Translations under genes and position numbers: made by a program
Shown: piece by piece, positions 1 to 64,000 of the stretch
Position numbering within the stretch: the stretch's first letter is position 1
Layout: each line of letters begins with the position of its first letter
Assembly (NCBI RefSeq): GCF_025244765.1
Contig: NZ_CP104209.1
Location: 558,001 to 622,000, forward strand
Length of the DNA stretch: 64,000 nucleotides
Source of the DNA: Empedobacter stercoris
Lineage (GTDB): Bacteria; Bacteroidota; Bacteroidia; Flavobacteriales; Weeksellaceae
Direction: 5' to 3'
Notes under the pieces: model-generated
What the model was told of the DNA's origin: nothing
Database searches by the model: none
The model's input: the letters and a program-made list of their open reading frames with translations, nothing else

Positions 1-250
1 GATTTTCGCCTAATAAGCTTCTTTTAATTTCTATAATATGAGCTTTAACTTTTAAACCTTTTTTTAATAATCTTGTGCGATTTAGATAATCGAACAAAAA
101 ATTAAATCCTAAGTACCCCATTAACAAACTACATAATAAAAATATTATTCCAAGTAGTAGGTTAAAAAATATTTCAAGATTTAAGAAAGAGCATAAAAGA
201 ACGAAACCTACACTTAAGAGTAAACATCCTATTGCTATTGACAATTTCAT
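1..250 (-). CDS. Partial small membrane protein, DUF3592-like
   Basis: A reading frame enters from beyond the left edge; 83 codons are visible from an ATG at 248-250 (complement), and the stop lies outside the window. The protein has two hydrophobic helices (residues about 3-24 and 28-52), then a basic, strand-like stretch with KKGLKVKAHIIEIK. Two helices followed by a G-x-x-V-x-A-x-I-x-x-I strand resemble DUF3592 membrane proteins, so that is a tentative family call. An in-frame stop lies 20 codons upstream of the ATG. Function unknown; no operon partner is visible. Confidence 0.5.
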   Translation of the reverse strand, partial: MKLSIAIGCLLLSVGFVLLCSFLNLEIFFNLLLGIIFLLCSLLMGYLGFNFLFDYLNRTRLLKKGLKVKAHIIEIKRSLLGEN

Positions 251-343
251 TATTCTTGCATTTGATTTGTATTTTTCACAAATCGTACCAAAAAAAATCT
301 TTTTGTCCTAAAAATTTGATATTATTTATCATTTACCACACCC

Positions 344-1000
344 TTAGTAGGCTGCAGTAAATCTTTCTTTAATGTACTTCGCATTTTCTATTTCATCTGC
401 AATGACAACCGCCACATCTTCTACAGACAAAACACTACGCCCTTCTTCATTAAAAACAGGCACATCTTTTCCAACTCTATATTTTCCTTTTCGCTCTCCT
501 GATGTTCCCTGATGCATTTCTGGTGCTGGAGAAAACATCGTCCAATCCAATTCATTATCTTGTTTTAGGATATTGTAATAATCTCTTGCAGCCAAAGCTC
601 CTTGCTTGATTTCTTCTGGAAAACCAGGAGCGTCTACAATTTGTACTTCTTTTTCGTCATTCACATATAAACTTCCTGCACCACCAATCACTATCAACCG
701 TTTTACGCCTGCTAACTTCGTTGCCTCTTCAATTGCTTTTGCTCCTTTTATATAATCTTCATAAATAGATGGATTTGACCACCCAGCATTAAATGCACTT
801 ACAACTACATCCGCCCCTTTCAGGTCTGTAGACAAAGCTTGTACATCATTTACGTCTAAGGCAACTTTTGCTACATTTTTGCTATCCAAAACTTTATCTG
901 TATTTCTTGCAAATGCTTTAATAGATTGATTTCTATCCACTAACTCTTCTACAATGTGTGAGCCTACAAAACCTGTTGCTCCAATTACTGCTACTTTCAT
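344..1000 (-). CDS. NAD(P)-binding oxidoreductase, YwnB-like atypical SDR
   Basis: A 218-residue cytoplasmic protein with a complete Rossmann fold start, VIGATGFVGSHIVEEL (GxxGxxG at residues 7-13), and the DVNDVQAL and DVVVSAFNAG segments typical of NmrA-like, atypical short-chain dehydrogenases that bind NAD(P)H. The usual YxxxK catalytic pair is not evident, as expected for this branch. It lies just downstream of an Rrf2 regulator on the same strand, the same pairing as ywnA-ywnB of Bacillus, which suggests it is that regulator's target, perhaps in a redox or electrophile response. The substrate is unknown. A palindrome (1029-1051) sits between the two genes. Confidence 0.85.
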   Translation of the reverse strand: MKVAVIGATGFVGSHIVEELVDRNQSIKAFARNTDKVLDSKNVAKVALDVNDVQALSTDLKGADVVVSAFNAGWSNPSIYEDYIKGAKAIEEATKLAGVKRLIVIGGAGSLYVNDEKEVQIVDAPGFPEEIKQGALAARDYYNILKQDNELDWTMFSPAPEMHQGTSGERKGKYRVGKDVPVFNEEGRSVLSVEDVAVVIADEIENAKYIKERFTAAY

Positions 1001-1028
1001 TTTTTATAATTTGTTTGATTAATTATAT

Positions 1029-1051
1029 ATTGTAATTAATATTGTTACAAT
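1029..1051. promoter_or_regulatory. Inverted repeat, candidate Rrf2 operator
   Basis: ATTGTAA and TTACAAT arms separated by 9 nt, located 29-51 nt upstream of the NAD(P)-binding gene. The right part, ATTGTTACAAT, is itself a 5-1-5 palindrome. The core TTGTTACA recurs in reverse orientation (TGTAACAA) in the inverted repeat at 1516-1536 upstream of the Rrf2 gene, which is why I suggest a shared operator. Binding is inference. Confidence 0.4.
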
Positions 1052-1067
1052 TAAATTCAAAAAAAAT

Positions 1068-1475
1068 TTACTGAAAATCATCAGAAAACTCTTTTAATGT
1101 TTTATGATTTAATGTTTTTATTAAGTCAGATTCCGCTTTATTAAATAAAACTTCAAGATTTGCGTTCATTTGTTTTCCAATTGGACATTCAGGATTTGTT
1201 TGATTCATTTTTCCGAAAATATTTTCGTGATTTACAATTTTATAAACATCTCCAAGTAAAATATCGGCTGCATTTTTCGTTAAAAAAATTCCACCTTCTT
1301 TCCCTTTCTTCGAATTGATATAACCTGCTTCTTTCAAAAACCTAATTTCACGACGTACAACAACTGGATTTACATTGATACTTCCTGCAATAAAATCAGA
1401 AGTAATTAATTGCCCCTGAAATTTTTCGGCCAAGACTAAAATATGTATAGCTGTTGCGAATCTTAAATTATTCAT
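1068..1475 (-). CDS. Rrf2 family transcriptional regulator (YwnA-like)
   Basis: 135 residues, the usual length for Rrf2 regulators. An N-terminal winged helix-turn-helix (about residues 1-65) ends in the family signature KKGKEGGIFLTK, the wing in which G-x-GG-x-x-L is conserved. Only one short cysteine-containing segment (PECPIGKQ) is present, so a three-cysteine iron-sulfur site like that of IscR is not evident and sensing may be through a thiol. Start ATG at 1475. The gene is divergent from a Crp/Fnr gene and precedes the NAD(P)-binding gene, which it probably controls together with itself through palindromes at 1029-1051 and 1516-1536. Family call is firm; target is inference. Confidence 0.85.
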   Translation of the reverse strand: MNNLRFATAIHILVLAEKFQGQLITSDFIAGSINVNPVVVRREIRFLKEAGYINSKKGKEGGIFLTKNAADILLGDVYKIVNHENIFGKMNQTNPECPIGKQMNANLEVLFNKAESDLIKTLNHKTLKEFSDDFQ

Positions 1476-1515
1476 TTTAATGATTTAATACTTCAAAAGT
1501 AATCTTTTATTTTAA

Positions 1516-1536
1516 ATGTAACAAATTTTGATACAT
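1516..1536. promoter_or_regulatory. Near-perfect inverted repeat, candidate Rrf2 autoregulatory operator
   Basis: ATGTAACAAA-T-TTTGATACAT: 10-nt arms with one mismatched pair, in the divergent gap between the Rrf2 gene (start 1475) and the Crp/Fnr gene (start 1584). It shares TGTAACAA with the palindrome at 1029-1051. It could control either divergent gene. Confidence 0.4.
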
Positions 1537-1556
1537 TATTATTGATTAAATTCTGC

Positions 1557-1564
1557 TAAATTTG
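1557..1564 (+). promoter_or_regulatory. -7 element TAAATTTG of the Crp/Fnr gene
   Basis: Exact match to the Bacteroidota -7 consensus TAnnTTTG, 19 nt before the start codon at 1584. The only upstream TTTG (1527-1530) is 26 nt away, longer than usual, so the -33 part is uncertain. Confidence 0.45.
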
Positions 1565-1583
1565 TAAACATACTGCTATATGT

Positions 1584-2159
1584 ATGGAAAATTATAAAAA
1601 ACATTTATCAACAATCATTGATTTAACCGAAGAACAATGGTCAAAAATAGAAAATGAATTGGTTGTAAAAGAATACAAAAAAAATGAGTTTATTTTAGAG
1701 CCAGGTGTATATTCTGAAGACTATTATTTTGTTGAATCGGGTGTTATTCGTTCTTACACAATTGATGATAATGGGAAAGAACATCTACTACAATTTGGAA
1801 CAGAAAATTGGATTGTAAGCGATCGAAACAGCGCTTTCTGTAAACAAAAATCTAAGTTTTACATTCAAGCAATTGAAGACTCGACAGTGATATTGTTAAA
1901 TGAAAAATTGAATGAACTAATTATTAGTTTGAACCCAAATTATTTAGCTGCACAAAACAAATTGATTCAGAATCATGTACGTAGTTTACAAGACCGCATC
2001 AATTTATTACTTGGTGCTTCAGCAAAAACGCGCTATTTAGAGTTTATGCGTTTATACCCCAACCAACTTTCTCGCATCCCCCAATGGATGATTGCCTCTT
2101 ATTTAGGAATCACGCCCGAGAGTTTAAGTAGAGTTCGTAAAGAAATTGCACATGGATAA
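1584..2159 (+). CDS. Crp/Fnr family transcriptional regulator
   Basis: 191 residues. The N-terminal cyclic-nucleotide-like beta roll (about 20-110; EYKKNEFILEPGVYSEDYYFVESGVIRSY) is followed by a long helix and a C-terminal helix-turn-helix whose recognition part is ASYLGITPESLSRVRKE. No cysteine cluster typical of oxygen-sensing Fnr is visible. Flavobacterial proteins of this type often have no known ligand. It overlaps the next gene by 8 nt, so the two are very likely co-transcribed. The DNA target is unknown. Confidence 0.85.
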   Translation: MENYKKHLSTIIDLTEEQWSKIENELVVKEYKKNEFILEPGVYSEDYYFVESGVIRSYTIDDNGKEHLLQFGTENWIVSDRNSAFCKQKSKFYIQAIEDSTVILLNEKLNELIISLNPNYLAAQNKLIQNHVRSLQDRINLLLGASAKTRYLEFMRLYPNQLSRIPQWMIASYLGITPESLSRVRKEIAHG

Positions 2160-2751
2160 TTATAGTTTTGAAATTTTTGTACCCGAAAAACCGAAAAAAA
2201 ACAACAAGCAAATTGTAAAATTGATTCTATCTTTTCTTGTTGTTACGGTAATCAGCTTTGTTTTTTTAGAATTGAAAGTTTTTAAAAATCAAACGTATTA
2301 TTACATTTTTATTGGACTTTTAGCAACAGTTGTGGCCTATTGGAATGGTTATTTCAAAAAACCATCAACAGAATTAAAAGGTAATTTTGATGGAAAACTT
2401 ACTTTCTCAAAAGATGGAATTTCAGTAAAAGATCAATTTTTTGCTGTTAAGGATTTATTTTCCATTGTAATTGATAATGATGATTATAAAGGAAAAGCAG
2501 TAAAATCATTTGGTGAATTTGAAACCCCAGAAGGTTCGCACGGAATTAGTAATTTGATAACATTAAAAACCAAAGACAAACAATTCATTGAAGTTTATTT
2601 CAAACAAAATTCGTTATCAGAATTTTCGAAAATAGAGCCTTTTTTAATCAATTATTACAAAAATAATCTACTTTCCGAAGAAGATTTAATTTCGATTATG
2701 CATTTAGAATATGACATCGATAAAAACGAATTAAAAAAGAAATTGAGATAA
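2152..2751 (+). CDS. Membrane protein of unknown function
   Basis: 199 residues from ATG at 2152. Translation could also begin at a TTG two codons upstream, but the ATG fits better. A short polar N-terminus is followed by two close transmembrane helices (about 24-43 and 49-66, the second containing YYYIFIGLLATVVAYW), then a soluble beta-rich C-terminal domain of about 125 residues. The layout resembles small sensor-like proteins with a YcxB/PH-like domain, but I cannot place it in a family. The 8-nt overlap with the Crp/Fnr gene implies translational coupling and a possible joint role. Confidence 0.7.
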   Translation: MDNYSFEIFVPEKPKKNNKQIVKLILSFLVVTVISFVFLELKVFKNQTYYYIFIGLLATVVAYWNGYFKKPSTELKGNFDGKLTFSKDGISVKDQFFAVKDLFSIVIDNDDYKGKAVKSFGEFETPEGSHGISNLITLKTKDKQFIEVYFKQNSLSEFSKIEPFLINYYKNNLLSEEDLISIMHLEYDIDKNELKKKLR

Positions 2752-2820
2752 TTAAATCAACCTCTATTCTCTCGCTATCATTATTTAATGTAATTTTGTA
2801 CCACTTTAAAATAAAAAAAT

Positions 2821-3576
2821 ATGCAACCAACAGCAGAATGGTTAAAAACTTGGGAATCTAAAAGAGAATTTACTTTGGCTCCTAACGACTTAGAAAAATA
2901 TTTTACCGATAAAGAAATTAGTGGAGTTGAGATTGACCAAATTGATTTGGGAGAAGTGTCTTTGCCTTCAGGAAAGATTTTTGTGAATGATCCTTTGGGA
3001 GAATATTTATCAATGGATAAAGATCCTTATTTCCTTGAAACACCAAAAGGTAATTTTCCTGTCACTGCAAGCATTGTAAAATTTGAAGACGATGGTGATG
3101 TTGAAAACTTAATTGGTTGTGTAAAAGTTGCTTTTACAGACGAAAAACCTGTTCGTTATGAAGAAGCAATGAAAGGAATCGAGTTGATTGAAGAATTACA
3201 AGAAGGAGAATACTTTGGTTTCTCAATCGAAAGTGGTTTAGCGACTATTGTTGATGCAGAAGCAAAAGATTCTTTTGTAAAATTTATCGATGAGTTCGAA
3301 AGTAAAGGTGATGCTAATTTATACGATGATTATTTTAACGCATTATTCGTAGAAAATGCTAAAAATAATCCTAAATATCAATCAGAAGAAGGAGATTGGA
3401 TCAATTGGACAATTCCAACAACAGAATTTAAATCACCAATTTTTCAGGCTGGTTTCGGAGAAGGAATCTATCCTGCTTATTTTGGATACAATGGAAAAGG
3501 AGAAATTGTTGCATTTTACATCCAATTCATCGATGCTGAATTAGAAGATTCAGAAGATGATGACGAATGGTTGTAA
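2821..3576 (+). CDS. DUF4241 family protein
   Basis: 251 residues, acidic, no signal peptide or membrane segment. It shows the landmarks of DUF4241: a central strand pattern leading to FPVTASIVKFED and a C-terminal GFGEGIYPAYFGYNGKGEIVAFYIQF (residues about 212-237), where the G-x-G-x-G-x-YP-x-Y motif is conserved. The tail is Asp/Glu-rich. Such proteins are often found beside toxin-immunity or SMI1-like genes, but no toxin is seen here; it stands alone with its own terminator. Function unknown. Confidence 0.75.
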   Translation: MQPTAEWLKTWESKREFTLAPNDLEKYFTDKEISGVEIDQIDLGEVSLPSGKIFVNDPLGEYLSMDKDPYFLETPKGNFPVTASIVKFEDDGDVENLIGCVKVAFTDEKPVRYEEAMKGIELIEELQEGEYFGFSIESGLATIVDAEAKDSFVKFIDEFESKGDANLYDDYFNALFVENAKNNPKYQSEEGDWINWTIPTTEFKSPIFQAGFGEGIYPAYFGYNGKGEIVAFYIQFIDAELEDSEDDDEWL

Positions 3577-3599
3577 TAGATTTTATCAAATAATATTTA

Positions 3600-3626
3600 A
3601 AATCCTTCAAGAAATTGAGGGATTTT
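3600..3626 (+). terminator. Rho-independent terminator after the DUF4241 gene
   Basis: AAATCCTTCAA/TTGAGGGATTT stem (one G-U pair) with a GAAA loop, followed by TTAT. Confidence 0.65.
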
Positions 3627-3638
3627 TATATTTAAAAT

Positions 3639-4038
3639 ATGTATCTTAAACTATTATATCTCATATTTAAACTGAATAAAAAACTCCTATTTTTCAATTT
3701 ACTTATTATAGGAACAATAAGTTGTTCTAAGAAAGTTGATTATCAAAAAGCAATTGAAGCTAATGGAAATTTATTTGATATGAATTATGAATTAAGAGGA
3801 AAAACATATGTATTCAATAATCAAACAACTTATTATTTTTATCTTAATACTGATACAATTGAATATATAAGAGTTCTTAAATCAAAAATTCTGGATGATT
3901 ATAAAAGGTTTGCGCAACTATAATAAACTATTTTACACTAAAAATACAGAAAATAAAAATACTTACGGTTTTAAAAATGAATATAAAATCTCTCAAAAAT
4001 TGAAAGATAATTGGTATTTATTGGAACAAATTGAGTAA
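3639..4038 (+). pseudogene. Small lipoprotein gene, apparently frameshifted
   Basis: The first frame gives 94 residues: a hydrophobic leader, a cysteine in GTISC (position 29, a loose lipobox), then a soluble stretch ending ...YKRFAQL. If one base is corrected near the A run at 3903-3906, reading continues in another frame for about 40 more codons (through NTYGFKNEYKISQ...NWYLLEQIE) to a TAA at 4036-4038, ending immediately before a strong terminator. The fit of that second stretch suggests one lipoprotein of about 130 residues broken by an indel, real or technical. No family recognised. Confidence 0.5.
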
Positions 4039-4043
4039 AAACA

Positions 4044-4071
4044 AAAAACTCCCGCAAATGCGGGAGTTTTT
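4044..4071. terminator. Bidirectional terminator between convergent genes
   Basis: AAAAACTCCCGCA/TGCGGGAGTTTTT, a 13-bp perfect stem with a 2-nt loop and an A tract and T tract on the two sides. It serves the lipoprotein gene (+) and dsbD (-). Confidence 0.9.
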
Positions 4072-4090
4072 ATCTGTATATAAAAGATAA

Positions 4091-6163
4091 TTATTTCGAT
4101 TTATATTTTACAATACCATCTTGTAACCATTTCAAGTAAACTTCTATATCAAGCTCTGCTTCTAATGGTTTAGAATAACGATTCAAATCTTTGTCAACCA
4201 CAATATAGTATGGTTGTGCATTGGCATTAAAATGTTCAATCTCGAAAGCTGTCCATTTATTACCAACTGTTTTTAAAGTTCTATTATTTAAATGTTTTGA
4301 AAAAACTTGTTCTTCCTTTGGTAAAGGAGTTTGCTCATCAACGTATAACGAAACTAAAACAAAATCTTCAGTCAACATCTTTTTCACACGCTCATCGCTC
4401 CAAACACGTTCTTCAACTTTACGACAATTTGCACAAGCATGTCCCGTAAAATCTAACAAAATTGGTTTGTTAACTTTTGTTGCGTATGCAGCTCCTTGTT
4501 CAAAATCTTTGAAAGCAGGAATTCCATGAGGTCCAGCAACCATATTTGGATCATCAAATTTAGCAGTTGTTTGTCCACCTCCTACACCTTCGTGGAAACC
4601 ACGTGGCGATTCAGAATAGGTCATTGGTGGCGTTAATCCACTTAACAATTTTAATGGACCTCCCCATAAACCTGGAATCATATAAATTGCAAAAGTTATC
4701 GATAATAATGCAAACAACATTCTTGGCACGCCAATCGTTTGCACAGGCGAATCTAATTCTAATCTAAATTTACCTAATAAATATAAACCTAAGAAGATAA
4801 AAATTGCAATCCAAAATGCTAAGAAAATTTCTCTTGGTAACCAATTCATTTGCCATACCAAATCTGCGTTTGATAAGAATTTTAAAGCAAAGGCTAATTC
4901 AATAAACCCTAACGATACTTTGATTGTATTTAACCATCCTCCAGATTTTGGCATCGAATTTAACCATCCTGGGAACATTGCAAATAATGTAAATGGAATG
5001 GCTAAAGCCAAAGAGAACCCAAGCATTCCTACAATTAATGAATAATAATTTCCTCCTTGCGTTGCTTGTACTAATAATGATCCAATAATTGGTCCTGTAC
5101 AAGAGAATGAAACCAATGCTAAAGTAAACGCCATAAAGAAAATTCCGATTAATCCTCCTTTATCAGCTCCTTTATCAGCTGCATTTACCCATTTACTTGG
5201 TAATGTCAATTCGAAAGCTCCGAAAAATGAAATAGCAAACACAATGAAAATAACAAAGAAAGCTAAGTTTACCCATGGATTTGTTGACATTTCATTTAGT
5301 ACCGATGGGCCAAAAATTACTGTTGCTAATAATCCTAATGCAACATAAATAACAATAATGGATAAACCATAAATAAATGCTTTTCCAACCCCTTCACCTT
5401 TCGATTTACTTTGTTTCGTAAACATACTTACAGTTAAAGGAATCATTGGGAAAATACAAGGCATTAACAAAGCTGCTAAACCTCCTAAAAATCCTAATGA
5501 AAAGATTTTTATTAATCCATTATCATGTTTTTCGTTATCTGCTAATAAAGACTCATCTACCTTTTTGATACTATCTTGAGTTGCAGGAACAGCTGCTACA
5601 GAATCAACTTCAATAGTGTCTTGTACAATTTCTTTTTCAACTACTGTATCTTTTATTTCAGCTACAGTTTCTTCTATTTTTAACTCCTCTTTTGTTTCTT
5701 CAACTTGTGCAGTTGGCGTTAATTTTACGCTACCACTTGTTTCATCTGGTGGCAAACAACGTTCGGCATCACACATCTGAAATTCGATTGTGTACGAAAT
5801 ATTTACAGGTTTATCACCTGTAACTTTTACTTTCTGAACAAATTTTACTTGGTTCTCAAAATACTTTTCATCTTGTTCAAAAATCTGGCTGTATTTATCG
5901 ATACGTTTTCCTATTTCTCGTACTCCACCAACTAATTTTGCATTGGCAGCTGGTTTAAATGCTGCACTTGCTGGAATTCCTATTCCTCCATCAGGATGTT
6001 TTGATGAATAAAGGTGCCAACCTTTATCAATTTTTCCTGTTACCTCAATTTCAAACTCATTTTGTCCAACCTCCTTCACCGAACTCGACCATTTTGCAGG
6101 ACTAAATAATTGTGCGTTGACTAAAATTGGAAACAAAAAAAGTATCCAAAGTTTCTTTAACAT
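4091..6163 (-). CDS. dsbD: Thiol:disulfide interchange protein DsbD
   Basis: 690 residues with all three DsbD parts. A signal peptide (about 1-17, ending VNAQ) leads into a periplasmic alpha domain with the cysteine pair CDAERC (about 130-135) and the PP that follows it. A long acidic linker precedes an eight-helix membrane domain with the two essential cysteines in LMPCIFPMIP and FSCTGPIIG. A C-terminal thioredoxin-like gamma domain carries CANC (HACANCRKVEE, near 580). It moves electrons from cytoplasmic thioredoxin to periplasmic thiols and cytochrome c maturation. It overlaps tilS by 7 nt, so the two are translationally coupled, a common flavobacterial order. Confidence 0.93.
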   Translation of the reverse strand: MLKKLWILFLFPILVNAQLFSPAKWSSSVKEVGQNEFEIEVTGKIDKGWHLYSSKHPDGGIGIPASAAFKPAANAKLVGGVREIGKRIDKYSQIFEQDEKYFENQVKFVQKVKVTGDKPVNISYTIEFQMCDAERCLPPDETSGSVKLTPTAQVEETKEELKIEETVAEIKDTVVEKEIVQDTIEVDSVAAVPATQDSIKKVDESLLADNEKHDNGLIKIFSLGFLGGLAALLMPCIFPMIPLTVSMFTKQSKSKGEGVGKAFIYGLSIIVIYVALGLLATVIFGPSVLNEMSTNPWVNLAFFVIFIVFAISFFGAFELTLPSKWVNAADKGADKGGLIGIFFMAFTLALVSFSCTGPIIGSLLVQATQGGNYYSLIVGMLGFSLALAIPFTLFAMFPGWLNSMPKSGGWLNTIKVSLGFIELAFALKFLSNADLVWQMNWLPREIFLAFWIAIFIFLGLYLLGKFRLELDSPVQTIGVPRMLFALLSITFAIYMIPGLWGGPLKLLSGLTPPMTYSESPRGFHEGVGGGQTTAKFDDPNMVAGPHGIPAFKDFEQGAAYATKVNKPILLDFTGHACANCRKVEERVWSDERVKKMLTEDFVLVSLYVDEQTPLPKEEQVFSKHLNNRTLKTVGNKWTAFEIEHFNANAQPYYIVVDKDLNRYSKPLEAELDIEVYLKWLQDGIVKYKSK

Positions 6164-7464
6164 ACTGTAATGTTTAAAAAGTTTTTACTTGTTTCTGTTG
6201 TTTTGAAACGTTCATCCAAACGATGGTTCACCACCCAAATAATTTGATCTTTTTGGTCACAAAGCAACCATACCTTCTCTTTTTCTAACTTAGAGAGTTT
6301 CAAATCTTTCATAAACTTACTCATCAGTTTTTTTTGTCCATTCATTCCGATTGGATAAAAGAAATCTCCCTCTTTCACTTTTCTTAGTTTAAGTGGAAAC
6401 AAAATTGATGTAAAGTCTACTATTTCTGTAGCGTTTTCGTGTGGATTTATCGATTTCACGAACTTCAAATTTAACGAATTGATTTCAATTAAATCATCAA
6501 AAATTGTTATTTCGTCTTCATTTTCTTCTTCTATTGGTTGAAGCAACAAATTCTCTCGATTTTTAACCAATCGATAAGTTGTTGATTTTATTTCACTTCC
6601 CGTTTCCGCATCCAAAAATTTCAGAAGTTCTTTACTCGAATAAAAACCATATTTTTCGAATAAATAATACAAAAAAGTTTCTAAAGGTTGAAGTGATTTT
6701 AATGGATTAATTTCAATCTTTATTGGATTATCTCCTGAAAATAAATCAGTTCTGACTTCTTCTACTTTATTTTGTATAATTTGATAATTATCATTGATAT
6801 GACTTAAACTTGCCAAAAAATTCTCATCAAACTGAGGATGAAGTTCTTTTAAAACAGGTGTAATATGATGACGAATTTTATTTCTGGTATATTCATCTGT
6901 CGCATTTGTGTAATCTTCTCGCCAACTAATTTCATTTGCTTCTGCATATACTAACAACTCATTTTTTGTAAAGTTTAAAAGCGGACGGAATATTTTTCCA
7001 TTATCAGTTTGCATTCCAATCAAACCTTTCAAACCTGTTCCACGAGATAGATTAATCAAAAACGTTTCGATATTATCATCCAAATGATGCGCGGTAACCA
7101 AAATATCCAAATGATTTTGTTGCTGAACTTGCTCAAACCAATCATAACGCAAATTTCGGCAAGCCATTTCTACCGAATAATTACCTGTTTTTTGATAAGC
7201 TGCAACGTCAAAACGAACCGAATGAAAGGGAATATTCAATTTTCCACAATATTCTCTCACTAATGCCTCATCTTTATCTGCATCTACTCCACGCAATTGA
7301 AAATTACAATGAGCCACTTGAAAATTTGCAGAAGTTTGACGAAATAAATCCAACAAAATCATACTATCAACTCCCCCACTTACAGCTAATAGATAGCCAT
7401 GTGTGTTAAAATCGTGTTGATTTAAAAGTAAGTTAAACTCTTGTTGAATGGATTTATTTTTCAT
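6157..7464 (-). CDS. tilS: tRNA(Ile)-lysidine synthase TilS
   Basis: 435 residues from ATG at 7464 (an in-frame TTG lies three codons upstream). The N-terminal PP-loop ATPase motif SGGVDSMIL (about 31-39) and the following conserved segments GVDADKDEALVREYC and TAHHLDDNIETFLINLSRGTG define TilS. The C-terminal domain ends with the KLRKVKEGDFFYPIG and KKLMSKFMKDLKLS segments that bind tRNA. It converts C34 of the CAU-anticodon tRNA-Ile to lysidine, an essential step. Upstream partner of dsbD in one operon. Confidence 0.94.
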   Translation of the reverse strand: MKNKSIQQEFNLLLNQHDFNTHGYLLAVSGGVDSMILLDLFRQTSANFQVAHCNFQLRGVDADKDEALVREYCGKLNIPFHSVRFDVAAYQKTGNYSVEMACRNLRYDWFEQVQQQNHLDILVTAHHLDDNIETFLINLSRGTGLKGLIGMQTDNGKIFRPLLNFTKNELLVYAEANEISWREDYTNATDEYTRNKIRHHITPVLKELHPQFDENFLASLSHINDNYQIIQNKVEEVRTDLFSGDNPIKIEINPLKSLQPLETFLYYLFEKYGFYSSKELLKFLDAETGSEIKSTTYRLVKNRENLLLQPIEEENEDEITIFDDLIEINSLNLKFVKSINPHENATEIVDFTSILFPLKLRKVKEGDFFYPIGMNGQKKLMSKFMKDLKLSKLEKEKVWLLCDQKDQIIWVVNHRLDERFKTTETSKNFLNITVC

Positions 7465-7543
7465 GAAATACAAATGTTCGAAATTAGAAATTATTCCTGA
7501 AATAGTGTTACACTATTTTTCCTTGTTCTTATAAAATTTACCA

Positions 7544-7571
7544 ATAAAAAAACCTGAAAAATTTCAGGCAA
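7544..7571 (-). terminator. Terminator after the second Rrf2 gene
   Basis: On the minus strand CCTGAAA/TTTCAGG (7553-7568), followed by a run of seven T, immediately after the stop of the Rrf2 gene. Confidence 0.7.
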
Positions 7572-7574
7572 AAT

Positions 7575-7982
7575 TTATTTTAAACTTTCTAATGATTTAT
7601 TTTCAAGGATTTCTAATGTCGAATCTCTTAATTCTACCATTACCTTATTCAAAGTGCAAACGCCTTCGTTGGGGCAATCGTCGCATTTTTCGTAATAATT
7701 TTTACTAACACAGGGTAAAAGCGCAATTGGACCTTCTAAAACACGAATCAAAGAGGCTAAACTAATATCCTTTGCTTCTTTTGCTAAATAATAGCCACCA
7801 CCTTTTCCTTGTTTTGAATTGACAAATCCCATTTTTTTTAAATCCAATAAAATTGCTTCCAAGAATTTTTTAGGGATAACTTCCTTTTCAGAAATTTGCC
7901 CAATCAATACTGGCTTACTACTTTCTTGTCTGGCCAAATGAGCCATCGCTTTTAGTCCGTATTTTGTTTTTTTTGATAACAA
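7575..7982 (-). CDS. Rrf2 family transcriptional regulator with three-cysteine region
   Basis: 135 residues with the canonical opening LSKKTKYGLKAMAHLA, the wing KQGKGGGYYLAK (about 57-68) and a C-terminal cysteine cluster CVSKNYYEKCDDCPNEGVC (about 92-110). Cysteines in this place bind an iron-sulfur cluster in IscR and NsrR, so a redox- or cysteine-responsive role is likely, but the ligand is not provable here. No ATG is available in frame: an in-frame TAA precedes the reading frame, so the start is TTG at 7982. Monocistronic with its own terminator; the target is unknown. Confidence 0.85.
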   Translation of the reverse strand: MLSKKTKYGLKAMAHLARQESSKPVLIGQISEKEVIPKKFLEAILLDLKKMGFVNSKQGKGGGYYLAKEAKDISLASLIRVLEGPIALLPCVSKNYYEKCDDCPNEGVCTLNKVMVELRDSTLEILENKSLESLK

Positions 7983-8059
7983 TTTTATATGATTTAATTA
8001 CAAAAATAACGTTGATAGTTGTATAAAACAAATATAAGATTAAAACGGTTGAAATGATT

Positions 8060-9478
8060 TTAAAAATATTTCATCAAAAAATCAATTACCTTTTGGGTTG
8101 TAGAAGTATACGGATAATTAAGAAATTTGGATGGCGATAAAATACGATTTACGTGTAAGACTGGCTTCATGTGTGAAAAATCTTTAAACCCTTCATAACC
8201 AGTTGACGCACCAATTCCTGAATGATTAACTCCTCCAAATGGTAAATTCGGATGTAAAATATGAACTAAAGTTTCATTTATTACGACAGATCCTGAAGAT
8301 GTTTGATTTTTAACTTCTTCAATAAAAACCAAGTTATTAGAAAATAAATATAAAGCTAAAGGCTTTTCTTTCAAATTAATATACTCAATTACTTCATTAA
8401 TCTCTTTAAATGTATAGATAGGAAGTATTGGACCAAAAATTTCTTCATTTTCTATTAAAGCATCTTTCGGTATATCAATTAATAAAGTTGGTTTAATGTA
8501 TAGTTCATCCTCTTTATATTCATTTCCAAACGGGCATTTCGCACCTTTTTCTAAAGCATCGGTGATCAAATTTTTTAATCGATTGTAATTTTGAACATTT
8601 ACTATTCGAGCCAAATCCTCTGATTGAGAAGGATTTTTTCCAAAAATATTTTCGACATGTGTAATAAAAACATCTACAAATTGATCGCTGAACTCTTCTT
8701 TAATCACTATATAATCTGGCGCAATGCAAGTCTGTCCCAAATTGATCAATTTACCCCAAACAACTTTCTCTACCACTTCTTGCATCGGAATTGATCCATC
8801 AATAATCAAAGGCGATTTACCTCCTAATTCTAATGTCACAGAAGAAAGATGCTTAGCTCCTGCTTGCATTACAATTTTACCAACTTTCGGAGATCCTGTA
8901 AAATGAATATGGTCAAATTTTTTGGCTAATAAATAGGTGGTTTCATCAACTTGCCCTTCAATAACTGCAACATGATTTTGTTCAAAAACTTCGGATATAA
9001 TTTTATCAAGTAGTTTAGAAACATTTGGACAAAATTCTGAAGGCTTCAATATGGCTGTGTTTCCAGCTGAAATACATGCTACAAGATGTAGTAAACATAA
9101 CTGAAAAGGATAATTCCATGGCGAAATAATCAAACAATTACCTAAAGCTTCGGGCTGAATTTTTGCTTTCGAACCAAAAAAAAGAAGATTATTAGAAACA
9201 GATTTTATTTTCGACCAGCGATTCAACTTTTTTCGAAATAACCTAATTTCTGATAAAACAGGGAAAATTTCAGTTGAATCTGATTCAACTTTTGATTTTC
9301 TCAAATCAATAAACAATGCTTGCTCAATTTCAATTCGGTGATTAAGAATTGATTGTTCTAATTTTAGCAAAAATACTTTGCGTTGAGCAATAGTTAAATT
9401 TCGAATAGTTGATTTATTCTTGAATTGCAGTTCGTAAATCTTATCAATTTCCGTTTTAAAATCAGCCATTTTAAACAT
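8060..9478 (-). CDS. Aldehyde dehydrogenase family protein (class 3-like)
   Basis: 472 residues, slightly shorter than classical aldehyde dehydrogenases and typical of the class 3/coniferyl type. Visible landmarks are ISPWNYPFQL, the NAD-binding FTGSPKVGKIVM, the catalytic glutamate in LELGGKSP, the catalytic cysteine in NLGQTCIAPDY (about 245) and the C-terminal LPFGGVNHSGIG. It oxidises an aldehyde to an acid with NAD(P); class 3 members prefer long-chain or aromatic aldehydes. ATG at 9478 is used; ATG at 9469 (MADFKTE) is equally possible. It stands alone between the Rrf2 gene and the LysE gene. Confidence 0.9.
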   Translation of the reverse strand: MFKMADFKTEIDKIYELQFKNKSTIRNLTIAQRKVFLLKLEQSILNHRIEIEQALFIDLRKSKVESDSTEIFPVLSEIRLFRKKLNRWSKIKSVSNNLLFFGSKAKIQPEALGNCLIISPWNYPFQLCLLHLVACISAGNTAILKPSEFCPNVSKLLDKIISEVFEQNHVAVIEGQVDETTYLLAKKFDHIHFTGSPKVGKIVMQAGAKHLSSVTLELGGKSPLIIDGSIPMQEVVEKVVWGKLINLGQTCIAPDYIVIKEEFSDQFVDVFITHVENIFGKNPSQSEDLARIVNVQNYNRLKNLITDALEKGAKCPFGNEYKEDELYIKPTLLIDIPKDALIENEEIFGPILPIYTFKEINEVIEYINLKEKPLALYLFSNNLVFIEEVKNQTSSGSVVINETLVHILHPNLPFGGVNHSGIGASTGYEGFKDFSHMKPVLHVNRILSPSKFLNYPYTSTTQKVIDFLMKYF

Positions 9479-9636
9479 TTTAGAAATGTTAATTTAATGA
9501 TTTTTTTTGGAATTTTAGTTTATTTAATTCAATCGTAAAAATGAAAAAGCACTTTTTAAGATTAATTAAAGTTATTTTGAATGAATCTTAATAAATAAAG
9601 CGATAGAGAATACAATCTTTAGTTAGAAATAAATTC

Positions 9637-10275
9637 TTAGAGAAACAGTTGATAAATCGTCAAAATAGAAACTACGCTCGTTACACCGCCAATGACATAG
9701 TTGATATTTTTTAGAATAAATGAATTTTCTTCTGATTTTGAATTGAAAAATTTAAGATACAAACTAAAAATTATCATCGAACCAATCACTACGCCTAATG
9801 CAAAAATAGAGCTATTAGGTTGACCAAAAACCGTAATTTTATATGAAACTAAAGTTGCGCTTAAAAAGACATAAAAAGGTATCGGAAAAACATTTACAGC
9901 TGATAACAATAATCCATATAAAAACTTATTCTTCTGTTTGACATCTCCTTGTTGTTTTAGTCTTTTATTTTTCTTTTTTAGGTCTTGTTTTTTCGCAAAA
10001 AATAGAAAATATATCGTAATCATTACAAAAACTGTTAATCCTACTTGCCGGAAAATTTTAGTTACTTCTTCATTAAAATTAATGAATTTTGCTAAAAAAA
10101 TGGCTAAATAAACTTGAATCGCGATTGTAATTGCTGTTCCTAACATAAAGGTATATGCACTTTTAGTTCCTTCTTGTTTACCAATTTTCACCACCGTCAT
10201 ATTCAATAATCCAGGAATGGATGATCCAATAAAAGCTGTAAAAATTCCGATTAAAAGTAGTTCTAAATACTGCAT
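9637..10275 (-). CDS. LysE family transporter
   Basis: 212 residues, six predicted membrane helices. It begins YLELLLIGIFTAFIGSSIPGLLNMTVVKIGKQEG, with the loop between helix 1 and helix 2 (P-G-x-x-N) conserved in LysE/RhtB exporters. A lysine-rich cytoplasmic loop (KKQDLKKKNKRLKQQ, about 115-130) sits mid-protein. Members export amino acids or derivatives, but this flavobacterial branch has no proven substrate. Monocistronic. Confidence 0.8.
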   Translation of the reverse strand: MQYLELLLIGIFTAFIGSSIPGLLNMTVVKIGKQEGTKSAYTFMLGTAITIAIQVYLAIFLAKFINFNEEVTKIFRQVGLTVFVMITIYFLFFAKKQDLKKKNKRLKQQGDVKQKNKFLYGLLLSAVNVFPIPFYVFLSATLVSYKITVFGQPNSSIFALGVVIGSMIIFSLYLKFFNSKSEENSFILKNINYVIGGVTSVVSILTIYQLFL

Positions 10276-10344
10276 TAAGTTTTTGTAAAAAGGTCTGCAA
10301 AGTTAAGAAATATACTTTTCAATTAAAATTAAATACATAAAAAA

Positions 10345-10366
10345 AACCACTCCAAAAGGAGTGGTT
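10345..10366. terminator. Terminator downstream of valS
   Basis: AACCACTCC/GGAGTGGTT perfect 9-bp stem with AAAA loop; a run of A on the left becomes the T tract for valS on the minus strand. Confidence 0.85.
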
Positions 10367-10395
10367 AAATCTTTATACTAAAATCTAATCTAAGA

Positions 10396-13017
10396 TTATA
10401 AAGCTTGTAATTGCTCTTCGATTTGAGCAATTTTAGCCAATGTGTCTGCTTCTTTTTTTCGTTCTGCACCAATAACTTGTTCTGGCGCTCCAGCAACAAA
10501 TTTTTCATTAGATAATTTTTTACGAACAGAATTTAAGAAACCTTGATAGTATTCTAACTCTTTTTGTAATTTCTCGCGTTCAGCTTCAACATCAATATTA
10601 TCAGACATAGGAATCATAAATTCTAATGTACCTACACGGAAAGCAAAACCTTTTTCTGGTTTATCTCCAGTATTGAAGTTAGAAACATTTCCTAATTTCG
10701 AGAATACATCTACATAGATTTCGTTAGTAGCTTGTGTATCAGCAAAAACTTCTAATGCTTCTTTTGGAGACATTCCTTTTTCTGAACGTAAACCACGAAT
10801 TGCTGTTGTTGCTTCTTTCGTATTTTCAAAATTTTTGATAATCGTTTCATCAAAAGATGTAATTTCTGGATACTTCGAAACAATTAAAGCTTCGTCATCC
10901 GTTCTTTCAGCAATTAAATGCCAAATTTCTTCTGTTAAGAAAGGCATAAATGGATGTAAAACTTTCAATACATTTTCTAAATAACCAATCGTTGCATCAA
11001 ATGTTTTGCGATCAATTGGTTCTCCAAAAGTTGGTTTAATCACTTCTAAATACCACGAACAGAAATCATCCCAAATTAATTTATAGATTGCCATTAACGA
11101 ATCTGATAAACGGTATTGATCGTAGTTATGTTCGATATCTGCTAAGGTTTGTTGGAATTTATTTTCGAACCAGTTTACTGCTTTTGCTTGCGCTGTAGTT
11201 TGTTCTAAATCTTCTTTAACTTCCCAACCTTTAATTAAACGGAAAGCATTCCAAATTTTGTTGGCGAAGTTACGTCCTTGTAAACATAGCTCCACATCAA
11301 ATGGTAAATCATTTCCAGCAGGAGCTGTTAATAACATTCCCATACGCGTAGCATCGGCTCCGTACTCGTTCATTAACTCAATCGGATCTGGCGAATTCCC
11401 TAAAGATTTCGACATTTTACGACCTTGTTTGTCACGAACGATACCTGTGAAATATACATTTTCGAAAGGCAATTCGTTACGATATTCGTATCCAGCAACA
11501 ATCATACGTGCCACCCAAAAGAAAATAATATCTGGACCAGTTACTAAATCTTGTGTTGGATAGTAATAATTGATTTCTTCGTTTTCTGGATTATTGATTC
11601 CATCGAAAACTGAAATTGGCCATAACCAAGAAGAGAACCAAGTATCTAATGCATCTTCATCTTGACGTAAATCTTCAATAGTTAAAGCAGTATTTCCTGT
11701 TTTTTCTTGTGCTAATGGTAATGCTTCTTCTTTTGTTAAAGCAACAACGAAATCTTCGTTTCCTTCACCATAGAAAAATGCAGGAATTTGGTGTCCCCAC
11801 CATAATTGACGAGAAATGTTCCAATCTGTTACATTCTCCATCCAGTTACGATAGGTATTTTTAAATTTCGCTGGGTGAAATTTAATTGTGTCGTTCATTA
11901 CGTTATCTAATGCAGGTTTTGCTAAATCTGTCATTTTTAAGAACCATTGATTCGAGATTTTAGGCTCGATAACCGCTCCTGTTCTTTCAGATGTTCCTAC
12001 ATTATTTTTATAATCTTCTACTTTTTCAAGTAAACCTTTTTCTTCTAATTCTTTCTCAACTTCTTTACGCGCTTTGAAACGATCCATTCCGGCATAGTTT
12101 AATCCGTAATCGTTTAATTTTGCATCATCCGTAAAGATATCGATGAACTCTAAGTTGTGTTTCTTTCCTAATTCGTAGTCATTCGTATCATGAGCTGGCG
12201 TTACTTTTAAACATCCTGTTCCGAATTCTAAATCCACATACTCATCTTCGATGATATTTACCTCACGACCAACTAAAGGAACAATTACTTTTTGTCCTTT
12301 TAACCATTCGTAACGCTCATCGTTTGGATTGATACAAACAGCAGTATCCCCAAAAATAGTTTCTGGACGAGTTGTCGCTACAACGATATATTTGTCAGAA
12401 CCTACAACTTGATATTTTAAGTGGTATAATTTTCCGTTTTTCTCTTTGTAAACCACCTCTTCGTCAGAGATATTTGTTTTTGCTTCTGGATCCCAATTTA
12501 CCATGCGATACCCTCGATACACTAAACCTTTGTTGTATAAATCGATAAATACACGTTGAACAGATTCAGATAAATCAGGATCCATTGTAAATTTTGTACG
12601 ATCCCAATCACAAGAAGCACCTAATTTCTTTAATTGATCCAAGATGATACCACCATGCTTATGTGTCCAATCCCAAGCGTGTTCTAAGAATTTTTCGCGT
12701 CCGATATCAAATTTAGAAACACCTTCTTCTTTTAATTTCGCAACTACTTTTGCCTCAGTAGCAATTGAAGCATGGTCTGTTCCGGGAACCCAACATGCAT
12801 TGAAGCCACGCATACGTGCACGACGAATCAAAACGTCTTGAATCGTGTTATTTAACATATGTCCCATATGTAAGACACCTGTGACGTTTGGCGGTGGAAT
12901 TACAATTGTGTAAGCTTTTCTTTGGTCTGGTGTAGATTTAAAATATTTTTTCTCCATCCAGTATTCATACCATTTTCCTTCTACCTCTGTCGGCGTATAT
13001 TTCGATGCGATTTCCAT
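10396..13017 (-). CDS. valS: Valyl-tRNA synthetase
   Basis: 873 residues, full length. Class I signatures are present: the HIGH-type motif in [15 protein letters not shown] (about 40-54) and KMSKS in [10 protein letters not shown] (about 540). The editing domain (CP1) with [13 protein letters not shown], the WWGHQIPA zone, the anticodon-binding domain and a short C-terminal coiled coil ([29 protein letters not shown]) follow in order. It charges tRNA-Val with valine. Divergent or convergent neighbours have their own signals, so it is probably a single-gene transcript. Confidence 0.97.
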
Positions 13018-13096
13018 TATTTATTTATAACTTAAAAACAAATTTGGGCAAATTTACACAATCTGCCCAATATTTCTTAACTAATAAAGAATTTGT

Positions 13097-13756
13097 TTAT
13101 TTATTCAACAACTCGATAAGTAAAATTAAATCTTGCTCTTTTTTCAGATTAAGTTTATTATTATTTACAATTTCTGCTACGTTTTTATCAGTAAATTCTC
13201 CAAACTTTTTTGTTGATTTTGGTACGTTAAACAATTTATCATCAAATCCAATCTGTAATTTATCTTGTTTATAATAACTTGTTTTATTTGAAGCATTTAA
13301 ACCACTTGCTCCTAATCCATCAATTCCATCTATCGTTAACTTTTTGTAAAGTACTATTTTAGCATCCATTGGTGTTAATACTTGCAAATACCTTGAAGAC
13401 ACCACACTTCCTTCTATAAAATTTACATACTTATAAATTTTCCCATTGTCAAACCTAATTATTTGATCAGAATATTTATTCATTTTATATAAATAACCAT
13501 CGCGTAAAAATTCGAAATCATCAAATAAGGCATTATATCTAAAATTTTCTTTTTCTTTGAAGCCATCAATACTCGCAGGTAAAAAGTTTACATCAAAATA
13601 CTCATTCTTATTTGTAGAACCATCTGTATATTTTTGTTGTTTCAATTCTGCTACTAACGTTTGCAAATTATATTCATTAACAGTTGCTGTTGAAGATATC
13701 TGCGCATCGACACTATTAAAAGTTAAAAGTAATAATGGAATAATTACTGTTTTCAT
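13097..13756 (-). CDS. Exported protein of unknown function
   Basis: 219 residues with a signal peptide (about 1-19, cleavage near VDAQ). The mature part is rich in Tyr, Lys and Asn with no recognisable enzymatic motif; FRYNALFDDFEFLRDGYLYKMNKY and YKYVNFIEGSVVSSRYLQVL look like alternating beta strands. It is transcribed towards valS from a point 47 nt from the divergent DUF1573 reading frame region. Probably periplasmic or outer-membrane associated; function unknown. Confidence 0.7.
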   Translation of the reverse strand: MKTVIIPLLLLTFNSVDAQISSTATVNEYNLQTLVAELKQQKYTDGSTNKNEYFDVNFLPASIDGFKEKENFRYNALFDDFEFLRDGYLYKMNKYSDQIIRFDNGKIYKYVNFIEGSVVSSRYLQVLTPMDAKIVLYKKLTIDGIDGLGASGLNASNKTSYYKQDKLQIGFDDKLFNVPKSTKKFGEFTDKNVAEIVNNNKLNLKKEQDLILLIELLNK

Positions 13757-13817
13757 ATTAATGTTTTTTTATACTTACTAAAATACAAAAAAAGCATTCT
13801 TTTTTGGATTATTTGCT

Positions 13818-13825
13818 TAACTTTG
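13818..13825 (+). promoter_or_regulatory. -7 element TAACTTTG of the DUF1573 gene
   Basis: Exact TAnnTTTG match 20 nt upstream of the start codon at 13846; no well-spaced -33 TTTG was seen. It supports starting the gene at 13846 rather than at the in-frame TTG at 13804, which lies upstream of this element. Confidence 0.45.
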
Positions 13826-13845
13826 ATTATAAATTAATTATCGTT

Positions 13846-14211
13846 ATGAAAAAATTAATGTTTGTAAGTGTTTTTGCATTAGGTATTTCGAGTGCATTTG
13901 CTCAAACGCTTAGTTTAGATAAAGAAGAAATTCAATTTGGGAATATTAAATTGAATACAGATGTTACTTCAAAAATTAAAGTAACAAATACAGGAGACAA
14001 GCCTTTAGTTCTTAAAAGTGTTGTAGGATCTTGTGGATGTACAGCTCCTGATTACCCTAAAACCCCAATAGCTCCAGGCGCATCTGCAGATATCACAGTA
14101 AAATATTCGAGTGGTTCTATGGCAGGGGATTTTAATAAATCTGTCACAATCACATCTAATGATGCAACCTCTTCTCGTAAAATCTTCAGAGTAAAAGGTA
14201 AAGCACAATAA
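13846..14211 (+). CDS. DUF1573 domain-containing exported protein
   Basis: 121 residues from ATG at 13846 (MKKLMFVSVFALG). A signal peptide ends at about residue 20 (SSAFAQ). The rest is a single Ig-like (ASH/MSP-type) domain with the DUF1573 signature: FGNIKLNTDVTSKIKVTNTGDKPLVLKSV followed by GSCGCTAPDYPKTPIAPGA, in which the CxC near residue 65 is diagnostic. Such proteins are abundant in flavobacterial envelopes; their role is not established. Single gene with a strong terminator. Confidence 0.85.
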   Translation: MKKLMFVSVFALGISSAFAQTLSLDKEEIQFGNIKLNTDVTSKIKVTNTGDKPLVLKSVVGSCGCTAPDYPKTPIAPGASADITVKYSSGSMAGDFNKSVTITSNDATSSRKIFRVKGKAQ

Positions 14212-14216
14212 TACTT

Positions 14217-14244
14217 AAAGCAAGCTAATTAGCTTGCTTTTTTT
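14217..14244. terminator. Bidirectional terminator overlapping a stop codon
   Basis: AAAGCAAGCTAA/TTAGCTTGCTTT, a perfect 12-bp palindrome plus T tract. The TAG stop of the convergent membrane protein gene (14225-14227) lies inside the stem. Confidence 0.85.
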
Positions 14245-15886
14245 GTTCTTGCATCAAAAATTCAGTTATTTTTTTTCGTTCATTTTCATTCATCTGAACA
14301 AAATAAAATCCATTTTTCACATTTAAAGAATCTATTTGTTGCGGATAACCATTATATATTAAATAACTATTCAAAGTCGAAGTACTAATCGCAGGTACAG
14401 GAGAGTTATAAATCAAGGGATAATTTGTAGGGTAATTATATAAAATATTTCCTATTTTTTTTTCTAATGTTGGTATTTCTCTGTAAGTACCTGGCTGTAA
14501 AAGTTGCTTTAATTCTATTTTTTTTTGATAAGAAAAAGATCGTATTGAATTTGAACTTAATCTACCTAAGTTTGGAAATAAAATAAAAAGAGAAACTGCA
14601 AAGACACCTAAAAAACTTATTCCTTTTGAAAACTGAAAATAGGTTTTATGATTAAAAATACTTAAAATTAGTACAACATCAATAACCAAAATATCTAAAA
14701 GAAATCTAAATTGAGGCGATAAAAATAGCATTGCAAATAACTTTATCCAGCAACAAAATATTAATAATTGAATGGTCGATTTTTTGTAGAAAAAACTAAT
14801 TATTGTTGTTAAAAGTGTAAATCCTATAATGAATAATAATATAATTGACCGCACAGCATTCTGAAACAAAATTGCATATAAATATTCAAATGAATTCATT
14901 TTCATTACCTCTTCAAATGTAAAAGAATCCTTTAGAGGAATAAACTTTCCATTTAATTTCGAGATATCATACATACTTTTCGGCGAACTCCATTGGAGAT
15001 TTTCAATAGAACTGAAGCTTATAGGAAATAAAGGATTTGAAGAAACAATAATTCCTTTGCAACAAAACAAAAAAGTAAAAAATATGATTAAAAGAATGTT
15101 TTTATCCTTCAAAAATCTATATTCTTTATTCTTCAAATATTCAATTAAGAAAAAAATCAGTAGAAAAATGCTAATTGGTTTTATGACAACCAAAATTGTC
15201 GAATAAAATAAATAGTCTGAAACTTTTCCTTTTTGATTTAAATATTCATTAATTAGTAAAATTGTTATAACAAAAACAGGTAAATCGGGAGAAGGAGAAT
15301 TTAAAAAAAATAAAAACAAAGTGTTAAAAAACAACAATTTGTAGCACTTTTTATCAAATACATATAAATTAAAAACAATAAATAAACTTATGTTTAATCG
15401 ATAATAAACATCCAAACTCTCGTTAACAGCAGCTTGTAAAATATGCCAAAAACTATTTTGTGCTAAAACCCATTCTAAATTAGAAAGTCCCTTTACAAAA
15501 CCAGCAAAATCCAACCATTTTATCGTCGGAATGTAGTAACCAAAATGGTCTAAAATAAACGGATAAGTTGTTGCAACCAACAAGCCTAAAAAAGAAAATA
15601 TATAAAAATATCGTGAAATATTTCTCAACTCTTTCACATATTTTTGAACCTCTTTTCTATGATAAATTAAGGAAAGAATAGAAATAAGAATTAAAATTGC
15701 TTCGTAAGTAAAATTTAAAGGGATAAAAAATGCAAGTAGAAAACTGAGAAGTCCTACTCCTATCATCCCGTTCAAAATAACAAAAGAAATTGACGAATTT
15801 ATTTTTGGGAATATTTTTTGAAAAAGGAATCCAAATCCTAAAAAATATAAGAGTAATAACGTTGAAAATATTAATTGCGCAATCAT
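14225..15886 (-). CDS. Large polytopic membrane protein (LIC_10190-like)
   Basis: 553 residues with about a dozen hydrophobic helices and little soluble sequence, the last ~90 residues being a polar tail (from FSYQKKIELKQLL). The organisation resembles flavobacterial membrane proteins of the LIC_10190 type and glycosyltransferase-like proteins of the GT-C fold; a segment DHFGYYIPTIKWLDFAG after helix 4 may be the extracytoplasmic active loop, but no DxD-type motif is clear. It is the second gene after the DtxR-type regulator, overlapping it by one base (TAATG), so they are co-transcribed. Substrate unknown. Confidence 0.65.
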   Translation of the reverse strand: MIAQLIFSTLLLLYFLGFGFLFQKIFPKINSSISFVILNGMIGVGLLSFLLAFFIPLNFTYEAILILISILSLIYHRKEVQKYVKELRNISRYFYIFSFLGLLVATTYPFILDHFGYYIPTIKWLDFAGFVKGLSNLEWVLAQNSFWHILQAAVNESLDVYYRLNISLFIVFNLYVFDKKCYKLLFFNTLFLFFLNSPSPDLPVFVITILLINEYLNQKGKVSDYLFYSTILVVIKPISIFLLIFFLIEYLKNKEYRFLKDKNILLIIFFTFLFCCKGIIVSSNPLFPISFSSIENLQWSSPKSMYDISKLNGKFIPLKDSFTFEEVMKMNSFEYLYAILFQNAVRSIILLFIIGFTLLTTIISFFYKKSTIQLLIFCCWIKLFAMLFLSPQFRFLLDILVIDVVLILSIFNHKTYFQFSKGISFLGVFAVSLFILFPNLGRLSSNSIRSFSYQKKIELKQLLQPGTYREIPTLEKKIGNILYNYPTNYPLIYNSPVPAISTSTLNSYLIYNGYPQQIDSLNVKNGFYFVQMNENERKKITEFLMQEQKKQAN

Positions 15887-16542
15887 TATTTACCTAACAA
15901 CCTTGACGTTACATGATTACTAAAAGTTTCAACTTCATTTGTTTCAAGAAATTCTACCGTCATAGTTCCATCAAATTCCTCAATTGAAATGATCTTTATT
16001 TTATCATTTAGCTGAATGTTTTTCGAATTCAGATATTTTAAAAATTCATCCGAAGAACCTATAACAGCACAAATTTCAACTAAATCTCCTTTTTGAAATT
16101 CAGACAATTTTTTATAGTGAACAAACTCTACATTTCCATATTTATCTGGAATTGGCGAGCCATGTGGATCTAATTTGGGATAATTTAAAATTTCATCCAT
16201 TTTATCAAAAAAAGAAGGACTTTGAATATGTTCTATTTGCTCTGCAATTTCATGTACTTCTTCCCAACCAAATCCCATTTTTTCGACCAAAAACATTTCC
16301 GTTAATCGATGTTTTCGTACAATCAAAGATGCTTTCAAAATTCCTTTATCAGATAACCGAAGTGGTTTATACGATTCATAGATCACCAATTCTTTTTCAG
16401 CTAATTTTTTCATCATACTATTTACCGTAGGCATTTTTATCTCTAAATGCTTACTTAACTCTTTTACATTAACTTCTCCTTTTCCATTTCCAGATAAATG
16501 AAATAATGCTTTTAAGTAATTTTCTTCGACTAATGAATTCAT
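15886..16542 (-). CDS. DtxR/MntR family metal-dependent transcriptional regulator
   Basis: 218 residues in the DtxR layout: an N-terminal winged helix (NSLVEENYLKALFHLSGNGKGEVNVKELSKHLEIKMPTVNSMMKKLAEK), a dimerisation and metal-binding domain with conserved HRLTEMFLVEKMGFGWEEVHEIAEQIEHIQS (His and Glu ligands about 78-110), the DPHGSPIPD motif, then a C-terminal FeoA/SH3-like domain (LSEFQKGDLVEICAVIG). With Mn or Fe bound it is expected to repress. It is divergent from a TonB receptor whose promoter contains DtxR-like palindromes (16603-16634), its most probable target. Confidence 0.9.
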   Translation of the reverse strand: MNSLVEENYLKALFHLSGNGKGEVNVKELSKHLEIKMPTVNSMMKKLAEKELVIYESYKPLRLSDKGILKASLIVRKHRLTEMFLVEKMGFGWEEVHEIAEQIEHIQSPSFFDKMDEILNYPKLDPHGSPIPDKYGNVEFVHYKKLSEFQKGDLVEICAVIGSSDEFLKYLNSKNIQLNDKIKIISIEEFDGTMTVEFLETNEVETFSNHVTSRLLGK

Positions 16543-16602
16543 AAAACAAATATAACTGAAAATATAGAAAATTATTTAAATTTCATTTAATAAATATTTT
16601 TA

Positions 16603-16634
16603 TTAGATTTGTCTAACTTTTAAATTAGCCTAAT
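16603..16634 (+). promoter_or_regulatory. -7 element with two DtxR-like palindromes
   Basis: TTAGA-TTTG-TCTAA (16603-16616) and ATTAG-C-CTAAT (16624-16634) are both perfect inverted repeats. The second contains TTAGCCTAA, the core of the DtxR consensus. The first overlaps TAGATTTG (16604-16611), an exact TAnnTTTG -7 element, 32 nt before the TonB receptor start. Their position suggests direct blocking of RNA polymerase by the divergent regulator. Confidence 0.55.
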
Positions 16635-16643
16635 AAATATCGC

Positions 16644-18701
16644 ATGAAAAATACTTTAAGCATCCTCATTTCAACTTTACCATTACTTGCACTCTCCCAA
16701 AACATAAATAATGATAGTTTAATAGTAAAAGATTCTACCGAAAAATTAAATGAAGTGGTAGTTACAGGCACTATGAAAGCTATAAAAAAATCTGATAGCC
16801 CCGTGCCTATTGAAATTTACACTACAAATTTTTTAAAAAAAAATCCAACCTCATCACTTTTTGATGCTGTACAATTAATCAATGGAGTTCAACCTCAACT
16901 CAATTGTAATGTATGCAATACTGGAGATATCCATATAAATGGAATGGAAGGCCCTTACACCATGATTTTAATAGACGGAATGCCTATTGTTTCTTCTCTA
17001 TCTACAGTTTATGGATTGAGTGGAATTCCGAATTCTTTGGTTGAACGAATAGAAGTCGTAAAAGGGCCAGCATCTTCCCTTTATGGAACAGAAGCTATGG
17101 GAGGAATAATTAATGTGATTACAAAATCTCCGAAATCTGCTCCGAAATTATCTATAGATGCTTTTACAACTTCATGGTTAGAAACCAATCTTGATGGTGG
17201 ATACAAATATAATTTAGGAGAAAAGGTAAATAGTTTATTTGGTTTTAATTACTTTAAATATGGAAATAAAAAAGATAAAAATAACGACGGATTTACGGAT
17301 GTAACTCTACAAGATCGTGTCACTTTATTCAATAAATTTGATTTTGAACGTCAAGAAAATAGAACAGCATCAGTTGCTTTACGCTATTTATACGAAGATC
17401 GTTGGGGAGGTGAAACGAGCTGGAAACGTAAATTACATAGAGGAGGTGATGAAGTTTATGGCGAAAGTATTATGACAAATCGTTTTGAAGCGATCGGAAT
17501 GTATCAATTACCTCTAAAAGAGAAAATAATAACTCAATTTTCGTATAATTTTCATCAACAGAATTCATTTTATGGTTCAGAATCTTATCAAGGAAAACAA
17601 CAAGTTATTTTTGCTCAAGCTTATTGGAATAAAATAATTGGACAACATAGTTTACTTTTAGGATCTTCATTTAAATATACGTATTACGATGATAACACAA
17701 GAGGTACTGGAGAATATGATGAACATAATAATCTAATCAAGAACAATCCAATGAATACTCCTATTCCTGGTGTTTTTCTACAAGACGAATGGACTTTGAA
17801 TGCTGAAAATAAACTATTACTTGGTTATCGATTTGATTACGATAAAACACATAAAGGAATACATTCTCCAAGAATTGCATACAAACTTTCACCTTCATCT
17901 TATCATACTTTTAGAGCTAGTTTTGGTACGGGATTTCGTGTTGTAAATGTTTTCACAGAAGATCATCGTGCATTAACTGGCGCTAGACAAGTAGTTTTTG
18001 AAAATGAATTAAAACCTGAAAAATCATATAATGGTAATATTAATTATGTATTCAAATTACCTACTTCTTTTGCAGCATTAAACTTTGATTTCACGACATT
18101 CTATTCTTATTTCACAAATAAAATTATTGCGAACACAGACACAGATGAAACAAAGATTATCTACGACAATTTAAACGGACACGCAATTTCTCAAGGGGTA
18201 TCTTTGAACATAGATGCAACATTTGATTTTCCGCTAAAAATAACGCTTGGCGCAACCTATATGGATGTGTACAAAAACGAAAATGGAAAAAAAGAAGTAC
18301 AATATCATGCTCCAAAATGGTCTGGAAATTTCTTAGCAAGTTATGCATTCAAAAAAAATTTAAGTGTTGATTTAACCGCCAATTATAATGACAAAATGAA
18401 ATTACCTCGTGTGGAAAATGATTATCGTCCAGAATATTCAAAACCAACTTTTATAGCAAATATTCAATTTACCAAATCATTTAAAAACAATATTGAAATC
18501 TATGGTGGCGTAAAAAATCTTTTTAATGTCTTACCAAAAGGTGATGTCATTGCTCGTTGGTGGGATCCTTTTGGAGAACCGGGAAATGGCGTAACACCTC
18601 CACAAGGTAGGAATGATGTTATTTTTGAACCAAATGATTACAGTTATACAGCAATGCAGGGTACTCGTGGTTTTTTCGGAATTCGTTATAACTTAAAATA
18701 A
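16644..18701 (+). CDS. TonB-dependent receptor, probably metal or siderophore uptake
   Basis: 685 residues. A signal peptide (about 1-18) is followed by a TonB-box-like LNEVVVTGT, the plug domain (IHINGMEGPYTMILIDGMPI, then ERIEVVKGPASSLYGTEAMGGIINVIT) and a beta barrel reaching the end, with a barrel-like FFGIRYNLK terminus. The plug contains an unusual cysteine pair, CNVC (about residues 90-93). It imports a ligand across the outer membrane with energy from TonB. Divergence from a DtxR/MntR-type repressor and operator-like palindromes over its promoter point to an iron or manganese complex, which is inference. The downstream thioredoxin-like gene overlaps its stop by one base. Confidence 0.88.
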   Translation: MKNTLSILISTLPLLALSQNINNDSLIVKDSTEKLNEVVVTGTMKAIKKSDSPVPIEIYTTNFLKKNPTSSLFDAVQLINGVQPQLNCNVCNTGDIHINGMEGPYTMILIDGMPIVSSLSTVYGLSGIPNSLVERIEVVKGPASSLYGTEAMGGIINVITKSPKSAPKLSIDAFTTSWLETNLDGGYKYNLGEKVNSLFGFNYFKYGNKKDKNNDGFTDVTLQDRVTLFNKFDFERQENRTASVALRYLYEDRWGGETSWKRKLHRGGDEVYGESIMTNRFEAIGMYQLPLKEKIITQFSYNFHQQNSFYGSESYQGKQQVIFAQAYWNKIIGQHSLLLGSSFKYTYYDDNTRGTGEYDEHNNLIKNNPMNTPIPGVFLQDEWTLNAENKLLLGYRFDYDKTHKGIHSPRIAYKLSPSSYHTFRASFGTGFRVVNVFTEDHRALTGARQVVFENELKPEKSYNGNINYVFKLPTSFAALNFDFTTFYSYFTNKIIANTDTDETKIIYDNLNGHAISQGVSLNIDATFDFPLKITLGATYMDVYKNENGKKEVQYHAPKWSGNFLASYAFKKNLSVDLTANYNDKMKLPRVENDYRPEYSKPTFIANIQFTKSFKNNIEIYGGVKNLFNVLPKGDVIARWWDPFGEPGNGVTPPQGRNDVIFEPNDYSYTAMQGTRGFFGIRYNLK

Positions 18702-19156
18702 TGAAAAAATTACACATCATTTTTCTACTGTTATCAATTTATAGTCAAGCACAAATTTCATTCGATAAATTAAATTCTAATTTCCATGAAAAACCGAAAC
18801 CTATATTGCTCTTTTTTTCAACAAAGTGGTGCAGCTATTGCTTAATTCAAAAAAAAACAAATTGAAAAAGATAAGAGTTTATTCCACTTTTTAAATAACG
18901 AAGTTTATTATTTAGAAGTAGATGCAGAGTCGCATGATACTATTTATTTTTTAGAAAAAGTTTATCAACCTAAAGAAAAACTACATGCTTTTGTTGAGGA
19001 ATTTATTTCAACAAACGAACAGATTAATTATCCGTATTGGGTTTTAATCTCAAAAGATCTTAGAATAGAAATGACCTATTCTGGACTTATTAAAAACAAA
19101 TCATTTAAAATCCTATTGGAAAAGTATTTTAAAGGCCCTAATTTTGTAACGTCCTG
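18701..19156 (+). pseudogene. Thioredoxin-like secreted protein, frameshifted and IS-interrupted
   Basis: ATG overlaps the TonB receptor stop (TAATG). The start MKKLHIIFLLLSIYSQAQ is a signal peptide, followed by PILLFFSTKWCSYCLIQKK, a thioredoxin fold with the CxxC motif WCSYC. A run of nine A (18849-18857) puts translation out of frame; with eight A, reading continues through KDKSLFHFLNNEVYYLEVDAES...NYPYWVLISKD to a stop at 19154-19156. That last stop, and the three residues before it, come from the inserted IS element (see its entry). Without the frameshift the product would be a periplasmic thioredoxin-like protein of about 150 residues, probably linked to metal or thiol handling with the receptor. 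Confidence 0.75.
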
Positions 19157-19193
19157 AAAAAATGATACAGGATTAGACCAATAAAATTTTATT

Positions 19194-20075
19194 TTAAACA
19201 GTACATATATTCGTATTTGTACTGTTTTTCTTTTTGTACGATTTTGGTATTAAATCTTGTTGCTGGTGCATTTGCATCGGTGTTAAATAATAGTTTGACA
19301 AATGCGGTCTTAACTCATTATAAATCTCTACGGTTTGTTTGACCAAAATCTTTCTTGTATTCAAATCTACATTAAATTTATCAATATCATATTCCTGTTT
19401 TAAAATTCCATTGATTCTTTCGGCTATGGCATTCTCATAAGGATCTGATTCTTGTGTCATACTACAACGGATTTTATGCTTTTTCAATAGCTTTTGATAA
19501 TCATCGGAACAATATTGTAAACCTCTGTCCGAGTGATGAATAAGACTCTTCGGGTTTTCTTTTTTCAATGCCATTTTTAAAGCATTTAAACAAGATGCTG
19601 TAGCCAAAGAATCCGACACATCAAAGCCTACGATTTTCTTAGAATAAGCATCGGTTATCAAGCTTAAATAGGCTGGGTTTTCTCTGTTTCCCAAGTAGGT
19701 GATATCCGACACCCATACATTATTTGGTTTTCTGCATTGATAATCTTTAATTAAATTTTTATGTTTCTTAAAACGATGATACGAATTGGTAGTTTTGTGA
19801 TAACTTCTTTTGGGAATGATTAACAAATGGTTAGCCCTTAAGAAGTCAAAGAATTTGTCTCTGCCAATTCTTAAATTTTCAAGTTTCTCTTTCAAAAGAA
19901 AATACAGTTTCTTTCCACCCATTTTTGGATGAATCATTCGCAGCTCTGCTACCCAATCCACAACCTGCTGTGCATTTTGTTGCCGCTTTGCTCTTCGTTT
20001 CAAATGACGATAATAAACCTGTCGGTCAACCCCGAACAATTCACAGGAGAAACTTATGGTTTCTTTTTGTTCCAT
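19194..20075 (-). CDS. IS3-family transposase OrfB (DDE integrase)
   Basis: 293 residues. The N-terminal HTH_21 region (GVDRQVYYRHLKRRAKRQQ...HPKMGGKKLYFLL) leads into an rve integrase core with the DDE triad visible in VSDITYLG, HHSDRGLQY and NAIAERINGILKQEY. It starts at ATG 20075, in the -1 frame relative to orfA and overlapping it by 22 nt. In IS3 elements the active transposase is an OrfAB fusion made by -1 frameshifting; the heptamer C AAA AAG lies in the overlap (20063-20069). No internal stop, so the element may be active. Confidence 0.93.
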   Translation of the reverse strand: MEQKETISFSCELFGVDRQVYYRHLKRRAKRQQNAQQVVDWVAELRMIHPKMGGKKLYFLLKEKLENLRIGRDKFFDFLRANHLLIIPKRSYHKTTNSYHRFKKHKNLIKDYQCRKPNNVWVSDITYLGNRENPAYLSLITDAYSKKIVGFDVSDSLATASCLNALKMALKKENPKSLIHHSDRGLQYCSDDYQKLLKKHKIRCSMTQESDPYENAIAERINGILKQEYDIDKFNVDLNTRKILVKQTVEIYNELRPHLSNYYLTPMQMHQQQDLIPKSYKKKNSTNTNICTV

Positions 20076-20482
20076 TCGGAAAGAGTCGATAGTTCGGGTG
20101 GTGAGTTTTTTCGTATATCAATTTGATATTCCTCTTCGGCAAGGTTAATCATCATATCGAAAATAATGGCTTTTTTATCAGCCACATAAGCTTGTTTCTC
20201 AAGGAAAGCCTTCTGCTTTTGCAAAAGCTTTACTTGGGCTTCAAGCTCCATGATCTTTTGTTCTGGTGACTTTGGCATATTCGAGGGTGTTTGGTTCTCC
20301 CAATCAAAGGTACCAAATTTTCTGAGCCAACTCATAACTGTACTTCGGGCTTGGATGCCATACTTACGGCAAGCGCCCACAGTAGATAATTCCCCAGACT
20401 CAATTTCTTTTACAACATTCAACTTAAAAGACATACTGTAATCGCGCTGAGTACGTTTGACATAATTGCTTCTTTCTTCCAT
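20054..20482 (-). CDS. IS3-family transposase OrfA (helix-turn-helix)
   Basis: 142 residues. An N-terminal helix-turn-helix of the HTH_8/IS3 type (YSMSFKLNVVKEIESGELSTVGACRKYGIQARSTVMSWLRKFG) is followed by a leucine-zipper coiled coil (EQKIMELEAQVKLLQKQKAFLEKQAYVADKKA), the usual dimerisation part of OrfA. It recognises the element ends and overlaps orfB in the -1 frame. Confidence 0.93.
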   Translation of the reverse strand: MEERSNYVKRTQRDYSMSFKLNVVKEIESGELSTVGACRKYGIQARSTVMSWLRKFGTFDWENQTPSNMPKSPEQKIMELEAQVKLLQKQKAFLEKQAYVADKKAIIFDMMINLAEEEYQIDIRKNSPPELSTLSEWNKKKP

Positions 20483-20537
20483 AATAACGATTTCTTTTTT
20501 GTATCGCTATTTCAGGACGGGACATTTTTAGATTTAA

Positions 20538-20567
20538 AAAAAGCCTCAAGATAATTTAAGGCTTTTT
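20538..20567. terminator. Terminator between the thioredoxin-like gene and hom
   Basis: AAAAAGCCT/AGGCTTTTT with A and T tracts on either side, so it can act both ways. It would have ended the TonB-thioredoxin transcript before the IS inserted; it now ends hom on the minus strand. Confidence 0.75.
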
Positions 20568-20577
20568 ATCCTAAATA

Positions 20578-21759
20578 TTACTCAAAAGCAATTATTGAAA
20601 GATTTGTATTTTCTATAATTTCTTTTTGTTTAAGCTTCTCAATATCAATTACACCAACTATATGGTTGTAATTTTTACTCTGATAACGTTCTTCTATTTC
20701 CTCAAAAAAACTTGAAACATCATCTGTTTGGTTTTCAAATCCAATGTAAACACGTTTTTTCCCATTTTGATTAAAAATACCCTCGTGTTGATTTTCATAT
20801 TTTCGAATCGAATATTTATAGTCATATTTCAACGCAGAAATATCACTCAAAACCGCTGAAGATGTAGGGAAACGCCCAGCTCCTTTTCCATATAAAAACT
20901 GCTCATCGGAAAGCGAACTTCCGATCAATACACCATTGTATTCATTATTTACTAAAGCAATCGTTTTATTAAGCTCAACAAAAGTTGGTAAAACTGTAGA
21001 CGTAATTTCTCCTGTTTGATGATTTATTTTTGAATTCGCAATTAGCTTAATTGTGTAATTTTTTTCGTTCGCATATTTAAAATCTTCAACTTTCAAAGCA
21101 GTAATCCCTTTACGAATAATAGCTTCTACTTCAATTTTTTTACCAAAAGCATGTAATGTAATAATCGACAATTTACTCGCTGCATCAAAACCTTCCACAT
21201 CTGCCGTTGGATCAGCTTCAGCAAAACCACTTTCTTGTGCTGCTTTCAAAGCATCTTGATACGATTCATTTTCATTCGCCATTTTAGTCAAGATGTAATT
21301 TGTTGTTCCATTCACGATTCCAGAAACATAATTCAATAAATCATTATCGAAATATTCTTCTAAATTTCGAATAATTGGTACAGAACCACAAACAGAGGCT
21401 TCATAAAGGAAAGAAACATTGTTTTGTTCTTGTAATTCTAATAATTCTTTGTGATGGTCAGCAATCAATTTTTTATTGGCACTTACGACATGTTTCCCAT
21501 TAACAAAAGCTTTTTTGATGATATCATAAGCTGCATCTGCATCAGAAATCAATTCTACCACAACATTTATTTCATCATCATTTAAAATATCTTCTGCATT
21601 TGTTGAAAATAATTCAGCTGGTGCATTTCGTGTTTTTGAATCATCTTTAATTACAATTTTTTTAATCGCTGCATTTAATTGTGGTTTCTCTTCTAAAACC
21701 TTATAAATCCCCTCTCCTACTACGCCAAATCCGAATAATCCGATATTTATTTTTTTCAT
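20578..21759 (-). CDS. hom: Homoserine dehydrogenase
   Basis: 393 residues. The N-terminal NAD(P)-binding fold begins INIGLFGFGVVGEGIYKVL (GxGxxG at 9-14). The catalytic part has the family signature VSGIVNGTTNYILTKM and the GFAEADPTADVEGFDAASKLSI block with the conserved Asp and Lys. It lacks a recognisable C-terminal ACT domain, although the ~60-residue tail (RKYENQHEGIFNQNG...) is degenerate. It makes homoserine from aspartate semialdehyde, feeding methionine and threonine. The SAM-I riboswitch in its leader (21879-21974) indicates control by SAM, tying it to methionine here. Confidence 0.93.
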   Translation of the reverse strand: MKKINIGLFGFGVVGEGIYKVLEEKPQLNAAIKKIVIKDDSKTRNAPAELFSTNAEDILNDDEINVVVELISDADAAYDIIKKAFVNGKHVVSANKKLIADHHKELLELQEQNNVSFLYEASVCGSVPIIRNLEEYFDNDLLNYVSGIVNGTTNYILTKMANENESYQDALKAAQESGFAEADPTADVEGFDAASKLSIITLHAFGKKIEVEAIIRKGITALKVEDFKYANEKNYTIKLIANSKINHQTGEITSTVLPTFVELNKTIALVNNEYNGVLIGSSLSDEQFLYGKGAGRFPTSSAVLSDISALKYDYKYSIRKYENQHEGIFNQNGKKRVYIGFENQTDDVSSFFEEIEERYQSKNYNHIVGVIDIEKLKQKEIIENTNLSIIAFE

Positions 21760-21878
21760 TTATTTATTTCTTTACTATTGATTTTATCAGAAAATGTGAA
21801 GAAAAAAGGAAATTTTAAAATAATAACAATTGAATCAGTTGTATTAAGAATAATACTGAATGATGGTTATCGTAGTTA

Positions 21879-21974
21879 TTTATCTTCCCTTAACAGGATG
21901 GAATTAGCACCTTGATTGTAATCAGGTTGCTAAAGTTTCTTAGGGCCATTTCCCTCCACTTTTCTTGATAAAAT
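21879..21974 (-). ncRNA. SAM-I riboswitch in the hom leader
   Basis: On the minus strand the region shows the S-box landmarks in order: GTGGAGGGA, GGCCC, a loop leading to AGCAACC, and GGTGCTAATTCC. A 6-bp P1 helix UUUAUC (21967-21972) / GAUAAA (21879-21884) closes it. It binds S-adenosylmethionine and turns methionine genes off when SAM is abundant. The 5' P1 strand AUUUUAUC can instead pair fully with GAUAAAAU at 21781-21788, 21 nt before the hom start. Confidence 0.93.
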
Positions 21975-22004
21975 ATAAAATTTTACTTGAGCTATTTCTG
22001 AGGG

Positions 22005-22037
22005 CAAATTTAGTACAAACTATTTCAATTTTCCAAA
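22005..22037 (-). promoter_or_regulatory. hom: Promoter of hom (TTTG-N21-TAAATTTG)
   Basis: On the minus strand a -33 TTTG (22034-22037) lies 21 nt from a TAAATTTG -7 element (22005-22012), a good Bacteroidota promoter. The transcript would start near 21998, about 24 nt before the aptamer. Confidence 0.6.
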
Positions 22038-22373
22038 TATTAAAACATACATTTGTTTATAATTTTCTAATTAAAGTTCTAATATGATTTAATTTCAGAA
22101 TTATTTTCTAAAATTTTTATTATTTAATGATTTGATTCTATAAAAATGATTAAAAAGTAAAAACAAATCTTCTAATTAATTCTGGAAAATTCAAAAAACC
22201 TAATAATATTCTAATTTAAAACACCTTAAATAAGTATTAAAGATATTTTTTACATCAATTAACGTATTGTAAGAATATTTTTCTATGTTAATGATTTTAC
22301 AACCAAAAATAATCAGGTTAAGTTTATGGAATGATTAACTTATTTTGACATGTCTTCTTCAAATAATAATTAT

Positions 22374-22386
22374 AATGATTATCATT
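22374..22386. promoter_or_regulatory. Fur-box-like palindrome upstream of metH
   Basis: AATGAT-T-ATCATT, a perfect 6-1-6 inverted repeat inside TATAATGATTATCATTTTT, which matches the 19-nt Fur box at about 15 positions by my count. It lies about 36-48 nt before the predicted start of the metH transcript. Low complexity of the region weakens the claim. Confidence 0.35.
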
Positions 22387-22408
22387 TTTTTATTTTAAAA
22401 GGAATGGA

Positions 22409-22416
22409 TAATTTTG
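22409..22416 (+). promoter_or_regulatory. -7 element TAATTTTG of the metH operon
   Basis: Exact TAnnTTTG match placed so that transcription would begin near 22422, the first base of the aptamer 5' P1 strand. No well-spaced -33 TTTG is visible. Confidence 0.5.
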
Positions 22417-22421
22417 CAGAT

Positions 22422-22522
22422 AACCTTATAAAGAATAGATGGAGGGATTAGGCCCGTAGATATCTTGGCAACCCAAAGGAAAGTTGGGTGCTACATCCTA
22501 CTCAAAAAAGAGAAAGATAAGG
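22422..22522 (+). ncRNA. SAM-I riboswitch in the metH leader
   Basis: S-box landmarks in order: GATGGAGGGA, GGCCCG, TTGGCAACCC, GGGTGCTACATCC. The P1 helix is CCUUAU (22424-22429) with AUAAGG (22517-22522). The 5' strand extended to AACCUUAU (22422-22429) is fully complementary to AUAAGGUU at 22544-22551, which ends 16 nt before the metH start. It should repress the operon when SAM is high. Confidence 0.93.
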
Positions 22523-22567
22523 ACTTACCTCGCAATTCTTCCCATAAGGTTTTAATAAAATAGTAAA

Positions 22568-23566
22568 ATGAAATTAAACGATATACTAAAAGAACGTATT
22601 GTTATTTTAGATGGTGCTATGGGAACAATGATCCAAAAGCACAATTTGCAAGAGGAAGATTACAGAGGAGAAAGATTCAGAAATTTCCATACATCTTTAA
22701 AAGGAAATAACGATTTATTGGTGTTAACACAACCACAAATTATCAAAGATATTCATAGAGAGTATTTAGCTGCTGGCGCAGATTTAATTGAAACAAATAC
22801 ATTTAATGCGAATATCATTTCGATGATTGATTATGATATGGTTGATTTAGTTGATGAATTAAATTCGGAAGCCGTTCGTTTAGCGAAAGAAGCTTGTGCG
22901 GAATATTCTACTCCAGACAAACCTCGATTTGTTGTTGGTTCTTTAGGTCCTACAAATAAAACAGCATCGATTTCACCTCAAGTGAATGACCCAAGTTACC
23001 GTGACATCGATTTTGACACTTTAGCTAATGTTTATTTTCGACAAGCTAAAACAATGTTAGAAGCAGGTGTTGATGTATTGTTAGTTGAAACTATTTTTGA
23101 TACCCTAAATGCTAAAGCAGCATTTTATGGAATTCAAGATGCGATCGAAAAAACTGGAATCAACGTTCCATTAATGGCTTCAGGTACGATAACAGATAAA
23201 TCTGGACGCACACTTTCTGGACAAACAACTGAGGCATTCCTTATTTCTTTAGAACATATTGATTTACTTTCAGTTGGTTTAAATTGTGCGTTAGGTGCTA
23301 CAGATTTAATTCCATACTTAGAAGTTTTAGCAGAAAAAGCTCCTTTTTATGTAAGTGCATATCCAAATGCAGGTTTACCTAATGCTTTTGGTGGATATGA
23401 CGAAACAGCAGAAATGATGCGTGAACATATTCGTCCATTTTTAGACAAGAAATTGGTCAATATTATTGGTGGTTGTTGCGGAACAACACCAGATCATATC
23501 AAATTAATGGCAGATTTAGCAAAAGAATACGAACCTCGAAAAATCAATGTTGCATGTCAAGCGTAA
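22568..23566 (+). CDS. metH: Methionine synthase, homocysteine-binding subunit (split MetH N-part)
   Basis: 332 residues that correspond to only the first domain of MetH, the zinc-containing homocysteine methyltransferase barrel: [11 protein letters not shown] at the start, [22 protein letters not shown] and the zinc ligands in [10 protein letters not shown] (about 308-317). In many flavobacteria MetH is encoded in two pieces, so this is a normal split and not a frameshift. It overlaps the second piece by 13 nt, which should couple their translation. It carries homocysteine to the cobalamin-bearing partner. Confidence 0.93.
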
Positions 23567-26220
23567 AAATTCAACTTTCTGGATTAGAACCATTAATTGT
23601 ACGCGAAAATTCAAACTTTGTAAACGTTGGAGAACGCACAAATGTAACTGGTTCAAAAAAATTCTTACGATTAATCAAAGAAGAAAAATTTGAAGAAGCA
23701 CTTCAAGTTGCGCGTGATCAAGTAGATGGTGGCGCACAAATTATCGACATCAACATGGACGAAGGTATGCTTGATGGTATAGCTTCAATGGTAAAATATT
23801 TACGATTAATTGCTTCCGAGCCTGATATTTCAAAAGTTCCCATCATGATTGATTCTTCTAAATGGGAAATCATCGAAGCTGGATTAAAAAATGTACAAGG
23901 AAAAGCAATTGTCAACTCTATTTCTTTAAAAGAAGGAGAAGAATTATTCATCGAGCACGCCAAAAAAATCAAACGTTACGGTGCTGCAACTGTTGTAATG
24001 GCATTTGATGAAAAAGGTCAAGCTGATAATTACCAACGTCGTATTGAAATCGTAAAACGCTCGTATGATATATTGGTCAATCAAGTAAAATTCAATCCAA
24101 AAGACATCATTTTTGATGTTAATATTTTCCCTGTTGCAACAGGAATGGAAGAACATCGCCGAAATGCAATCGACTTTTTTGAAGCGACAAAATGGATCAA
24201 AGAAAATCTTCCTTATGCGTTAGTTTCGGGTGGAGTTTCCAATGTTTCGTTCTCGTTTCGTGGTAACAATGCAGTTCGAGAAGCAATGCACTCAGCCTTT
24301 TTATACCACGCAATTCAGCACGGAATGGATATGGGAATCGTTAATCCTGAAATGATTGAGATTTATGATGATATTCCAAAAGACTTATTAGAACATGTTG
24401 AAGATGTTTTATTGGATAGACGTGATGATGCCACAGAACGATTGATTGATTTTGCTGAACATTTAAAAGGTGTTACAAAAGAAAAAAAGAAAGATGATTC
24501 TTGGCGTGAATTACCTTTAGAAAAGCGAATAGAAATAGCTTTGGTAAAAGGGATTACTGAATTTATTGATGAAGATACGGCTGAAGCATTAGATCAAATT
24601 AAGTCACCACTTCAAGTTATTGAAGGTCCATTGATGGATGGAATGAATGTCGTAGGAGATTTATTTGGAAGTGGTAAAATGTTCTTACCACAGGTTGTAA
24701 AATCGGCTCGTGTGATGAAAAAAGCTGTAGCCTATTTAACACCTTATTTAGAAGAAGAAAAACTAAGAAATAAAACTGACAAAGAACCATCTAAAATATT
24801 GATGGCAACCGTTAAAGGTGATGTACATGATATCGGAAAAAACATTGTTTCTGTTGTATTAAGCTGTAATGGTTTTGAAATTATTGATTTAGGTGTTATG
24901 GTCTCTTCTGAAAGAATTTTAGAAGAAGCTCAAAAAAATAAAGTCGATGTAATTGGACTTTCGGGATTGATTACGCCTTCTTTAGACGAAATGGTACATG
25001 TTGCTAAAGAAATGAAACGCTTAAATCTCGATATTCCATTAATGATTGGAGGTGCGACTACATCAAAAGCCCACACCGCTGTTAAAATTGCTCCGCAATA
25101 TGACAAAGCTATTCACGTATTAGACGCTTCGCGTTCGGTTACCGTTTGTCAAAAATTAATTGGTTCACAACAAGCAGAATTATTTACAGAAACGGAAACA
25201 GATTATACTAAAATCAGAGAAGGTTTCTTAAATCGCGCTGTTGCAAAAGAATACCTAACAATTGAAGAAGCTCGTAAAAATAAATTGCAATTAGATTTTG
25301 AAGAAAATAAACCATTCAAACCAAATCAATTGGGTGTATTTACGCATCAAGCAAATGTAACTGAGTTAAAAGAATTTATCGACTGGACTCCTTTTTTCAA
25401 AACATGGGATTTACATGGAAAATTCCCTGCGATTTTAGATGATGAACTTGTCGGTGAAAATGCCAAAGAATTATACATTGATGCATTGTCAATGTTAAAC
25501 AGAATCGAAGCCGAAAATTTAGCAAAACCGAAAGCTGTTTACGGTTTATTTAAAGCGAATACGATAAACGATGACACGATAGAATTGTTTGATGAAAACG
25601 ATCTTAAAATAGAAGAATTCTACACACTTCGTCAGCAAGCGAAAAAATCGAAAGATCAACCAAATATGTCAATTGCTGATTTCATAGCACCGAAAGATTC
25701 AACTATACAAGATTATATTGGCGCTTTTGCTGTAACTGCTGGTCAAGAAATTGAAGAAGTTGCTAAAGCGTACGAAAAGAACTTGGACGATTACAATTCG
25801 ATTATGGTCAAAGCAATTGCTGATCGTTTAGCTGAAGCTTATGCAGAATATTTACACAAATATGTTCGAACAGAAGTTTGGGGATACGCATCTGACGAAA
25901 ATTTATCAAACAATGAATTAATTGCTGAAAAATACAAAGGAATTCGTCCTGCTCCTGGTTATCCTGCTTGCCCTGATCATTTGGAGAAAGAAACAATTTT
26001 TAACATATTAGATGTTGAGAAAAATGCTGGGATCGAATTAACAAGTTCGTTAGCCATGTACCCTGTTTCATCAGTTTCGGGATATTATTTTGGGAATCCG
26101 AAAGCTAAATATTTTGGTGTCGGAAAAATTAAAATGGATCAAGTAGAAGATTTTGCTCAACGTAAAAATATAAATTTAAAAAAAGCGGAACGTTGGTTAG
26201 GACCAAATTTGGCTGATTAG
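23554..26220 (+). CDS. metH: Methionine synthase, folate-, cobalamin- and activation-domain subunit
   Basis: 888 residues from ATG 23554 ([10 protein letters not shown]). Domains in order: pterin-binding ([20 protein letters not shown], then DEGMLDG), the cobalamin cap helices, the B12-binding Rossmann fold with [11 protein letters not shown] (His is the cobalt ligand) and [10 protein letters not shown], then the C-terminal SAM-dependent activation domain with [12 protein letters not shown]. Together with the N-part it makes methionine from homocysteine and methyl-tetrahydrofolate, needing cobalamin. The riboswitch upstream controls both pieces. Confidence 0.94.
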
Positions 26221-26295
26221 AAATTAGTCAGATTCTTCGACAAGCTCAGCATGACAACAAATCACGAGTTTCGAACTTCTGACTTCAAAAAAAAT

Positions 26296-26374
26296 GCGTT
26301 AGGGATTGTAGTGAAAATCCTTTGCTGACCAGCAAAGATTGTAACGAAAAGCCCGCCCGAAGGGAACGCCCTAA
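26296..26374. repeat. Structured intergenic repeat (metH-metF gap)
   Basis: The 214-nt gap between metH and metF is unlike its surroundings. It holds an outer TTAGGG (26299-26304) / CCCTAA (26369-26374) inverted pair, an inner 8-bp hairpin CTTTGCTG/CAGCAAAG (26320-26337), and a GC-rich GCCCGCCCGAAGGG block. I recognise the GCGTTAGGGATTG...CGCCCTAA framework as a dispersed flavobacterial repeat family; copy number here is not checkable. A TTCGACAAGCTCAGCATGAC segment (26235-26254) of the common REP-like type precedes it. Confidence 0.6.
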
Positions 26375-26434
26375 AAAAAGAAAATATACAATTGGAATTC
26401 GAGCTTCGAACTTCGTTAAACGATAAAATAAAGA

Positions 26435-27391
26435 ATGAAAGTTACTGAACATATAGAACGTGCGAATGGAAAACCGTTGTTTTCTGTTGAAATTTTACCT
26501 CCTTTGAAAGGTCAAGATGTAAATGCAACGTTTAAAACTTTGGATCCTTTAGTGGAATTGAATCCTGCTTTTATCGATGTGACTTATCATCGACAAGAGT
26601 ATATTTACAAACAAAAAGAGAAGGGTTTGTTGAAGCGGTATCAAGTGCGAAAACGACCTGGTACAGTAGCGATTTGTGCTGCTATCCAAAATCACTATAA
26701 AGTTGACGCAATTCCGCATTTGATTTGTGGTGGTTTCACAAAAGAAGATACAGAAGATGCTTTGATTGATTTGAATTTCTTGGGCATTGATAATGTATTG
26801 GTTTTACGAGGAGATCCGATTAAATCTGAAAAATCATTTGTGCCAGAAGTTGGTGGACATGCGTATGCTTCAGAATTAATTGAACAAATTACTGCTTTGA
26901 ATACTGGAAATTATTTGGATGATGATTTGCAAGAATCGCATCCGATGGATTTTTGTTTGGGTGTAGCTGGTTATCCTGAAAAACATTTCGAATCGCCAAA
27001 CCTTGCAATAGATTTGCATTATTTGAAAAAGAAAGTTGAATTGGGAGCTGATTACATTGTGACACAAATGTTTTTTGACAATCAGAAATACTTTGATTTT
27101 GTCCAAAAATGTCGAGGAATGGACATTAACGTTCCGATTATTCCTGGAATAAAACCGTTAACAACTTTTAATCAATTGACTAAAATTCCACAAAATTTCT
27201 ACATCGATTTACCCGAATCTTTGTCGATGGAAGTGTTGAAAGCAAAAGATAAAGAAGCGATTAAAGAAATTGGCTTGGAGTGGTGCGTTCAGCAATGTAA
27301 AGAGTTAATGGAATTTGGTGTTCCTGGATTGCATTTTTATACGATGAGTAACTCGATTAATACAAAAAAGGTTGCTGAAGCGATTTTTTAA
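26435..27391 (+). CDS. metF: Methylenetetrahydrofolate reductase
   Basis: 318 residues forming the single barrel of bacterial MetF, a flavoprotein. Visible landmarks: FSVEILPP near the start (the conserved F-x-x-E-x-x-P), VTYHRQ, HLICGGFTKED, NVLVLRGDP, YIVTQMFFDNQKYFDFV and IPGIKPLT. It reduces methylenetetrahydrofolate to methyltetrahydrofolate, the methyl donor for MetH, so it belongs to the same riboswitch-controlled block, although a 214-nt repeat-containing gap separates it from metH and it might also have its own promoter. Confidence 0.94.
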   Translation: MKVTEHIERANGKPLFSVEILPPLKGQDVNATFKTLDPLVELNPAFIDVTYHRQEYIYKQKEKGLLKRYQVRKRPGTVAICAAIQNHYKVDAIPHLICGGFTKEDTEDALIDLNFLGIDNVLVLRGDPIKSEKSFVPEVGGHAYASELIEQITALNTGNYLDDDLQESHPMDFCLGVAGYPEKHFESPNLAIDLHYLKKKVELGADYIVTQMFFDNQKYFDFVQKCRGMDINVPIIPGIKPLTTFNQLTKIPQNFYIDLPESLSMEVLKAKDKEAIKEIGLEWCVQQCKELMEFGVPGLHFYTMSNSINTKKVAEAIF

Positions 27392-27401
27392 AACTATAAA
27401 T

Positions 27402-27435
27402 AAAAAGAGAAAGCAATTAAAGTTTTCTCTTTTTT
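27402..27435. terminator. Bidirectional terminator between metF and the convergent gene
   Basis: AAAAAGAGAAA / TTTTCTCTTTTT stem around a GCAATTAAAG loop; the stop region of the convergent gene touches its right edge. Confidence 0.7.
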
Positions 27436-27997
27436 ATTCAATCCTACTATTTTTTAAAGGTGTTTCTTTTAGAAAATCATTCAATTGTTGAATTTCATTT
27501 TCGTAATCATATTTTAAATCTTCGTGAAATTTATCAAAAATAGACTGAATTAATTTGAGTCTTCCAGCTTGGTATTTAAATAATTTTTCTGCATTTTCAC
27601 CTGTTGTATATTTATTAAACAGATATGAATATCGTGTAAATGATTCTTGCAAAATATATTTTCTTAATTCAAATTCGGACACTTTGTCTTTTGTAATTTG
27701 AACATGATAATTCACAATTCCACTCAGTGTTTTGAGTGTCAACAATAATTGTCTATGACTTCGAATAATATTAATCTGATTAATTAAGTGATTAGACTTT
27801 TTGAACTGTAAATCAATCTTTTCGTAAATTATTTTTACTCGATCTTGCAAGTCACTTTCATCCTCTAACAATTGAAAATGTAAATGCTCTACCAACGTTT
27901 CATCTTTATTTATAAGACGCAAAAGAAGCTTGTCTTTTTCTTTTGTAGGTAAATCTAAAATTGCAATTTTCAATGCTGGAACATCTTTCAACTTCAT
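27434..27997 (-). CDS. Conserved helical protein of unknown function
   Basis: 187 residues from the ATG at 27997 (MKLKDVPALKIAILDLPTKEKDKLLLRLINKDETLVEHLHFQLLEDESDLQ); an upstream in-frame ATG 20 codons away is less likely. Soluble, almost wholly alpha-helical, with a leucine-rich N-terminus and a helical C-terminal half. I recall this N-terminal pattern from conserved Bacteroidota proteins of unknown function. It is divergent from the KTSC/J-domain gene. Confidence 0.65.
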   Translation of the reverse strand: MKLKDVPALKIAILDLPTKEKDKLLLRLINKDETLVEHLHFQLLEDESDLQDRVKIIYEKIDLQFKKSNHLINQINIIRSHRQLLLTLKTLSGIVNYHVQITKDKVSEFELRKYILQESFTRYSYLFNKYTTGENAEKLFKYQAGRLKLIQSIFDKFHEDLKYDYENEIQQLNDFLKETPLKNSRIE

Positions 27998-28149
27998 CTC
28001 TATTTGTTTGGTGTTAGCTTCACTAAAATTACAACTTTCTTTTACAAAAAAAATCATTTATCATCATCTTAATCAAACTTATTCCTATTAAAAGTATTTC
28101 GTGATTAATATTCCGTACTTTTGCAAACCGAAAAAAGGGTTAAAAAATT

Positions 28150-28596
28150 ATGAAAAGCGTTGTAGAACACAGAAAATTACTTGGAGTTGATAAAAATGTC
28201 ACTCTAAAAGAGTTGAAAACAATTTACAGAAATACGATGAAAGATGCGCATCCTGATAAATTTGTGAACGATGAAGCAGGTAAATTAGAAGCTGAAGAAA
28301 AAAGTAAAGTCGTGATTGAAGCGTATCATTTTTTGGTAAGTGTTAATCCTGAAACACACGAAAAAAATAAAGAAGAATATACGACAACTACGACAAAATC
28401 TAACATTCATGATTTTTACATGGACGAACAGATTTTGAAAGTTGAACATTTAGATGGTAATCATTACGAATATTTCGGTGTTCCTAAAAATACCTACATC
28501 AAAATGGTAAATTCTGATTCACCAAGTCGCTTTGCAAGAAGACACATTTACGGTAAATTTACACATCGTAAAGCGGGTGAAGCAATGAAAGATTAA
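28150..28596 (+). CDS. J-domain / KTSC domain protein
   Basis: 148 residues. The N-terminal half is a J-domain with the diagnostic HPD tripeptide in MKDAHPDKFVND (about 34-39), flanked by the helices KELKTIYRNT and SKVVIEAYHFLVS. The C-terminal half (about 105-140) is a KTSC domain: HYEYFGVPKNTYIKMVNSDSPSRFARRHIYGKF. J-domains stimulate Hsp70 (DnaK). The KTSC domain is thought to bind nucleic acid or RNA polymerase-related partners. The fusion of the two is common in Bacteroidota; the role is unknown. Confidence 0.88.
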   Translation: MKSVVEHRKLLGVDKNVTLKELKTIYRNTMKDAHPDKFVNDEAGKLEAEEKSKVVIEAYHFLVSVNPETHEKNKEEYTTTTTKSNIHDFYMDEQILKVEHLDGNHYEYFGVPKNTYIKMVNSDSPSRFARRHIYGKFTHRKAGEAMKD

Positions 28597-28614
28597 ATTT
28601 AATCAATACTATAA

Positions 28615-28639
28615 AAAAGCCTCTAAATTAGAGGCTTTT
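28615..28639. terminator. Bidirectional terminator
   Basis: AAAAGCCTCTAA/TTAGAGGCTTTT, a perfect 12-bp stem with one base between the arms, followed on both sides by A or T tracts. Serves the KTSC/J gene (+) and pdxH (-). Confidence 0.85.
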
Positions 28640-28648
28640 ATTATTTTT

Positions 28649-29296
28649 TTAAGGAGCTAAACGCTCTTTTTTCCAATCAAAATCTTCTTGTAATACATAA
28701 CGAACTCTGTCATGTAAACGACTTGGACGTCCTTGCCAAAACTCAATTTCTGTTGGTCGAATTAAAAATCCACCCCAATGCTCTGGACGAGGAATTTCTT
28801 TTCCTTCGTATTTTTTTTCTAACTCTAATTCTTCCGCAGCCAAATCTTGGTGTTCATCTATTACAGAACTTTGAGCAGAAATCCATGCTCCTAACTGACT
28901 ACTACGAGGTCGTGTTTCGAAATATCCGTCCGAATTATTATCCGACGTCTTTTCAGCTACACCTTTTATAATAATTTGTCTTTCTAAAAATGGCCAAAAA
29001 AATGATAAACATACTTTCGGATTTTCTAACAAAGCTTTACCTTTTTGACTATTGTAATTGGTATAAAAAATAAATCCTTCATCTGTATATCTTTTCAATA
29101 ATACGACACGTGTTCTCGGAAAACCATCGTCGCCAATCGTTGCAACAGACATTGCGTTTGCTTCATCTACGCCATCAGAATCCTCAGCTTGTAAGAACCA
29201 ATCACGAAATTGTTCGATAGGATTTTCTCTTAACGAATCAAAATTCATGGCTTGTTTTTCGTAGACTTTTCTTTTATAACTTAAATCTTGTTTCAT
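28649..29296 (-). CDS. pdxH: Pyridoxamine 5'-phosphate oxidase
   Basis: 215 residues, standard length. FMN- and substrate-binding segments are visible: ANAMSVATIGDDGFPRTRVVLLK, FYTNYNSQKGKAL, SFFWPFLERQIIIKGVAEK, RPRSSQLGAWISAQS and the C-terminal WQGRPSRLHDRVRY. It oxidises PNP and PMP to pyridoxal 5'-phosphate. Monocistronic, divergent from the YqgE gene. Confidence 0.95.
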   Translation of the reverse strand: MKQDLSYKRKVYEKQAMNFDSLRENPIEQFRDWFLQAEDSDGVDEANAMSVATIGDDGFPRTRVVLLKRYTDEGFIFYTNYNSQKGKALLENPKVCLSFFWPFLERQIIIKGVAEKTSDNNSDGYFETRPRSSQLGAWISAQSSVIDEHQDLAAEELELEKKYEGKEIPRPEHWGGFLIRPTEIEFWQGRPSRLHDRVRYVLQEDFDWKKERLAP

Positions 29297-29368
29297 TAAT
29301 GTTTATTTTATATTTTTATTTACAAATCATTATTTCGTTAAGATTTTACACTATAAAACCGAAACAAA

Positions 29369-29920
29369 ATGTCTATCAAAAGTATAAAAAAAGGAAGTAT
29401 TTTAGTCGCTAAACCAACATTAAATAATGATATTTTTCAACGAAGTGTTATTTTAATTACCGAACACTTAGAATCTGGAAATATTGGTTTTGTACTTAAT
29501 CATTCTTCACACATACCTATTAGTATTTTTGTTTCTGAGATAGAATCCACTTCTATTGTTTTTGAAGGTGGACCAGTTGATAAGGAAAATATTTATTATC
29601 TACACAAACGCCCTGATTTAATACGAAATAGTGAAAAAATAATTCATAATTTATATTGGTCTGGAAATTATGATGATGTGCGAGAAGCGGTAAATCAAAA
29701 GTTGATAAAAGAGAATGAAATTAAGTTTTTTATGGGTTATTGTGGTTGGGCTCCTAAACAAATTACTGACGAATTAAAAAATAATTCATGGACGGTAAGA
29801 GATTTAGATTTTGATATTTTCGAAGAATGGGATGCTGATTTGTGGAAAAATTTGATGAAGAAACTTGGAGGTGAAAACTTGATTTGGTTAAACACCCCCG
29901 CAGATCCTTCTATGAATTAA
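29369..29920 (+). CDS. YqgE/AlgH family protein
   Basis: 183 residues with the family landmarks GSILVAKPTLNNDIFQRSVILITEH, GNIGFVLNH, FEGGPVD and FFMGYCGWAPKQITDELKNNSW. The fold is known structurally but the biochemical role is unsettled (it has been linked to alginate regulation in Pseudomonas). Start ATG at 29369. Convergent with the aminotransferase-like gene, 12 nt between stops. Confidence 0.92.
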   Translation: MSIKSIKKGSILVAKPTLNNDIFQRSVILITEHLESGNIGFVLNHSSHIPISIFVSEIESTSIVFEGGPVDKENIYYLHKRPDLIRNSEKIIHNLYWSGNYDDVREAVNQKLIKENEIKFFMGYCGWAPKQITDELKNNSWTVRDLDFDIFEEWDADLWKNLMKKLGGENLIWLNTPADPSMN

Positions 29921-29932
29921 TTGATTTCTAAA

Positions 29933-30742
29933 TTACAAATAACTAAAAATCAACTTTGTCTTATCCGTATTATATTCTTTTTTTCTATTTTTGGTAATTG
30001 GTAATATCCCAATACCATCTATCAAAATAAATACTTCTTCTGCTTTCTGAATTTCGAATGGAAAAATTTCTGATTCCTCCACTTTAAATTCTTCCGATTT
30101 ATTGATCTTCGTAATAAAATTATTTCGCAAAACACTTGTTATTACTCCTTCTTCCTTTTTGGGTGTACGAATCGTTTCTCCATTTACCACAAAAATAGCA
30201 CCTCGTAAAGAACGTGCCATTTTTTTATTGGCATTCAACAGAATAATATCTGCATAGTCATTCTCTAAACGGTAGATTTCTGCAATATTTTCTTCTGGGC
30301 GATACGTGTTAACAAGTGAATAAAAAGCTGTGTTGATAGCATAGTCTTTATAAACATCGATTTCGTTTTCACTTTGCAAAAACTCCCAATCTTGTTCACT
30401 ATTTTCAATAGAAATCAGATAATTAATTGAAGCTTTTAAATAATCTTCTTCATTATTTCGGAAGGCAAAAAACTCGACCTTACCTGATTTAGTTTGATTA
30501 GCTTCGGCTATTAAATTGATTTGTTCTTGAAAAAATTCTGGTGTAAAATCTAATGGAATATTCATGCGATAAATACGCATAGAGGCCATTAAATTAAAAT
30601 AATGATCTTCCCAATCTATAATTTCACCATTTACAAATCGTAAAATTTCTTTTACAGCATCACCATTTCGAAAAGCTCTGTTCTGAATACTAATTTCTGC
30701 ATTTGCTTGTTCAATGATAAGGCCACCTAAGTTAATTTTCAA
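29933..30742 (-). CDS. Class IV aminotransferase-fold protein, possibly inactive
   Basis: 269 residues of the D-amino-acid aminotransferase / aminodeoxychorismate lyase fold (RNGDAVKEILRFVNGEIIDWEDHYFNLM at the start, DYADIILLNANKK at about 162-174, TPKKEEGVITSVLR). In active relatives a lysine that holds PLP lies about 25 residues before the LLLN motif and a glutamate follows it (E-x-x-x-x-N-x-F). Here the matching stretch is INTAFYSLVNTYR (137-148), with no lysine at the expected place, and the later motif reads MARSLRGAIF, lacking the glutamate. It may be a non-catalytic paralogue. Partner of the START-like gene, 11 nt apart. Confidence 0.7.
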   Translation of the reverse strand: MKINLGGLIIEQANAEISIQNRAFRNGDAVKEILRFVNGEIIDWEDHYFNLMASMRIYRMNIPLDFTPEFFQEQINLIAEANQTKSGKVEFFAFRNNEEDYLKASINYLISIENSEQDWEFLQSENEIDVYKDYAINTAFYSLVNTYRPEENIAEIYRLENDYADIILLNANKKMARSLRGAIFVVNGETIRTPKKEEGVITSVLRNNFITKINKSEEFKVEESEIFPFEIQKAEEVFILIDGIGILPITKNRKKEYNTDKTKLIFSYL

Positions 30743-30753
30743 AATAATAGATT

Positions 30754-31137
30754 TTAAACAGATCCTAAGATTTTTTTAAGGTCTTCAATTTGACTTTCCC
30801 ACAATTGTTTTGATTCTTCAACCTCATCTTCATCTGCGAAATCTGTGATTACTAATGATACATCATTTGTTAAATCGTCTTCTACAATTGTTAATTCGAA
30901 GAAATACTTTGTGTCTTCATCATATTCCCATTGAAAACGTACATAACTATCTTGCTTAGATTTCATCAAAAAAGCAGATTCTTCGTGTCCGTCCCAAATA
31001 AAAGTATATTTTTCTCCACGAGAATTTACGTTATCTGCAAACCACTCAGACAAACCAGAAGGGTTTGAAATATAGTTATATAACAAAGACGGTGAAGACT
31101 TAATTGAAAATTCTACTTGATATTTCTTTTTTGGCAT
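30754..31137 (-). CDS. START-like domain protein
   Basis: 127 residues from ATG 31137 (MPKKKYQVEFSIKSSPSLLYNYIS); an upstream frame extension is unlikely because ATG 31137 begins the standard fold. It has a helix-grip (SRPBCC/START-like) pattern, with an N-terminal strand-helix, FIWDGHEESAFLMK and a long C-terminal helix (EVEESKQLWESQIEDLKKIL). The length and composition match a conserved Bacteroidetes START-like family. Ligand unknown. It is upstream of the aminotransferase-like gene on the same strand. Confidence 0.75.
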   Translation of the reverse strand: MPKKKYQVEFSIKSSPSLLYNYISNPSGLSEWFADNVNSRGEKYTFIWDGHEESAFLMKSKQDSYVRFQWEYDEDTKYFFELTIVEDDLTNDVSLVITDFADEDEVEESKQLWESQIEDLKKILGSV

Positions 31138-31203
31138 AATTCTATTTAATTGAAGTCGCAAGATATAAAATGAATTGTATCTACCAAAGAAAAATAAAAT
31201 AAG

Positions 31204-31236
31204 TTTTGTTATAAATTCAAAAAAAAATTATATTTG
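31204..31236 (+). promoter_or_regulatory. Promoter of the tRNA-Met gene
   Basis: TTTTG (31204-31208), 20 nt, then TATATTTG (31229-31236), an excellent match to the Bacteroidota -33/-7 pattern. Transcription would start around 31243, a few bases before the tRNA. Confidence 0.75.
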
Positions 31237-31251
31237 CAAAAATTAAAATTA

Positions 31252-31325
31252 GGCGAGGTAGCTCAGATGGTTAGAGCGCAGGATTCATAACCCTGAGGTC
31301 GGCAGTTCAATTCTGCTCTTCGCTA
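31252..31325 (+). tRNA. tRNA-Met (anticodon CAT), elongator type
   Basis: 74 nt, full cloverleaf: acceptor GGCGAGG/CTTCGCT (two wobble pairs), D arm GCTC...GAGC, anticodon stem CAGGA/CCCTG with loop TTCATAA, T arm GGCAG/CTGCT with TTCAATT loop. The CCA end is not encoded. The absence of three consecutive G-C pairs in the anticodon stem and of a 1-72 mismatch argues against initiator tRNA. A CAT tRNA that is read as isoleucine after lysidine modification cannot be fully excluded by eye. Confidence 0.93.
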
Positions 31326-31329
31326 CATC

Positions 31330-31365
31330 AAAAAAGTCCAAACAGCTTGCTGTTTGGACTTTTTT
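31330..31365 (+). terminator. Terminator after the tRNA-Met gene
   Basis: AAAAAAGTCCAAACAGC / GCTGTTTGGACTTTTTT, a 17-bp stem with a 2-nt loop and T tract; one of the strongest hairpins in the window. It may also end the convergent DUF6515 gene. Confidence 0.9.
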
Positions 31366-31386
31366 CATTAACTACTAAAACTTATA

Positions 31387-32259
31387 CTAATCTAAATAAC
31401 CTACTACTTGATAAGCTCTTGAACCTCTGTAATAAATTTTTTGATATAAGACATCTCCAAACTCATACAAATACTCTCCATCATAATTTATTCTTTCATA
31501 ACCTGCTGGTAAAGCATAAACAATTGCACCAATTGGAGCTTGAACCACTTCGTAATAATTTCTATTTGGACTATAATAAACTCCTTCGTAGAAATAAAAC
31601 GGATTACGATTACTAATATTAATTGTTACATAACCTACAGGTAAAACATTGATTCTGAACCCTACATAAGGCATATATCTTACATAACCACTATTATACG
31701 GACGATAATAAATTCCATTGTTACCATAGAAATTATAATTGTTATAATTGTATTTGTGATAATTTCTTACATTAACATTTGACACAGGGCGATTTCCTCT
31801 ATAATTATTTGAACTTGAGCTAATACGAACAGGATCTTTATGAAAATCTCTATTTTTTAAACTCTCAGATCGATTCCCTTGGTTATTTCGATTCCCTTGG
31901 TTATTTTCTCTGTTATATCTTTCGTTGTTACTATCTCGGTTCGCACTTGGTCTACTACTTATTACAGCAGTATTATCTCTATTGATTCGTGAACTTTCGA
32001 CACGACTTGAACTTATATTCGAATTTTTCCAAGAATCACTTTTACTATTTCCTCGATCAATTCTATTTCCTTCGACACGACTAACTCTATTTGTACTTTT
32101 AGCCATTTCAGAACGGCTATTCCCTTGGCTTCTTGATACTTCTCTTGAAGAATTACTTCTCTCACCTCCTCTATGACCTCTATCTTGAGCATTTACACCC
32201 ACAGCTAACATGGCTGTAAAAGCTACTCCCAAAAGTGTAAATCTAATTTTTCTCATCAT
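31387..32259 (-). CDS. DUF6515 family exported protein
   Basis: 290 residues. A signal peptide (about 1-24, ending VNAQ) precedes a long low-complexity region rich in Ser, Asn, Arg and Gly (about 25-165; NNQGNRNNQGN is a short tandem repeat), then a folded C-terminal domain: VGYVTINISNRNPFYFYEGVYYSPNRNYYEVVQAPIGAIVYALPAGYE, which matches DUF6515. The basic linker and hydrophobic, Tyr-rich domain suggest an envelope or periplasmic role. ATG-ATG at the start; either may be used. Function unknown. Confidence 0.75.
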   Translation of the reverse strand: MMRKIRFTLLGVAFTAMLAVGVNAQDRGHRGGERSNSSREVSRSQGNSRSEMAKSTNRVSRVEGNRIDRGNSKSDSWKNSNISSSRVESSRINRDNTAVISSRPSANRDSNNERYNRENNQGNRNNQGNRSESLKNRDFHKDPVRISSSSNNYRGNRPVSNVNVRNYHKYNYNNYNFYGNNGIYYRPYNSGYVRYMPYVGFRINVLPVGYVTINISNRNPFYFYEGVYYSPNRNYYEVVQAPIGAIVYALPAGYERINYDGEYLYEFGDVLYQKIYYRGSRAYQVVGYLD

Positions 32260-32437
32260 CTAACCTTTTAAATATTAAGACATCTATCCTATTACTATTT
32301 TCATGCCATAATTATAGTTTGCTGTTCGCTTTCAATTTATTATCATCATAAAAAAATATAATAGATTAATTATCAATACATTAATTTTACAATTTTGTTT
32401 GACAATTTTGTTAATATTTTTTTTTAATCATTCAAGG

Positions 32438-32468
32438 TTTGCATTGATTTTTGAAATCATTACTTTTG
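32438..32468 (+). promoter_or_regulatory. Promoter of the nucleoid-associated protein gene
   Basis: TTTG (32438-32441), 19 nt, then TACTTTTG (32461-32468): an ideal Bacteroidota promoter. Its position shows that the start codon is ATG 32489 and not an upstream in-frame codon. Confidence 0.7.
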
Positions 32469-32488
32469 TTTTTAAGAAATTAGAAACA

Positions 32489-33538
32489 ATGATTGACGTT
32501 AAAAATGCTTACATCGCCTTTATCAGTTTACAAAAAGTAGGACATAAAGTTCGGGAAGAAGCAAATATTTTTGCTGATAAGACACTTGAGTATGACGAAT
32601 CTAAGGAAGAACAATTGGTTCCTTTCTTATTAAGTCCGTTCAAAAAAACACTCGAAATTAATCATTTTACTCATTATACAGAAAAATTAGAATTTAATGT
32701 TTTGTATAATCAATGCAAGCAAATGTTTGACGAAGAGACCGATTTTATAGATTTTTCGCAGGAAGTTTTAAGTCATTTATATGAAAAATCATTGCATCCA
32801 CAAATCAAGAGTGGAGAAGTTTTCATTACACTTTTCGAAAATATGATGTTTGATGGAATAGTATGTCGAGGAATTGGAATTTATAAGTTAGAAAACAAGA
32901 AAAAATTCTTACGTTTTGACGAATCAAAGGGATTAGATTATAATATATGGAAAGGTTATAAACTTGAAGGAATAGATAAAGCTTGTCTTATTCTTGATGC
33001 TTATCGTGACGAAGGATTTCGTGTATATTCTATTGATGATAAAAATGTAGAATCTGAATATTGGAAGAAAAATTTCTTAGAAATTGATTTAATAAAAGAC
33101 AATAATTACCATACAAAAAAATATATGGAGCTGATTACTGACTTTTCAAATGATTTCTTATTAGACAAAACCGATAAAAAACAGCAGGCAGAATTTATTT
33201 CAAACTCTATCAATGTATTGAATTCAAATGAAATTGTAACCAACGAAATTTTTGAAGATCAGGTGTTAAAACCATTTGAAATTATTGATGAATTTAAAGA
33301 ATACAAAAAAGATTACAGTGAAAATAATCGTGTAGAGTTTGTAGAATCCTTTGAAGTTTCTGTTCCTACTTTGATGAAAGAATCAAAGAAAATCAAAAGT
33401 GATATTAAATTAGATACAAAAATTAACATCAAATTAGATTTAACTAATCCAGATGCGGCGGAAGAATATTTGGAACGTGGATTTGATGAGGAAAAGAAAA
33501 TGTATTATTACAAAGTGTATTTTAATTCAGAACAATAA
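32489..33538 (+). CDS. Nucleoid-associated protein (NdpA/YejK family)
   Basis: 349 residues from ATG 32489 (MIDVKNAYIAFISLQKVG), supported by the promoter just upstream. It shows the NdpA pattern of a long soluble protein with acidic, mixed alpha-beta sequence (EEQLVPFLLSPFKKTLEINHF; GEVFITLFENMMFDG, typical of the family; IWKGYKLEGIDKACLIL). In E. coli the relative YejK is a nucleoid protein. Here it is monocistronic; the DNA-binding role is inferred from the family. Confidence 0.75.
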   Translation: MIDVKNAYIAFISLQKVGHKVREEANIFADKTLEYDESKEEQLVPFLLSPFKKTLEINHFTHYTEKLEFNVLYNQCKQMFDEETDFIDFSQEVLSHLYEKSLHPQIKSGEVFITLFENMMFDGIVCRGIGIYKLENKKKFLRFDESKGLDYNIWKGYKLEGIDKACLILDAYRDEGFRVYSIDDKNVESEYWKKNFLEIDLIKDNNYHTKKYMELITDFSNDFLLDKTDKKQQAEFISNSINVLNSNEIVTNEIFEDQVLKPFEIIDEFKEYKKDYSENNRVEFVESFEVSVPTLMKESKKIKSDIKLDTKINIKLDLTNPDAAEEYLERGFDEEKKMYYYKVYFNSEQ

Positions 33539-33559
33539 GATTAATTTAATATAATATAA

Positions 33560-33585
33560 ACACTGTCCAAAATTGTGGACAGTGT
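33560..33585. terminator. Hairpin after the nucleoid-associated protein gene
   Basis: ACACTGTCC/GGACAGTGT 9-bp stem with 8-nt loop. The T tract is poor (CAATATTTT), so termination is moderate. Confidence 0.5.
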
Positions 33586-33654
33586 CAATATTTTATAAAA
33601 AAAAGCGGTTTTGTAAGTTATTGTCAACTATTATGTATCTATTTGCACAAAATT

Positions 33655-34004
33655 TTAGATGGTATTTCTAAAAATTTTATCCAAAGATTTTCCCTTTGCT
33701 AATTCATCAATCACTTTATCCAAATATCTAATTTTTTTATATAGCGGATCTTCAATTTCTTCTACTCTGTATCCACAGATTAACCCTTAATTTTATCTAC
33801 ATTTGGATTTAATTTAGCTTCAGCAAAAAAAGTTTCAAAATCTATTTTTGATTCTATTTTTCGATCCAAATCATTTTTAGTGTAACCTGTTAACCAAAAA
33901 ATAACTTCTTCTAATTCTTGAATTGTTCTTCCTTTGGATTCTATTTTTTTGATATAATGCGGATATACACTCGCAAAAGACATTTTAAAGACCTTTGTAT
34001 TCAT
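33655..34004 (-). pseudogene. DUF2200 family protein, frameshifted
   Basis: The first 74 codons (from ATG 34004) give the standard DUF2200 opening KVFKMSFASVYPHYIKKIESKGRT and WLTGYTKNDLD...IDFETFFAEAKLNPN, then stop at 33780-33782. Reading on in another frame restores the family C-terminus [38 protein letters not shown], ending at 33655-33657. Adding one base in GGGTTAATC (about 33779-33787) rejoins the two parts to give a typical protein of about 116 residues. Function of DUF2200 is unknown. Confidence 0.8.
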
Positions 34005-34031
34005 TCGAAATAAATTATTGGATAAATAAAT

Positions 34032-34751
34032 TTACAAATAAATAGATTCTTCTAATATACCCGATTTTACTTCAATAGCCGATTGATTGGGTTTAAAAAT
34101 TCGAGCTGTTAAATCTCCTTTCAATTCGATTGTTCCGTTTTCTACTCTCAACCAACTTCCTTCTCTTAATCCGATTACAGTTTGTCTATTAAATTTATGA
34201 AATTCGTTGATTCGCGTTTCTCTTGTTTCACCTTTATGCGTAGAGTTTAGATCTGGATCCAAATAATGAGGATTAATATTAAATGGTAAAAACTGCAAGG
34301 CATCAAAACTTGGTGGATAAACAATAGGCATATCATTTGTCGTTCCAATTGTTAAACCTGTCAAATTACTTCCTGCGCTACTACCCATATATGGAACACC
34401 TTCAGAAATTGTATTTCGTATAGCTTCAATTAAACCTAATTCGTACAAAGTTTTAAGTAATAAAAACGTATTTCCTCCTCCAACAAAAATAGCTTTTGCA
34501 TTACAAATGGCTTCTTTCGGATTTTCATAAGTATGTAAACCTGTCACTTTTATACCAAAAGGTTGCAAAGCAGTAACCACATTGTTCGTGTATTCATCGT
34601 ACGAAATGCCAGAAGGTCGCGCAAATGGAACAAAAAGTAATTCATCTGTTTGTAAAAAATCTAAAATCTCTTCTCGAATATATTCTAAATATCCACTACC
34701 ATAAATTGTACTTGTGCTAATCACAAGCAATCGATAATTTGGATGTATCAT
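34032..34751 (-). CDS. pepE: Peptidase E (dipeptidase, alpha-aspartyl)
   Basis: 239 residues, family S51. The catalytic serine is in GSSAGSNLTG (about 124-133), preceded by AIFVGGGNTFLLL (about 89-101); the remaining triad residues lie in NPHYLD and EGSWLR regions. It cleaves Asp-X dipeptides in the cytoplasm. Start at ATG 34751 (MIHPNYRLLVIS). Single gene with a strong terminator on its 5' side belonging to the ABC operon downstream. Confidence 0.92.
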   Translation of the reverse strand: MIHPNYRLLVISTSTIYGSGYLEYIREEILDFLQTDELLFVPFARPSGISYDEYTNNVVTALQPFGIKVTGLHTYENPKEAICNAKAIFVGGGNTFLLLKTLYELGLIEAIRNTISEGVPYMGSSAGSNLTGLTIGTTNDMPIVYPPSFDALQFLPFNINPHYLDPDLNSTHKGETRETRINEFHKFNRQTVIGLREGSWLRVENGTIELKGDLTARIFKPNQSAIEVKSGILEESIYL

Positions 34752-34787
34752 AAAATCTAATTTTTATCAAAGTTAATTCTAAAAACA

Positions 34788-34817
34788 AAAAACCGAAGCA
34801 TTTTTACTTCGGTTTTT
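34788..34817. terminator. Terminator between pepE and the ABC exporter operon
   Basis: AAAAACCGAAG/CTTCGGTTTTT stem with CATTTTTA loop. It follows the ABC permease stop on the minus strand. Confidence 0.85.
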
Positions 34818-34825
34818 ATATCGTT

Positions 34826-36145
34826 TTAATTTTTATACGAGATCCATTTAATCATTTCTTTTACGGTTGGTTTTTTACCATAAATTAAAATTCCAATTCT
34901 GTAAATTTTTCCAGCTATATAAACCATAAAAATAGTGCTGATTAACAATAAAAATAAGGATAACGCTAGTTGCCAAATCGGAACATCGAATGGAATTCGA
35001 GTAATCATAGAAATTGGAGAAGTTAGCGGAATCATCGATAACCAAAAAGCGACAGGACCATCTGGATTTTCGAAAGTCGTCATGCTTCCATAAAGTCCAA
35101 TCATCATTGGTACTAAAGGAAAATATGTAAATTGTTGTGTATCTGTATCATTATCTACAGCCGAGCCAATTGCTGCAAAAACTGAACTGTAAAACAAATA
35201 ACCTAAAATAAAATAAGCAATAAATACAAAAATAATTAACGGATAATTAAATGTCAATAAAACTTCGCTAATCTCTGTTATTTTCTGCATCATATCTGGG
35301 TTCGACTCTGCTAATTGAGCTTGGTTCATCATTTGTTGCGACATATCCATTTTAGACGCTGCGATGGCTGGAAAAATCATCAACAAAGCCATAGTCATTC
35401 CAATCCAAATCGCAAATTGAGTAACGGCAACCATAGTCGTTCCCACAATTTTACCCATCATCAATTCGAAAGGTTTGACAGAAGATATAATGATTTCAAC
35501 CACACGGTTATTTTTTTCTTCCACAACAGAGCGCATTACTTTTACACCATATATCATCACAAACATAAAAATGATGTACGTTAAAAACATGGCTAAAGCA
35601 ATTTTCAACTCCATTCCTTTGTCTTCTTTTCCATCCGAAACATTGAAAACATTCAAGTTAACCCGAGCTTTAGAAGCTTCTAATGCAGTTTCGTTGATAC
35701 CAGACTTTGTTTGTTTCTCTTTCTCGATTTTATCACTAATTGTGCGTGATATTTTTTCACGATCTGTGATTCCCAAATTACCATTGGTAATTAACTCGGT
35801 ATTTTTTTCAATATTCTCATAGTTACCATCTGTATTTTTTGGAATGTGAAGAATGGCATTCAAATATTCACTTCCTTTCAGTGTATCTTTTATTGATTTC
35901 AATTCTTGAGGCGTATAAATACTAAACATCATTTGTTTAGAAGATTTAAACGATGTAATAAACTCAGAACTTTCATCCACAATTGCGATATTTTTGACTT
36001 CTGAATTATTGGCAGAACTTAAAAAGAAAATTACCGCCCCTGCTCCAACAATTAATAAAGGAGAAAGAAAAGTCATAATAACAAACGCTTTATTTTTTAC
36101 CTGTGAAAAAAATTCGCGTTGCGCAACCAAAAATATATTTTTCAT
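34826..36145 (-). CDS. ABC transporter permease (NatB-like)
   Basis: 439 residues. An N-terminal helix (about 18-40) is followed by a long extracytoplasmic region and then five or six C-terminal helices, the layout of NatB/ABC-2 type permeases (KNAFVIMTFLSPLLIVGAG; MRSVVEEKNNRVVEIIISSVKPFELMMGKIVGTT is the conserved amphipathic stretch). A Met-rich segment (KMDMSQQMMNQAQ) sits in a loop. It pairs with the ATPase gene 12 nt away. Sodium or drug export is the usual role of this class. Confidence 0.9.
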   Translation of the reverse strand: MKNIFLVAQREFFSQVKNKAFVIMTFLSPLLIVGAGAVIFFLSSANNSEVKNIAIVDESSEFITSFKSSKQMMFSIYTPQELKSIKDTLKGSEYLNAILHIPKNTDGNYENIEKNTELITNGNLGITDREKISRTISDKIEKEKQTKSGINETALEASKARVNLNVFNVSDGKEDKGMELKIALAMFLTYIIFMFVMIYGVKVMRSVVEEKNNRVVEIIISSVKPFELMMGKIVGTTMVAVTQFAIWIGMTMALLMIFPAIAASKMDMSQQMMNQAQLAESNPDMMQKITEISEVLLTFNYPLIIFVFIAYFILGYLFYSSVFAAIGSAVDNDTDTQQFTYFPLVPMMIGLYGSMTTFENPDGPVAFWLSMIPLTSPISMITRIPFDVPIWQLALSLFLLLISTIFMVYIAGKIYRIGILIYGKKPTVKEMIKWISYKN

Positions 36146-36157
36146 TTATAATTAAGC

Positions 36158-37090
36158 TTAAAGATTAGAAATAGAACTTTGTTTAACAGCTTCTAAAAAT
36201 ACGTCATTCATCGAAGGAATAATTTCTTTGAATTGATGAACTTGACCAATTTGCATTAACTTTTGTAAAATTTCGTTTGTTGGTGTTTCTTTATTGTATA
36301 AAAGATTAAACTCTGTTCGTTGATTAAAATTTCTCATGTCAGAAATTTCAAATTCATTTGCTAAATTTTGTAGAGCATCCGATGCTACTTCATCCAATTG
36401 AATAGAAAATTTACCAGTTTTGAATTGATTTCTCACTTCTTCTATTGTTCCGTCTAACACTTTATTAGATTGATTGATTAATGCAACATGATCACACATT
36501 TCTTCAACAGATTCCATTCTATGGGTCGAAAAAATAATTGTCGTCCCTTTATCTCTTAATTCCAAAATTTCATTTGCAATGATTTGCGCATTTACAGGAT
36601 CAAAACCACTAAAAGGTTCATCAAAAATTAACAACGAAGGATTATGAATAACCGTAATAACAAACTGAACTTTTTGTCCCATTCCTTTCGAAAGTTCACT
36701 CAATTTTTTATTCCACCAAGACATCATATCAAGTTTTTCGAACCAATATTCGGTACGTTTTCTTGCTTCAGCAGAAGAAAGACCTTTTAATTTCGCAAAA
36801 TAAAGGGCTTGTTCTCCTACTTTCATATTCTTGTATAACCCACGTTCCTCTGGCATATAACCAACTTGACCAATTGATTTTTTTGTCAAAGGCTCTCCGT
36901 TTAGTAAAATTGTTCCGCTATCAGGAGCTGTAATTTGGTTGACAATACGAATAAACGTTGTTTTTCCAGCACCATTTGGTCCCAATAGTCCATAAATAGA
37001 CCCCTGTGGAATGTTGATACTAAAATTGTTGAGTGCAACTTTATTTTTATATTTCCTTGTTAAGCCTTCGGCTTGCAATAAAAAATCCAT
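36158..37090 (-). CDS. ABC transporter ATP-binding protein (NatA-like)
   Basis: 310 residues. Walker A GPNGAGKTTF (about 36-45), Q-loop, signature SKGMGQKVQF, Walker B LLIFDEPFSG and switch H in STHRMESVE are all intact. A C-terminal domain of about 80 residues (residues 230-310) is typical of ABC-2/NatA ATPases. It energises the NatB-like permease downstream. Together they form one two-gene operon. Confidence 0.93.
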   Translation of the reverse strand: MDFLLQAEGLTRKYKNKVALNNFSINIPQGSIYGLLGPNGAGKTTFIRIVNQITAPDSGTILLNGEPLTKKSIGQVGYMPEERGLYKNMKVGEQALYFAKLKGLSSAEARKRTEYWFEKLDMMSWWNKKLSELSKGMGQKVQFVITVIHNPSLLIFDEPFSGFDPVNAQIIANEILELRDKGTTIIFSTHRMESVEEMCDHVALINQSNKVLDGTIEEVRNQFKTGKFSIQLDEVASDALQNLANEFEISDMRNFNQRTEFNLLYNKETPTNEILQKLMQIGQVHQFKEIIPSMNDVFLEAVKQSSISNL

Positions 37091-37148
37091 TATCTATATC
37101 ATTTGATTTGTAAAATTAGTAAGAAGAAAGTAGATTTCGTTACAGATT

Positions 37149-37481
37149 TTAATGAGATTCGTTCGGATCCCATACAATTTCTTTAAAATTGACCACTTTA
37201 TCATTTACTATCTCTATACCTTCATTTTCCAACAATTGTTGCATTAAACTCGAAGGATTAAAATGATGCTTTCCTGTTAATTGACCATTTCTATTAACCA
37301 CTCGATGAGCTGGAACATCATCTCGATGGTGTGAATGATTCATTGCATAACCAACAACACGTGCTGAAAATTTTTCACCTATACTTTTCGCTATCAATCC
37401 ATAAGTAGAAACTCGTCCTTCTGGGATTTGGCAAACGATTTGGTAAATTTTCTCATAAGTATCAGAAATGATTTTTGTCAC
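37149..37481 (-). CDS. Alkyltransferase-like protein (MGMT family, no active cysteine)
   Basis: 110 residues matching the DNA-binding C-domain of O6-alkylguanine-DNA alkyltransferase: ICQIPEGRVSTYGLIAKSIG, VGYAMN and HHFNPSSLMQQLLENEGI. The active-site PCHRV reads PAHRV (about residues 60-64), so the alkyl-accepting cysteine is replaced by Ala, as in the ATL group, whose members recognise alkylated bases and recruit nucleotide excision repair. The repair-signalling role is inferred from the family. Confidence 0.9.
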   Translation of the reverse strand: MTKIISDTYEKIYQIVCQIPEGRVSTYGLIAKSIGEKFSARVVGYAMNHSHHRDDVPAHRVVNRNGQLTGKHHFNPSSLMQQLLENEGIEIVNDKVVNFKEIVWDPNESH

Positions 37482-37522
37482 AATCTAAACATTTATTGTA
37501 AATTTAAAGAAACTAATAGAAT

Positions 37523-38065
37523 ATGAGCCAAAAAGTTCCAATTAAATCTCTTTTAAGCCGTCCACGTTTTAAGGTGTATACCCATTTATCAAAACAAGAA
37601 TTTATCGAATTAATTAAAAAACATTTGCAACAAAACACTTCAGAGTTTGGTGGTTATGCGAATGAGGAAGTAACAATGGTTCGTGTTAGAAAAGATAAAG
37701 ATAAATATTGGCATCCCCAATTACAAATTCGAATTGAAGAAGATGATGATCATCCAAATTATTTGGTTGTAAGAGGAATTATTGGTCCTAAACCCAGCAT
37801 TTGGACATTTTTTGCTTTCCTTTATGGATTAAGTGGTGCTGTTTTTATAACATTAGGCTCGTATGCAATTTCAGAATACATAGTAAAAGGTGAAAGTATA
37901 TGGATTTGGTCTGTTCCGTTTTCTGTTATATTGGCTTTAGGAACTTATTTAGCAAGTTTATATGGACATCAATTGGCTAAATTTCAATTAGGAAGATTGT
38001 ATCATTTTGTAAATACGTTATTAAATGATGCAGAATTTTATGAAAACAATGAAAATATAAAATAA
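37523..38065 (+). CDS. Conserved membrane protein of unknown function
   Basis: 180 residues. A soluble N-terminal half of about 95 residues (FKVYTHLSKQEFIELIKKHLQQ; HPQLQIRIEEDDDHPNYLVVRGIIGPKPSIW) is followed by two membrane helices (about 95-115 and 125-145) and a polar tail. No family recognised. It is divergent from the alkyltransferase-like gene, 41 nt apart, and has its own terminator. Confidence 0.7.
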   Translation: MSQKVPIKSLLSRPRFKVYTHLSKQEFIELIKKHLQQNTSEFGGYANEEVTMVRVRKDKDKYWHPQLQIRIEEDDDHPNYLVVRGIIGPKPSIWTFFAFLYGLSGAVFITLGSYAISEYIVKGESIWIWSVPFSVILALGTYLASLYGHQLAKFQLGRLYHFVNTLLNDAEFYENNENIK

Positions 38066-38068
38066 AAA

Positions 38069-38091
38069 AAAGCGACCAATCCGGTCGCTTT
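38069..38091. terminator. Bidirectional terminator between convergent genes
   Basis: AAAGCGACC/GGTCGCTTT perfect stem with AATCC loop; A run to the left gives a T tract for the minus strand. Used by the membrane protein (+) and possibly the cold-shock gene (-). Confidence 0.75.
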
Positions 38092-38120
38092 ACAAGAAAT
38101 ATGTTGAGATAATATATTAA

Positions 38121-38312
38121 TTAGATTACTTTCACATTAACGGCGTTGATACCTTTTTTTCCTTGTTCTAAGTCAAATGATACTTTATCATTTTGAGCTA
38201 CTTTGTCTGCCAAACCAGAAACGTGTACGAAGTACTCTTTTCCTGATTCATCATCTTTAATAAATCCGTATCCTTTTTCTTCATTAAAGAATTTTACAGT
38301 TCCTTTATTCAT
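38121..38312 (-). CDS. cspA: Cold shock protein
   Basis: 63 residues, a full CSD. The RNP-like motif KGYGFIKDD (about 13-21) and VHVSGLADK are present; the family usually carries K-G-F/Y-G-F-I. It binds single-stranded nucleic acid and aids RNA folding in the cold. The long AT-rich region upstream (38313-38447) probably contains a structured leader, but no specific element is provable by eye. Confidence 0.93.
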   Translation of the reverse strand: MNKGTVKFFNEEKGYGFIKDDESGKEYFVHVSGLADKVAQNDKVSFDLEQGKKGINAVNVKVI

Positions 38313-38447
38313 AGTATTTTATTTACGCCGATAAAGATATAAGAATTATTTTCAAAACCAATACTATATTCATTTTTTTTTAGTTTTTTTTAGTTCCATT
38401 TTTTTAGACTACCAATTCAACCTAATTTTGCCTAATATTTAATTATT

Positions 38448-39575
38448 TTGGCAGGAATCTATATTCATATCCCCTTTTGTAAACAGAAATGTAGTTATTG
38501 TGACTTTCATTTTTCTACAAATCTTCACAACAAATCTAATCTGGTAAAAGCGATTAACAAAGAGCTTTTACTTAGAAAAAATGAAATATCACAACCACTT
38601 GAAACTATTTATTTTGGTGGAGGAACTCCTTCTATCCTTTCTGAAATAGAATTAGAAAGCATTTTCGAAACGATTTTTAAAAATTATTCAACCCAAAATT
38701 TAAAAGAAGTTACACTCGAAGCAAATCCAGATGATTTGAACCAAGAAAAACTTAAATTCTTAAAATCAACTCCTATCAATCGTCTTTCGATTGGTGTACA
38801 ATCGTTTTTTGAAGAAGATCTACAATTAATGAACCGTGCACACAATGCACAAGAGGCAGAACGATCGATAAAACTTGTTCAGGATTTTGGTTTTGATAAC
38901 ATCACAATTGATTTGATATATGGTTCTTCGACAACTACTAATGATATGTGGATGAAGAATCTTCAGAAAGCAATAAATTTAAATGTTCCGCATATTTCTT
39001 CTTATGCTTTAACTGTTGAAGAGAAAACAATTTTGGATCATCAAATCAAAAAAGGAATCACAAAACCTGTTGATGAAGATCGTCAAAATGAACAATTTCA
39101 GCTCTTAGTTGATACCTTAACATCGAATAATTTTATACAATACGAGATTTCTAATTTTGGAAAAGAAAATTATTTTTCTTTGCATAATTCCAATTACTGG
39201 AAAGGAATTCATTACATGGGAATTGGTCCATCTGCTCATTCTTACAATGGAAAATCACGTGCTTGGAATATAGCCAACAATACAAAATATATACAAGCAA
39301 TTAATCAAAATAATTTACCTCAAGAAATTGAAGTGTTAAATGAAGCTGAACGATTTAATGAAATGATAATGATCGGATTAAGAACTATATACGGAATAGA
39401 TGTTGATCGAATAAATTCTGAATTTTCTCAACCTATACTTGACTTATTTTATCAAGAAATCAATCAGTTAATTAAAGAAAATCTTATCATCAAACAAGAA
39501 AATAAAATCATTTTGAAACCTGAATCAAAATTTTTTGCTGATGGAATTGCATCAAGATTATTTTACATCGATTAA
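38448..39575 (+). CDS. hemW: Heme chaperone HemW / oxygen-independent coproporphyrinogen oxidase-like
   Basis: 375 residues. The radical-SAM cluster motif CxxxCxxC is in PFCKQKCSYCDFHF (residues 10-17). The following IYFGGGTPS, the LEANPDDL and the NRLSIGVQSF segments are typical of HemW. It binds heme and delivers it to enzymes. The start is the TTG at 38448, giving the standard opening (M)AGIYIHIPFC; no ATG lies in frame upstream, while a TAATTTTG -7 element sits at 38423-38430. Confidence 0.93.
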   Translation: MAGIYIHIPFCKQKCSYCDFHFSTNLHNKSNLVKAINKELLLRKNEISQPLETIYFGGGTPSILSEIELESIFETIFKNYSTQNLKEVTLEANPDDLNQEKLKFLKSTPINRLSIGVQSFFEEDLQLMNRAHNAQEAERSIKLVQDFGFDNITIDLIYGSSTTTNDMWMKNLQKAINLNVPHISSYALTVEEKTILDHQIKKGITKPVDEDRQNEQFQLLVDTLTSNNFIQYEISNFGKENYFSLHNSNYWKGIHYMGIGPSAHSYNGKSRAWNIANNTKYIQAINQNNLPQEIEVLNEAERFNEMIMIGLRTIYGIDVDRINSEFSQPILDLFYQEINQLIKENLIIKQENKIILKPESKFFADGIASRLFYID

Positions 39576-39592
39576 ATTGTTAAATTTGCGTT

Positions 39593-40399
39593 ATGAATGA
39601 TAACAGACCAATAGGTGTTTTCGACTCTGGTGTTGGTGGTTTGATGTTTGCAAAAGAAATAAAACGTTTGCTACCAAACGAAAGTTTAATTTATTTTGGT
39701 GATACTCAAAATTTACCTTACGGAGAAAAATCTAAAGAAGCGATTACACAATTTTCGGTAGACATTACTAATTTTTTAAAGGACAATGATTGTAAAGCAA
39801 TTTTAGTTGCATGTAATTCTGCAACTGCGAATGCTTTGAAAGAGATTAGAAATGCTGCAGGAAAAGATATTCCTGTTATTGATGTTATTTCTCCCGTTGC
39901 TGAAAAAGTATCGTTCGAACTAAGAGAAAAAATTGGCGTTATTGCAACAAAAACAACAGTTAATTCAGGTGCATACAAAAAAGCAATTCGGCGTCGCAAT
40001 AAACACATCAACGTAGTTGAAATGGCAACTCCACTCTTGGTACCTGTTATCGAAGAAGGTTTCGCAAATTCTATTATTTCTAAAGCTGTTTTAGAAACTT
40101 ATTTGTTAAACAAAAAATTAGAAGGAATTGATTCCATTATTTTAGGGTGTACTCATTATACTCATCTTGAAAAAGAAATCAATCAAGTATTCGAAGGGAA
40201 AGTTGATATTGTAAATTCGCCTTTAATAGTAATTAATCAAGTCATTTATCAATTAGCGAAAGAAGGAAAATTAGCAGAAAAAAATGCTGCTGCAACCTAT
40301 ACTTTTTATATTTCTGTAAACACAGATAACATTATAAAAGTTGCTAAAAAATTCTTTGGAAAAGATATTCAATTAATTGAAAAAAAATTAATGAACTAA
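39593..40399 (+). CDS. murI: Glutamate racemase
   Basis: 268 residues. The two catalytic cysteines are in VACNSATANA (about 73) and LGCTHYTHL (about 182); GVFDSGVGGLMFAKEI at the start binds substrate. It makes D-glutamate for peptidoglycan. It lies 17 nt after hemW on the same strand, so the two may be co-transcribed. Confidence 0.95.
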   Translation: MNDNRPIGVFDSGVGGLMFAKEIKRLLPNESLIYFGDTQNLPYGEKSKEAITQFSVDITNFLKDNDCKAILVACNSATANALKEIRNAAGKDIPVIDVISPVAEKVSFELREKIGVIATKTTVNSGAYKKAIRRRNKHINVVEMATPLLVPVIEEGFANSIISKAVLETYLLNKKLEGIDSIILGCTHYTHLEKEINQVFEGKVDIVNSPLIVINQVIYQLAKEGKLAEKNAAATYTFYISVNTDNIIKVAKKFFGKDIQLIEKKLMN

Positions 40400-40403
40400 A
40401 TAG

Positions 40404-40430
40404 AACCGACTATTATTTGTCGGTTTTTTT
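40404..40430 (+). terminator. Terminator after murI
   Basis: AACCGAC/GTCGGTT stem, 8-nt loop, seven T. Ends the hemW-murI unit before rocD. Confidence 0.8.
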
Positions 40431-40467
40431 ATAGATAATAACATACAAACAAAAAACAAATTATTAC

Positions 40468-41700
40468 ATGAAAAGAACATCAGAATTAATTGCATTAGAA
40501 GAAAAATACGGAGCTCATAACTATCATCCGCTTCCAGTAGTTTTGGAAAAAGGAGAAGGAGTTTACGTTTGGGACGTAGATGGAAAAAAATATTTCGATT
40601 TCCTATCTGCTTATTCAGCTGTCAATCAAGGACATTGTCATCCTCGAATTATTAATAGATTAAAAGAACAAGCAGAAAAATTAACGTTAACTTCTCGTGC
40701 TTTTTACAATGCTGAACTTGGAAAATATGAAAAATTTCTAACAGAATTGTTCGGTTTCGAGAAAGTACTTCCTATGAACACGGGAGCTGAAGCTGTTGAA
40801 ACTGCTCTAAAAATTGCTCGTAAATGGGGGTACGAGAAGAAAGGAATTGCAGCTGGTGAAGCAATTATTGTTGTATGTAAAGACAATTTCCATGGACGTA
40901 CAACAACTATTATTTCTTTTTCGAATGATGAAGATGCGCGTAAAAACTTCAATCCTTATACAAGTGGTTTTGATGCCGTTGAATACAATGATGTAAATGC
41001 TTTGAAACAATTATTTAAAGAAAAAGCTGACAAAATTTGTGGGTTCTTAGTAGAGCCTATTCAAGGTGAAGCTGGTGTTAATGTTCCTTCTGAAGGATAT
41101 TTAAAAGCTTGCGAAGAATTATGTAAACAACATAATGTTTTATTTATTGCAGATGAAATCCAAACAGGAATTGCTCGTACAGGAAAAATGTTAGCGATTG
41201 ATCATGAAAATATTAATGCTGATGTCTTAATTTTAGGTAAAGCTGTATCGGGTGGAGTTTATCCTGTTTCTGCTGTTTTAGCAAATGATGAAGTGATGAA
41301 TGTGATTAAACCAGGACAACATGGTTCTACTTACGGTGGAAATCCTTTGGCTGCAGCGGTTGCAATGGAAGCTTTACAAGTTGTTTTAGACGAAAAATTA
41401 GCTGATAACGCAGAGAAATTAGGTCAAATTTTTAGAACAGAAATCACTAAAATGGCTGAAGAATTTCCTTTATTCAAATCGGTTCGTGGTAAAGGTTTAT
41501 TAAATGCTATTTTAATCAATGATACGCCAGAATCTGAAACAGCATGGAATTTCTGTGTTGCAATGAAAGACAACGGTTTATTGGCTAAACCTACACACGG
41601 AAACATCATTCGTTTCGCTCCTCCTCTTGTGATGAACGAAGAACAATTGCACGAATGTTTAGCGATTATTCGTAAAACCGCAGAAGAGTTTAACAAATAA
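40468..41700 (+). CDS. rocD: Ornithine--oxo-acid aminotransferase
   Basis: 410 residues, a class III aminotransferase. Visible landmarks: VWDVDGKKYFDFLSAYSAVNQGHCHP, TGAEAVETALKIARKWG, LIADEIQTGIARTG-type segment (FIADEIQTGIARTGKML) and the PLP lysine in LILGKAVSGGVYPVSAV (about 254). It converts ornithine and 2-oxoglutarate to glutamate semialdehyde and glutamate, linking arginine and proline catabolism. Monocistronic with a complex terminator. Confidence 0.94.
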   Translation: MKRTSELIALEEKYGAHNYHPLPVVLEKGEGVYVWDVDGKKYFDFLSAYSAVNQGHCHPRIINRLKEQAEKLTLTSRAFYNAELGKYEKFLTELFGFEKVLPMNTGAEAVETALKIARKWGYEKKGIAAGEAIIVVCKDNFHGRTTTIISFSNDEDARKNFNPYTSGFDAVEYNDVNALKQLFKEKADKICGFLVEPIQGEAGVNVPSEGYLKACEELCKQHNVLFIADEIQTGIARTGKMLAIDHENINADVLILGKAVSGGVYPVSAVLANDEVMNVIKPGQHGSTYGGNPLAAAVAMEALQVVLDEKLADNAEKLGQIFRTEITKMAEEFPLFKSVRGKGLLNAILINDTPESETAWNFCVAMKDNGLLAKPTHGNIIRFAPPLVMNEEQLHECLAIIRKTAEEFNK

Positions 41701-41705
41701 TATAG

Positions 41706-41779
41706 CATAAAAAGACTCCTTCTTTTACATTACTAAAAAAGTTAGACACTTTTGAGTCTTTTAATAGAAGGAGTTTTTA
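41706..41779. terminator. Large bidirectional terminator after rocD
   Basis: Outer arms ACTCCTTCT (41715-41723 region) and AGAAGGAGTTTTT (41767-41779) form a 9-bp GC-containing stem, with smaller A/T pairings inside. Used by rocD (+) and the OsmC gene (-). Confidence 0.65.
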
Positions 41780-41782
41780 TTT

Positions 41783-42184
41783 CTAAATGAATTCTATTGT
41801 CGTTTCAATTTCGTGACCTTTATCTAAGATTTTGTGTATTGGACAAGAATTTGCAACTTTTAATAATCTTGTTTGCTGTTTTTCATCAAAATCACCTTCG
41901 ATAATTACGTGACGATGAAATGTTATTGGTTCGGTTGTAATCAAATCATAGTTCACATCAACCTCCACTTTTTTGTATGGAAATTCTTTGTGATTCATAT
42001 ACATTTGCAATGTAATCGATGTACAAGAAGCCAAAGCTGCGCCTAACAATTCGCTTGGTTTTGCAGCAGTATCCAAGCCTCCTTTATCAATTGGTTCATC
42101 AACTGTAAATTCGTGCTTACCTGATTTTATTTTTGAAATATAATTTTTATCCGTCGAAGTCGACGTCACATTCACTTCACTCAT
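41783..42184 (-). CDS. OsmC family peroxide/thiol protein
   Basis: 133 residues. The two reactive cysteines are in ASCTSITLQM (about 54) and NSCPIHKIL (about 118), spaced as in OsmC/Ohr, which reduce organic hydroperoxides or bind thiols. Start ATG 42184. It lies 5 nt from the pirin gene end, so both probably form one operon. Confidence 0.92.
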   Translation of the reverse strand: MSEVNVTSTSTDKNYISKIKSGKHEFTVDEPIDKGGLDTAAKPSELLGAALASCTSITLQMYMNHKEFPYKKVEVDVNYDLITTEPITFHRHVIIEGDFDEKQQTRLLKVANSCPIHKILDKGHEIETTIEFI

Positions 42185-42189
42185 TTTAT

Positions 42190-43095
42190 TTATTTTTCGT
42201 TTCCTTTAATTCTTGAATTCTTTTGTGCTTGTGGCATTGGTACATAATCGTCATCTCCTGGTACTTTTGGAAATCGGTGATTCACCCAATCTTCTTTTGC
42301 TTTTTCGATCGTTTCTCTTGAAGAACTCACAAAATTCCAAAAAATAAAATGTTCTTCTGGTAATTCTTCACCTCCAAAAATATAAACCGTTGAACCTGCT
42401 TCAATTTCAAATTCACATAATTTAGCATCTTTGGCAACCAATAATTGTTTCGTCCCATAGGTTTCACCTGCATCTTTTATAGAACCTTCTAAAACATACA
42501 GCGCAGATTCTCCAAAAAGATCTTTTCCTAACGAGACATTGAAGGTGTTTTTCGCTTTAATTTCGATTAAATACATTGGCGAATAAACAGGTACCGCAGA
42601 TTTGTGCTCACCAAATTGCCCCGCAATCAATCTGTAATCTGCATTTTCATCTGACCAAGTTGGTAGTTTTTCTGCATCAACATGTGTGAAACTCGGTTCC
42701 ATATTTTCTAATTCTTTTGGGAGTGCTACCCAAATTTGTAAACCGTGAAGCGTTTTATCTGTTGTACGTAAATATTCGGGTGTACGCTCCGAGTGCACCA
42801 CACCTTTTCCTGCTGTCATCCAATTTACTGCTCCAGGTTTTATCTCCAATTCGGTTCCTAAACTATCGCGATGCATAATGGCCCCTTCGAACAAATACGT
42901 CAAAGTAGACAAACCAATATGAGGATGTGGACCTACATCAAGATTTTGATAATCTTTCAGCTTTGTTGGTCCCATATGGTCGATAAATACAAATGGCCCG
43001 ACATGTCTTTTCTGACGAAAAGGCAATAATCTACCCACTAAAAAGTTGCCAATATCAGCCGCTTTCTCTTCTAAAATTAATCCAACATTAGACAT
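42190..43095 (-). CDS. Pirin family protein (bicupin)
   Basis: 301 residues, two cupin folds. The N-terminal metal motif is in HPHIGLSTLTYLFEGAIMHRDSLG (His and Glu ligands, about 58-81); the second cupin runs to about 260 with EEHFIFWNFVSSSRETIEKAKEDW. Pirins act as quercetinases or redox-responsive regulators; the true role here is not known. The downstream OsmC gene suggests an oxidative-stress context. Confidence 0.92.
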   Translation of the reverse strand: MSNVGLILEEKAADIGNFLVGRLLPFRQKRHVGPFVFIDHMGPTKLKDYQNLDVGPHPHIGLSTLTYLFEGAIMHRDSLGTELEIKPGAVNWMTAGKGVVHSERTPEYLRTTDKTLHGLQIWVALPKELENMEPSFTHVDAEKLPTWSDENADYRLIAGQFGEHKSAVPVYSPMYLIEIKAKNTFNVSLGKDLFGESALYVLEGSIKDAGETYGTKQLLVAKDAKLCEFEIEAGSTVYIFGGEELPEEHFIFWNFVSSSRETIEKAKEDWVNHRFPKVPGDDDYVPMPQAQKNSRIKGNEK

Positions 43096-43170
43096 ATAGT
43101 ATACGTTTTTATTTCATGTAAAATTAGTTTTAATCCTGCTTTTAAAACTTGATTTAAGTTAATAAATAAA

Positions 43171-43199
43171 AAAAGGTTAGCCAATAGCTAACCTCTTTT
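43171..43199. terminator. Terminator downstream of porV
   Basis: AGGTTAGC/GCTAACCT with an ATTG-type loop, A tract on the left giving T tract on the minus strand. Confidence 0.8.
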
Positions 43200-43219
43200 A
43201 TAACTTTATATTAACGATT

Positions 43220-44419
43220 TTAGTAATCGTAACTGTTTTGAGTTTCTCCTCCAAAGTTCCACGCAATACCAAAACGTAATGTATTTTCTAAGGCATTGTT
43301 CGTTTCTGACATTGGAATTAAGTAAGAAGCATTAAATGCAAAAGCATTGTATTTAAGCCCTAAACCTAATGTTAAATGCTGACGATCCCCTTTCATTGGG
43401 CTTTCGTGGAAATAACCTGCACGAATAAATAAAGCATCGTTGTAAGAATACTCTGCACCAACTGAATACGTAATTTCTTTTAATTCTTCGCTTCCTCCTC
43501 CTGGTGCATCACCAAAAGAACTAAAGATACCGTCCATCACACCTTTATTTGGGATGTAACTATTTGTTATATTCCCTTCTTCATCATATTCATATTGAGG
43601 TGTTGGTACTAATAATTTAGAAAACTCTGTTGTGATACCTACTTTATTGTAATCATCAAATTTGAAATCATACCCAACTCCTAAACGTAATGTTGTTGGC
43701 AAATAAGATGCGTTCTCTTCTGAATTTGAATAATCTAATTTAGGACCAATATTAGAAATTTGGAAACCTCCACGTAATTTACCTTCAAAATTATTTGTAT
43801 CCATTGTTTCTGATTGGTAATAACCAGCTAAATCAACCGCGAAAGTATTAGCAGCTTGAACACCTGCTTCATTTACTCCGTTAAATAAGTCTGAACGAAT
43901 AAAACGACCTGTAACTGCCATCGAATAGTTATCTGTTAAACGTAAACCATACGATAAGTCGATTGAGAATTCATTTGGTTTAGCCATACCCGTAGATACA
44001 ACATCTGTTCCGACAAGTTCATTTAGTTCGATTTCACCCATATTGAAATAGTAGATACTTGCACCTAATGTACTACGTTCATCTTGTCCTAAAAAAGTAT
44101 AGTAAGAGGCGTTTAACAAGAAAACATCGTTTGTTAATGAATTCATATATGGCGTATAGGTGAACGCTACTCCAGAGTAATCTGGTGCAAAAGCAAATTT
44201 AGCAGCATTCCAATACTGAGAATAGTTATCCGCCGATGTCGCAACACCTTGATCTCCTAAACCACCTGCACGTGCATCAGGCGAAATTTTTAAGAATGGA
44301 GCTCCCGTTAAAATTGGATTTGATTTTGTATAATCTTTATCTGTATTATTACTTCCTGTATCTTGAGCATAGGTAAAAGCTGATGCTAAAATCAATAAGC
44401 TTGCGGTAATTTTTTTCAT
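43220..44419 (-). CDS. porV: Type IX secretion outer-membrane protein PorV (LptO)
   Basis: 399 residues, signal peptide (about 1-19, ending TYAQ), then a beta-barrel of the FadL-like kind. The conserved PorV segment GAPFLKISPDARAGGLGDQGVATSADNYSQYWNAAKFAF (residues about 38-75) and the repeated aromatic strands to the end are visible. PorV acts as a shuttle that brings cargo from the translocon to the PorU sortase. It follows porU by 33 nt in the same operon, and gldJ is divergent next to porU, the usual flavobacterial order. Confidence 0.92.
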   Translation of the reverse strand: MKKITASLLILASAFTYAQDTGSNNTDKDYTKSNPILTGAPFLKISPDARAGGLGDQGVATSADNYSQYWNAAKFAFAPDYSGVAFTYTPYMNSLTNDVFLLNASYYTFLGQDERSTLGASIYYFNMGEIELNELVGTDVVSTGMAKPNEFSIDLSYGLRLTDNYSMAVTGRFIRSDLFNGVNEAGVQAANTFAVDLAGYYQSETMDTNNFEGKLRGGFQISNIGPKLDYSNSEENASYLPTTLRLGVGYDFKFDDYNKVGITTEFSKLLVPTPQYEYDEEGNITNSYIPNKGVMDGIFSSFGDAPGGGSEELKEITYSVGAEYSYNDALFIRAGYFHESPMKGDRQHLTLGLGLKYNAFAFNASYLIPMSETNNALENTLRFGIAWNFGGETQNSYDY

Positions 44420-44452
44420 TCGTGTTATATTGATTATATTTTTATTTTTCTA

Positions 44453-47400
44453 TTATTTTAAAATAACTAATTTTTCAACTGCTGCTGCTGAACCTTTACA
44501 TACGGTATCGTCAACACCTTTTACATTGACTTTGTAAATATAAACACCTTTTCCTATTTTGTCTCCAAAATCATCCAAACCATCCCATTCTATCGCATAT
44601 TTTCCTGTACGATATCCTTCTCGGAAAGGTTCTGCAGAAACGGTTTGACGTAGTGTTTTGACTAATTTACCCGAAATGGTAAAAATCTGAACCATTACAT
44701 CTAACTCAGAATCACAGTTGTGTTCGAAATGGAAAAAGGTATTCTTTGTAAATGGATTAGGCCAATTTAGTAATTTATCAATATGCAATTGTCCCGTTCC
44801 ATTTTCCATTACTACAAAGTCTAACGTTGCAGTATTCGAATTATTGTTGATGTCCCAAAATTTAAGATTTACGGTATGTTGACCAAGTTCTAAATTTTTT
44901 AATTGATACATAACTTGACCTTTCTGATAATCTTCGAAATCTTTATTGATACAAGGATTTGCATCACCTCCATCATAATATTCGTTTAACACATATGCAT
45001 CTTGAACTTTACCATCTATTGTTGCTACAATATCATGCCCAATACTCGATCCTGTTGCATTAATTCCTGTATTATCAGTTAAACAACCAACCAAATAAGG
45101 CGAACGATCTGTAATTCCACCATTGGCAAAATTTAAATTGTTCATGTATAATTTTCCTTGCGGACGTTCATCATCATTTAAACCTTCTTCGTTAATTCCT
45201 TCCATCGAAACAATTTCTAAAGTAGAGGCGTCTTTTCCATCTTTTTCGTCCCACGCATAAAATTTTAATTTTCGATCTCCTAGCTCGTAATTGATATCTT
45301 TCGGCACATAAAACTGAATCGTAAATTCTCCATTTACTACTTTTCCCGTTCCTTTATAAATTGTTTTATTTTCTGTTTTGAACGTTTTTCCATTATGAGT
45401 AGATTCACTTAACAAGGTTTTTATTTCCTCTTTCTCAAAAAGGCTTACCGCTATTTTTCCTGAAAAAGTATTGTCAATAGAAGTTGAAGTAAGTTGATTG
45501 ACCTTTCCTTTAATCGTTACAAAATCTAAGGCTTGTAATTTTCCTCCTCCTAAAATATCTACACCTTTTTTATTTTCGATACTTAAAATTTCAATCTCTT
45601 GTTGCGGACGATGAATAGCTAACATAGGATCTCCCAAAATACTAACACTTTTGTGATTACGATGAGAAGGAGAATAACTAATTTTAGCTTGATTTAGCGC
45701 TTTTCCTATCGTTTGATTTTCTAAACCATCCTTTTTGAAAAATTCTTGAATCAAATACTGATTCATTGTATCTCCATATCCTGTTCCAATAGGACGGTTT
45801 GTTGTAATCATTGACAATGCCCCTCCATTTATATTTTTCAACATCATTTCACCTGCTGAATTATATTGTGGTAAATCCCAAATCGTAAAATCACAAGTAA
45901 CAGTACATACAATAGGTAATCGCGAATAAGCAGCACTAAAATTAGACAAACCTGTTAATTCTTCTGCGGTAATAATACGTTCTTGTGCCCAACTTCGTGG
46001 ACCTCCATGTCCATAATACATCAAGAAATTAGAGCCTAATTCAATTCCATTTAATATCGCCTGATTAACCGTTGGGTAGCGAACACCTGCCGATGTACCT
46101 TCGGGTTGATGAGCACCTGTGTATATTTTGTTTACCGTATAAATTTGATTTTCTTTTTTAGTAAACTCACCATCAATAGAAACGTCAAAATTTGGAGTAT
46201 TAACATTATCATCGTTATCTGTAACTGCAACAACTTTTGTACGCCAATCTCCATATGAAGTTCCTTTTCCTTGAACTTTATCATAATAAGAAATGATTTT
46301 ATCCACTAAAACTTTCGCTTCTGGAGAATTTGATGCAGGAATTCGACCAACAGCTATATTAAACCAATTTGCATCGTAATTATAAACTCCCTCTACATTA
46401 TTTGATAACATCTTTACATTGTTATCTAACATCGCAAAATAATCATCTGTTGCAATAGCTTCGTTTATATTTGTTGAAGGTTCGTCTGTAAACGTTGGAA
46501 TGTAATTCGTAAAATCTTTTATTCTATTCTTAGGATCATACGTTGTTGCACCAAATAATACTGCGTATTCTAAGTTTGGACTTTGATTATCTTTCAAAAA
46601 CTTTAAAAAATCTCGAATCGCAATTGGATCTTGACTTCCAGATGAAAAATCATTGTAAACTTGGTCTGTTGTTACAACAGCAGTATTTATTTTATCATGT
46701 TCTTTTCTGAAATTTGCCAAACGTTGTGCTTGATCCAAATATTTTGGGTGCGTAATCACAACATAATTTATATCAACTAAACTACGTATATCTTGATTCG
46801 CAACACGACCTACAAATTTTGCATCATTATAAGCATTTTCATCTCGAAAAGCTACAAACTCATTTTGTGGCGAATTCTCAAATTTATAAGAACCGCTTTC
46901 TGGCTGAAGATTTGAAATTTGATGAATATTAGAAACATTCCAAACATTAACATTTGAAGAGTTTTGTAATGTAAATGCATTCATTGGATTAGAATAGTCA
47001 GATAAAAATCTAAACGTAAACTGTTCATTATTATATACTAAATTATCCTTGAAACGAAGTTGTAAATAATCTAAAAAACCTAAACCAGAGGGATTACTTC
47101 CTACAGACGAAACTGAAATATCAATTGTATTTGAGTTTAAAGTAATAGATTTATCATCTTCAGTTCTGTTAAACTCCGAATTTCCTAAACTCCCAGTAAA
47201 TATTTGACCATTAGCATTTATAGAATAATTATTATTAGAATTTTTCCCTACAACAGCGTAACGTAAATATGCTTCACCTCCATTTACAATAGAATTTGCT
47301 TTGAATGTTTTTTTAAAACCATCTTTTAATCCAATATTTTCTCCAACCCAAATTTGTCCAAGACCATTTAGATTAATTGAATCTTTTTCGTGAAATTGTA

Positions 47401-48313
47401 AATGATCAAATGTCGAAAATGTTTTAACAGGTGAACCAGTTAGTGAACTATTTTGCACACGTTTCCCATCACTTCCATTAAAACTTATAAAATAATAGGC
47501 TGATTCATCATATAAATTATAACGAAGTTTTACATTACTTAAAGTTGTGGTATTATCTCTATACCATTGATGCGGACCTTTTGCATAAAATAAAACGTAA
47601 TCATTGTTATCAAAACTTCCGTCATCTCCACCAACAAATTTGATCGGAATTTCATTTAAAGCTCCTTTTCTATCTAAAGTCAAATTTTCCATCAATCGAC
47701 CTTCACCATTTCCATAAATCTTTAAAGATTTCGGATTGAAATTGGTCGGAATTCCATTCTTCGTAAAGAAATTTCTATCTAGTTTAAAAACACCATCTTT
47801 CGAAACTTTTATTTTATACCAATCTCCAGTTTTCAAAACACTTGAAGTTGAATTATCAATAAATCTTGTACCTGATTTTCGTTGAGAAGAAATTGGTTTT
47901 TGTACGATAGAAAACGATTCAATTTTCAGAAATTTATTATTCTGTTTTACAAAAGGAACAACTTTTACAATTAGTTTTTGTTGTCCATTTTTATCATTTA
48001 CATTATATGAAGAAAAATTAATTTTATCTGAAATAGAAGATGTATCCAAATCAATCAATTCGTTTTGTACTTCTCTATATTGTACATTCGTCAATTCAAC
48101 TTCTTGATTAAGTGAATTTAATTCAACCACAAATTCTGGAAGAAAGTATCCCCCAACAAAATAATTATCTTTATTCGAAAAATAAGGCACATTTACCTTA
48201 TTTCCATTCGTCAAAGAAATTGTTTGATTATTCTCCCAATTTATTTTGTAATTTTGACTAAACAATTGAGGAAATTGAAGCAAAGTTGCGACTAAAATAA
48301 AATATTTCTTCAT
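44453..48313 (-). CDS. porU: Type IX secretion C-terminal signal peptidase PorU
   Basis: 1286 residues. Signal peptide about 1-19; a large N-terminal beta region; then the gingipain-type C25 peptidase domain with the catalytic histidine in LMYYGHGGPRSWAQER and the cysteine in PIVCTVTCDF, about 40 residues apart. The protein ends with a type IX-like CTD (LLNWPNPFTKNTFFHFEHNC...YRTGKYAIEWDGLDDFG...YIYKVNVKG). PorU removes C-terminal signals from cargo and attaches A-LPS. It is divergent from gldJ and followed by porV. Confidence 0.94.
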   Translation of the reverse strand: MKKYFILVATLLQFPQLFSQNYKINWENNQTISLTNGNKVNVPYFSNKDNYFVGGYFLPEFVVELNSLNQEVELTNVQYREVQNELIDLDTSSISDKINFSSYNVNDKNGQQKLIVKVVPFVKQNNKFLKIESFSIVQKPISSQRKSGTRFIDNSTSSVLKTGDWYKIKVSKDGVFKLDRNFFTKNGIPTNFNPKSLKIYGNGEGRLMENLTLDRKGALNEIPIKFVGGDDGSFDNNDYVLFYAKGPHQWYRDNTTTLSNVKLRYNLYDESAYYFISFNGSDGKRVQNSSLTGSPVKTFSTFDHLQFHEKDSINLNGLGQIWVGENIGLKDGFKKTFKANSIVNGGEAYLRYAVVGKNSNNNYSINANGQIFTGSLGNSEFNRTEDDKSITLNSNTIDISVSSVGSNPSGLGFLDYLQLRFKDNLVYNNEQFTFRFLSDYSNPMNAFTLQNSSNVNVWNVSNIHQISNLQPESGSYKFENSPQNEFVAFRDENAYNDAKFVGRVANQDIRSLVDINYVVITHPKYLDQAQRLANFRKEHDKINTAVVTTDQVYNDFSSGSQDPIAIRDFLKFLKDNQSPNLEYAVLFGATTYDPKNRIKDFTNYIPTFTDEPSTNINEAIATDDYFAMLDNNVKMLSNNVEGVYNYDANWFNIAVGRIPASNSPEAKVLVDKIISYYDKVQGKGTSYGDWRTKVVAVTDNDDNVNTPNFDVSIDGEFTKKENQIYTVNKIYTGAHQPEGTSAGVRYPTVNQAILNGIELGSNFLMYYGHGGPRSWAQERIITAEELTGLSNFSAAYSRLPIVCTVTCDFTIWDLPQYNSAGEMMLKNINGGALSMITTNRPIGTGYGDTMNQYLIQEFFKKDGLENQTIGKALNQAKISYSPSHRNHKSVSILGDPMLAIHRPQQEIEILSIENKKGVDILGGGKLQALDFVTIKGKVNQLTSTSIDNTFSGKIAVSLFEKEEIKTLLSESTHNGKTFKTENKTIYKGTGKVVNGEFTIQFYVPKDINYELGDRKLKFYAWDEKDGKDASTLEIVSMEGINEEGLNDDERPQGKLYMNNLNFANGGITDRSPYLVGCLTDNTGINATGSSIGHDIVATIDGKVQDAYVLNEYYDGGDANPCINKDFEDYQKGQVMYQLKNLELGQHTVNLKFWDINNNSNTATLDFVVMENGTGQLHIDKLLNWPNPFTKNTFFHFEHNCDSELDVMVQIFTISGKLVKTLRQTVSAEPFREGYRTGKYAIEWDGLDDFGDKIGKGVYIYKVNVKGVDDTVCKGSAAAVEKLVILK

Positions 48314-48471
48314 GTCTGTTAAACGCTATTTTAGCAAATATATTTTCAATCGTAAAATAAAAAAATAATTCTTACGTTAGATACAAGAAATAAAGCATTT
48401 TTTCGTTGTAAGATTAATGTCAAATGCTTTTATTTGCATTAAATTTAATATTTGAAAACCAGAAATATTCT

Positions 48472-50106
48472 ATGAAAATGAATAAAGGACGTATTTTTTC
48501 TCTTGCGCTTGCAGCCATTACAATGAGTGTATTTGTAGGCTGTGCAAGTAGTTCAGGTAAGAAAAAAGGAGGTGGAACAAAAAATTTCACAAGTCGTACA
48601 GGTTGGAAACCAAACGATAGTAAAGGTTGGTTTTTTTCGGGTAAAAAGAAAGAAAACATTAAAGCATGGCCTGGAATGGTTTTCATCGAAGGTGGGTCTT
48701 TTACAATGGGAATCACGAAAGATGATGTGTTACACGACTGGAATAATTCTCCTGTTCGTATGCAAGTAAAATCTTTCTTCATTGGTGAAACTGAGGTTAC
48801 AAACTACGAATACAAAGAATACTTAACTTGGCTAAAAGTTGTTTTCCCACCAGAAGACACGCAGTACAAGGATATCTATAATGGAGCCTTACCAGACGAA
48901 ACGGTATTCAATAATCAATTATCAAGAGATGATTTCTCGACAGAAAATTACTTGTTTTCACCAGAGTTTAGCTACTACCCTGTAGTTGGTATTTCTTGGT
49001 TGCAAGCAGTAAACTATTGTGATTGGTTAACAGATCGTGCTAACGAAAAAGCCTTGATGAACAAAGGAATCTTATCAAAAGATTACTATAATAACGAAGA
49101 ATACAATTACGGAAACAAAACATTCAATGCAGAACAATATAAGTTAGGCGACACGAATGTAAATGAAGCTATTGATTCGACTAAAATTATGAGAGCGAAT
49201 CAAATTAAAACTCAAAACTCTCGTATCCTAAAAGCAAATCGTGCAACAGGTTCTTTAGAAGTTCAACCTTTCCGTTTACCTACTGAGGCTGAATGGGAAT
49301 ATGCAGCTTTAGCTTTACCTGGAAACCGTGAATACAACGAATACAAAGGAAAAGAAGTTGCTCAAAATAATTTAAGAGTAACAAAAGGAGCGCAAAGAGG
49401 TCAATATTTAGATAACTTCAAACAAGGTCGTGGAGATTATTCAGGTATTGGAGGATTTGGAAACGATGGTTCTGCTATTACAAGTGATGTTCGTAAATAT
49501 CCATCAAATGATTTTGGTCTATATGGTATGTTAGGTAACGTTGCAGAATGGGTTTCTGATGTTTATCGTCCAATTATTGACGAAGAAGCAAATGACTTCA
49601 ACTATTACCGTGGTAATGTTTTCAAAACGAATATCGATAACGGAGTTGGCGGATTTGAAAAATATGACGAAACAAACGTAGAATACGATACATTAGACAA
49701 TGGTAAATTAGTTTACAAAGGTTTACCTGGCGCATATAAAAAACAAACACAATACGATTTGACAAATTATCGTGATGGTGATCCTAACTCTTCTCTTAAC
49801 CCAAGAGTTGAAGACGGTAGATCTGCTGATCAGGCGACAGAAGATATGTATAATGCTCCTCAACGTAAATTTACAGTAGACGAAAAAGGTCGCGTTATAT
49901 TAGAAAAAGATACAACAAATCGTACTTCTGATATTTCTGATGAAACACGTGTTGTAAAAGGAGGTTCTTGGAAAGACCCTATCTATTGGATAGATGCTGG
50001 ACAAAGACGTTATTTACACCAAGCAAGTGCAACAAACTGGATTGGTTTCCGTGTAGCTCAAGAATATACAGGTAGCTTCGAATCTAAGCGTAAACGTAGA
50101 GGATAA
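48472..50106 (+). CDS. gldJ: Gliding motility lipoprotein GldJ
   Basis: 544 residues from ATG 48472 (MKMNKGRIFSLALAAITMSVFVGCASS); the lipobox is FVGC. A formylglycine-generating-enzyme-like domain follows (VFIEGGSFTMGITKDD, ETEVTNYEYKEYL, FRLPTEAEWEYAALA, GNVAEWVSDVYRP, VVKGGSWKDP), a fold used here without enzyme activity. GldJ is essential for gliding and type IX secretion in flavobacteria. It is divergent from porU, 158 nt away. Confidence 0.94.
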   Translation: MKMNKGRIFSLALAAITMSVFVGCASSSGKKKGGGTKNFTSRTGWKPNDSKGWFFSGKKKENIKAWPGMVFIEGGSFTMGITKDDVLHDWNNSPVRMQVKSFFIGETEVTNYEYKEYLTWLKVVFPPEDTQYKDIYNGALPDETVFNNQLSRDDFSTENYLFSPEFSYYPVVGISWLQAVNYCDWLTDRANEKALMNKGILSKDYYNNEEYNYGNKTFNAEQYKLGDTNVNEAIDSTKIMRANQIKTQNSRILKANRATGSLEVQPFRLPTEAEWEYAALALPGNREYNEYKGKEVAQNNLRVTKGAQRGQYLDNFKQGRGDYSGIGGFGNDGSAITSDVRKYPSNDFGLYGMLGNVAEWVSDVYRPIIDEEANDFNYYRGNVFKTNIDNGVGGFEKYDETNVEYDTLDNGKLVYKGLPGAYKKQTQYDLTNYRDGDPNSSLNPRVEDGRSADQATEDMYNAPQRKFTVDEKGRVILEKDTTNRTSDISDETRVVKGGSWKDPIYWIDAGQRRYLHQASATNWIGFRVAQEYTGSFESKRKRRG

Positions 50107-50114
50107 ATATCCTT

Positions 50115-50165
50115 TTATATAAATAAGAAAACTCGGTTAATAACCGAGTTTTCTTATTTATATAA
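50115..50165. terminator. 51-nt perfect palindrome, bidirectional terminator
   Basis: Two 25-nt arms (50115-50139 and 50141-50165) are exact reverse complements around a single base. The centre, AAAACTCGGTTA/TAACCGAGTTTT, has the G-C core of a terminator; outer parts are A/T-rich. It lies between the convergent gldJ and GNAT genes. Termination in both directions is the likely role. Confidence 0.8.
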
Positions 50166-50172
50166 TTAGCTT

Positions 50173-50697
50173 TTATTGAGTTAAAGACCAATATGTAAAA
50201 CCATTATGTTCTACTACTTTTTCGAAACCAAGTTTCTTCAAAAGATTAATTGATTTAAAATTATCTGAGAAAGATTTTGCTGTTACCTCTTTCACTATTT
50301 CTTGAGAAAATGCCCATCTAATCAATTCTGTGCACGCTTCCTCTGCATAACCTTTCCTTCTCTCCTCTCTTATTATTCCATAACCAATATCCACATTTTC
50401 ATCCGCTGCATTAAAACCTTTAAAACCTACATCACCAATTATTTCTTTTGTATCCTTTTTAATAATCATCCACGATTCAAACCCCGTAACATAATTATGG
50501 ATTAACAATTTTTGAATAATCTTAGGTATTGTATCCATCATATCTTGATCGGGCCAATCTTTTCCTTTTAGAAACCCCTTCTCTTCTAAAATACGATAAT
50601 CATTGTACAACATATCTTCGCAAATATCAATTGTAAATGGCACGAGAAGCAAACGTTCTGTTTCTAATTTATCTATAGTAATCTCTTTTATTTTCAT
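50173..50697 (-). CDS. GNAT family N-acetyltransferase (RimJ/RimL-like)
   Basis: 174 residues with the GNAT fold of the RimJ/L group: N-terminal LETERLLLVPFTIDI, IGDVGFKGF, then motif A in VDIGYGIIREERRKGYAEEACTELIRWAF (about 106-135, R-x-x-G-x-A binds acetyl-CoA), and NLLKKLGFEKV near the end. Substrate unknown. Confidence 0.88.
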   Translation of the reverse strand: MKIKEITIDKLETERLLLVPFTIDICEDMLYNDYRILEEKGFLKGKDWPDQDMMDTIPKIIQKLLIHNYVTGFESWMIIKKDTKEIIGDVGFKGFNAADENVDIGYGIIREERRKGYAEEACTELIRWAFSQEIVKEVTAKSFSDNFKSINLLKKLGFEKVVEHNGFTYWSLTQ

Positions 50698-50839
50698 TCT
50701 TTAATTAAAATGCAAGCAGTAATTTTTCAATATAACAATTAAACCAGATAAATAAACTACACCAAGATTTATCTCATCAAATATTTTGCAATTATCGTAA
50801 AATACTTCCTTTAAATCACAAAAACGATTCAATAAATTT

Positions 50840-50847
50840 TATATTTG
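50840..50847 (+). promoter_or_regulatory. -7 element TATATTTG upstream of murF
   Basis: Exact TAnnTTTG match 71 nt before the start codon; a clear -33 TTTG at the right spacing is not seen. The 220-nt gap to the GNAT gene otherwise holds only AT-rich sequence. Confidence 0.35.
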
Positions 50848-50918
50848 TACAGAACAATAACAATTATTTCTTTGTCAATTTTGCAAAAGAAATTTATCTT
50901 CTATTTTATTTAGATTAC

Positions 50919-52199
50919 ATGAATACAGCAGAAATATTCGAACAATTTCTAAAATCGAAAAACGTTACGACAGATACACGTAACATCTCAAAAGATTGTA
51001 TCTTTTTTGCTTTAAAAGGGGCAAATTTCAACGGAAATACATTTGCACAAGAAGCTATAAATCAAGGTGCAATGTTGGCAATTGTAGATGAAAAAGAATA
51101 TGAAAATAACAGTCAAAATATTTTTTTAGTTCACAATGCTTTAGAAACTCTACAAGACTTAGCAAGAATGTACCGAAAACACCTTCAAATTCCATTTATT
51201 GGTTTAACAGGTTCTAATGGAAAAACAACAACAAAAGAATTAATTTCGGCTGTTTTGAAGGAAAAGTTTAAAACGCATTATACATTCGGAAATTTGAATA
51301 ACCACATTGGTGTTCCTTTAACGATATTATCTATTCCAGAAGATACAGAAATCGCTGTAATTGAAATGGGTGCAAATCATCAAAAGGAAATAGAATTGTT
51401 AGCCTCTATTTCTCAACCTGATTTCGGTTATATCACCAACTTTGGAAAAGCTCATTTAGAAGGTTTCGGTGGAATTGAAGGCGTGATTAAAGGAAAATCT
51501 GAATTGTATGATTTTCTTAGAGCAAATAAAAAAACTGCATTTGTCAATTATAACGATCCTATTCAAGTAGAAAAAACTGGCGATATTAACCGAATCACTT
51601 TTTCTGATCAGAATAATACAGATGTACAAATCGAATTAATCGAAAACAAAACGGAATACCTTGCTGTTAAATACAAAAATTTAGATATTCATTCTCATTT
51701 GACTGGAAATTATAATTTTAGTAACATTTCATGTGCGATTGCTATTGGTCAATATTTTGGAATAGATGCTGAATCAATCAAAAATGGAATCGAAAATTAC
51801 TTTCCTTCAAATAATCGTTCGCAAATTATCAATAAAGAAAATTATAAAATTGTGATGGATGCTTATAATGCAAATCCAAGTAGTATGGAAGCTTCACTCA
51901 ATAATTTTGTCAAATTTGAAGGTTCTAAAACAATTATAATTGGTGATATGTTCGAGCTTGGTGATGAAGCTAAGACAGAACATCAACGTGTTTTAGACTT
52001 GGCTGAACGTTTAAACTTTGATCAAATCTTTATTTTAGGACATCATTTTTCTGAAACAATTACAACAAATCCGAACGTTAAAAAATTTGAAGATCGCAAA
52101 GCTTTCGAAAAATACTTGATTGATAATCCTATTAAAACTAAAAATATTTTAATAAAAGGTTCTCATGGCATGAGACTTGACTTACTTGAGAATATCTAA
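50919..52199 (+). CDS. murF: UDP-N-acetylmuramoyl-tripeptide--D-Ala-D-Ala ligase
   Basis: 426 residues. ATP-binding GLTGSNGKTTTKELI (about 97-110), TFGNLNNHIGVPLT, IEMGANHQKEI, and the C-terminal MDAYNANPSSMEASLNNF are all MurF signatures. It adds D-Ala-D-Ala to the muropeptide precursor in the cytoplasm. The start is ATG 50919. It is followed by a small secreted protein gene whose start lies 19 nt after its stop. Confidence 0.95.
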   Translation: MNTAEIFEQFLKSKNVTTDTRNISKDCIFFALKGANFNGNTFAQEAINQGAMLAIVDEKEYENNSQNIFLVHNALETLQDLARMYRKHLQIPFIGLTGSNGKTTTKELISAVLKEKFKTHYTFGNLNNHIGVPLTILSIPEDTEIAVIEMGANHQKEIELLASISQPDFGYITNFGKAHLEGFGGIEGVIKGKSELYDFLRANKKTAFVNYNDPIQVEKTGDINRITFSDQNNTDVQIELIENKTEYLAVKYKNLDIHSHLTGNYNFSNISCAIAIGQYFGIDAESIKNGIENYFPSNNRSQIINKENYKIVMDAYNANPSSMEASLNNFVKFEGSKTIIIGDMFELGDEAKTEHQRVLDLAERLNFDQIFILGHHFSETITTNPNVKKFEDRKAFEKYLIDNPIKTKNILIKGSHGMRLDLLENI

Positions 52200-52218
52200 T
52201 TGTAAAATGCTACTACCT

Positions 52219-52734
52219 ATGTATAAATCAATCATCATTTCCTTCATTTTATCGTTGTCTTATGTTCATTCACAAAGCATTATTGATTGGAATAAAAATG
52301 AAAGATTGAAATACGAAAACTTTAAAAAGAAGCCTTTTCAAACAAAAATACCACAAGGTTTTCTTGATTCGAAATTAGGATGGCAAATTGCTGAAACGGA
52401 TGGAGAAATTCCGAAAGTAAAAGTTTTAAATCGTTTTGATGAAATTAATTCTTGGATTTCGATAAAACATGCAGGAATTTTAAATGAAATGCAATTACAA
52501 TTTGATCTTTCTGAGCTATACGCCCGAAAAATAAGAAAAGACTTTGAAGAACTTCAAGCTAAAAAAGTAATGGATAAAAATTCTTATCGTTCAAAATTTT
52601 TATTAAACTCTAACAATTTAAAAAAAAGATTAAAATCTATGGCTGGTGTTTCTATTAATCAACCAGATTTATATAATTTATTAAACAAGCAAATTCAGGA
52701 TTCTTTATTCATCTATAAGTCTTATTCGAATTAG
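52219..52734 (+). CDS. Secreted DUF922-like protein lacking the HExxH site
   Basis: 171 residues from ATG 52219 (MYKSIIISFILSLSYVHSQ), a signal peptide with cleavage near residue 19; earlier in-frame ATGs exist at 52207 and inside murF. The sequence follows the DUF922 plan (WNKNERLKYENFKKKP; FDEINSWISIKHAGILNEMQLQFDLSELYARKIRKDFEEL). In DUF922 proteins the segment before FDLSELYAR is HEQxHFD-like, a zinc-type HExxH. Here it reads NEMQLQF, so the metal-binding histidines are absent. Function unknown; may be a non-catalytic relative. I recognise the family by resemblance only. Confidence 0.55.
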   Translation: MYKSIIISFILSLSYVHSQSIIDWNKNERLKYENFKKKPFQTKIPQGFLDSKLGWQIAETDGEIPKVKVLNRFDEINSWISIKHAGILNEMQLQFDLSELYARKIRKDFEELQAKKVMDKNSYRSKFLLNSNNLKKRLKSMAGVSINQPDLYNLLNKQIQDSLFIYKSYSN

Positions 52735-52773
52735 CTTAATAGCTTGATGTTAACCTTTTAATAAAATATAATT

Positions 52774-52814
52774 AAGAGAGTAAAGCTATTTTTTTTGTAA
52801 CTTAACTCTCTTTT
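52774..52814. terminator. Terminator-like hairpin before the endonuclease gene
   Basis: AAGAGAGT/ACTCTCTT arms (52774-52781 and 52805-52812) with a T tract after; the 23-nt loop is long. Confidence 0.5.
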
Positions 52815-52827
52815 TAAATCATTCAAT

Positions 52828-53931
52828 ATGAAAAAAATAGTTTTACATCTTGGTCTGTTTTTAGTTGGAACAAATCTTTTTGCTCAAGCTCCTGCTAATT
52901 ACTATGACAATGCAACAGGTAGTGGTTATACCTTAAAAACACAACTATATAATATTATTAAAAATCATAGTACAAAAAGCTATGATGCTCTAAAAGGGTT
53001 ATATAGACAAAATGATTCTGATAATGGTTTTCAAGATAAATATTATGAAAAAGATAATTCAATTTTAGACATTTATTCAGAAAACCCAACAGGTACTGAT
53101 CCTTATAATTATACACCTGGTCAGAAAGAATGTGGAAATTACAAATATGAAGGAGATTGTTATAATAGAGAACATTTAATTCCACAGAGTGTTTTTAGTA
53201 AGGCATCACCTATGGTATCTGACCCTTTACATATATGGCCAACAGATGGTGTAGTAAATGGAATGAGAAGTAATTATCCTCACGGAGTTGTAGGAACTAT
53301 AGATAAAACTTCTCAAAATGGCTCGAAATTAGGGAATAATCTAAATTCTGGTTATTCATACGGATATTCTGGTACAGTTTTCGAACCGATAGATGAATTT
53401 AAGGGAGATATCGCTCGTGCTTATTTTTATTTCGCAACACGATACGAAGGAAATGGCATTCAGAATTGGAAATATGCGATGTTCAATGGATCAAAAGATA
53501 AAGTTTTCACAGATACTTTCTTAAAAATATTAATAACTTGGCATTTAAATGATCCAGTTTCTGATCGTGAAAAAGACATTAATAATATTGTGTACAGGTA
53601 CCAAAAAAATAGAAATCCTTATGTAGACCATCCAGAATTTGTAGAAAAAGTTTGGGGATATAACTTAGGAACAGGAGATTTTGAATACCAAAAACGTGAT
53701 GATATCTCGGTTTATAATAAAACAACTCGTTCTGTAATTATTAAACTTGAAAATAATGCAAAATCAATTCAAAAAATTTCGGTTTTTAATTTTAATGGGC
53801 AATTAATTAATGAAATTCAAAACACTTCTAATCAAAAAGAAATTGAAGTAAATTTTAAAAATCCAGGAGTTTATATAATTAAAGTAGTTGGGTCACAAAT
53901 GGAAATTAACAAACGAGTTGTAATCAAATAA
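52828..53931 (+). CDS. Secreted endonuclease I family protein with type IX sorting domain
   Basis: 367 residues. Signal peptide about 1-20 (NLFAQ). The endonuclease I (His-Asn-Asn type, NucM/EndA) core has CYNREHLIPQSVF with the catalytic His (about 116), then DPLHIWPTDGVVNGMRSNYPHG. The C-terminal ~75 residues (SVIIKLENNAKSIQKISVFNFNGQLINEIQ...EIEVNFKNPGVYIIKVVG...NKRVVIK) are a type A type IX CTD. It should be exported by the type IX system and cleave DNA outside the cell, perhaps for nutrient scavenging. Monocistronic. Confidence 0.92.
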   Translation: MKKIVLHLGLFLVGTNLFAQAPANYYDNATGSGYTLKTQLYNIIKNHSTKSYDALKGLYRQNDSDNGFQDKYYEKDNSILDIYSENPTGTDPYNYTPGQKECGNYKYEGDCYNREHLIPQSVFSKASPMVSDPLHIWPTDGVVNGMRSNYPHGVVGTIDKTSQNGSKLGNNLNSGYSYGYSGTVFEPIDEFKGDIARAYFYFATRYEGNGIQNWKYAMFNGSKDKVFTDTFLKILITWHLNDPVSDREKDINNIVYRYQKNRNPYVDHPEFVEKVWGYNLGTGDFEYQKRDDISVYNKTTRSVIIKLENNAKSIQKISVFNFNGQLINEIQNTSNQKEIEVNFKNPGVYIIKVVGSQMEINKRVVIK

Positions 53932-53956
53932 CAAAACAGTCAAACGTTCAACATAC

Positions 53957-53988
53957 AAATCCTTCGCAGAAAAAGTGAAGGATTTTTT
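53957..53988 (+). terminator. Terminator after the endonuclease gene
   Basis: AAATCCTTC/GAAGGATTT stem with an 11-nt loop, followed by TTT. Confidence 0.8.
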
Positions 53989-54455
53989 AATAATTGAAAA
54001 ATATGAAATAATCTTTTATTTTTATTATACCAAAATCAGAAGTTCTACAATACTTGTATATTGTTTTATAACAAATAAAATAGATTAGAATTATATTTTT
54101 GATAAACTAATTATTATTTAGTTCAATCATCAACTAAATCGTTCATAATAACATTATAAATGAAAGAATTCAATATCCATAAAACGTAATTTATACATTC
54201 TCTATTATTTAAACTCAACACTATTATAATCAACACATTAAATATCTATTAATTAATTTTTAAATGATAAAAAATTAATTATAATCTATTTTGTCCACCT
54301 TTTGTCCCCCTCCATTTTATTCAACGTAATTCAATAATTGATAAATTCGTAACAGAAAACGAAATAAACAAATTATACTTTATTAATAGCAGTTATTTAT
54401 TTTAAAAATGCTAATAAAATAATCAAAACTATAAACACAACTTAAATTTATATAA
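53989..54455. other. AT-rich gene-free region
   Basis: 467 nt without a credible reading frame on either strand. It contains a tandem direct repeat TTTTGTCCACC-TTTTGTCCCCC (54289-54310), a short C-rich island in very AT-rich DNA, possibly part of the regulation of the downstream surface-protein gene. No RNA gene was recognised. Confidence 0.5.
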
Positions 54456-55294
54456 ATGATAAAATTTATACTTTTTTTGATTATATTGGGATGGTCTCAA
54501 TCAAAAGCGCAAGTTGGAATTGGTACAAGCACACCAAACTCAGCAACAATACTCGACATTTCTTCTACAGACAAAGGAATTCTTATTCCCAGACTTACAG
54601 AAACCGAAAGAAATACATCGTTATCTGATAACGATTCAATACTGTCCCACCAGCTGGAGTTGTAAATACTAATTTAATGGCAGGGACTTTAATTTTTAAT
54701 ACCACTCAAAATCGTTTTGAATTTTGGGATGGGACACTTTGGAGACAATTGTTTGTAACAACAAGCTCAGCAGCAGGAAATGATGGTGTAGTAAGAATAG
54801 ATGGTGGGCTAAATGGAACTAAACCTAGTCTTGCTTTTGGCGAAAATAATGGTTTTTCTAATACAGGTACAAAAAAAATTGTGTATACAACTCCTTTAAC
54901 ATTTGCTCCCTCTCCTACAACTAGTTGGCCTGAAACAATCACAAATCCTACAGATGCTGATATATATCTAGCAGCGTCAAATAAATTTAGAGAAAACCCA
55001 ATAAAAGGGCAAGTACATTTATGGCGATTAATAATTAATTTAACTGCTGGAGCTAATTCTGCTGGAGCAGTAAACGCCATTATGAAAAACCCTAGCTCAG
55101 GATTTATTATTAATTCTATTCAATTAATCCCAGCCGGTTCTGCTTCAGGAAGTATACTAACTTTTTATTTTTATACAATTGCTGATGATCAAAGTTTAGA
55201 TCCTGGAAGAGGGTATGAATTTTATCTAGATGCCAATAAAGCTGTTACTGCTACAATTGAGTCTATAACAAGGGTTTCATTATTTAAGGATTAA
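54456..55294 (+). pseudogene. Surface/adhesin-like secreted protein, frameshifted
   Basis: First part: signal peptide ([19 protein letters not shown]) then [33 protein letters not shown], the head typical of flavobacterial surface proteins with phage-tail-collar-like repeats. It stops at 54663-54665 after ...DNDSI. Second part, read in another frame from before the ATG at 54677, continues [36 protein letters not shown] and a beta-rich C-terminus to 55294. The two fit as one protein of about 280 residues after one base is added near 54641-54645. Function: probably cell-surface or secreted; ligand unknown. Confidence 0.7.
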
Positions 55295-55365
55295 ATTTTT
55301 CTTCATAGTTTTTTTCAATAAAAGGGTTTTTAGTTATAGAACCACCTAACCTATTTAAACTGGCT

Positions 55366-55397
55366 AGCTTTTCTAGAAATAGAAAAGCTGGTTTTTT
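55366..55397 (+). terminator. Terminator after the surface-protein gene
   Basis: AGCTTTTCTA/TAGAAAAGCT stem with GAAA loop, then GG and a T-rich tail (GTTTTTT). Confidence 0.8.
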
Positions 55398-55529
55398 ATT
55401 TTACACAATAAAAATTAGAACCTATTCTAAGAACGATTATAATTAAACTTATGATTCTACGCATAGGTATTGCTTTCACATAAGGTTTAAATTGGTACAA
55501 CTTATTACATCACAATAAAAAAATCTACA

Positions 55530-57263
55530 ATGAATAATTTACTCAATGAGCCTGGACTTCAGCTAACAATATTACTTCTCTTTATTCCATTATTTTTTGC
55601 ATTAATTCTTGTGTTAGTAAAAATAAATGCTTTAATTAAGAATGTATTGCGAAAAAAAGAGCTTAAACGAATCTATGGAGAGTTAAAAAACTTGAATCCT
55701 GAAGATGTTTCTGCACTTGAAAAACGGAAAAAAGAATTAGAATTTCAACTCTTAGGAAATGAACTTTCGTTAAATACATCCGTTGAAGATCCAAGAGGAC
55801 TGGTGGATCAAATGAATGAAATACATGATATTCGATTTTTACAAAGCAAACGACAAGAAGGCAAAAGCATCTTAATTCCTACAAACGAAAAAAAGATTAT
55901 CCTTTGGTTCTTAGGTTGTAGTATAGTTTGGCTTATTTTAGGCACAACAATTGGCGAATATTTAGGTATAAAATTTGTTGCGCCCGATGCTGATCATGTA
56001 AGTTGGCTAAGCTTTGGGAGATTAAGACCTGTACACACCAATATCGTGTTTTGGGGTTGGGCTTCTATTGCGATGGTTGGTTTTTCATATTATGTAATTC
56101 CTCGTGTTGGAAATACGAAAATATATAGCATAAACCTTGCTTATCTCTCATTAATATTACTTAATTCTTCTGTCTTAATAGGAAGTATTTGTTTAATGGC
56201 AGGTATTAATAATAGCGGTGGAGAATATAGAGAATATGTTTGGCCAGTAATGCTTCTATTTGCTATCGGAATTCTTTTGAGTATTTTCAATCATTTTCAA
56301 ACCATTTCGTCTAGAAAAACAGAAGAAATTTACGTATCCAATTGGTATATTGTTTCTGCAATGATGTTTGTTGTTGTCATACTACTTGTAGCCTACCTCC
56401 CATTCTGGCAAGACGGTCTGGGTGAGACAATTACGCAAGGGTATTATATGCATCAAGGTGTAGGAATGTGGTTTATGTTTTTTAACCTTGGATTGATGTA
56501 TTATTTCCTTCCACAAGAATTAAACAGTCCTGTCTATTCATACAGCTTAAGTATACTTGCTTTTTGGACCCAAATTTTATTTTATACGTTGATTGGGACT
56601 CATCATTTTATATTTAGTGCCATTCCATGGTGGATGCAAACTATTGCTATTGTTGCAAGTGTAGGTATGATAATTCCCGTAGCAGCAGGAAGTATTAATT
56701 TTATGATGACTATTAGAGGATCTTGGCATCGTTTAAAACTGAGCTATGTATTACCTTTTTATGTGGTATCCATCATTTTCTATTTTACAGGATCAATGCA
56801 AGGTACGGTTGAAGCCTTTCGAATAACTAATCTTGTTTGGCATTTCACTGATTTTACGGTTGCGCATTCTCACTTAACCATGTATGGAATTATCACATTT
56901 ATGTTATGGTCGTTTACCTACACACTTGTTCCAAGGATTACTTCTCACGAACCTCCAAGTATTACGGTGGGTATTCATTTTTGGCTTGCTTTAATAGGTT
57001 TGCTTGTCTATACTATTTCATTAATGATTGGTTCAACAGAAAAAGGATTATTATGGATGGATAAAAAACCATTTCTTGATGGAGTGATTTCAATGATGCC
57101 TTATTGGTTATGGCGAGCGATTGGTGGTACTATGATGTGGATTTCTCATTTTGTGTTTGCATATAATTTTTATAGAATGATTAAACCTAAAAAAGAAATA
57201 AAAATTCCAGAATCACCAACTGAACTTTTAGATATTATTCACGCAAATAAAACTACAATATAA
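55530..57263 (+). CDS. cbb3-type cytochrome oxidase subunit I, N-terminally extended
   Basis: 577 residues, longer than CcoN (about 470). An extra N-terminal part has one helix (12-35) and a charged coiled coil (about 40-115). The catalytic core then keeps the heme b ligand H169 in GRLRPVHTN, CuB ligands H308 (MHQGVGMW) and H358/H359 (GTHHF), the heme histidines in WHFTDFTVAHSH, and Y352, whose spacing to H308 (44) equals that of the cross-linked His-Tyr pair of cbb3 enzymes. So it should reduce oxygen. A Glu conserved in CcoN (about 65 residues after the HH pair) is Gln here (Q424), with Glu at 428. First gene of a four-gene cluster. Confidence 0.85.
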   Translation: MNNLLNEPGLQLTILLLFIPLFFALILVLVKINALIKNVLRKKELKRIYGELKNLNPEDVSALEKRKKELEFQLLGNELSLNTSVEDPRGLVDQMNEIHDIRFLQSKRQEGKSILIPTNEKKIILWFLGCSIVWLILGTTIGEYLGIKFVAPDADHVSWLSFGRLRPVHTNIVFWGWASIAMVGFSYYVIPRVGNTKIYSINLAYLSLILLNSSVLIGSICLMAGINNSGGEYREYVWPVMLLFAIGILLSIFNHFQTISSRKTEEIYVSNWYIVSAMMFVVVILLVAYLPFWQDGLGETITQGYYMHQGVGMWFMFFNLGLMYYFLPQELNSPVYSYSLSILAFWTQILFYTLIGTHHFIFSAIPWWMQTIAIVASVGMIIPVAAGSINFMMTIRGSWHRLKLSYVLPFYVVSIIFYFTGSMQGTVEAFRITNLVWHFTDFTVAHSHLTMYGIITFMLWSFTYTLVPRITSHEPPSITVGIHFWLALIGLLVYTISLMIGSTEKGLLWMDKKPFLDGVISMMPYWLWRAIGGTMMWISHFVFAYNFYRMIKPKKEIKIPESPTELLDIIHANKTTI

Positions 57264-58252
57264 TGGACTTCTTTAATAATCATAAAAAACTATTTCCATC
57301 GGCATTGGCATTTTTTGTTTTTCTTACCTTAATTATTTGTATTCTTCCTGCCTTCAAAAACGAAAAAATAAATCGACCATTGCCACAGAGTCAACCTCCT
57401 ACAGCAGAAGAAACACATGGAAAACAAGTTTATATCAGAGAAGGTTGTGTTGCTTGCCATACACAGCAAATTAGAAATGTCGACATGGATCAAGTTTTTG
57501 GAGATCGACCAAGTATTGCTGCGGATTACGCTCGAAATAAACGTATCAACTTTTTTCAGAATACGGCTACTTTAATGGGAACTGAACGAACTGGTCCTGA
57601 TTTAACTAATATTGGAAAAAAACAACCGAGTTTGGAATGGCAATATTCGCATTTATACAATCCTCGTGCTGTTGTTCCCGAATCTGTAATGCCTTCTTAT
57701 AAATGGCTTTTTACAACGAAAGATTTTCTTGACGAAGGAGAAATTGAAGTCAATGTTCCTGATGAATTTAGAATTGGTGTCAAAGGAAAAATTGTTCCTA
57801 CAAAAGATGCGAAAGATTTGGTCGCTTATCTCTTAAGTCTTCAACAAGTAAAACTTGCAGAAGATGTAGAACCTGTAAAATTTTTATATAAAAAAGAGAA
57901 AAAATCGAATGGTAATTCTACCGATGCTAATCTACCAGATGGGGAAGCGTTATTCGGTACCAATTGTGCAAGTTGTCATCAAGCAAATGGCGAGGGATTA
58001 CCTGGCGCGTTTCCTCCTCTTAAAGGAAGTCCTATTGTTATGGGGGATAATTTAGAATTGTATATCACCATTATTATGAAAGGATATGACCCAAGACCAG
58101 AATATGCTTCTATGCCTGCTGTAGGTGACAATGCAAGCTTTACTCCAGAAGATGTTACAGCGATTATAAATTACGAAAAAGCAAGTTGGGGTAACAGTGG
58201 TAAAAAAGTAACAGTAGAAGAAGTGAAAGAAATAATGGATAAAATCAAATAA
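57263..58252 (+). CDS. CcoO-like / cytochrome c fusion subunit
   Basis: 329 residues, overlapping the oxidase by one base (TAATG). After an N-terminal membrane anchor (about 11-31) a CcoO-type domain carries heme c at C62-V-A-C65-H66 (GCVACHTQQIRN), with VMPSYKWLF as the methionine side. A second cytochrome c domain at the C-terminus has C235-A-S-C238-H239 (GTNCASCHQANGEG). CcoO is usually mono-heme and CcoP di-heme; this protein joins the CcoO domain with one extra cytochrome c domain and appears to replace both. It passes electrons into subunit I from the periplasmic side. Confidence 0.85.
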   Translation: MDFFNNHKKLFPSALAFFVFLTLIICILPAFKNEKINRPLPQSQPPTAEETHGKQVYIREGCVACHTQQIRNVDMDQVFGDRPSIAADYARNKRINFFQNTATLMGTERTGPDLTNIGKKQPSLEWQYSHLYNPRAVVPESVMPSYKWLFTTKDFLDEGEIEVNVPDEFRIGVKGKIVPTKDAKDLVAYLLSLQQVKLAEDVEPVKFLYKKEKKSNGNSTDANLPDGEALFGTNCASCHQANGEGLPGAFPPLKGSPIVMGDNLELYITIIMKGYDPRPEYASMPAVGDNASFTPEDVTAIINYEKASWGNSGKKVTVEEVKEIMDKIK

Positions 58253-58253
58253 A

Positions 58254-58517
58254 ATGAGACAAATTAAATATAAAATAGGACTATTATTATTACTTGGATA
58301 TGGATACGCAAAGGCTTGTGATGCTTGTAAACTTCAACAACCAAAAATCACACAAGATTTCACACACGGAACTGGTCCCGAATCTAATTGGGATTGGTTC
58401 ATCGTTATCCTAATAACGATTATAACATTATATACATTGTTCTATTCATTCAAATTTCTTATAAAACCAGGAGAAAAAGATAAAAAACACATCAAAAATA
58501 TTGTTTTAAAATTTTAA
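58254..58517 (+). CDS. Small membrane protein of the oxidase cluster (CxxC)
   Basis: 87 residues. A short leader (about 5-20) is followed by CDACKLQQPKITQDFTHGTGPESNWDW, a CxxC just after the leader, then one transmembrane helix (about 48-67) and a basic tail. It starts one base after the preceding stop and must be part of the operon. It resembles nothing I can name; the position suggests a small accessory subunit or assembly factor with a possible copper or thiol site. Confidence 0.7.
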   Translation: MRQIKYKIGLLLLLGYGYAKACDACKLQQPKITQDFTHGTGPESNWDWFIVILITIITLYTLFYSFKFLIKPGEKDKKHIKNIVLKF

Positions 58518-58530
58518 GAAAAAAGAAATC

Positions 58531-58935
58531 ATGACAGAAGAAAAAAAAATAATCGTTTACCTATACATCGACGAAGAAGAAAAACCAATTGCTGAATTGG
58601 TTCCTCCTGTAACTTTTAAACTTGATACAACAAAATTAACAGATGGTGAACATCTGCTTAGAATAGTTAGTAAATTCGAGAAAAAAGAAGGGCTAAAACT
58701 TATCAGGTTTACTGTTTCGAATGGACCAATTCTTCATGTAGAAGGACTTTCTGATCAAGAGAGAGTGAATGGAATACTTCCTCTAATGATCAACGCCTAT
58801 GATACAGGAAAAAATCAAAGTTTTATAATTAAAGGGAGCGAAAATCCAAGGACTATTCCTATTTGGGTTTGGGTGTTTATTATTGTATTTGTTGCTTGGG
58901 CAGCTTTTTATATCATACAAAATTTTAGTCTTTAG
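58531..58935 (+). CDS. Tail-anchored beta-domain protein of the oxidase cluster
   Basis: 134 residues: a soluble, immunoglobulin-like beta domain (KIIVYLYIDEEEKPIAELVPPVTFKLDTTKLTDGEHLLRIVSKF; ending FIIKGSENPRTIP) and one C-terminal membrane helix (about 109-130, WVWVFIIVFVAWAAFYII). No heme motif is present. It lies 13 nt after the small CxxC protein. I recall similar proteins beside oxidase genes in Bacteroidota, so it is probably an accessory subunit. Convergent with the Crp/Fnr gene, overlapping it by 11 nt. Confidence 0.7.
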   Translation: MTEEKKIIVYLYIDEEEKPIAELVPPVTFKLDTTKLTDGEHLLRIVSKFEKKEGLKLIRFTVSNGPILHVEGLSDQERVNGILPLMINAYDTGKNQSFIIKGSENPRTIPIWVWVFIIVFVAWAAFYIIQNFSL

Positions 58936-59527
58936 CAATCAAAATCACTTTACCATCTCTTATTTTGAGCTGTCCTTTTTTCTCTAAATGTTTGATTGTT
59001 CTTATAACAGTTTCAACACGTAATCCGGTTAAATCCCCTAATTGTTGACGAGATAAATCAATCAAATATTCTGTATCTGTATTTTGGTTGTGACTTCGTA
59101 AATAATCCAATAGTTTGATTAATCGTCTTTCGGGACTTTGAGAAGAAATCTCTGGTGCCATCACCGATTTATAATACAAACGACGAGCAAGACTCTTGTT
59201 CACAGCCAAAGAAACTTCTGGATGAGATTGCAATAATTCGTAAAAAGAATCTTTAGCAATCTGAATTATTTTCCCTTTTGTGACCGCAATTGCATTTGCA
59301 GGATAAGGCTCATCTACAAATAAAGGTGGCTCACCAAAACTTTGATTTTTAGTGAAAATATTCTGAATAAACTCTTTCCCTTCGTCAGAAAAATTATTCA
59401 TTTTCACCTTTCCCTCCAACACTTGATAATAATAGGAAGGAAAATGACCTATCTCAAAAATAATTTCACTTTTTCTTAAATCTCTAATTTCTCCACCAAA
59501 TTGGATTAATAAATCTTGATTAATCAT
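58925..59527 (-). CDS. Crp/Fnr family transcriptional regulator
   Basis: 200 residues. The N-terminal beta roll (about 15-115) includes YYYQVLEGKVKMNNFSDEGKEFIQNIF and GEPPLFVDEPYPANAIAV; the C-terminal winged helix has LSRQQLGDLTGLRVETVIRTIKHLEKKGQLKI. No N-terminal cysteine cluster for an Fnr iron-sulfur centre is visible. It is convergent with the oxidase cluster and likely to control it or other respiratory genes, although no Fnr-type palindrome was found upstream of the oxidase. Confidence 0.9.
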   Translation of the reverse strand: MINQDLLIQFGGEIRDLRKSEIIFEIGHFPSYYYQVLEGKVKMNNFSDEGKEFIQNIFTKNQSFGEPPLFVDEPYPANAIAVTKGKIIQIAKDSFYELLQSHPEVSLAVNKSLARRLYYKSVMAPEISSQSPERRLIKLLDYLRSHNQNTDTEYLIDLSRQQLGDLTGLRVETVIRTIKHLEKKGQLKIRDGKVILIAKD

Positions 59528-59566
59528 AGCTTTAAATAAATTATCAACATACCTAAAAGTACTTAT

Positions 59567-60139
59567 TTACAAACTATTTTTTACTTTATTTTTTAATTCA
59601 GGTAATACATTTTCTACAAACCATAGGTTTTTGTTCATCCAAATAAAATTGCGTGGTGATGGATGAGGCAATGGAAAATAACGTGGTAAATATTCCTTAA
59701 AATTCAATACATTTTCTGTAATATTTTTGTGCATATTCCCTTTCAAATAATACTTTTGAGCATATTGACCGATCAATAAAATCAACTGAACTTCTTTCAT
59801 TTCATCCAATAAACGCGCATGCCACAAGGGCGCACATTCTTTTCTTGGTGGAAGATCTCCTGATTTCCCTTTTCCTGGATAACAAAATCCTATCGGAACT
59901 AATGCAAACAATTCAGGGTTATAGAATTGATCTTTTGTTACATTTAACCATTTACGCAACTGATCTCCACTTGGGTCATTCCAAGGCACACCTGTTTGAT
60001 GCACTTTCAATCCTGGAGCTTGCCCAATAATTACAATTTTAGAGTTAGGAGCTGCCTGAACTACTGGATTTGCACCAAGAGCTAAAAAAGGTTCGCACAC
60101 TTTACAAGCTCTAATCTCTTTTAATAATTCATCAAACAT
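59567..60139 (-). CDS. Uracil-DNA glycosylase family protein
   Basis: 190 residues. Motif 1 GQAPGLKVHQTGVPWNDPSGDQLRKWL (about 38-64) and motif 2 HPSPRN (about 158-163) define a uracil-DNA glycosylase of the COG1573 type. Four cysteines, CKVC (12, 15), GFCYPG and ECAPLW (about 86 and 100), have the family 4/5 arrangement for an iron-sulfur cluster. It should remove uracil from DNA. Monocistronic. Confidence 0.88.
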   Translation of the reverse strand: MFDELLKEIRACKVCEPFLALGANPVVQAAPNSKIVIIGQAPGLKVHQTGVPWNDPSGDQLRKWLNVTKDQFYNPELFALVPIGFCYPGKGKSGDLPPRKECAPLWHARLLDEMKEVQLILLIGQYAQKYYLKGNMHKNITENVLNFKEYLPRYFPLPHPSPRNFIWMNKNLWFVENVLPELKNKVKNSL

Positions 60140-60274
60140 ATTTTTATAATTGATATCATTTAAAGATAATCATAAACCATTACAACTAAAAATTATGAAA
60201 GCTTAAAAATGTATCAAAATATATAAATTAAACGGCTAAAACAAAAGAAATTATAAAGGATAATTGAACCTTAT

Positions 60275-61261
60275 TTATCTAAACAATTCTAAAATCTCCT
60301 CCAATGTTACTTTTCCAAAATAAGCCGTGATATCAACAGAATTTAAAATTTTCGTAATTTCAGTTTCATTATGTTTTACACCAATTAATTTATTCTCCAA
60401 ATCTTCTATCGGTTCCGAAGCAAAGAAATCTCCGAAAATTTTGGCTTGTTCTATTGTTCCGCCTCGTTCTACATCCAAATGAACTTCGATAAATCCAGCA
60501 GGAATTTTCTTTGCATTTTTGAAATTATATTTTGGTGAAAATCCAAAATTCCAATCCCAGGTTTGGTATTTTTCTTCGATTAATTTTGCAACACCATTCA
60601 AATCTTTTGGTGTTAAATTGGAAATTGATGAACCTTCGTTTGTTGTTAACATTTCATCAATCAACAAGGCTTTCAATTCGTCAGTGGTCATTTCATTCGG
60701 AAAATATTCAATCAAATTAATCACTCGTGCTCGATTAGATTTAATTGCTTTGTCAACATATTTTAAAGGGTTGATTTTTAACGCATCGCCTAAAACAGAC
60801 ATATCCGAATTAAAAAGAATTGTTCCGTGTTGTATCATTTTTCCATTTCGAGCCAACTTTGCATTTCCGCTAAACTTTTTACCATCAACCAATAAATCGT
60901 TTCGACCTTCTAATTTTGCTGGAACATTTAATTCATTTAGTAACTTAACAACAGGTGCTGTAAACGTCGAAAAATCCATAAAATCATTTTGACCCAACAA
61001 GGTATGGAACGAAAAGTTAAGATTTCCTAAATCATGATAAACAGCCCCACCACCCGACATACGACGCACCACTTTTATGCTATTTTCTGTCACATAATCC
61101 AAGTTGATTTCGGCTAACGTATTCTGAAATTTCCCCACAATAATAGATGGTGCATTGATATATAATAAAAAAATATCTTCTGTAGGATAATTGTACAACA
61201 AGTATTCTTCTAAAGCTATATTGAAATATGCATCATGAGAAGGAGAATCTATAATAATCAT
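60275..61261 (-). CDS. lplA: Lipoate--protein ligase
   Basis: 328 residues. Key motifs: RRMSGGGAVYHDLGNLNFSF (about 65-84), GRNDLLVDGKKFSGNAKLA with the catalytic lysine and HGTILFNSDMSVL. The C-terminal accessory domain ends with KVTLEEILELFR. It attaches lipoic acid to E2 and GcvH proteins using ATP. Monocistronic, with 126 nt to the TonB receptor. Confidence 0.94.
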   Translation of the reverse strand: MIIIDSPSHDAYFNIALEEYLLYNYPTEDIFLLYINAPSIIVGKFQNTLAEINLDYVTENSIKVVRRMSGGGAVYHDLGNLNFSFHTLLGQNDFMDFSTFTAPVVKLLNELNVPAKLEGRNDLLVDGKKFSGNAKLARNGKMIQHGTILFNSDMSVLGDALKINPLKYVDKAIKSNRARVINLIEYFPNEMTTDELKALLIDEMLTTNEGSSISNLTPKDLNGVAKLIEEKYQTWDWNFGFSPKYNFKNAKKIPAGFIEVHLDVERGGTIEQAKIFGDFFASEPIEDLENKLIGVKHNETEITKILNSVDITAYFGKVTLEEILELFR

Positions 61262-61307
61262 TTGAAAAAATTTTGGTAAAGTTAGGCAGAAAATCCGTGA
61301 AAGAAAA

Positions 61308-61335
61308 GAGACAACTTTTCTGAAAAAGTTGTCTC
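61308..61335 (-). terminator. Terminator of the TonB receptor
   Basis: GAGACAACTTTT/AAAAGTTGTCTC, a 12-bp stem with a 4-nt loop; on the minus strand a T-rich stretch follows. Confidence 0.75.
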
Positions 61336-61387
61336 ACCGCATTTTAAAATATAAACTATTAAAAGAGAATTAAATGGTTGTCATCAT

Positions 61388-63247
61388 TTAAATTCCTGTA
61401 AACTTAACTCCTAAACTCATCCAAGTCGATGGCAACGGAATAGCTCCTGCTTCGTTATACGTGGTATTGAAAATATTTTGAGCATCAAAATAAATTCCTA
61501 AATTATTCTTGAACGAATGACTTATTCTTGCATCAGTAATCCAATATGATTTATAGGATTGACGTGTATTATAACGATTCGCGATACTTATAGTAGTACC
61601 TCCAATAGAGTAATCTATCGTATTGATTAACTGATGTTTTAAACTTTCTATTTTATATTTAGAATTGTATTGTTCATCTACATTTTCGAACGTAGGATCA
61701 AGATAAGAATAACTTAATGAGAATTTCAGACTTTGATTTGTTGATAGGTTCGCTAAATATGACACCTTCGTATTAAAACCATGTGTTTTCAAATCGCCAA
61801 AGTTTTGTGCTTGCCATGGCTCATTCGTTGTTAAACGTACCCAATCGATAAAATCTGTAATCGAACGATAGAAATAATAGGAATTAAAACTCCAATTTCT
61901 CTTATTGTATTTGAAACCAATTTCTGTTTGAAATGCCTTTTCTGATTCTACATTTGGATTTCCAATATTTCCAGGACGTTGATCCAAATATAAATCTGTA
62001 AACGAAGGAATTCGCTGACTTGAACCTGCATTTACTACAAATTTTAAGTTAGAATTCATGGCATAGCTTGCATCAATACCAGGGAAAGCTTGCCATCCAT
62101 ATTGTGAATTGTAATTAACATAAGTACCAACATTTACATTTAGTTTTGGTGTAAGATCTGTTTTGTATTCAGCATAAAAACCAACATTATCACGAGTATG
62201 ATTTTTGATACTTGTCGAAGAAATTTGTTCATTTCTGTACTCTACTCCTACGCCAATTTGTCCTTTATTCAATTGATAGGTTGAATTTACTTCTCCAGAA
62301 ATTGAATTTGAATAGTGTTTAGAACGAGCTGTATTCAAGTCATTCTTAAAATAACGATAATCATCAAAGTTGTAACGATAACTCACTTTTGGGGCTAAAG
62401 TTATTCGATCAGAAAGTTTATGTTTTGACTGAAGATTAACCAAAGTGGTTTCAACTAATTCTTTCGAATTTTTATCACCTGGTGATGCGTAAAAACCATT
62501 CGCTCCAAAGCCATTTTTCACATAACCATACGATGCAACCAAACTATTTTCTTCATCAAATTGGAAGTTACCTTGGTAATACAATTTATTATTCTCATAC
62601 GCTGTATTGTAACGGTAACCATTCCCCCAATCATGGCTTACATACAATTGATGTTGATGCGTTTCTTTAGCTAAATTAGCTCCAAGTTGAACACCGCGAC
62701 TTGTAAATGTATCGCCAGTATCTTCGCTATCTTTTTTAAAATTCGTTCCGAAATAAGTATTCGCATAAAGACCTGTTTTCTTTGGTTGTCTCGTTACAAT
62801 ATTGATAACACCAGTCAAACTATTGTTTCCATAAACTCTTGCTGCTGGACCTCTTACTACCTCTATTCGATCAATCGCTTCAATAGGAATAGGAAGATTT
62901 AACGCATTATGCGCAGTTTGATGATCCATGATTTTTACACCATTCAACAAAATAAGTGTTTGTTCAAAACTTCCCCCATCCATCGAAATATCAGCTTGCG
63001 TACCAAACGGACCACGTTGTCGTAAATCAATTCCAGATGCATATTGCAAAACTTCTTGAATTGTTTTTGCTGGTAACTTATTAATCTCTGTTTTATTTAA
63101 AACATATATATTTCTATTTTCTTTAGAAAGTGGTGTGTTTAGACGATTATCTAAAATAGATACTTCTCCAATTGCGATTGTATCATTTGTAATTTGGGCA
63201 AAAACACTATTGCCTAATACAGCTAATACGAGCGTAAACTTTTTCAT
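61388..63247 (-). CDS. TonB-dependent receptor (BtuB-like)
   Basis: 619 residues from ATG 63247 (MKKFTLVLAVLGNSVFAQ); the longer in-frame extension adds a charged, non-signal stretch. The plug has EINKLPAKTIQEVLQYASGIDLRQRGPFGTQADISMDGGSFEQTLILLNGVKIMDHQ and IEVVRGPAARVYGNNSLTGVINIVT; the barrel ends in LGVKFTGI. The GxxGxQxDIxxxGGxFEQ pattern is that of cobalamin-type (BtuB-like) plugs, but the ligand is not proven and no cobalamin riboswitch is present. A MocR/PdxR-type regulator is divergent, 83 nt away, and could regulate it. Confidence 0.87.
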   Translation of the reverse strand: MKKFTLVLAVLGNSVFAQITNDTIAIGEVSILDNRLNTPLSKENRNIYVLNKTEINKLPAKTIQEVLQYASGIDLRQRGPFGTQADISMDGGSFEQTLILLNGVKIMDHQTAHNALNLPIPIEAIDRIEVVRGPAARVYGNNSLTGVINIVTRQPKKTGLYANTYFGTNFKKDSEDTGDTFTSRGVQLGANLAKETHQHQLYVSHDWGNGYRYNTAYENNKLYYQGNFQFDEENSLVASYGYVKNGFGANGFYASPGDKNSKELVETTLVNLQSKHKLSDRITLAPKVSYRYNFDDYRYFKNDLNTARSKHYSNSISGEVNSTYQLNKGQIGVGVEYRNEQISSTSIKNHTRDNVGFYAEYKTDLTPKLNVNVGTYVNYNSQYGWQAFPGIDASYAMNSNLKFVVNAGSSQRIPSFTDLYLDQRPGNIGNPNVESEKAFQTEIGFKYNKRNWSFNSYYFYRSITDFIDWVRLTTNEPWQAQNFGDLKTHGFNTKVSYLANLSTNQSLKFSLSYSYLDPTFENVDEQYNSKYKIESLKHQLINTIDYSIGGTTISIANRYNTRQSYKSYWITDARISHSFKNNLGIYFDAQNIFNTTYNEAGAIPLPSTWMSLGVKFTGI

Positions 63248-63290
63248 TCTTCTTAATCTTTGTTCTTTTAGTTTAACTGCTGCGAATGTA

Positions 63291-63317
63291 GTATCTTTCC
63301 GAACTATCAAGATATAC
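63291..63317. promoter_or_regulatory. Inverted repeat between the TonB receptor and the MocR regulator
   Basis: TATCTT (63292-63297) and AAGATA (63309-63314) separated by 11 nt, extended to GTATCTT...AAGATATAC with a bulge. It lies in the 83-nt divergent gap and is a candidate operator for the MocR/PdxR-type protein. Confidence 0.3.
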
Positions 63318-63330
63318 CAGTTTTTAGTTA

Positions 63331-64000
63331 ATGAATAGTCCGGCTGAAATACCCTACAATAGTTTTATTGAAATCAATCGATTTTCAGAAACTCCGATTT
63401 ATTTACAATTGGCAAATCAATTGGCAAAAGCAATACAATTAGGTTATTTACCAAGTGGAACAAAACTCCTTGGAACAAGACAATTGAGTTTGATTCTTAA
63501 TTTACATCGCAACACAATAGTCAATAGTTTTCAGGAACTTGAAGCGCAAGGTTGGATAGAGATTGTTCCTAATAAAGGAAGTTATGTCTTGAGTCAATTT
63601 GCTCAAAAATTTCAGAAAACTACGATTCCTACACAATTTTCAATCAATTCCTACCCAAAGAAAACTGGTTTTAATTTTGAACAATCTATTTTATTGGATA
63701 ATCCTTACGAAAGCTTTAACGAACGATTGTTTTTAACTGACGGAACCATCGATCATCGATTGGCAGAATTAAAAATTCCAGCAAAATTATATTCGGCAAT
63801 TTTAAAACGAAAAACTTCTATTTCGAAGATAAATCAATCAAAAAACGACTATTTTCTAAAAAATTTAGCTAATTATCTCAATTTAACAAGAGGTTTACAT
63901 ATTTCGAAAGAAAATATAGTCGTCACAAGAAGTGCAGAGATTTCACTTTTATTGATTGCTCAAATTCTCTTAAAACAAAATGATTATGTTGCTGTTTCAA
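63331..64000 (+). CDS. MocR/PdxR family GntR-type regulator with aminotransferase domain (partial)
   Basis: The gene runs off the right edge; 223 codons are visible from ATG 63331 (MNSPAEIPYNSFIEINRFSETPIYLQLANQLAKAIQLGYLPSGTKLLGTRQLS). The first 75 residues are a GntR winged helix (SLILNLHRNTIVNSFQELEAQGWIEIVPNKGSYVL), then a linker and the start of a class I aminotransferase-like domain (ENIVVTRSAEISLLLIAQILLKQNDYVAV). MocR-type proteins use PLP as effector; PdxR members control vitamin B6 synthesis. Its target is not visible, but the divergent TonB receptor is a candidate. Confidence 0.88.
   Translation, partial: MNSPAEIPYNSFIEINRFSETPIYLQLANQLAKAIQLGYLPSGTKLLGTRQLSLILNLHRNTIVNSFQELEAQGWIEIVPNKGSYVLSQFAQKFQKTTIPTQFSINSYPKKTGFNFEQSILLDNPYESFNERLFLTDGTIDHRLAELKIPAKLYSAILKRKTSISKINQSKNDYFLKNLANYLNLTRGLHISKENIVVTRSAEISLLLIAQILLKQNDYVAVS

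Follow-up and report, generated by a model that had tools for sequence, protein, structure and literature searches.

In the classical S-box design, the 3′ strand of the aptamer helix P1 pairs with an arm of a terminator. The leaders described here share the aptamer family of these transcriptional SAM-I riboswitches (RF00162), and many of those before hom and metB/Y genes also carry a terminator-like hairpin; here, however, it is the 5′ strand of P1 that pairs, with a segment before the start codon. The closest known analogue is the TPP riboswitch of Escherichia coli thiC, for which the available text of PMC5234074 describes a long-range ON-state helix that excludes both P1 and a start-masking stem and forms an 'intramolecular lock' against ligand binding. 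The thiC anti-P1 stem, as far as that text goes, has the same wiring as the SAM-I leaders reported here. The two systems differ in that thiC carries a TPP aptamer and masks the ribosome-binding site together with the AUG, whereas here the aptamer is SAM-I, only the start-codon region is maskable, and the helix reaches P2 and, in metX, the upstream flanks. The lysC lysine riboswitch of E. coli, treated in the same source, is alike in its predicted large anti-P1 stem and its control of translation, and differs in its lysine aptamer and its reliance on a Shine-Dalgarno sequence. SAM-I(Xcc) of Xanthomonas shares the SAM-I aptamer, translational control and an anti-AUG segment that masks the start codon with SAM, but it uses Shine-Dalgarno/anti-Shine-Dalgarno pairing and senses uncharged initiator tRNA, and the available text describes no pairing with the aptamer 5′ arm (PMC7270179).

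According to the available text of PMC6847099, Shine-Dalgarno sequences are missing from Bacteroidetes mRNAs, whose initiation is tuned by structure near the start, and a 2007 survey of riboswitch mechanisms, in its available text, names Bacteroidetes once, for distribution (PMC2258182). The literature searched, which included few subscription journals and bioRxiv preprints, yielded no description of a SAM-I platform such as the present one, nor an account of riboswitch action on translation in a phylum reported to be without Shine-Dalgarno sequences. Judged by its sequences, the system appears to belong to the anti-P1 lock type already known, here on a SAM-I aptamer.

An alternative helix in the leaders of hom and metH

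The window, the whole stretch of 64,000 nucleotides of Empedobacter stercoris DNA that was analysed (C1:558001-622000), was searched with Rfam and contained two divergent SAM-I leaders, those of hom and metH. Both aptamers, as well as a third elsewhere in the genome, exceeded the curated covariance-model threshold of RF00162 (44.4 bits). We use 'anti-aptamer' for the 3′ arm of the helix that replaces P1; the -7 promoter element of Bacteroidetes is given as TAnnTTTG in the available text of PMC9723704. The features, in window positions, are as follows.

20578..21759, minus strand: hom, homoserine dehydrogenase, the regulated gene (NCBIfam NF004976, 354 bits, cut-off 205; Pfam PF00742)
21781..21809, minus strand: hom anti-aptamer (3′ arm of the alternative helix), containing GAUAAAAU and ending 21 nt before the ATG
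21877..21974, minus strand: SAM-I riboswitch aptamer of hom (RF00162, 77.8 bits, E 1.4e-16)
21946..21974, minus strand: 5′ arm of the hom alternative helix (P1 5′ strand, J1/2 and P2 5′ arm), from the unconstrained minimum-free-energy (MFE) fold
22005..22012, minus strand: TAAATTTG, a sequence match to the -7 element TAnnTTTG upstream of the hom aptamer
22409..22416, plus strand: TAATTTTG, a sequence match to TAnnTTTG ending 6 nt before the metH aptamer
22422..22436, plus strand: 5′ arm of the metH alternative helix (AACCUUAU, then AAGAAU at 22431-22436), from the unconstrained MFE fold
22423..22523, plus strand: SAM-I riboswitch aptamer of metH (RF00162, 60.4 bits, E 1.6e-11)
22535..22551, plus strand: metH anti-aptamer (AUUCUU at 22535-22540, a loop, then AUAAGGUU), ending 16 nt before the ATG
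22549..22579, plus strand: tentative weak hairpin at the metH start codon, found by eye (GUUUUAAU at 22549-22556 with AUUAAAC at 22573-22579)
22568..23566, plus strand: metH, homocysteine-binding half of methionine synthase, the regulated gene (partial matches to NCBIfam TIGR02082/NF007024; Pfam PF02574)

An earlier note on this DNA had proposed that the P1 5′ strand of each leader can instead pair, over 8 bp, with a segment upstream of the start codon. The segments were located exactly as proposed, AACCUUAU (22422-22429) with AUAAGGUU (22544-22551), 16 nt before the metH ATG at 22568, and AUUUUAUC (21974-21967) with GAUAAAAU (21788-21781), 21 nt before the hom ATG at 21759. Against 5000 dinucleotide shuffles of the linker per leader, the longest Watson-Crick match between the P1 5′ region and the linker was 9 bp in hom (p = 0.072) and 8 bp in metH (p = 0.042). 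With p-values no better than these, the 8-bp matches judged alone were rejected as evidence.

The predicted folds revealed a larger structure. In the unconstrained MFE fold of hom, 21974-21946 pairs with 21809-21781 over 27 bp with short interruptions, at -50.4 kcal/mol against -40.7 kcal/mol with P1 enforced, a cost of 9.7 kcal/mol for P1; in that of metH, 22422-22429 and 22431-22436 pair with 22544-22551 and 22535-22540, at -36.2 against -30.8 kcal/mol (a cost of 5.4 kcal/mol), all these energies omitting the SAM-I pseudoknot and SAM, both of which would favour the aptamer. Folding with and without a P1 constraint, a check that the earlier note had proposed, thus had both window leaders preferring the alternative helix over P1. 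The proposed extent held only in part: the 8-bp complements are present, but once G-U pairs and small loops are admitted the pairing runs past P1 through J1/2 to the 5′ arm of P2, which makes it a long helix broken by loops rather than an 8-bp repeat. Since the TAnnTTTG match ends so close to the metH aptamer, transcription of metH probably begins at the P1 5′ strand or close to it.

The third SAM-I leader of the genome (C1:1695494-1695597, minus strand; 85.2 bits, RF00162) lies 5′ of a TonB-dependent receptor gene (L001), identified as such through the Pfam Plug domain of its same-species counterpart in L016. That counterpart weakly resembles siderophore and B12 receptors, with every match far under its cut-off. 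SAM-I targets here are methionine/SAM-related genes, such as hom and metH in the window, and the receptor is the exception. The alternative helix was present in the MFE fold of the third leader as well (-40.9 against -36.5 kcal/mol with P1 enforced, a cost of 4.4 kcal/mol), although its longest plain Watson-Crick match was only 5 bp (p = 0.51, shuffled linkers). The helix was thus the unconstrained MFE fold in all three SAM-I leaders of the genome.

Around the two leaders, methionine synthase is split into two overlapping frames, the homocysteine-binding half (22568-23566) and a folate/B12/activation half extending to 26220, and a Flavo-1 RNA (RF01705, 50.5 bits) at 26293-26362 lies between the second metH frame and metF (26435-27391). 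Adjoining hom are two overlapping frames (19194-20482), which by eye resemble an IS3-type transposase pair.

Conservation and covariation across Bacteroidota

The comparison covered 221 leaders, of which 126 came from the family of the window, referred to as Weeksellaceae, and 95 from Bacteroidota outside it. The same-family set derived from 132 loci (L001-L052 and L133-L212), mostly the best-scoring among the matches listed, less five metX loci without a called start (L018, L022, L032, L157, L169) and one with a short linker (L211). From other families, 40 of the 55 loci L213-L267 and 60 more were taken, and two of these 100 without a called start and three with a short linker were dropped; starts outside the own family were called mechanically. 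The proteins scanned in relatives were one metX-like protein, whose matches to MetX models were all below cut-off, and one PLP-dependent Cys/Met enzyme.

In the shuffle test, the 5′ arm was offered each linker and 200 shuffled versions of it, and p ≤ 2/200 was taken as significant; seeds were unfixed and p varies slightly on repeat. The helix was significant in all 45 metX-like leaders, which belong to one family, and in 40 of 54 metH leaders (16/24 in the same family and 24/30 in others, spanning 9 of 11 families), 8 of 12 hom leaders and 11 of 20 same-family leaders of metB/Y (PLP-dependent Cys/Met enzymes), counts that are not independent, since the leaders are related by descent, and that are drawn from best-scoring aptamers. 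It was seldom significant before receptor genes (3/25), other-family metB/Y (1/42), 'metX?' (1/5) and unclassified genes (3/18). At the looser p ≤ 10/200, the same-family counts rose to 19/24 for metH, 11/12 for hom, 16/20 for metB/Y and 12/25 for receptors, and other-family metB/Y reached 9/42. Among leaders passing this looser threshold, the helix ended a median of 14 nt (metH), 17 nt (metX), 24 nt (hom), 35 nt (metB/Y) or 16.5 nt (receptor) before the start. By these comparisons, the platform appears common among metH leaders sampled across Bacteroidota, and it was present in all metX-like leaders tested of the one family. Loss of complementarity in orthologues that keep the aptamer, which the earlier note had named as evidence against the pairing, was encountered to some degree among hom leaders: the segment lies >100 nt before the start in L030 and L038, and the helix of L034 was not significant (33/200 shuffles).

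Covariation was assessed by offering each linker its own 5′ arm and the 5′ arms of other leaders of the same class. The own arm was better in metH (-6.3 kcal/mol, p = 4e-7 in the same family; -3.1 kcal/mol, p = 1e-6 in others), metX (-2.0 kcal/mol, p = 4e-6) and same-family metB/Y (-3.4 kcal/mol, p = 1e-6). No swap signal was found in receptor leaders (-0.5 kcal/mol, p = 0.14) or hom leaders (-0.1 kcal/mol, p = 0.77), the test having little power in hom because the sequences are so alike. Other-family metB/Y leaders were positive (-2.4, p = 8e-5) despite the near absence of significant helices among them in the shuffle test, and common composition or ancestry may account for some of this signal; the unclassified leaders also gave a signal (-3.9 kcal/mol, p = 0.027), and both results temper the swap test. 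Of three control regions (upstream, P2 3′/P3 5′ and P3/P4), only P2 3′/P3 5′ gave any p < 0.05, with a slight effect in metB/Y (p = 0.003) and another in receptor leaders (p = 0.04), and the target arm had mean own energies of about -16 to -25, compared with about -6 to -15 in the control regions.

Within the genus Empedobacter, 14 metH leaders, two of them from the window's species, displayed changes on both sides with pairing kept at predicted columns 1, 3, 8, 9 and 10, as read from one predicted duplex per leader; column 10 comprised six A-U pairs, six C-G pairs and two unpaired cases. The swap test on 13 of these 14 leaders gave -2.8 kcal/mol (p = 1e-4), with a gain of only 1.0 kcal/mol over the foreign mean for the window's own metH. 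Covariation between aptamer and platform is therefore seen here for SAM-I, whereas a recent RF00162 study (PMC13273304, 2026) reports none of significance in its available text, perhaps because it pooled lineages with different platforms.

Taken together, the fold, shuffle, swap and column tests recovered an alternative helix that excludes P1 and is conserved across species, and the MFE folds, shuffle and swap tests bore out the earlier note in its claim that the 5′ strand of P1 can find a partner upstream of the start codon. Its claim of compensatory evolution fared unevenly, in that it holds for metH across species, where columns changed on both sides and own arms outperformed swapped ones, but no covariation was shown in hom. 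The comparison of hom with metH, on which that claim had rested, is no proof of it, as these are two paralogous leaders that merely differ.

Start-codon masking and terminator-like hairpins

A helix containing the start codon (p ≤ 0.05) was found in 25 of 43 metX leaders, 7 of 23 same-family and 6 of 30 other metH leaders, 1 of 5 'metX?' and 3 of 18 unclassified leaders, and in 0/11 hom, 0/23 receptor, 1/20 same-family metB/Y and 2/42 other metB/Y leaders, identical leaders being counted once (215) in this test and in that of ensemble pairing. A swap test of the masking was positive in metX (p = 0.0013), metH (p = 0.015 in the same family and 0.0019 in others) and same-family metB/Y (p = 0.0016), and it gave no signal in receptor (p = 0.35), hom (p = 0.21) or other metB/Y leaders (p = 0.12), the lowest p of a coding-region control being 0.076. 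Two further measures were weaker. Masking duplex energy compared with shuffled linkers (p ≤ 2/200) was significant in 19/45 metX, 3/24 same-family and 0/30 other metH, 0/12 hom, 1/25 receptor, 1/20 same-family and 2/42 other metB/Y leaders, and ensemble pairing of the start (p ≤ 0.05) in 25/43 metX, 5/23 and 6/30 metH, 0/11 hom and 0/23 receptor leaders.

At the window loci and the third leader there was no start masking beyond that of shuffles (p = 0.66 for hom, 0.73 for metH and 0.78 for the third leader), and in ensemble pairing 75, 79 and 97 of 100 shuffles, respectively, were as high. Start masking as a universal output was accordingly rejected, three tests backing it in metX and a subset of metH and not in hom, receptor or window loci. 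The involvement of the same segment in start masking, as would be expected of a thiC-type lock, was likewise supported in metX and part of metH and not in the window's hom and metH or the third leader. A block of initiation by the freed segment, which the earlier note had named as a requirement for SAM repression, is compatible with metX-like and part of the metH leaders of relatives, but gained no support at the window loci. The weak metH hairpin at 22549..22579 gained no support from the start-masking tests (ensemble pairing and start-codon helix against shuffles) and is tentatively regarded as a degenerate form of the stem seen in some relatives.

Where masking was found, differing sequences kept the start paired, as in GCAACAU/AUGUUGC (metX, L006), GUAGCAU/AUGCUAC (metX, L024) and CAUUUCAAU/AUUGAAAUG (L142). 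In one family with GUG starts, four metH leaders pair as AUCACUCU/AGAGUGAU (L309) or as close variants of it (p = 0.01-0.04), and by the start-codon-helix measure the start of a fifth was not paired. In metX leaders with a UUG start, segments resembling AUUUUCAAUUUU pair with AAAAUUGAAAA. The metX gene in most leaders such as L012, L143 and L182 appears to start with UUG, inside the masking hairpin.

A terminator-like hairpin was present in 7 of 12 hom, 16 of 20 same-family metB/Y, 16 of 42 other metB/Y and 12 of 18 unclassified leaders, and by the script's definition it was rare or absent in 'metX?' (1/5), receptor (1/25), metH (0/54) and metX (0/45) leaders. The term 'translational switch', used by the earlier note, is therefore too narrow for the hom and same-family metB/Y leaders with such hairpins. 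No intrinsic terminator of the S-box kind was found 3′ of the aptamer at the window's hom and metH. Given that 7 of 10 hom leaders of other species carry a terminator-like hairpin, the hom leader of the window may have lost its own. In L158, L173 and other metB/Y leaders, the P1 3′ strand was by eye complementary to the 5′ arm of the terminator-like hairpin, as in a classical antiterminator, and both P1 strands may have an alternative partner in such leaders.

A proposed locking anti-aptamer and competing explanations

We consider it probable, at about 0.72, that these are SAM-I riboswitches whose expression platform rests on an anti-aptamer, with the SAM-free helix serving as an ON lock and with a variable OFF step. 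Comparison of leaders argues for the existence, extent and conservation of the helix and for start masking in metX and some metH; from these we infer the ON/OFF direction, SAM dependence and timing. The anti-aptamer typically ends 14-35 nt before the start (class medians) and complements the opening 20-30 nt of the aptamer region. In the absence of SAM, it would capture the 5′ arm once the leader is complete, dismantling P1 and P2 and leaving the start free (ON). SAM bound early in transcription would hold the 5′ arm in P1/P2 and leave the anti-aptamer free, which in metX-like and part of the metH leaders would pair with the start-codon region and mask the start (OFF). Most related hom and same-family metB/Y leaders have a terminator-like hairpin between aptamer and anti-aptamer; there the decision would fall during transcription, and the role of the helix would be to lock the RNA that has been read through. 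Which state is ON had been left unclear by the earlier note and can now be answered in part, the alternative helix being most likely the SAM-free ON state, given that in metX-like leaders and some metH leaders of relatives it is the start codon with which the freed segment pairs. The window's hom and metH keep the helix, and their OFF step might proceed via Rho, or regulation might have been lost.

A reading that overlaps with this one, and differs in output, is that the helix serves transcription, as a post-decision lock on read-through RNA, and that in terminator-less leaders the freed anti-aptamer recruits Rho with SAM. The anti-aptamer is pyrimidine-rich, as the complement of a purine-rich 5′ arm, and thiC couples its anti-P1 lock to Rho termination (PMC5234074, available text). 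The terminator-like hairpins in the linkers of 7/12 hom and 16/20 same-family metB/Y leaders and the lack of start masking at the window's hom and metH also point this way, whereas the absence of such hairpins, by the script's definition, from all 45 metX-like and 54 metH leaders, and start-codon pairing that covaries in metX and part of metH, do not; we regard this reading as possible, at odds distinctly under even. A role at the mRNA 5′ end, the long-range stem forming a closed end that slows decay at low SAM, would suit transcripts beginning at or near the P1 5′ strand. Where found, TAnnTTTG indeed ends a median of 6 nt (metH, 38/54) or 4 nt (receptor, 22/26) before the aptamer, but in metX (42/45), hom (12/12) and metB/Y (35/64) the median is 28-30 nt upstream, which implies a 5′ tail, and metX has the strongest helix despite that tail, so we consider this role unlikely.

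Inverse logic appears very unlikely; under it, the long helix close to the start would hold back initiation until SAM opened it and so switched the genes on. The regulated genes make methionine, and SAM feedback on such genes is repressive in known SAM-I switches; moreover, in metX and some metH leaders the start codon is covered by the freed segment, and many hom and metB/Y leaders carry a terminator-like hairpin. These observations stand against the helix ending, at class medians of 14-35 nt before the start, near enough in some leaders to hinder the 30S subunit, and against the P1-enforced fold of the window's metH, which leaves the start open. Chance complementarity of AT-rich, purine-rich/pyrimidine-rich leader sequence would account for the bare 8-9 bp matches, which reach only p = 0.07 and 0.04, but it is contradicted by the shuffle, swap and control-region tests and by the columns changed on both sides, and is scarcely credible.

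As a design, the anti-aptamer lock with a variable OFF step is concrete and can be put to the test: in the SAM-free state the anti-aptamer would open up the sensor, and in metX and some metH leaders it would block access to the start codon once SAM has bound. This may indicate how bacteria whose mRNAs have no ribosome-landing sequence of the usual kind could still regulate genes by a sensor RNA. More tentatively, and at somewhat under even odds, Bacteroidota may use a general platform in place of Shine-Dalgarno masking, in which an anti-aptamer toggles between the aptamer 5′ arm and the start region and the two partners have evolved alike, as exemplified by UUGAAAAUG in the 5′ arm and UUGAAAAC at the metX start of L012. 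Such a platform would not be confined to a single aptamer class, given the similar layout of TPP leaders in the genus, a likeness that is only a lead. In these leaders (L328-L343, L335 being from the genome of the window), the 5′ aptamer arm, for example GGCUUUAGGGGUAUUCU or AAUGGGGU, was complementary to a segment before the start, and the segment UCCUCAUCA of L335 can by eye also pair with the start AUGAUGAAGGA. Shuffle z-scores for this layout ranged from +0.3 to -2.6 across the 16 loci, with -0.6 for L335.

Some RF00162 matches in other families (L292, L294, L302, L304 and L306) diverge in the 5′ arm (GAUUUAUAAAGAAG..GGCGAGA), are set apart from metB/Y-like genes by long spacers, and may represent a SAM-I subtype of their own.
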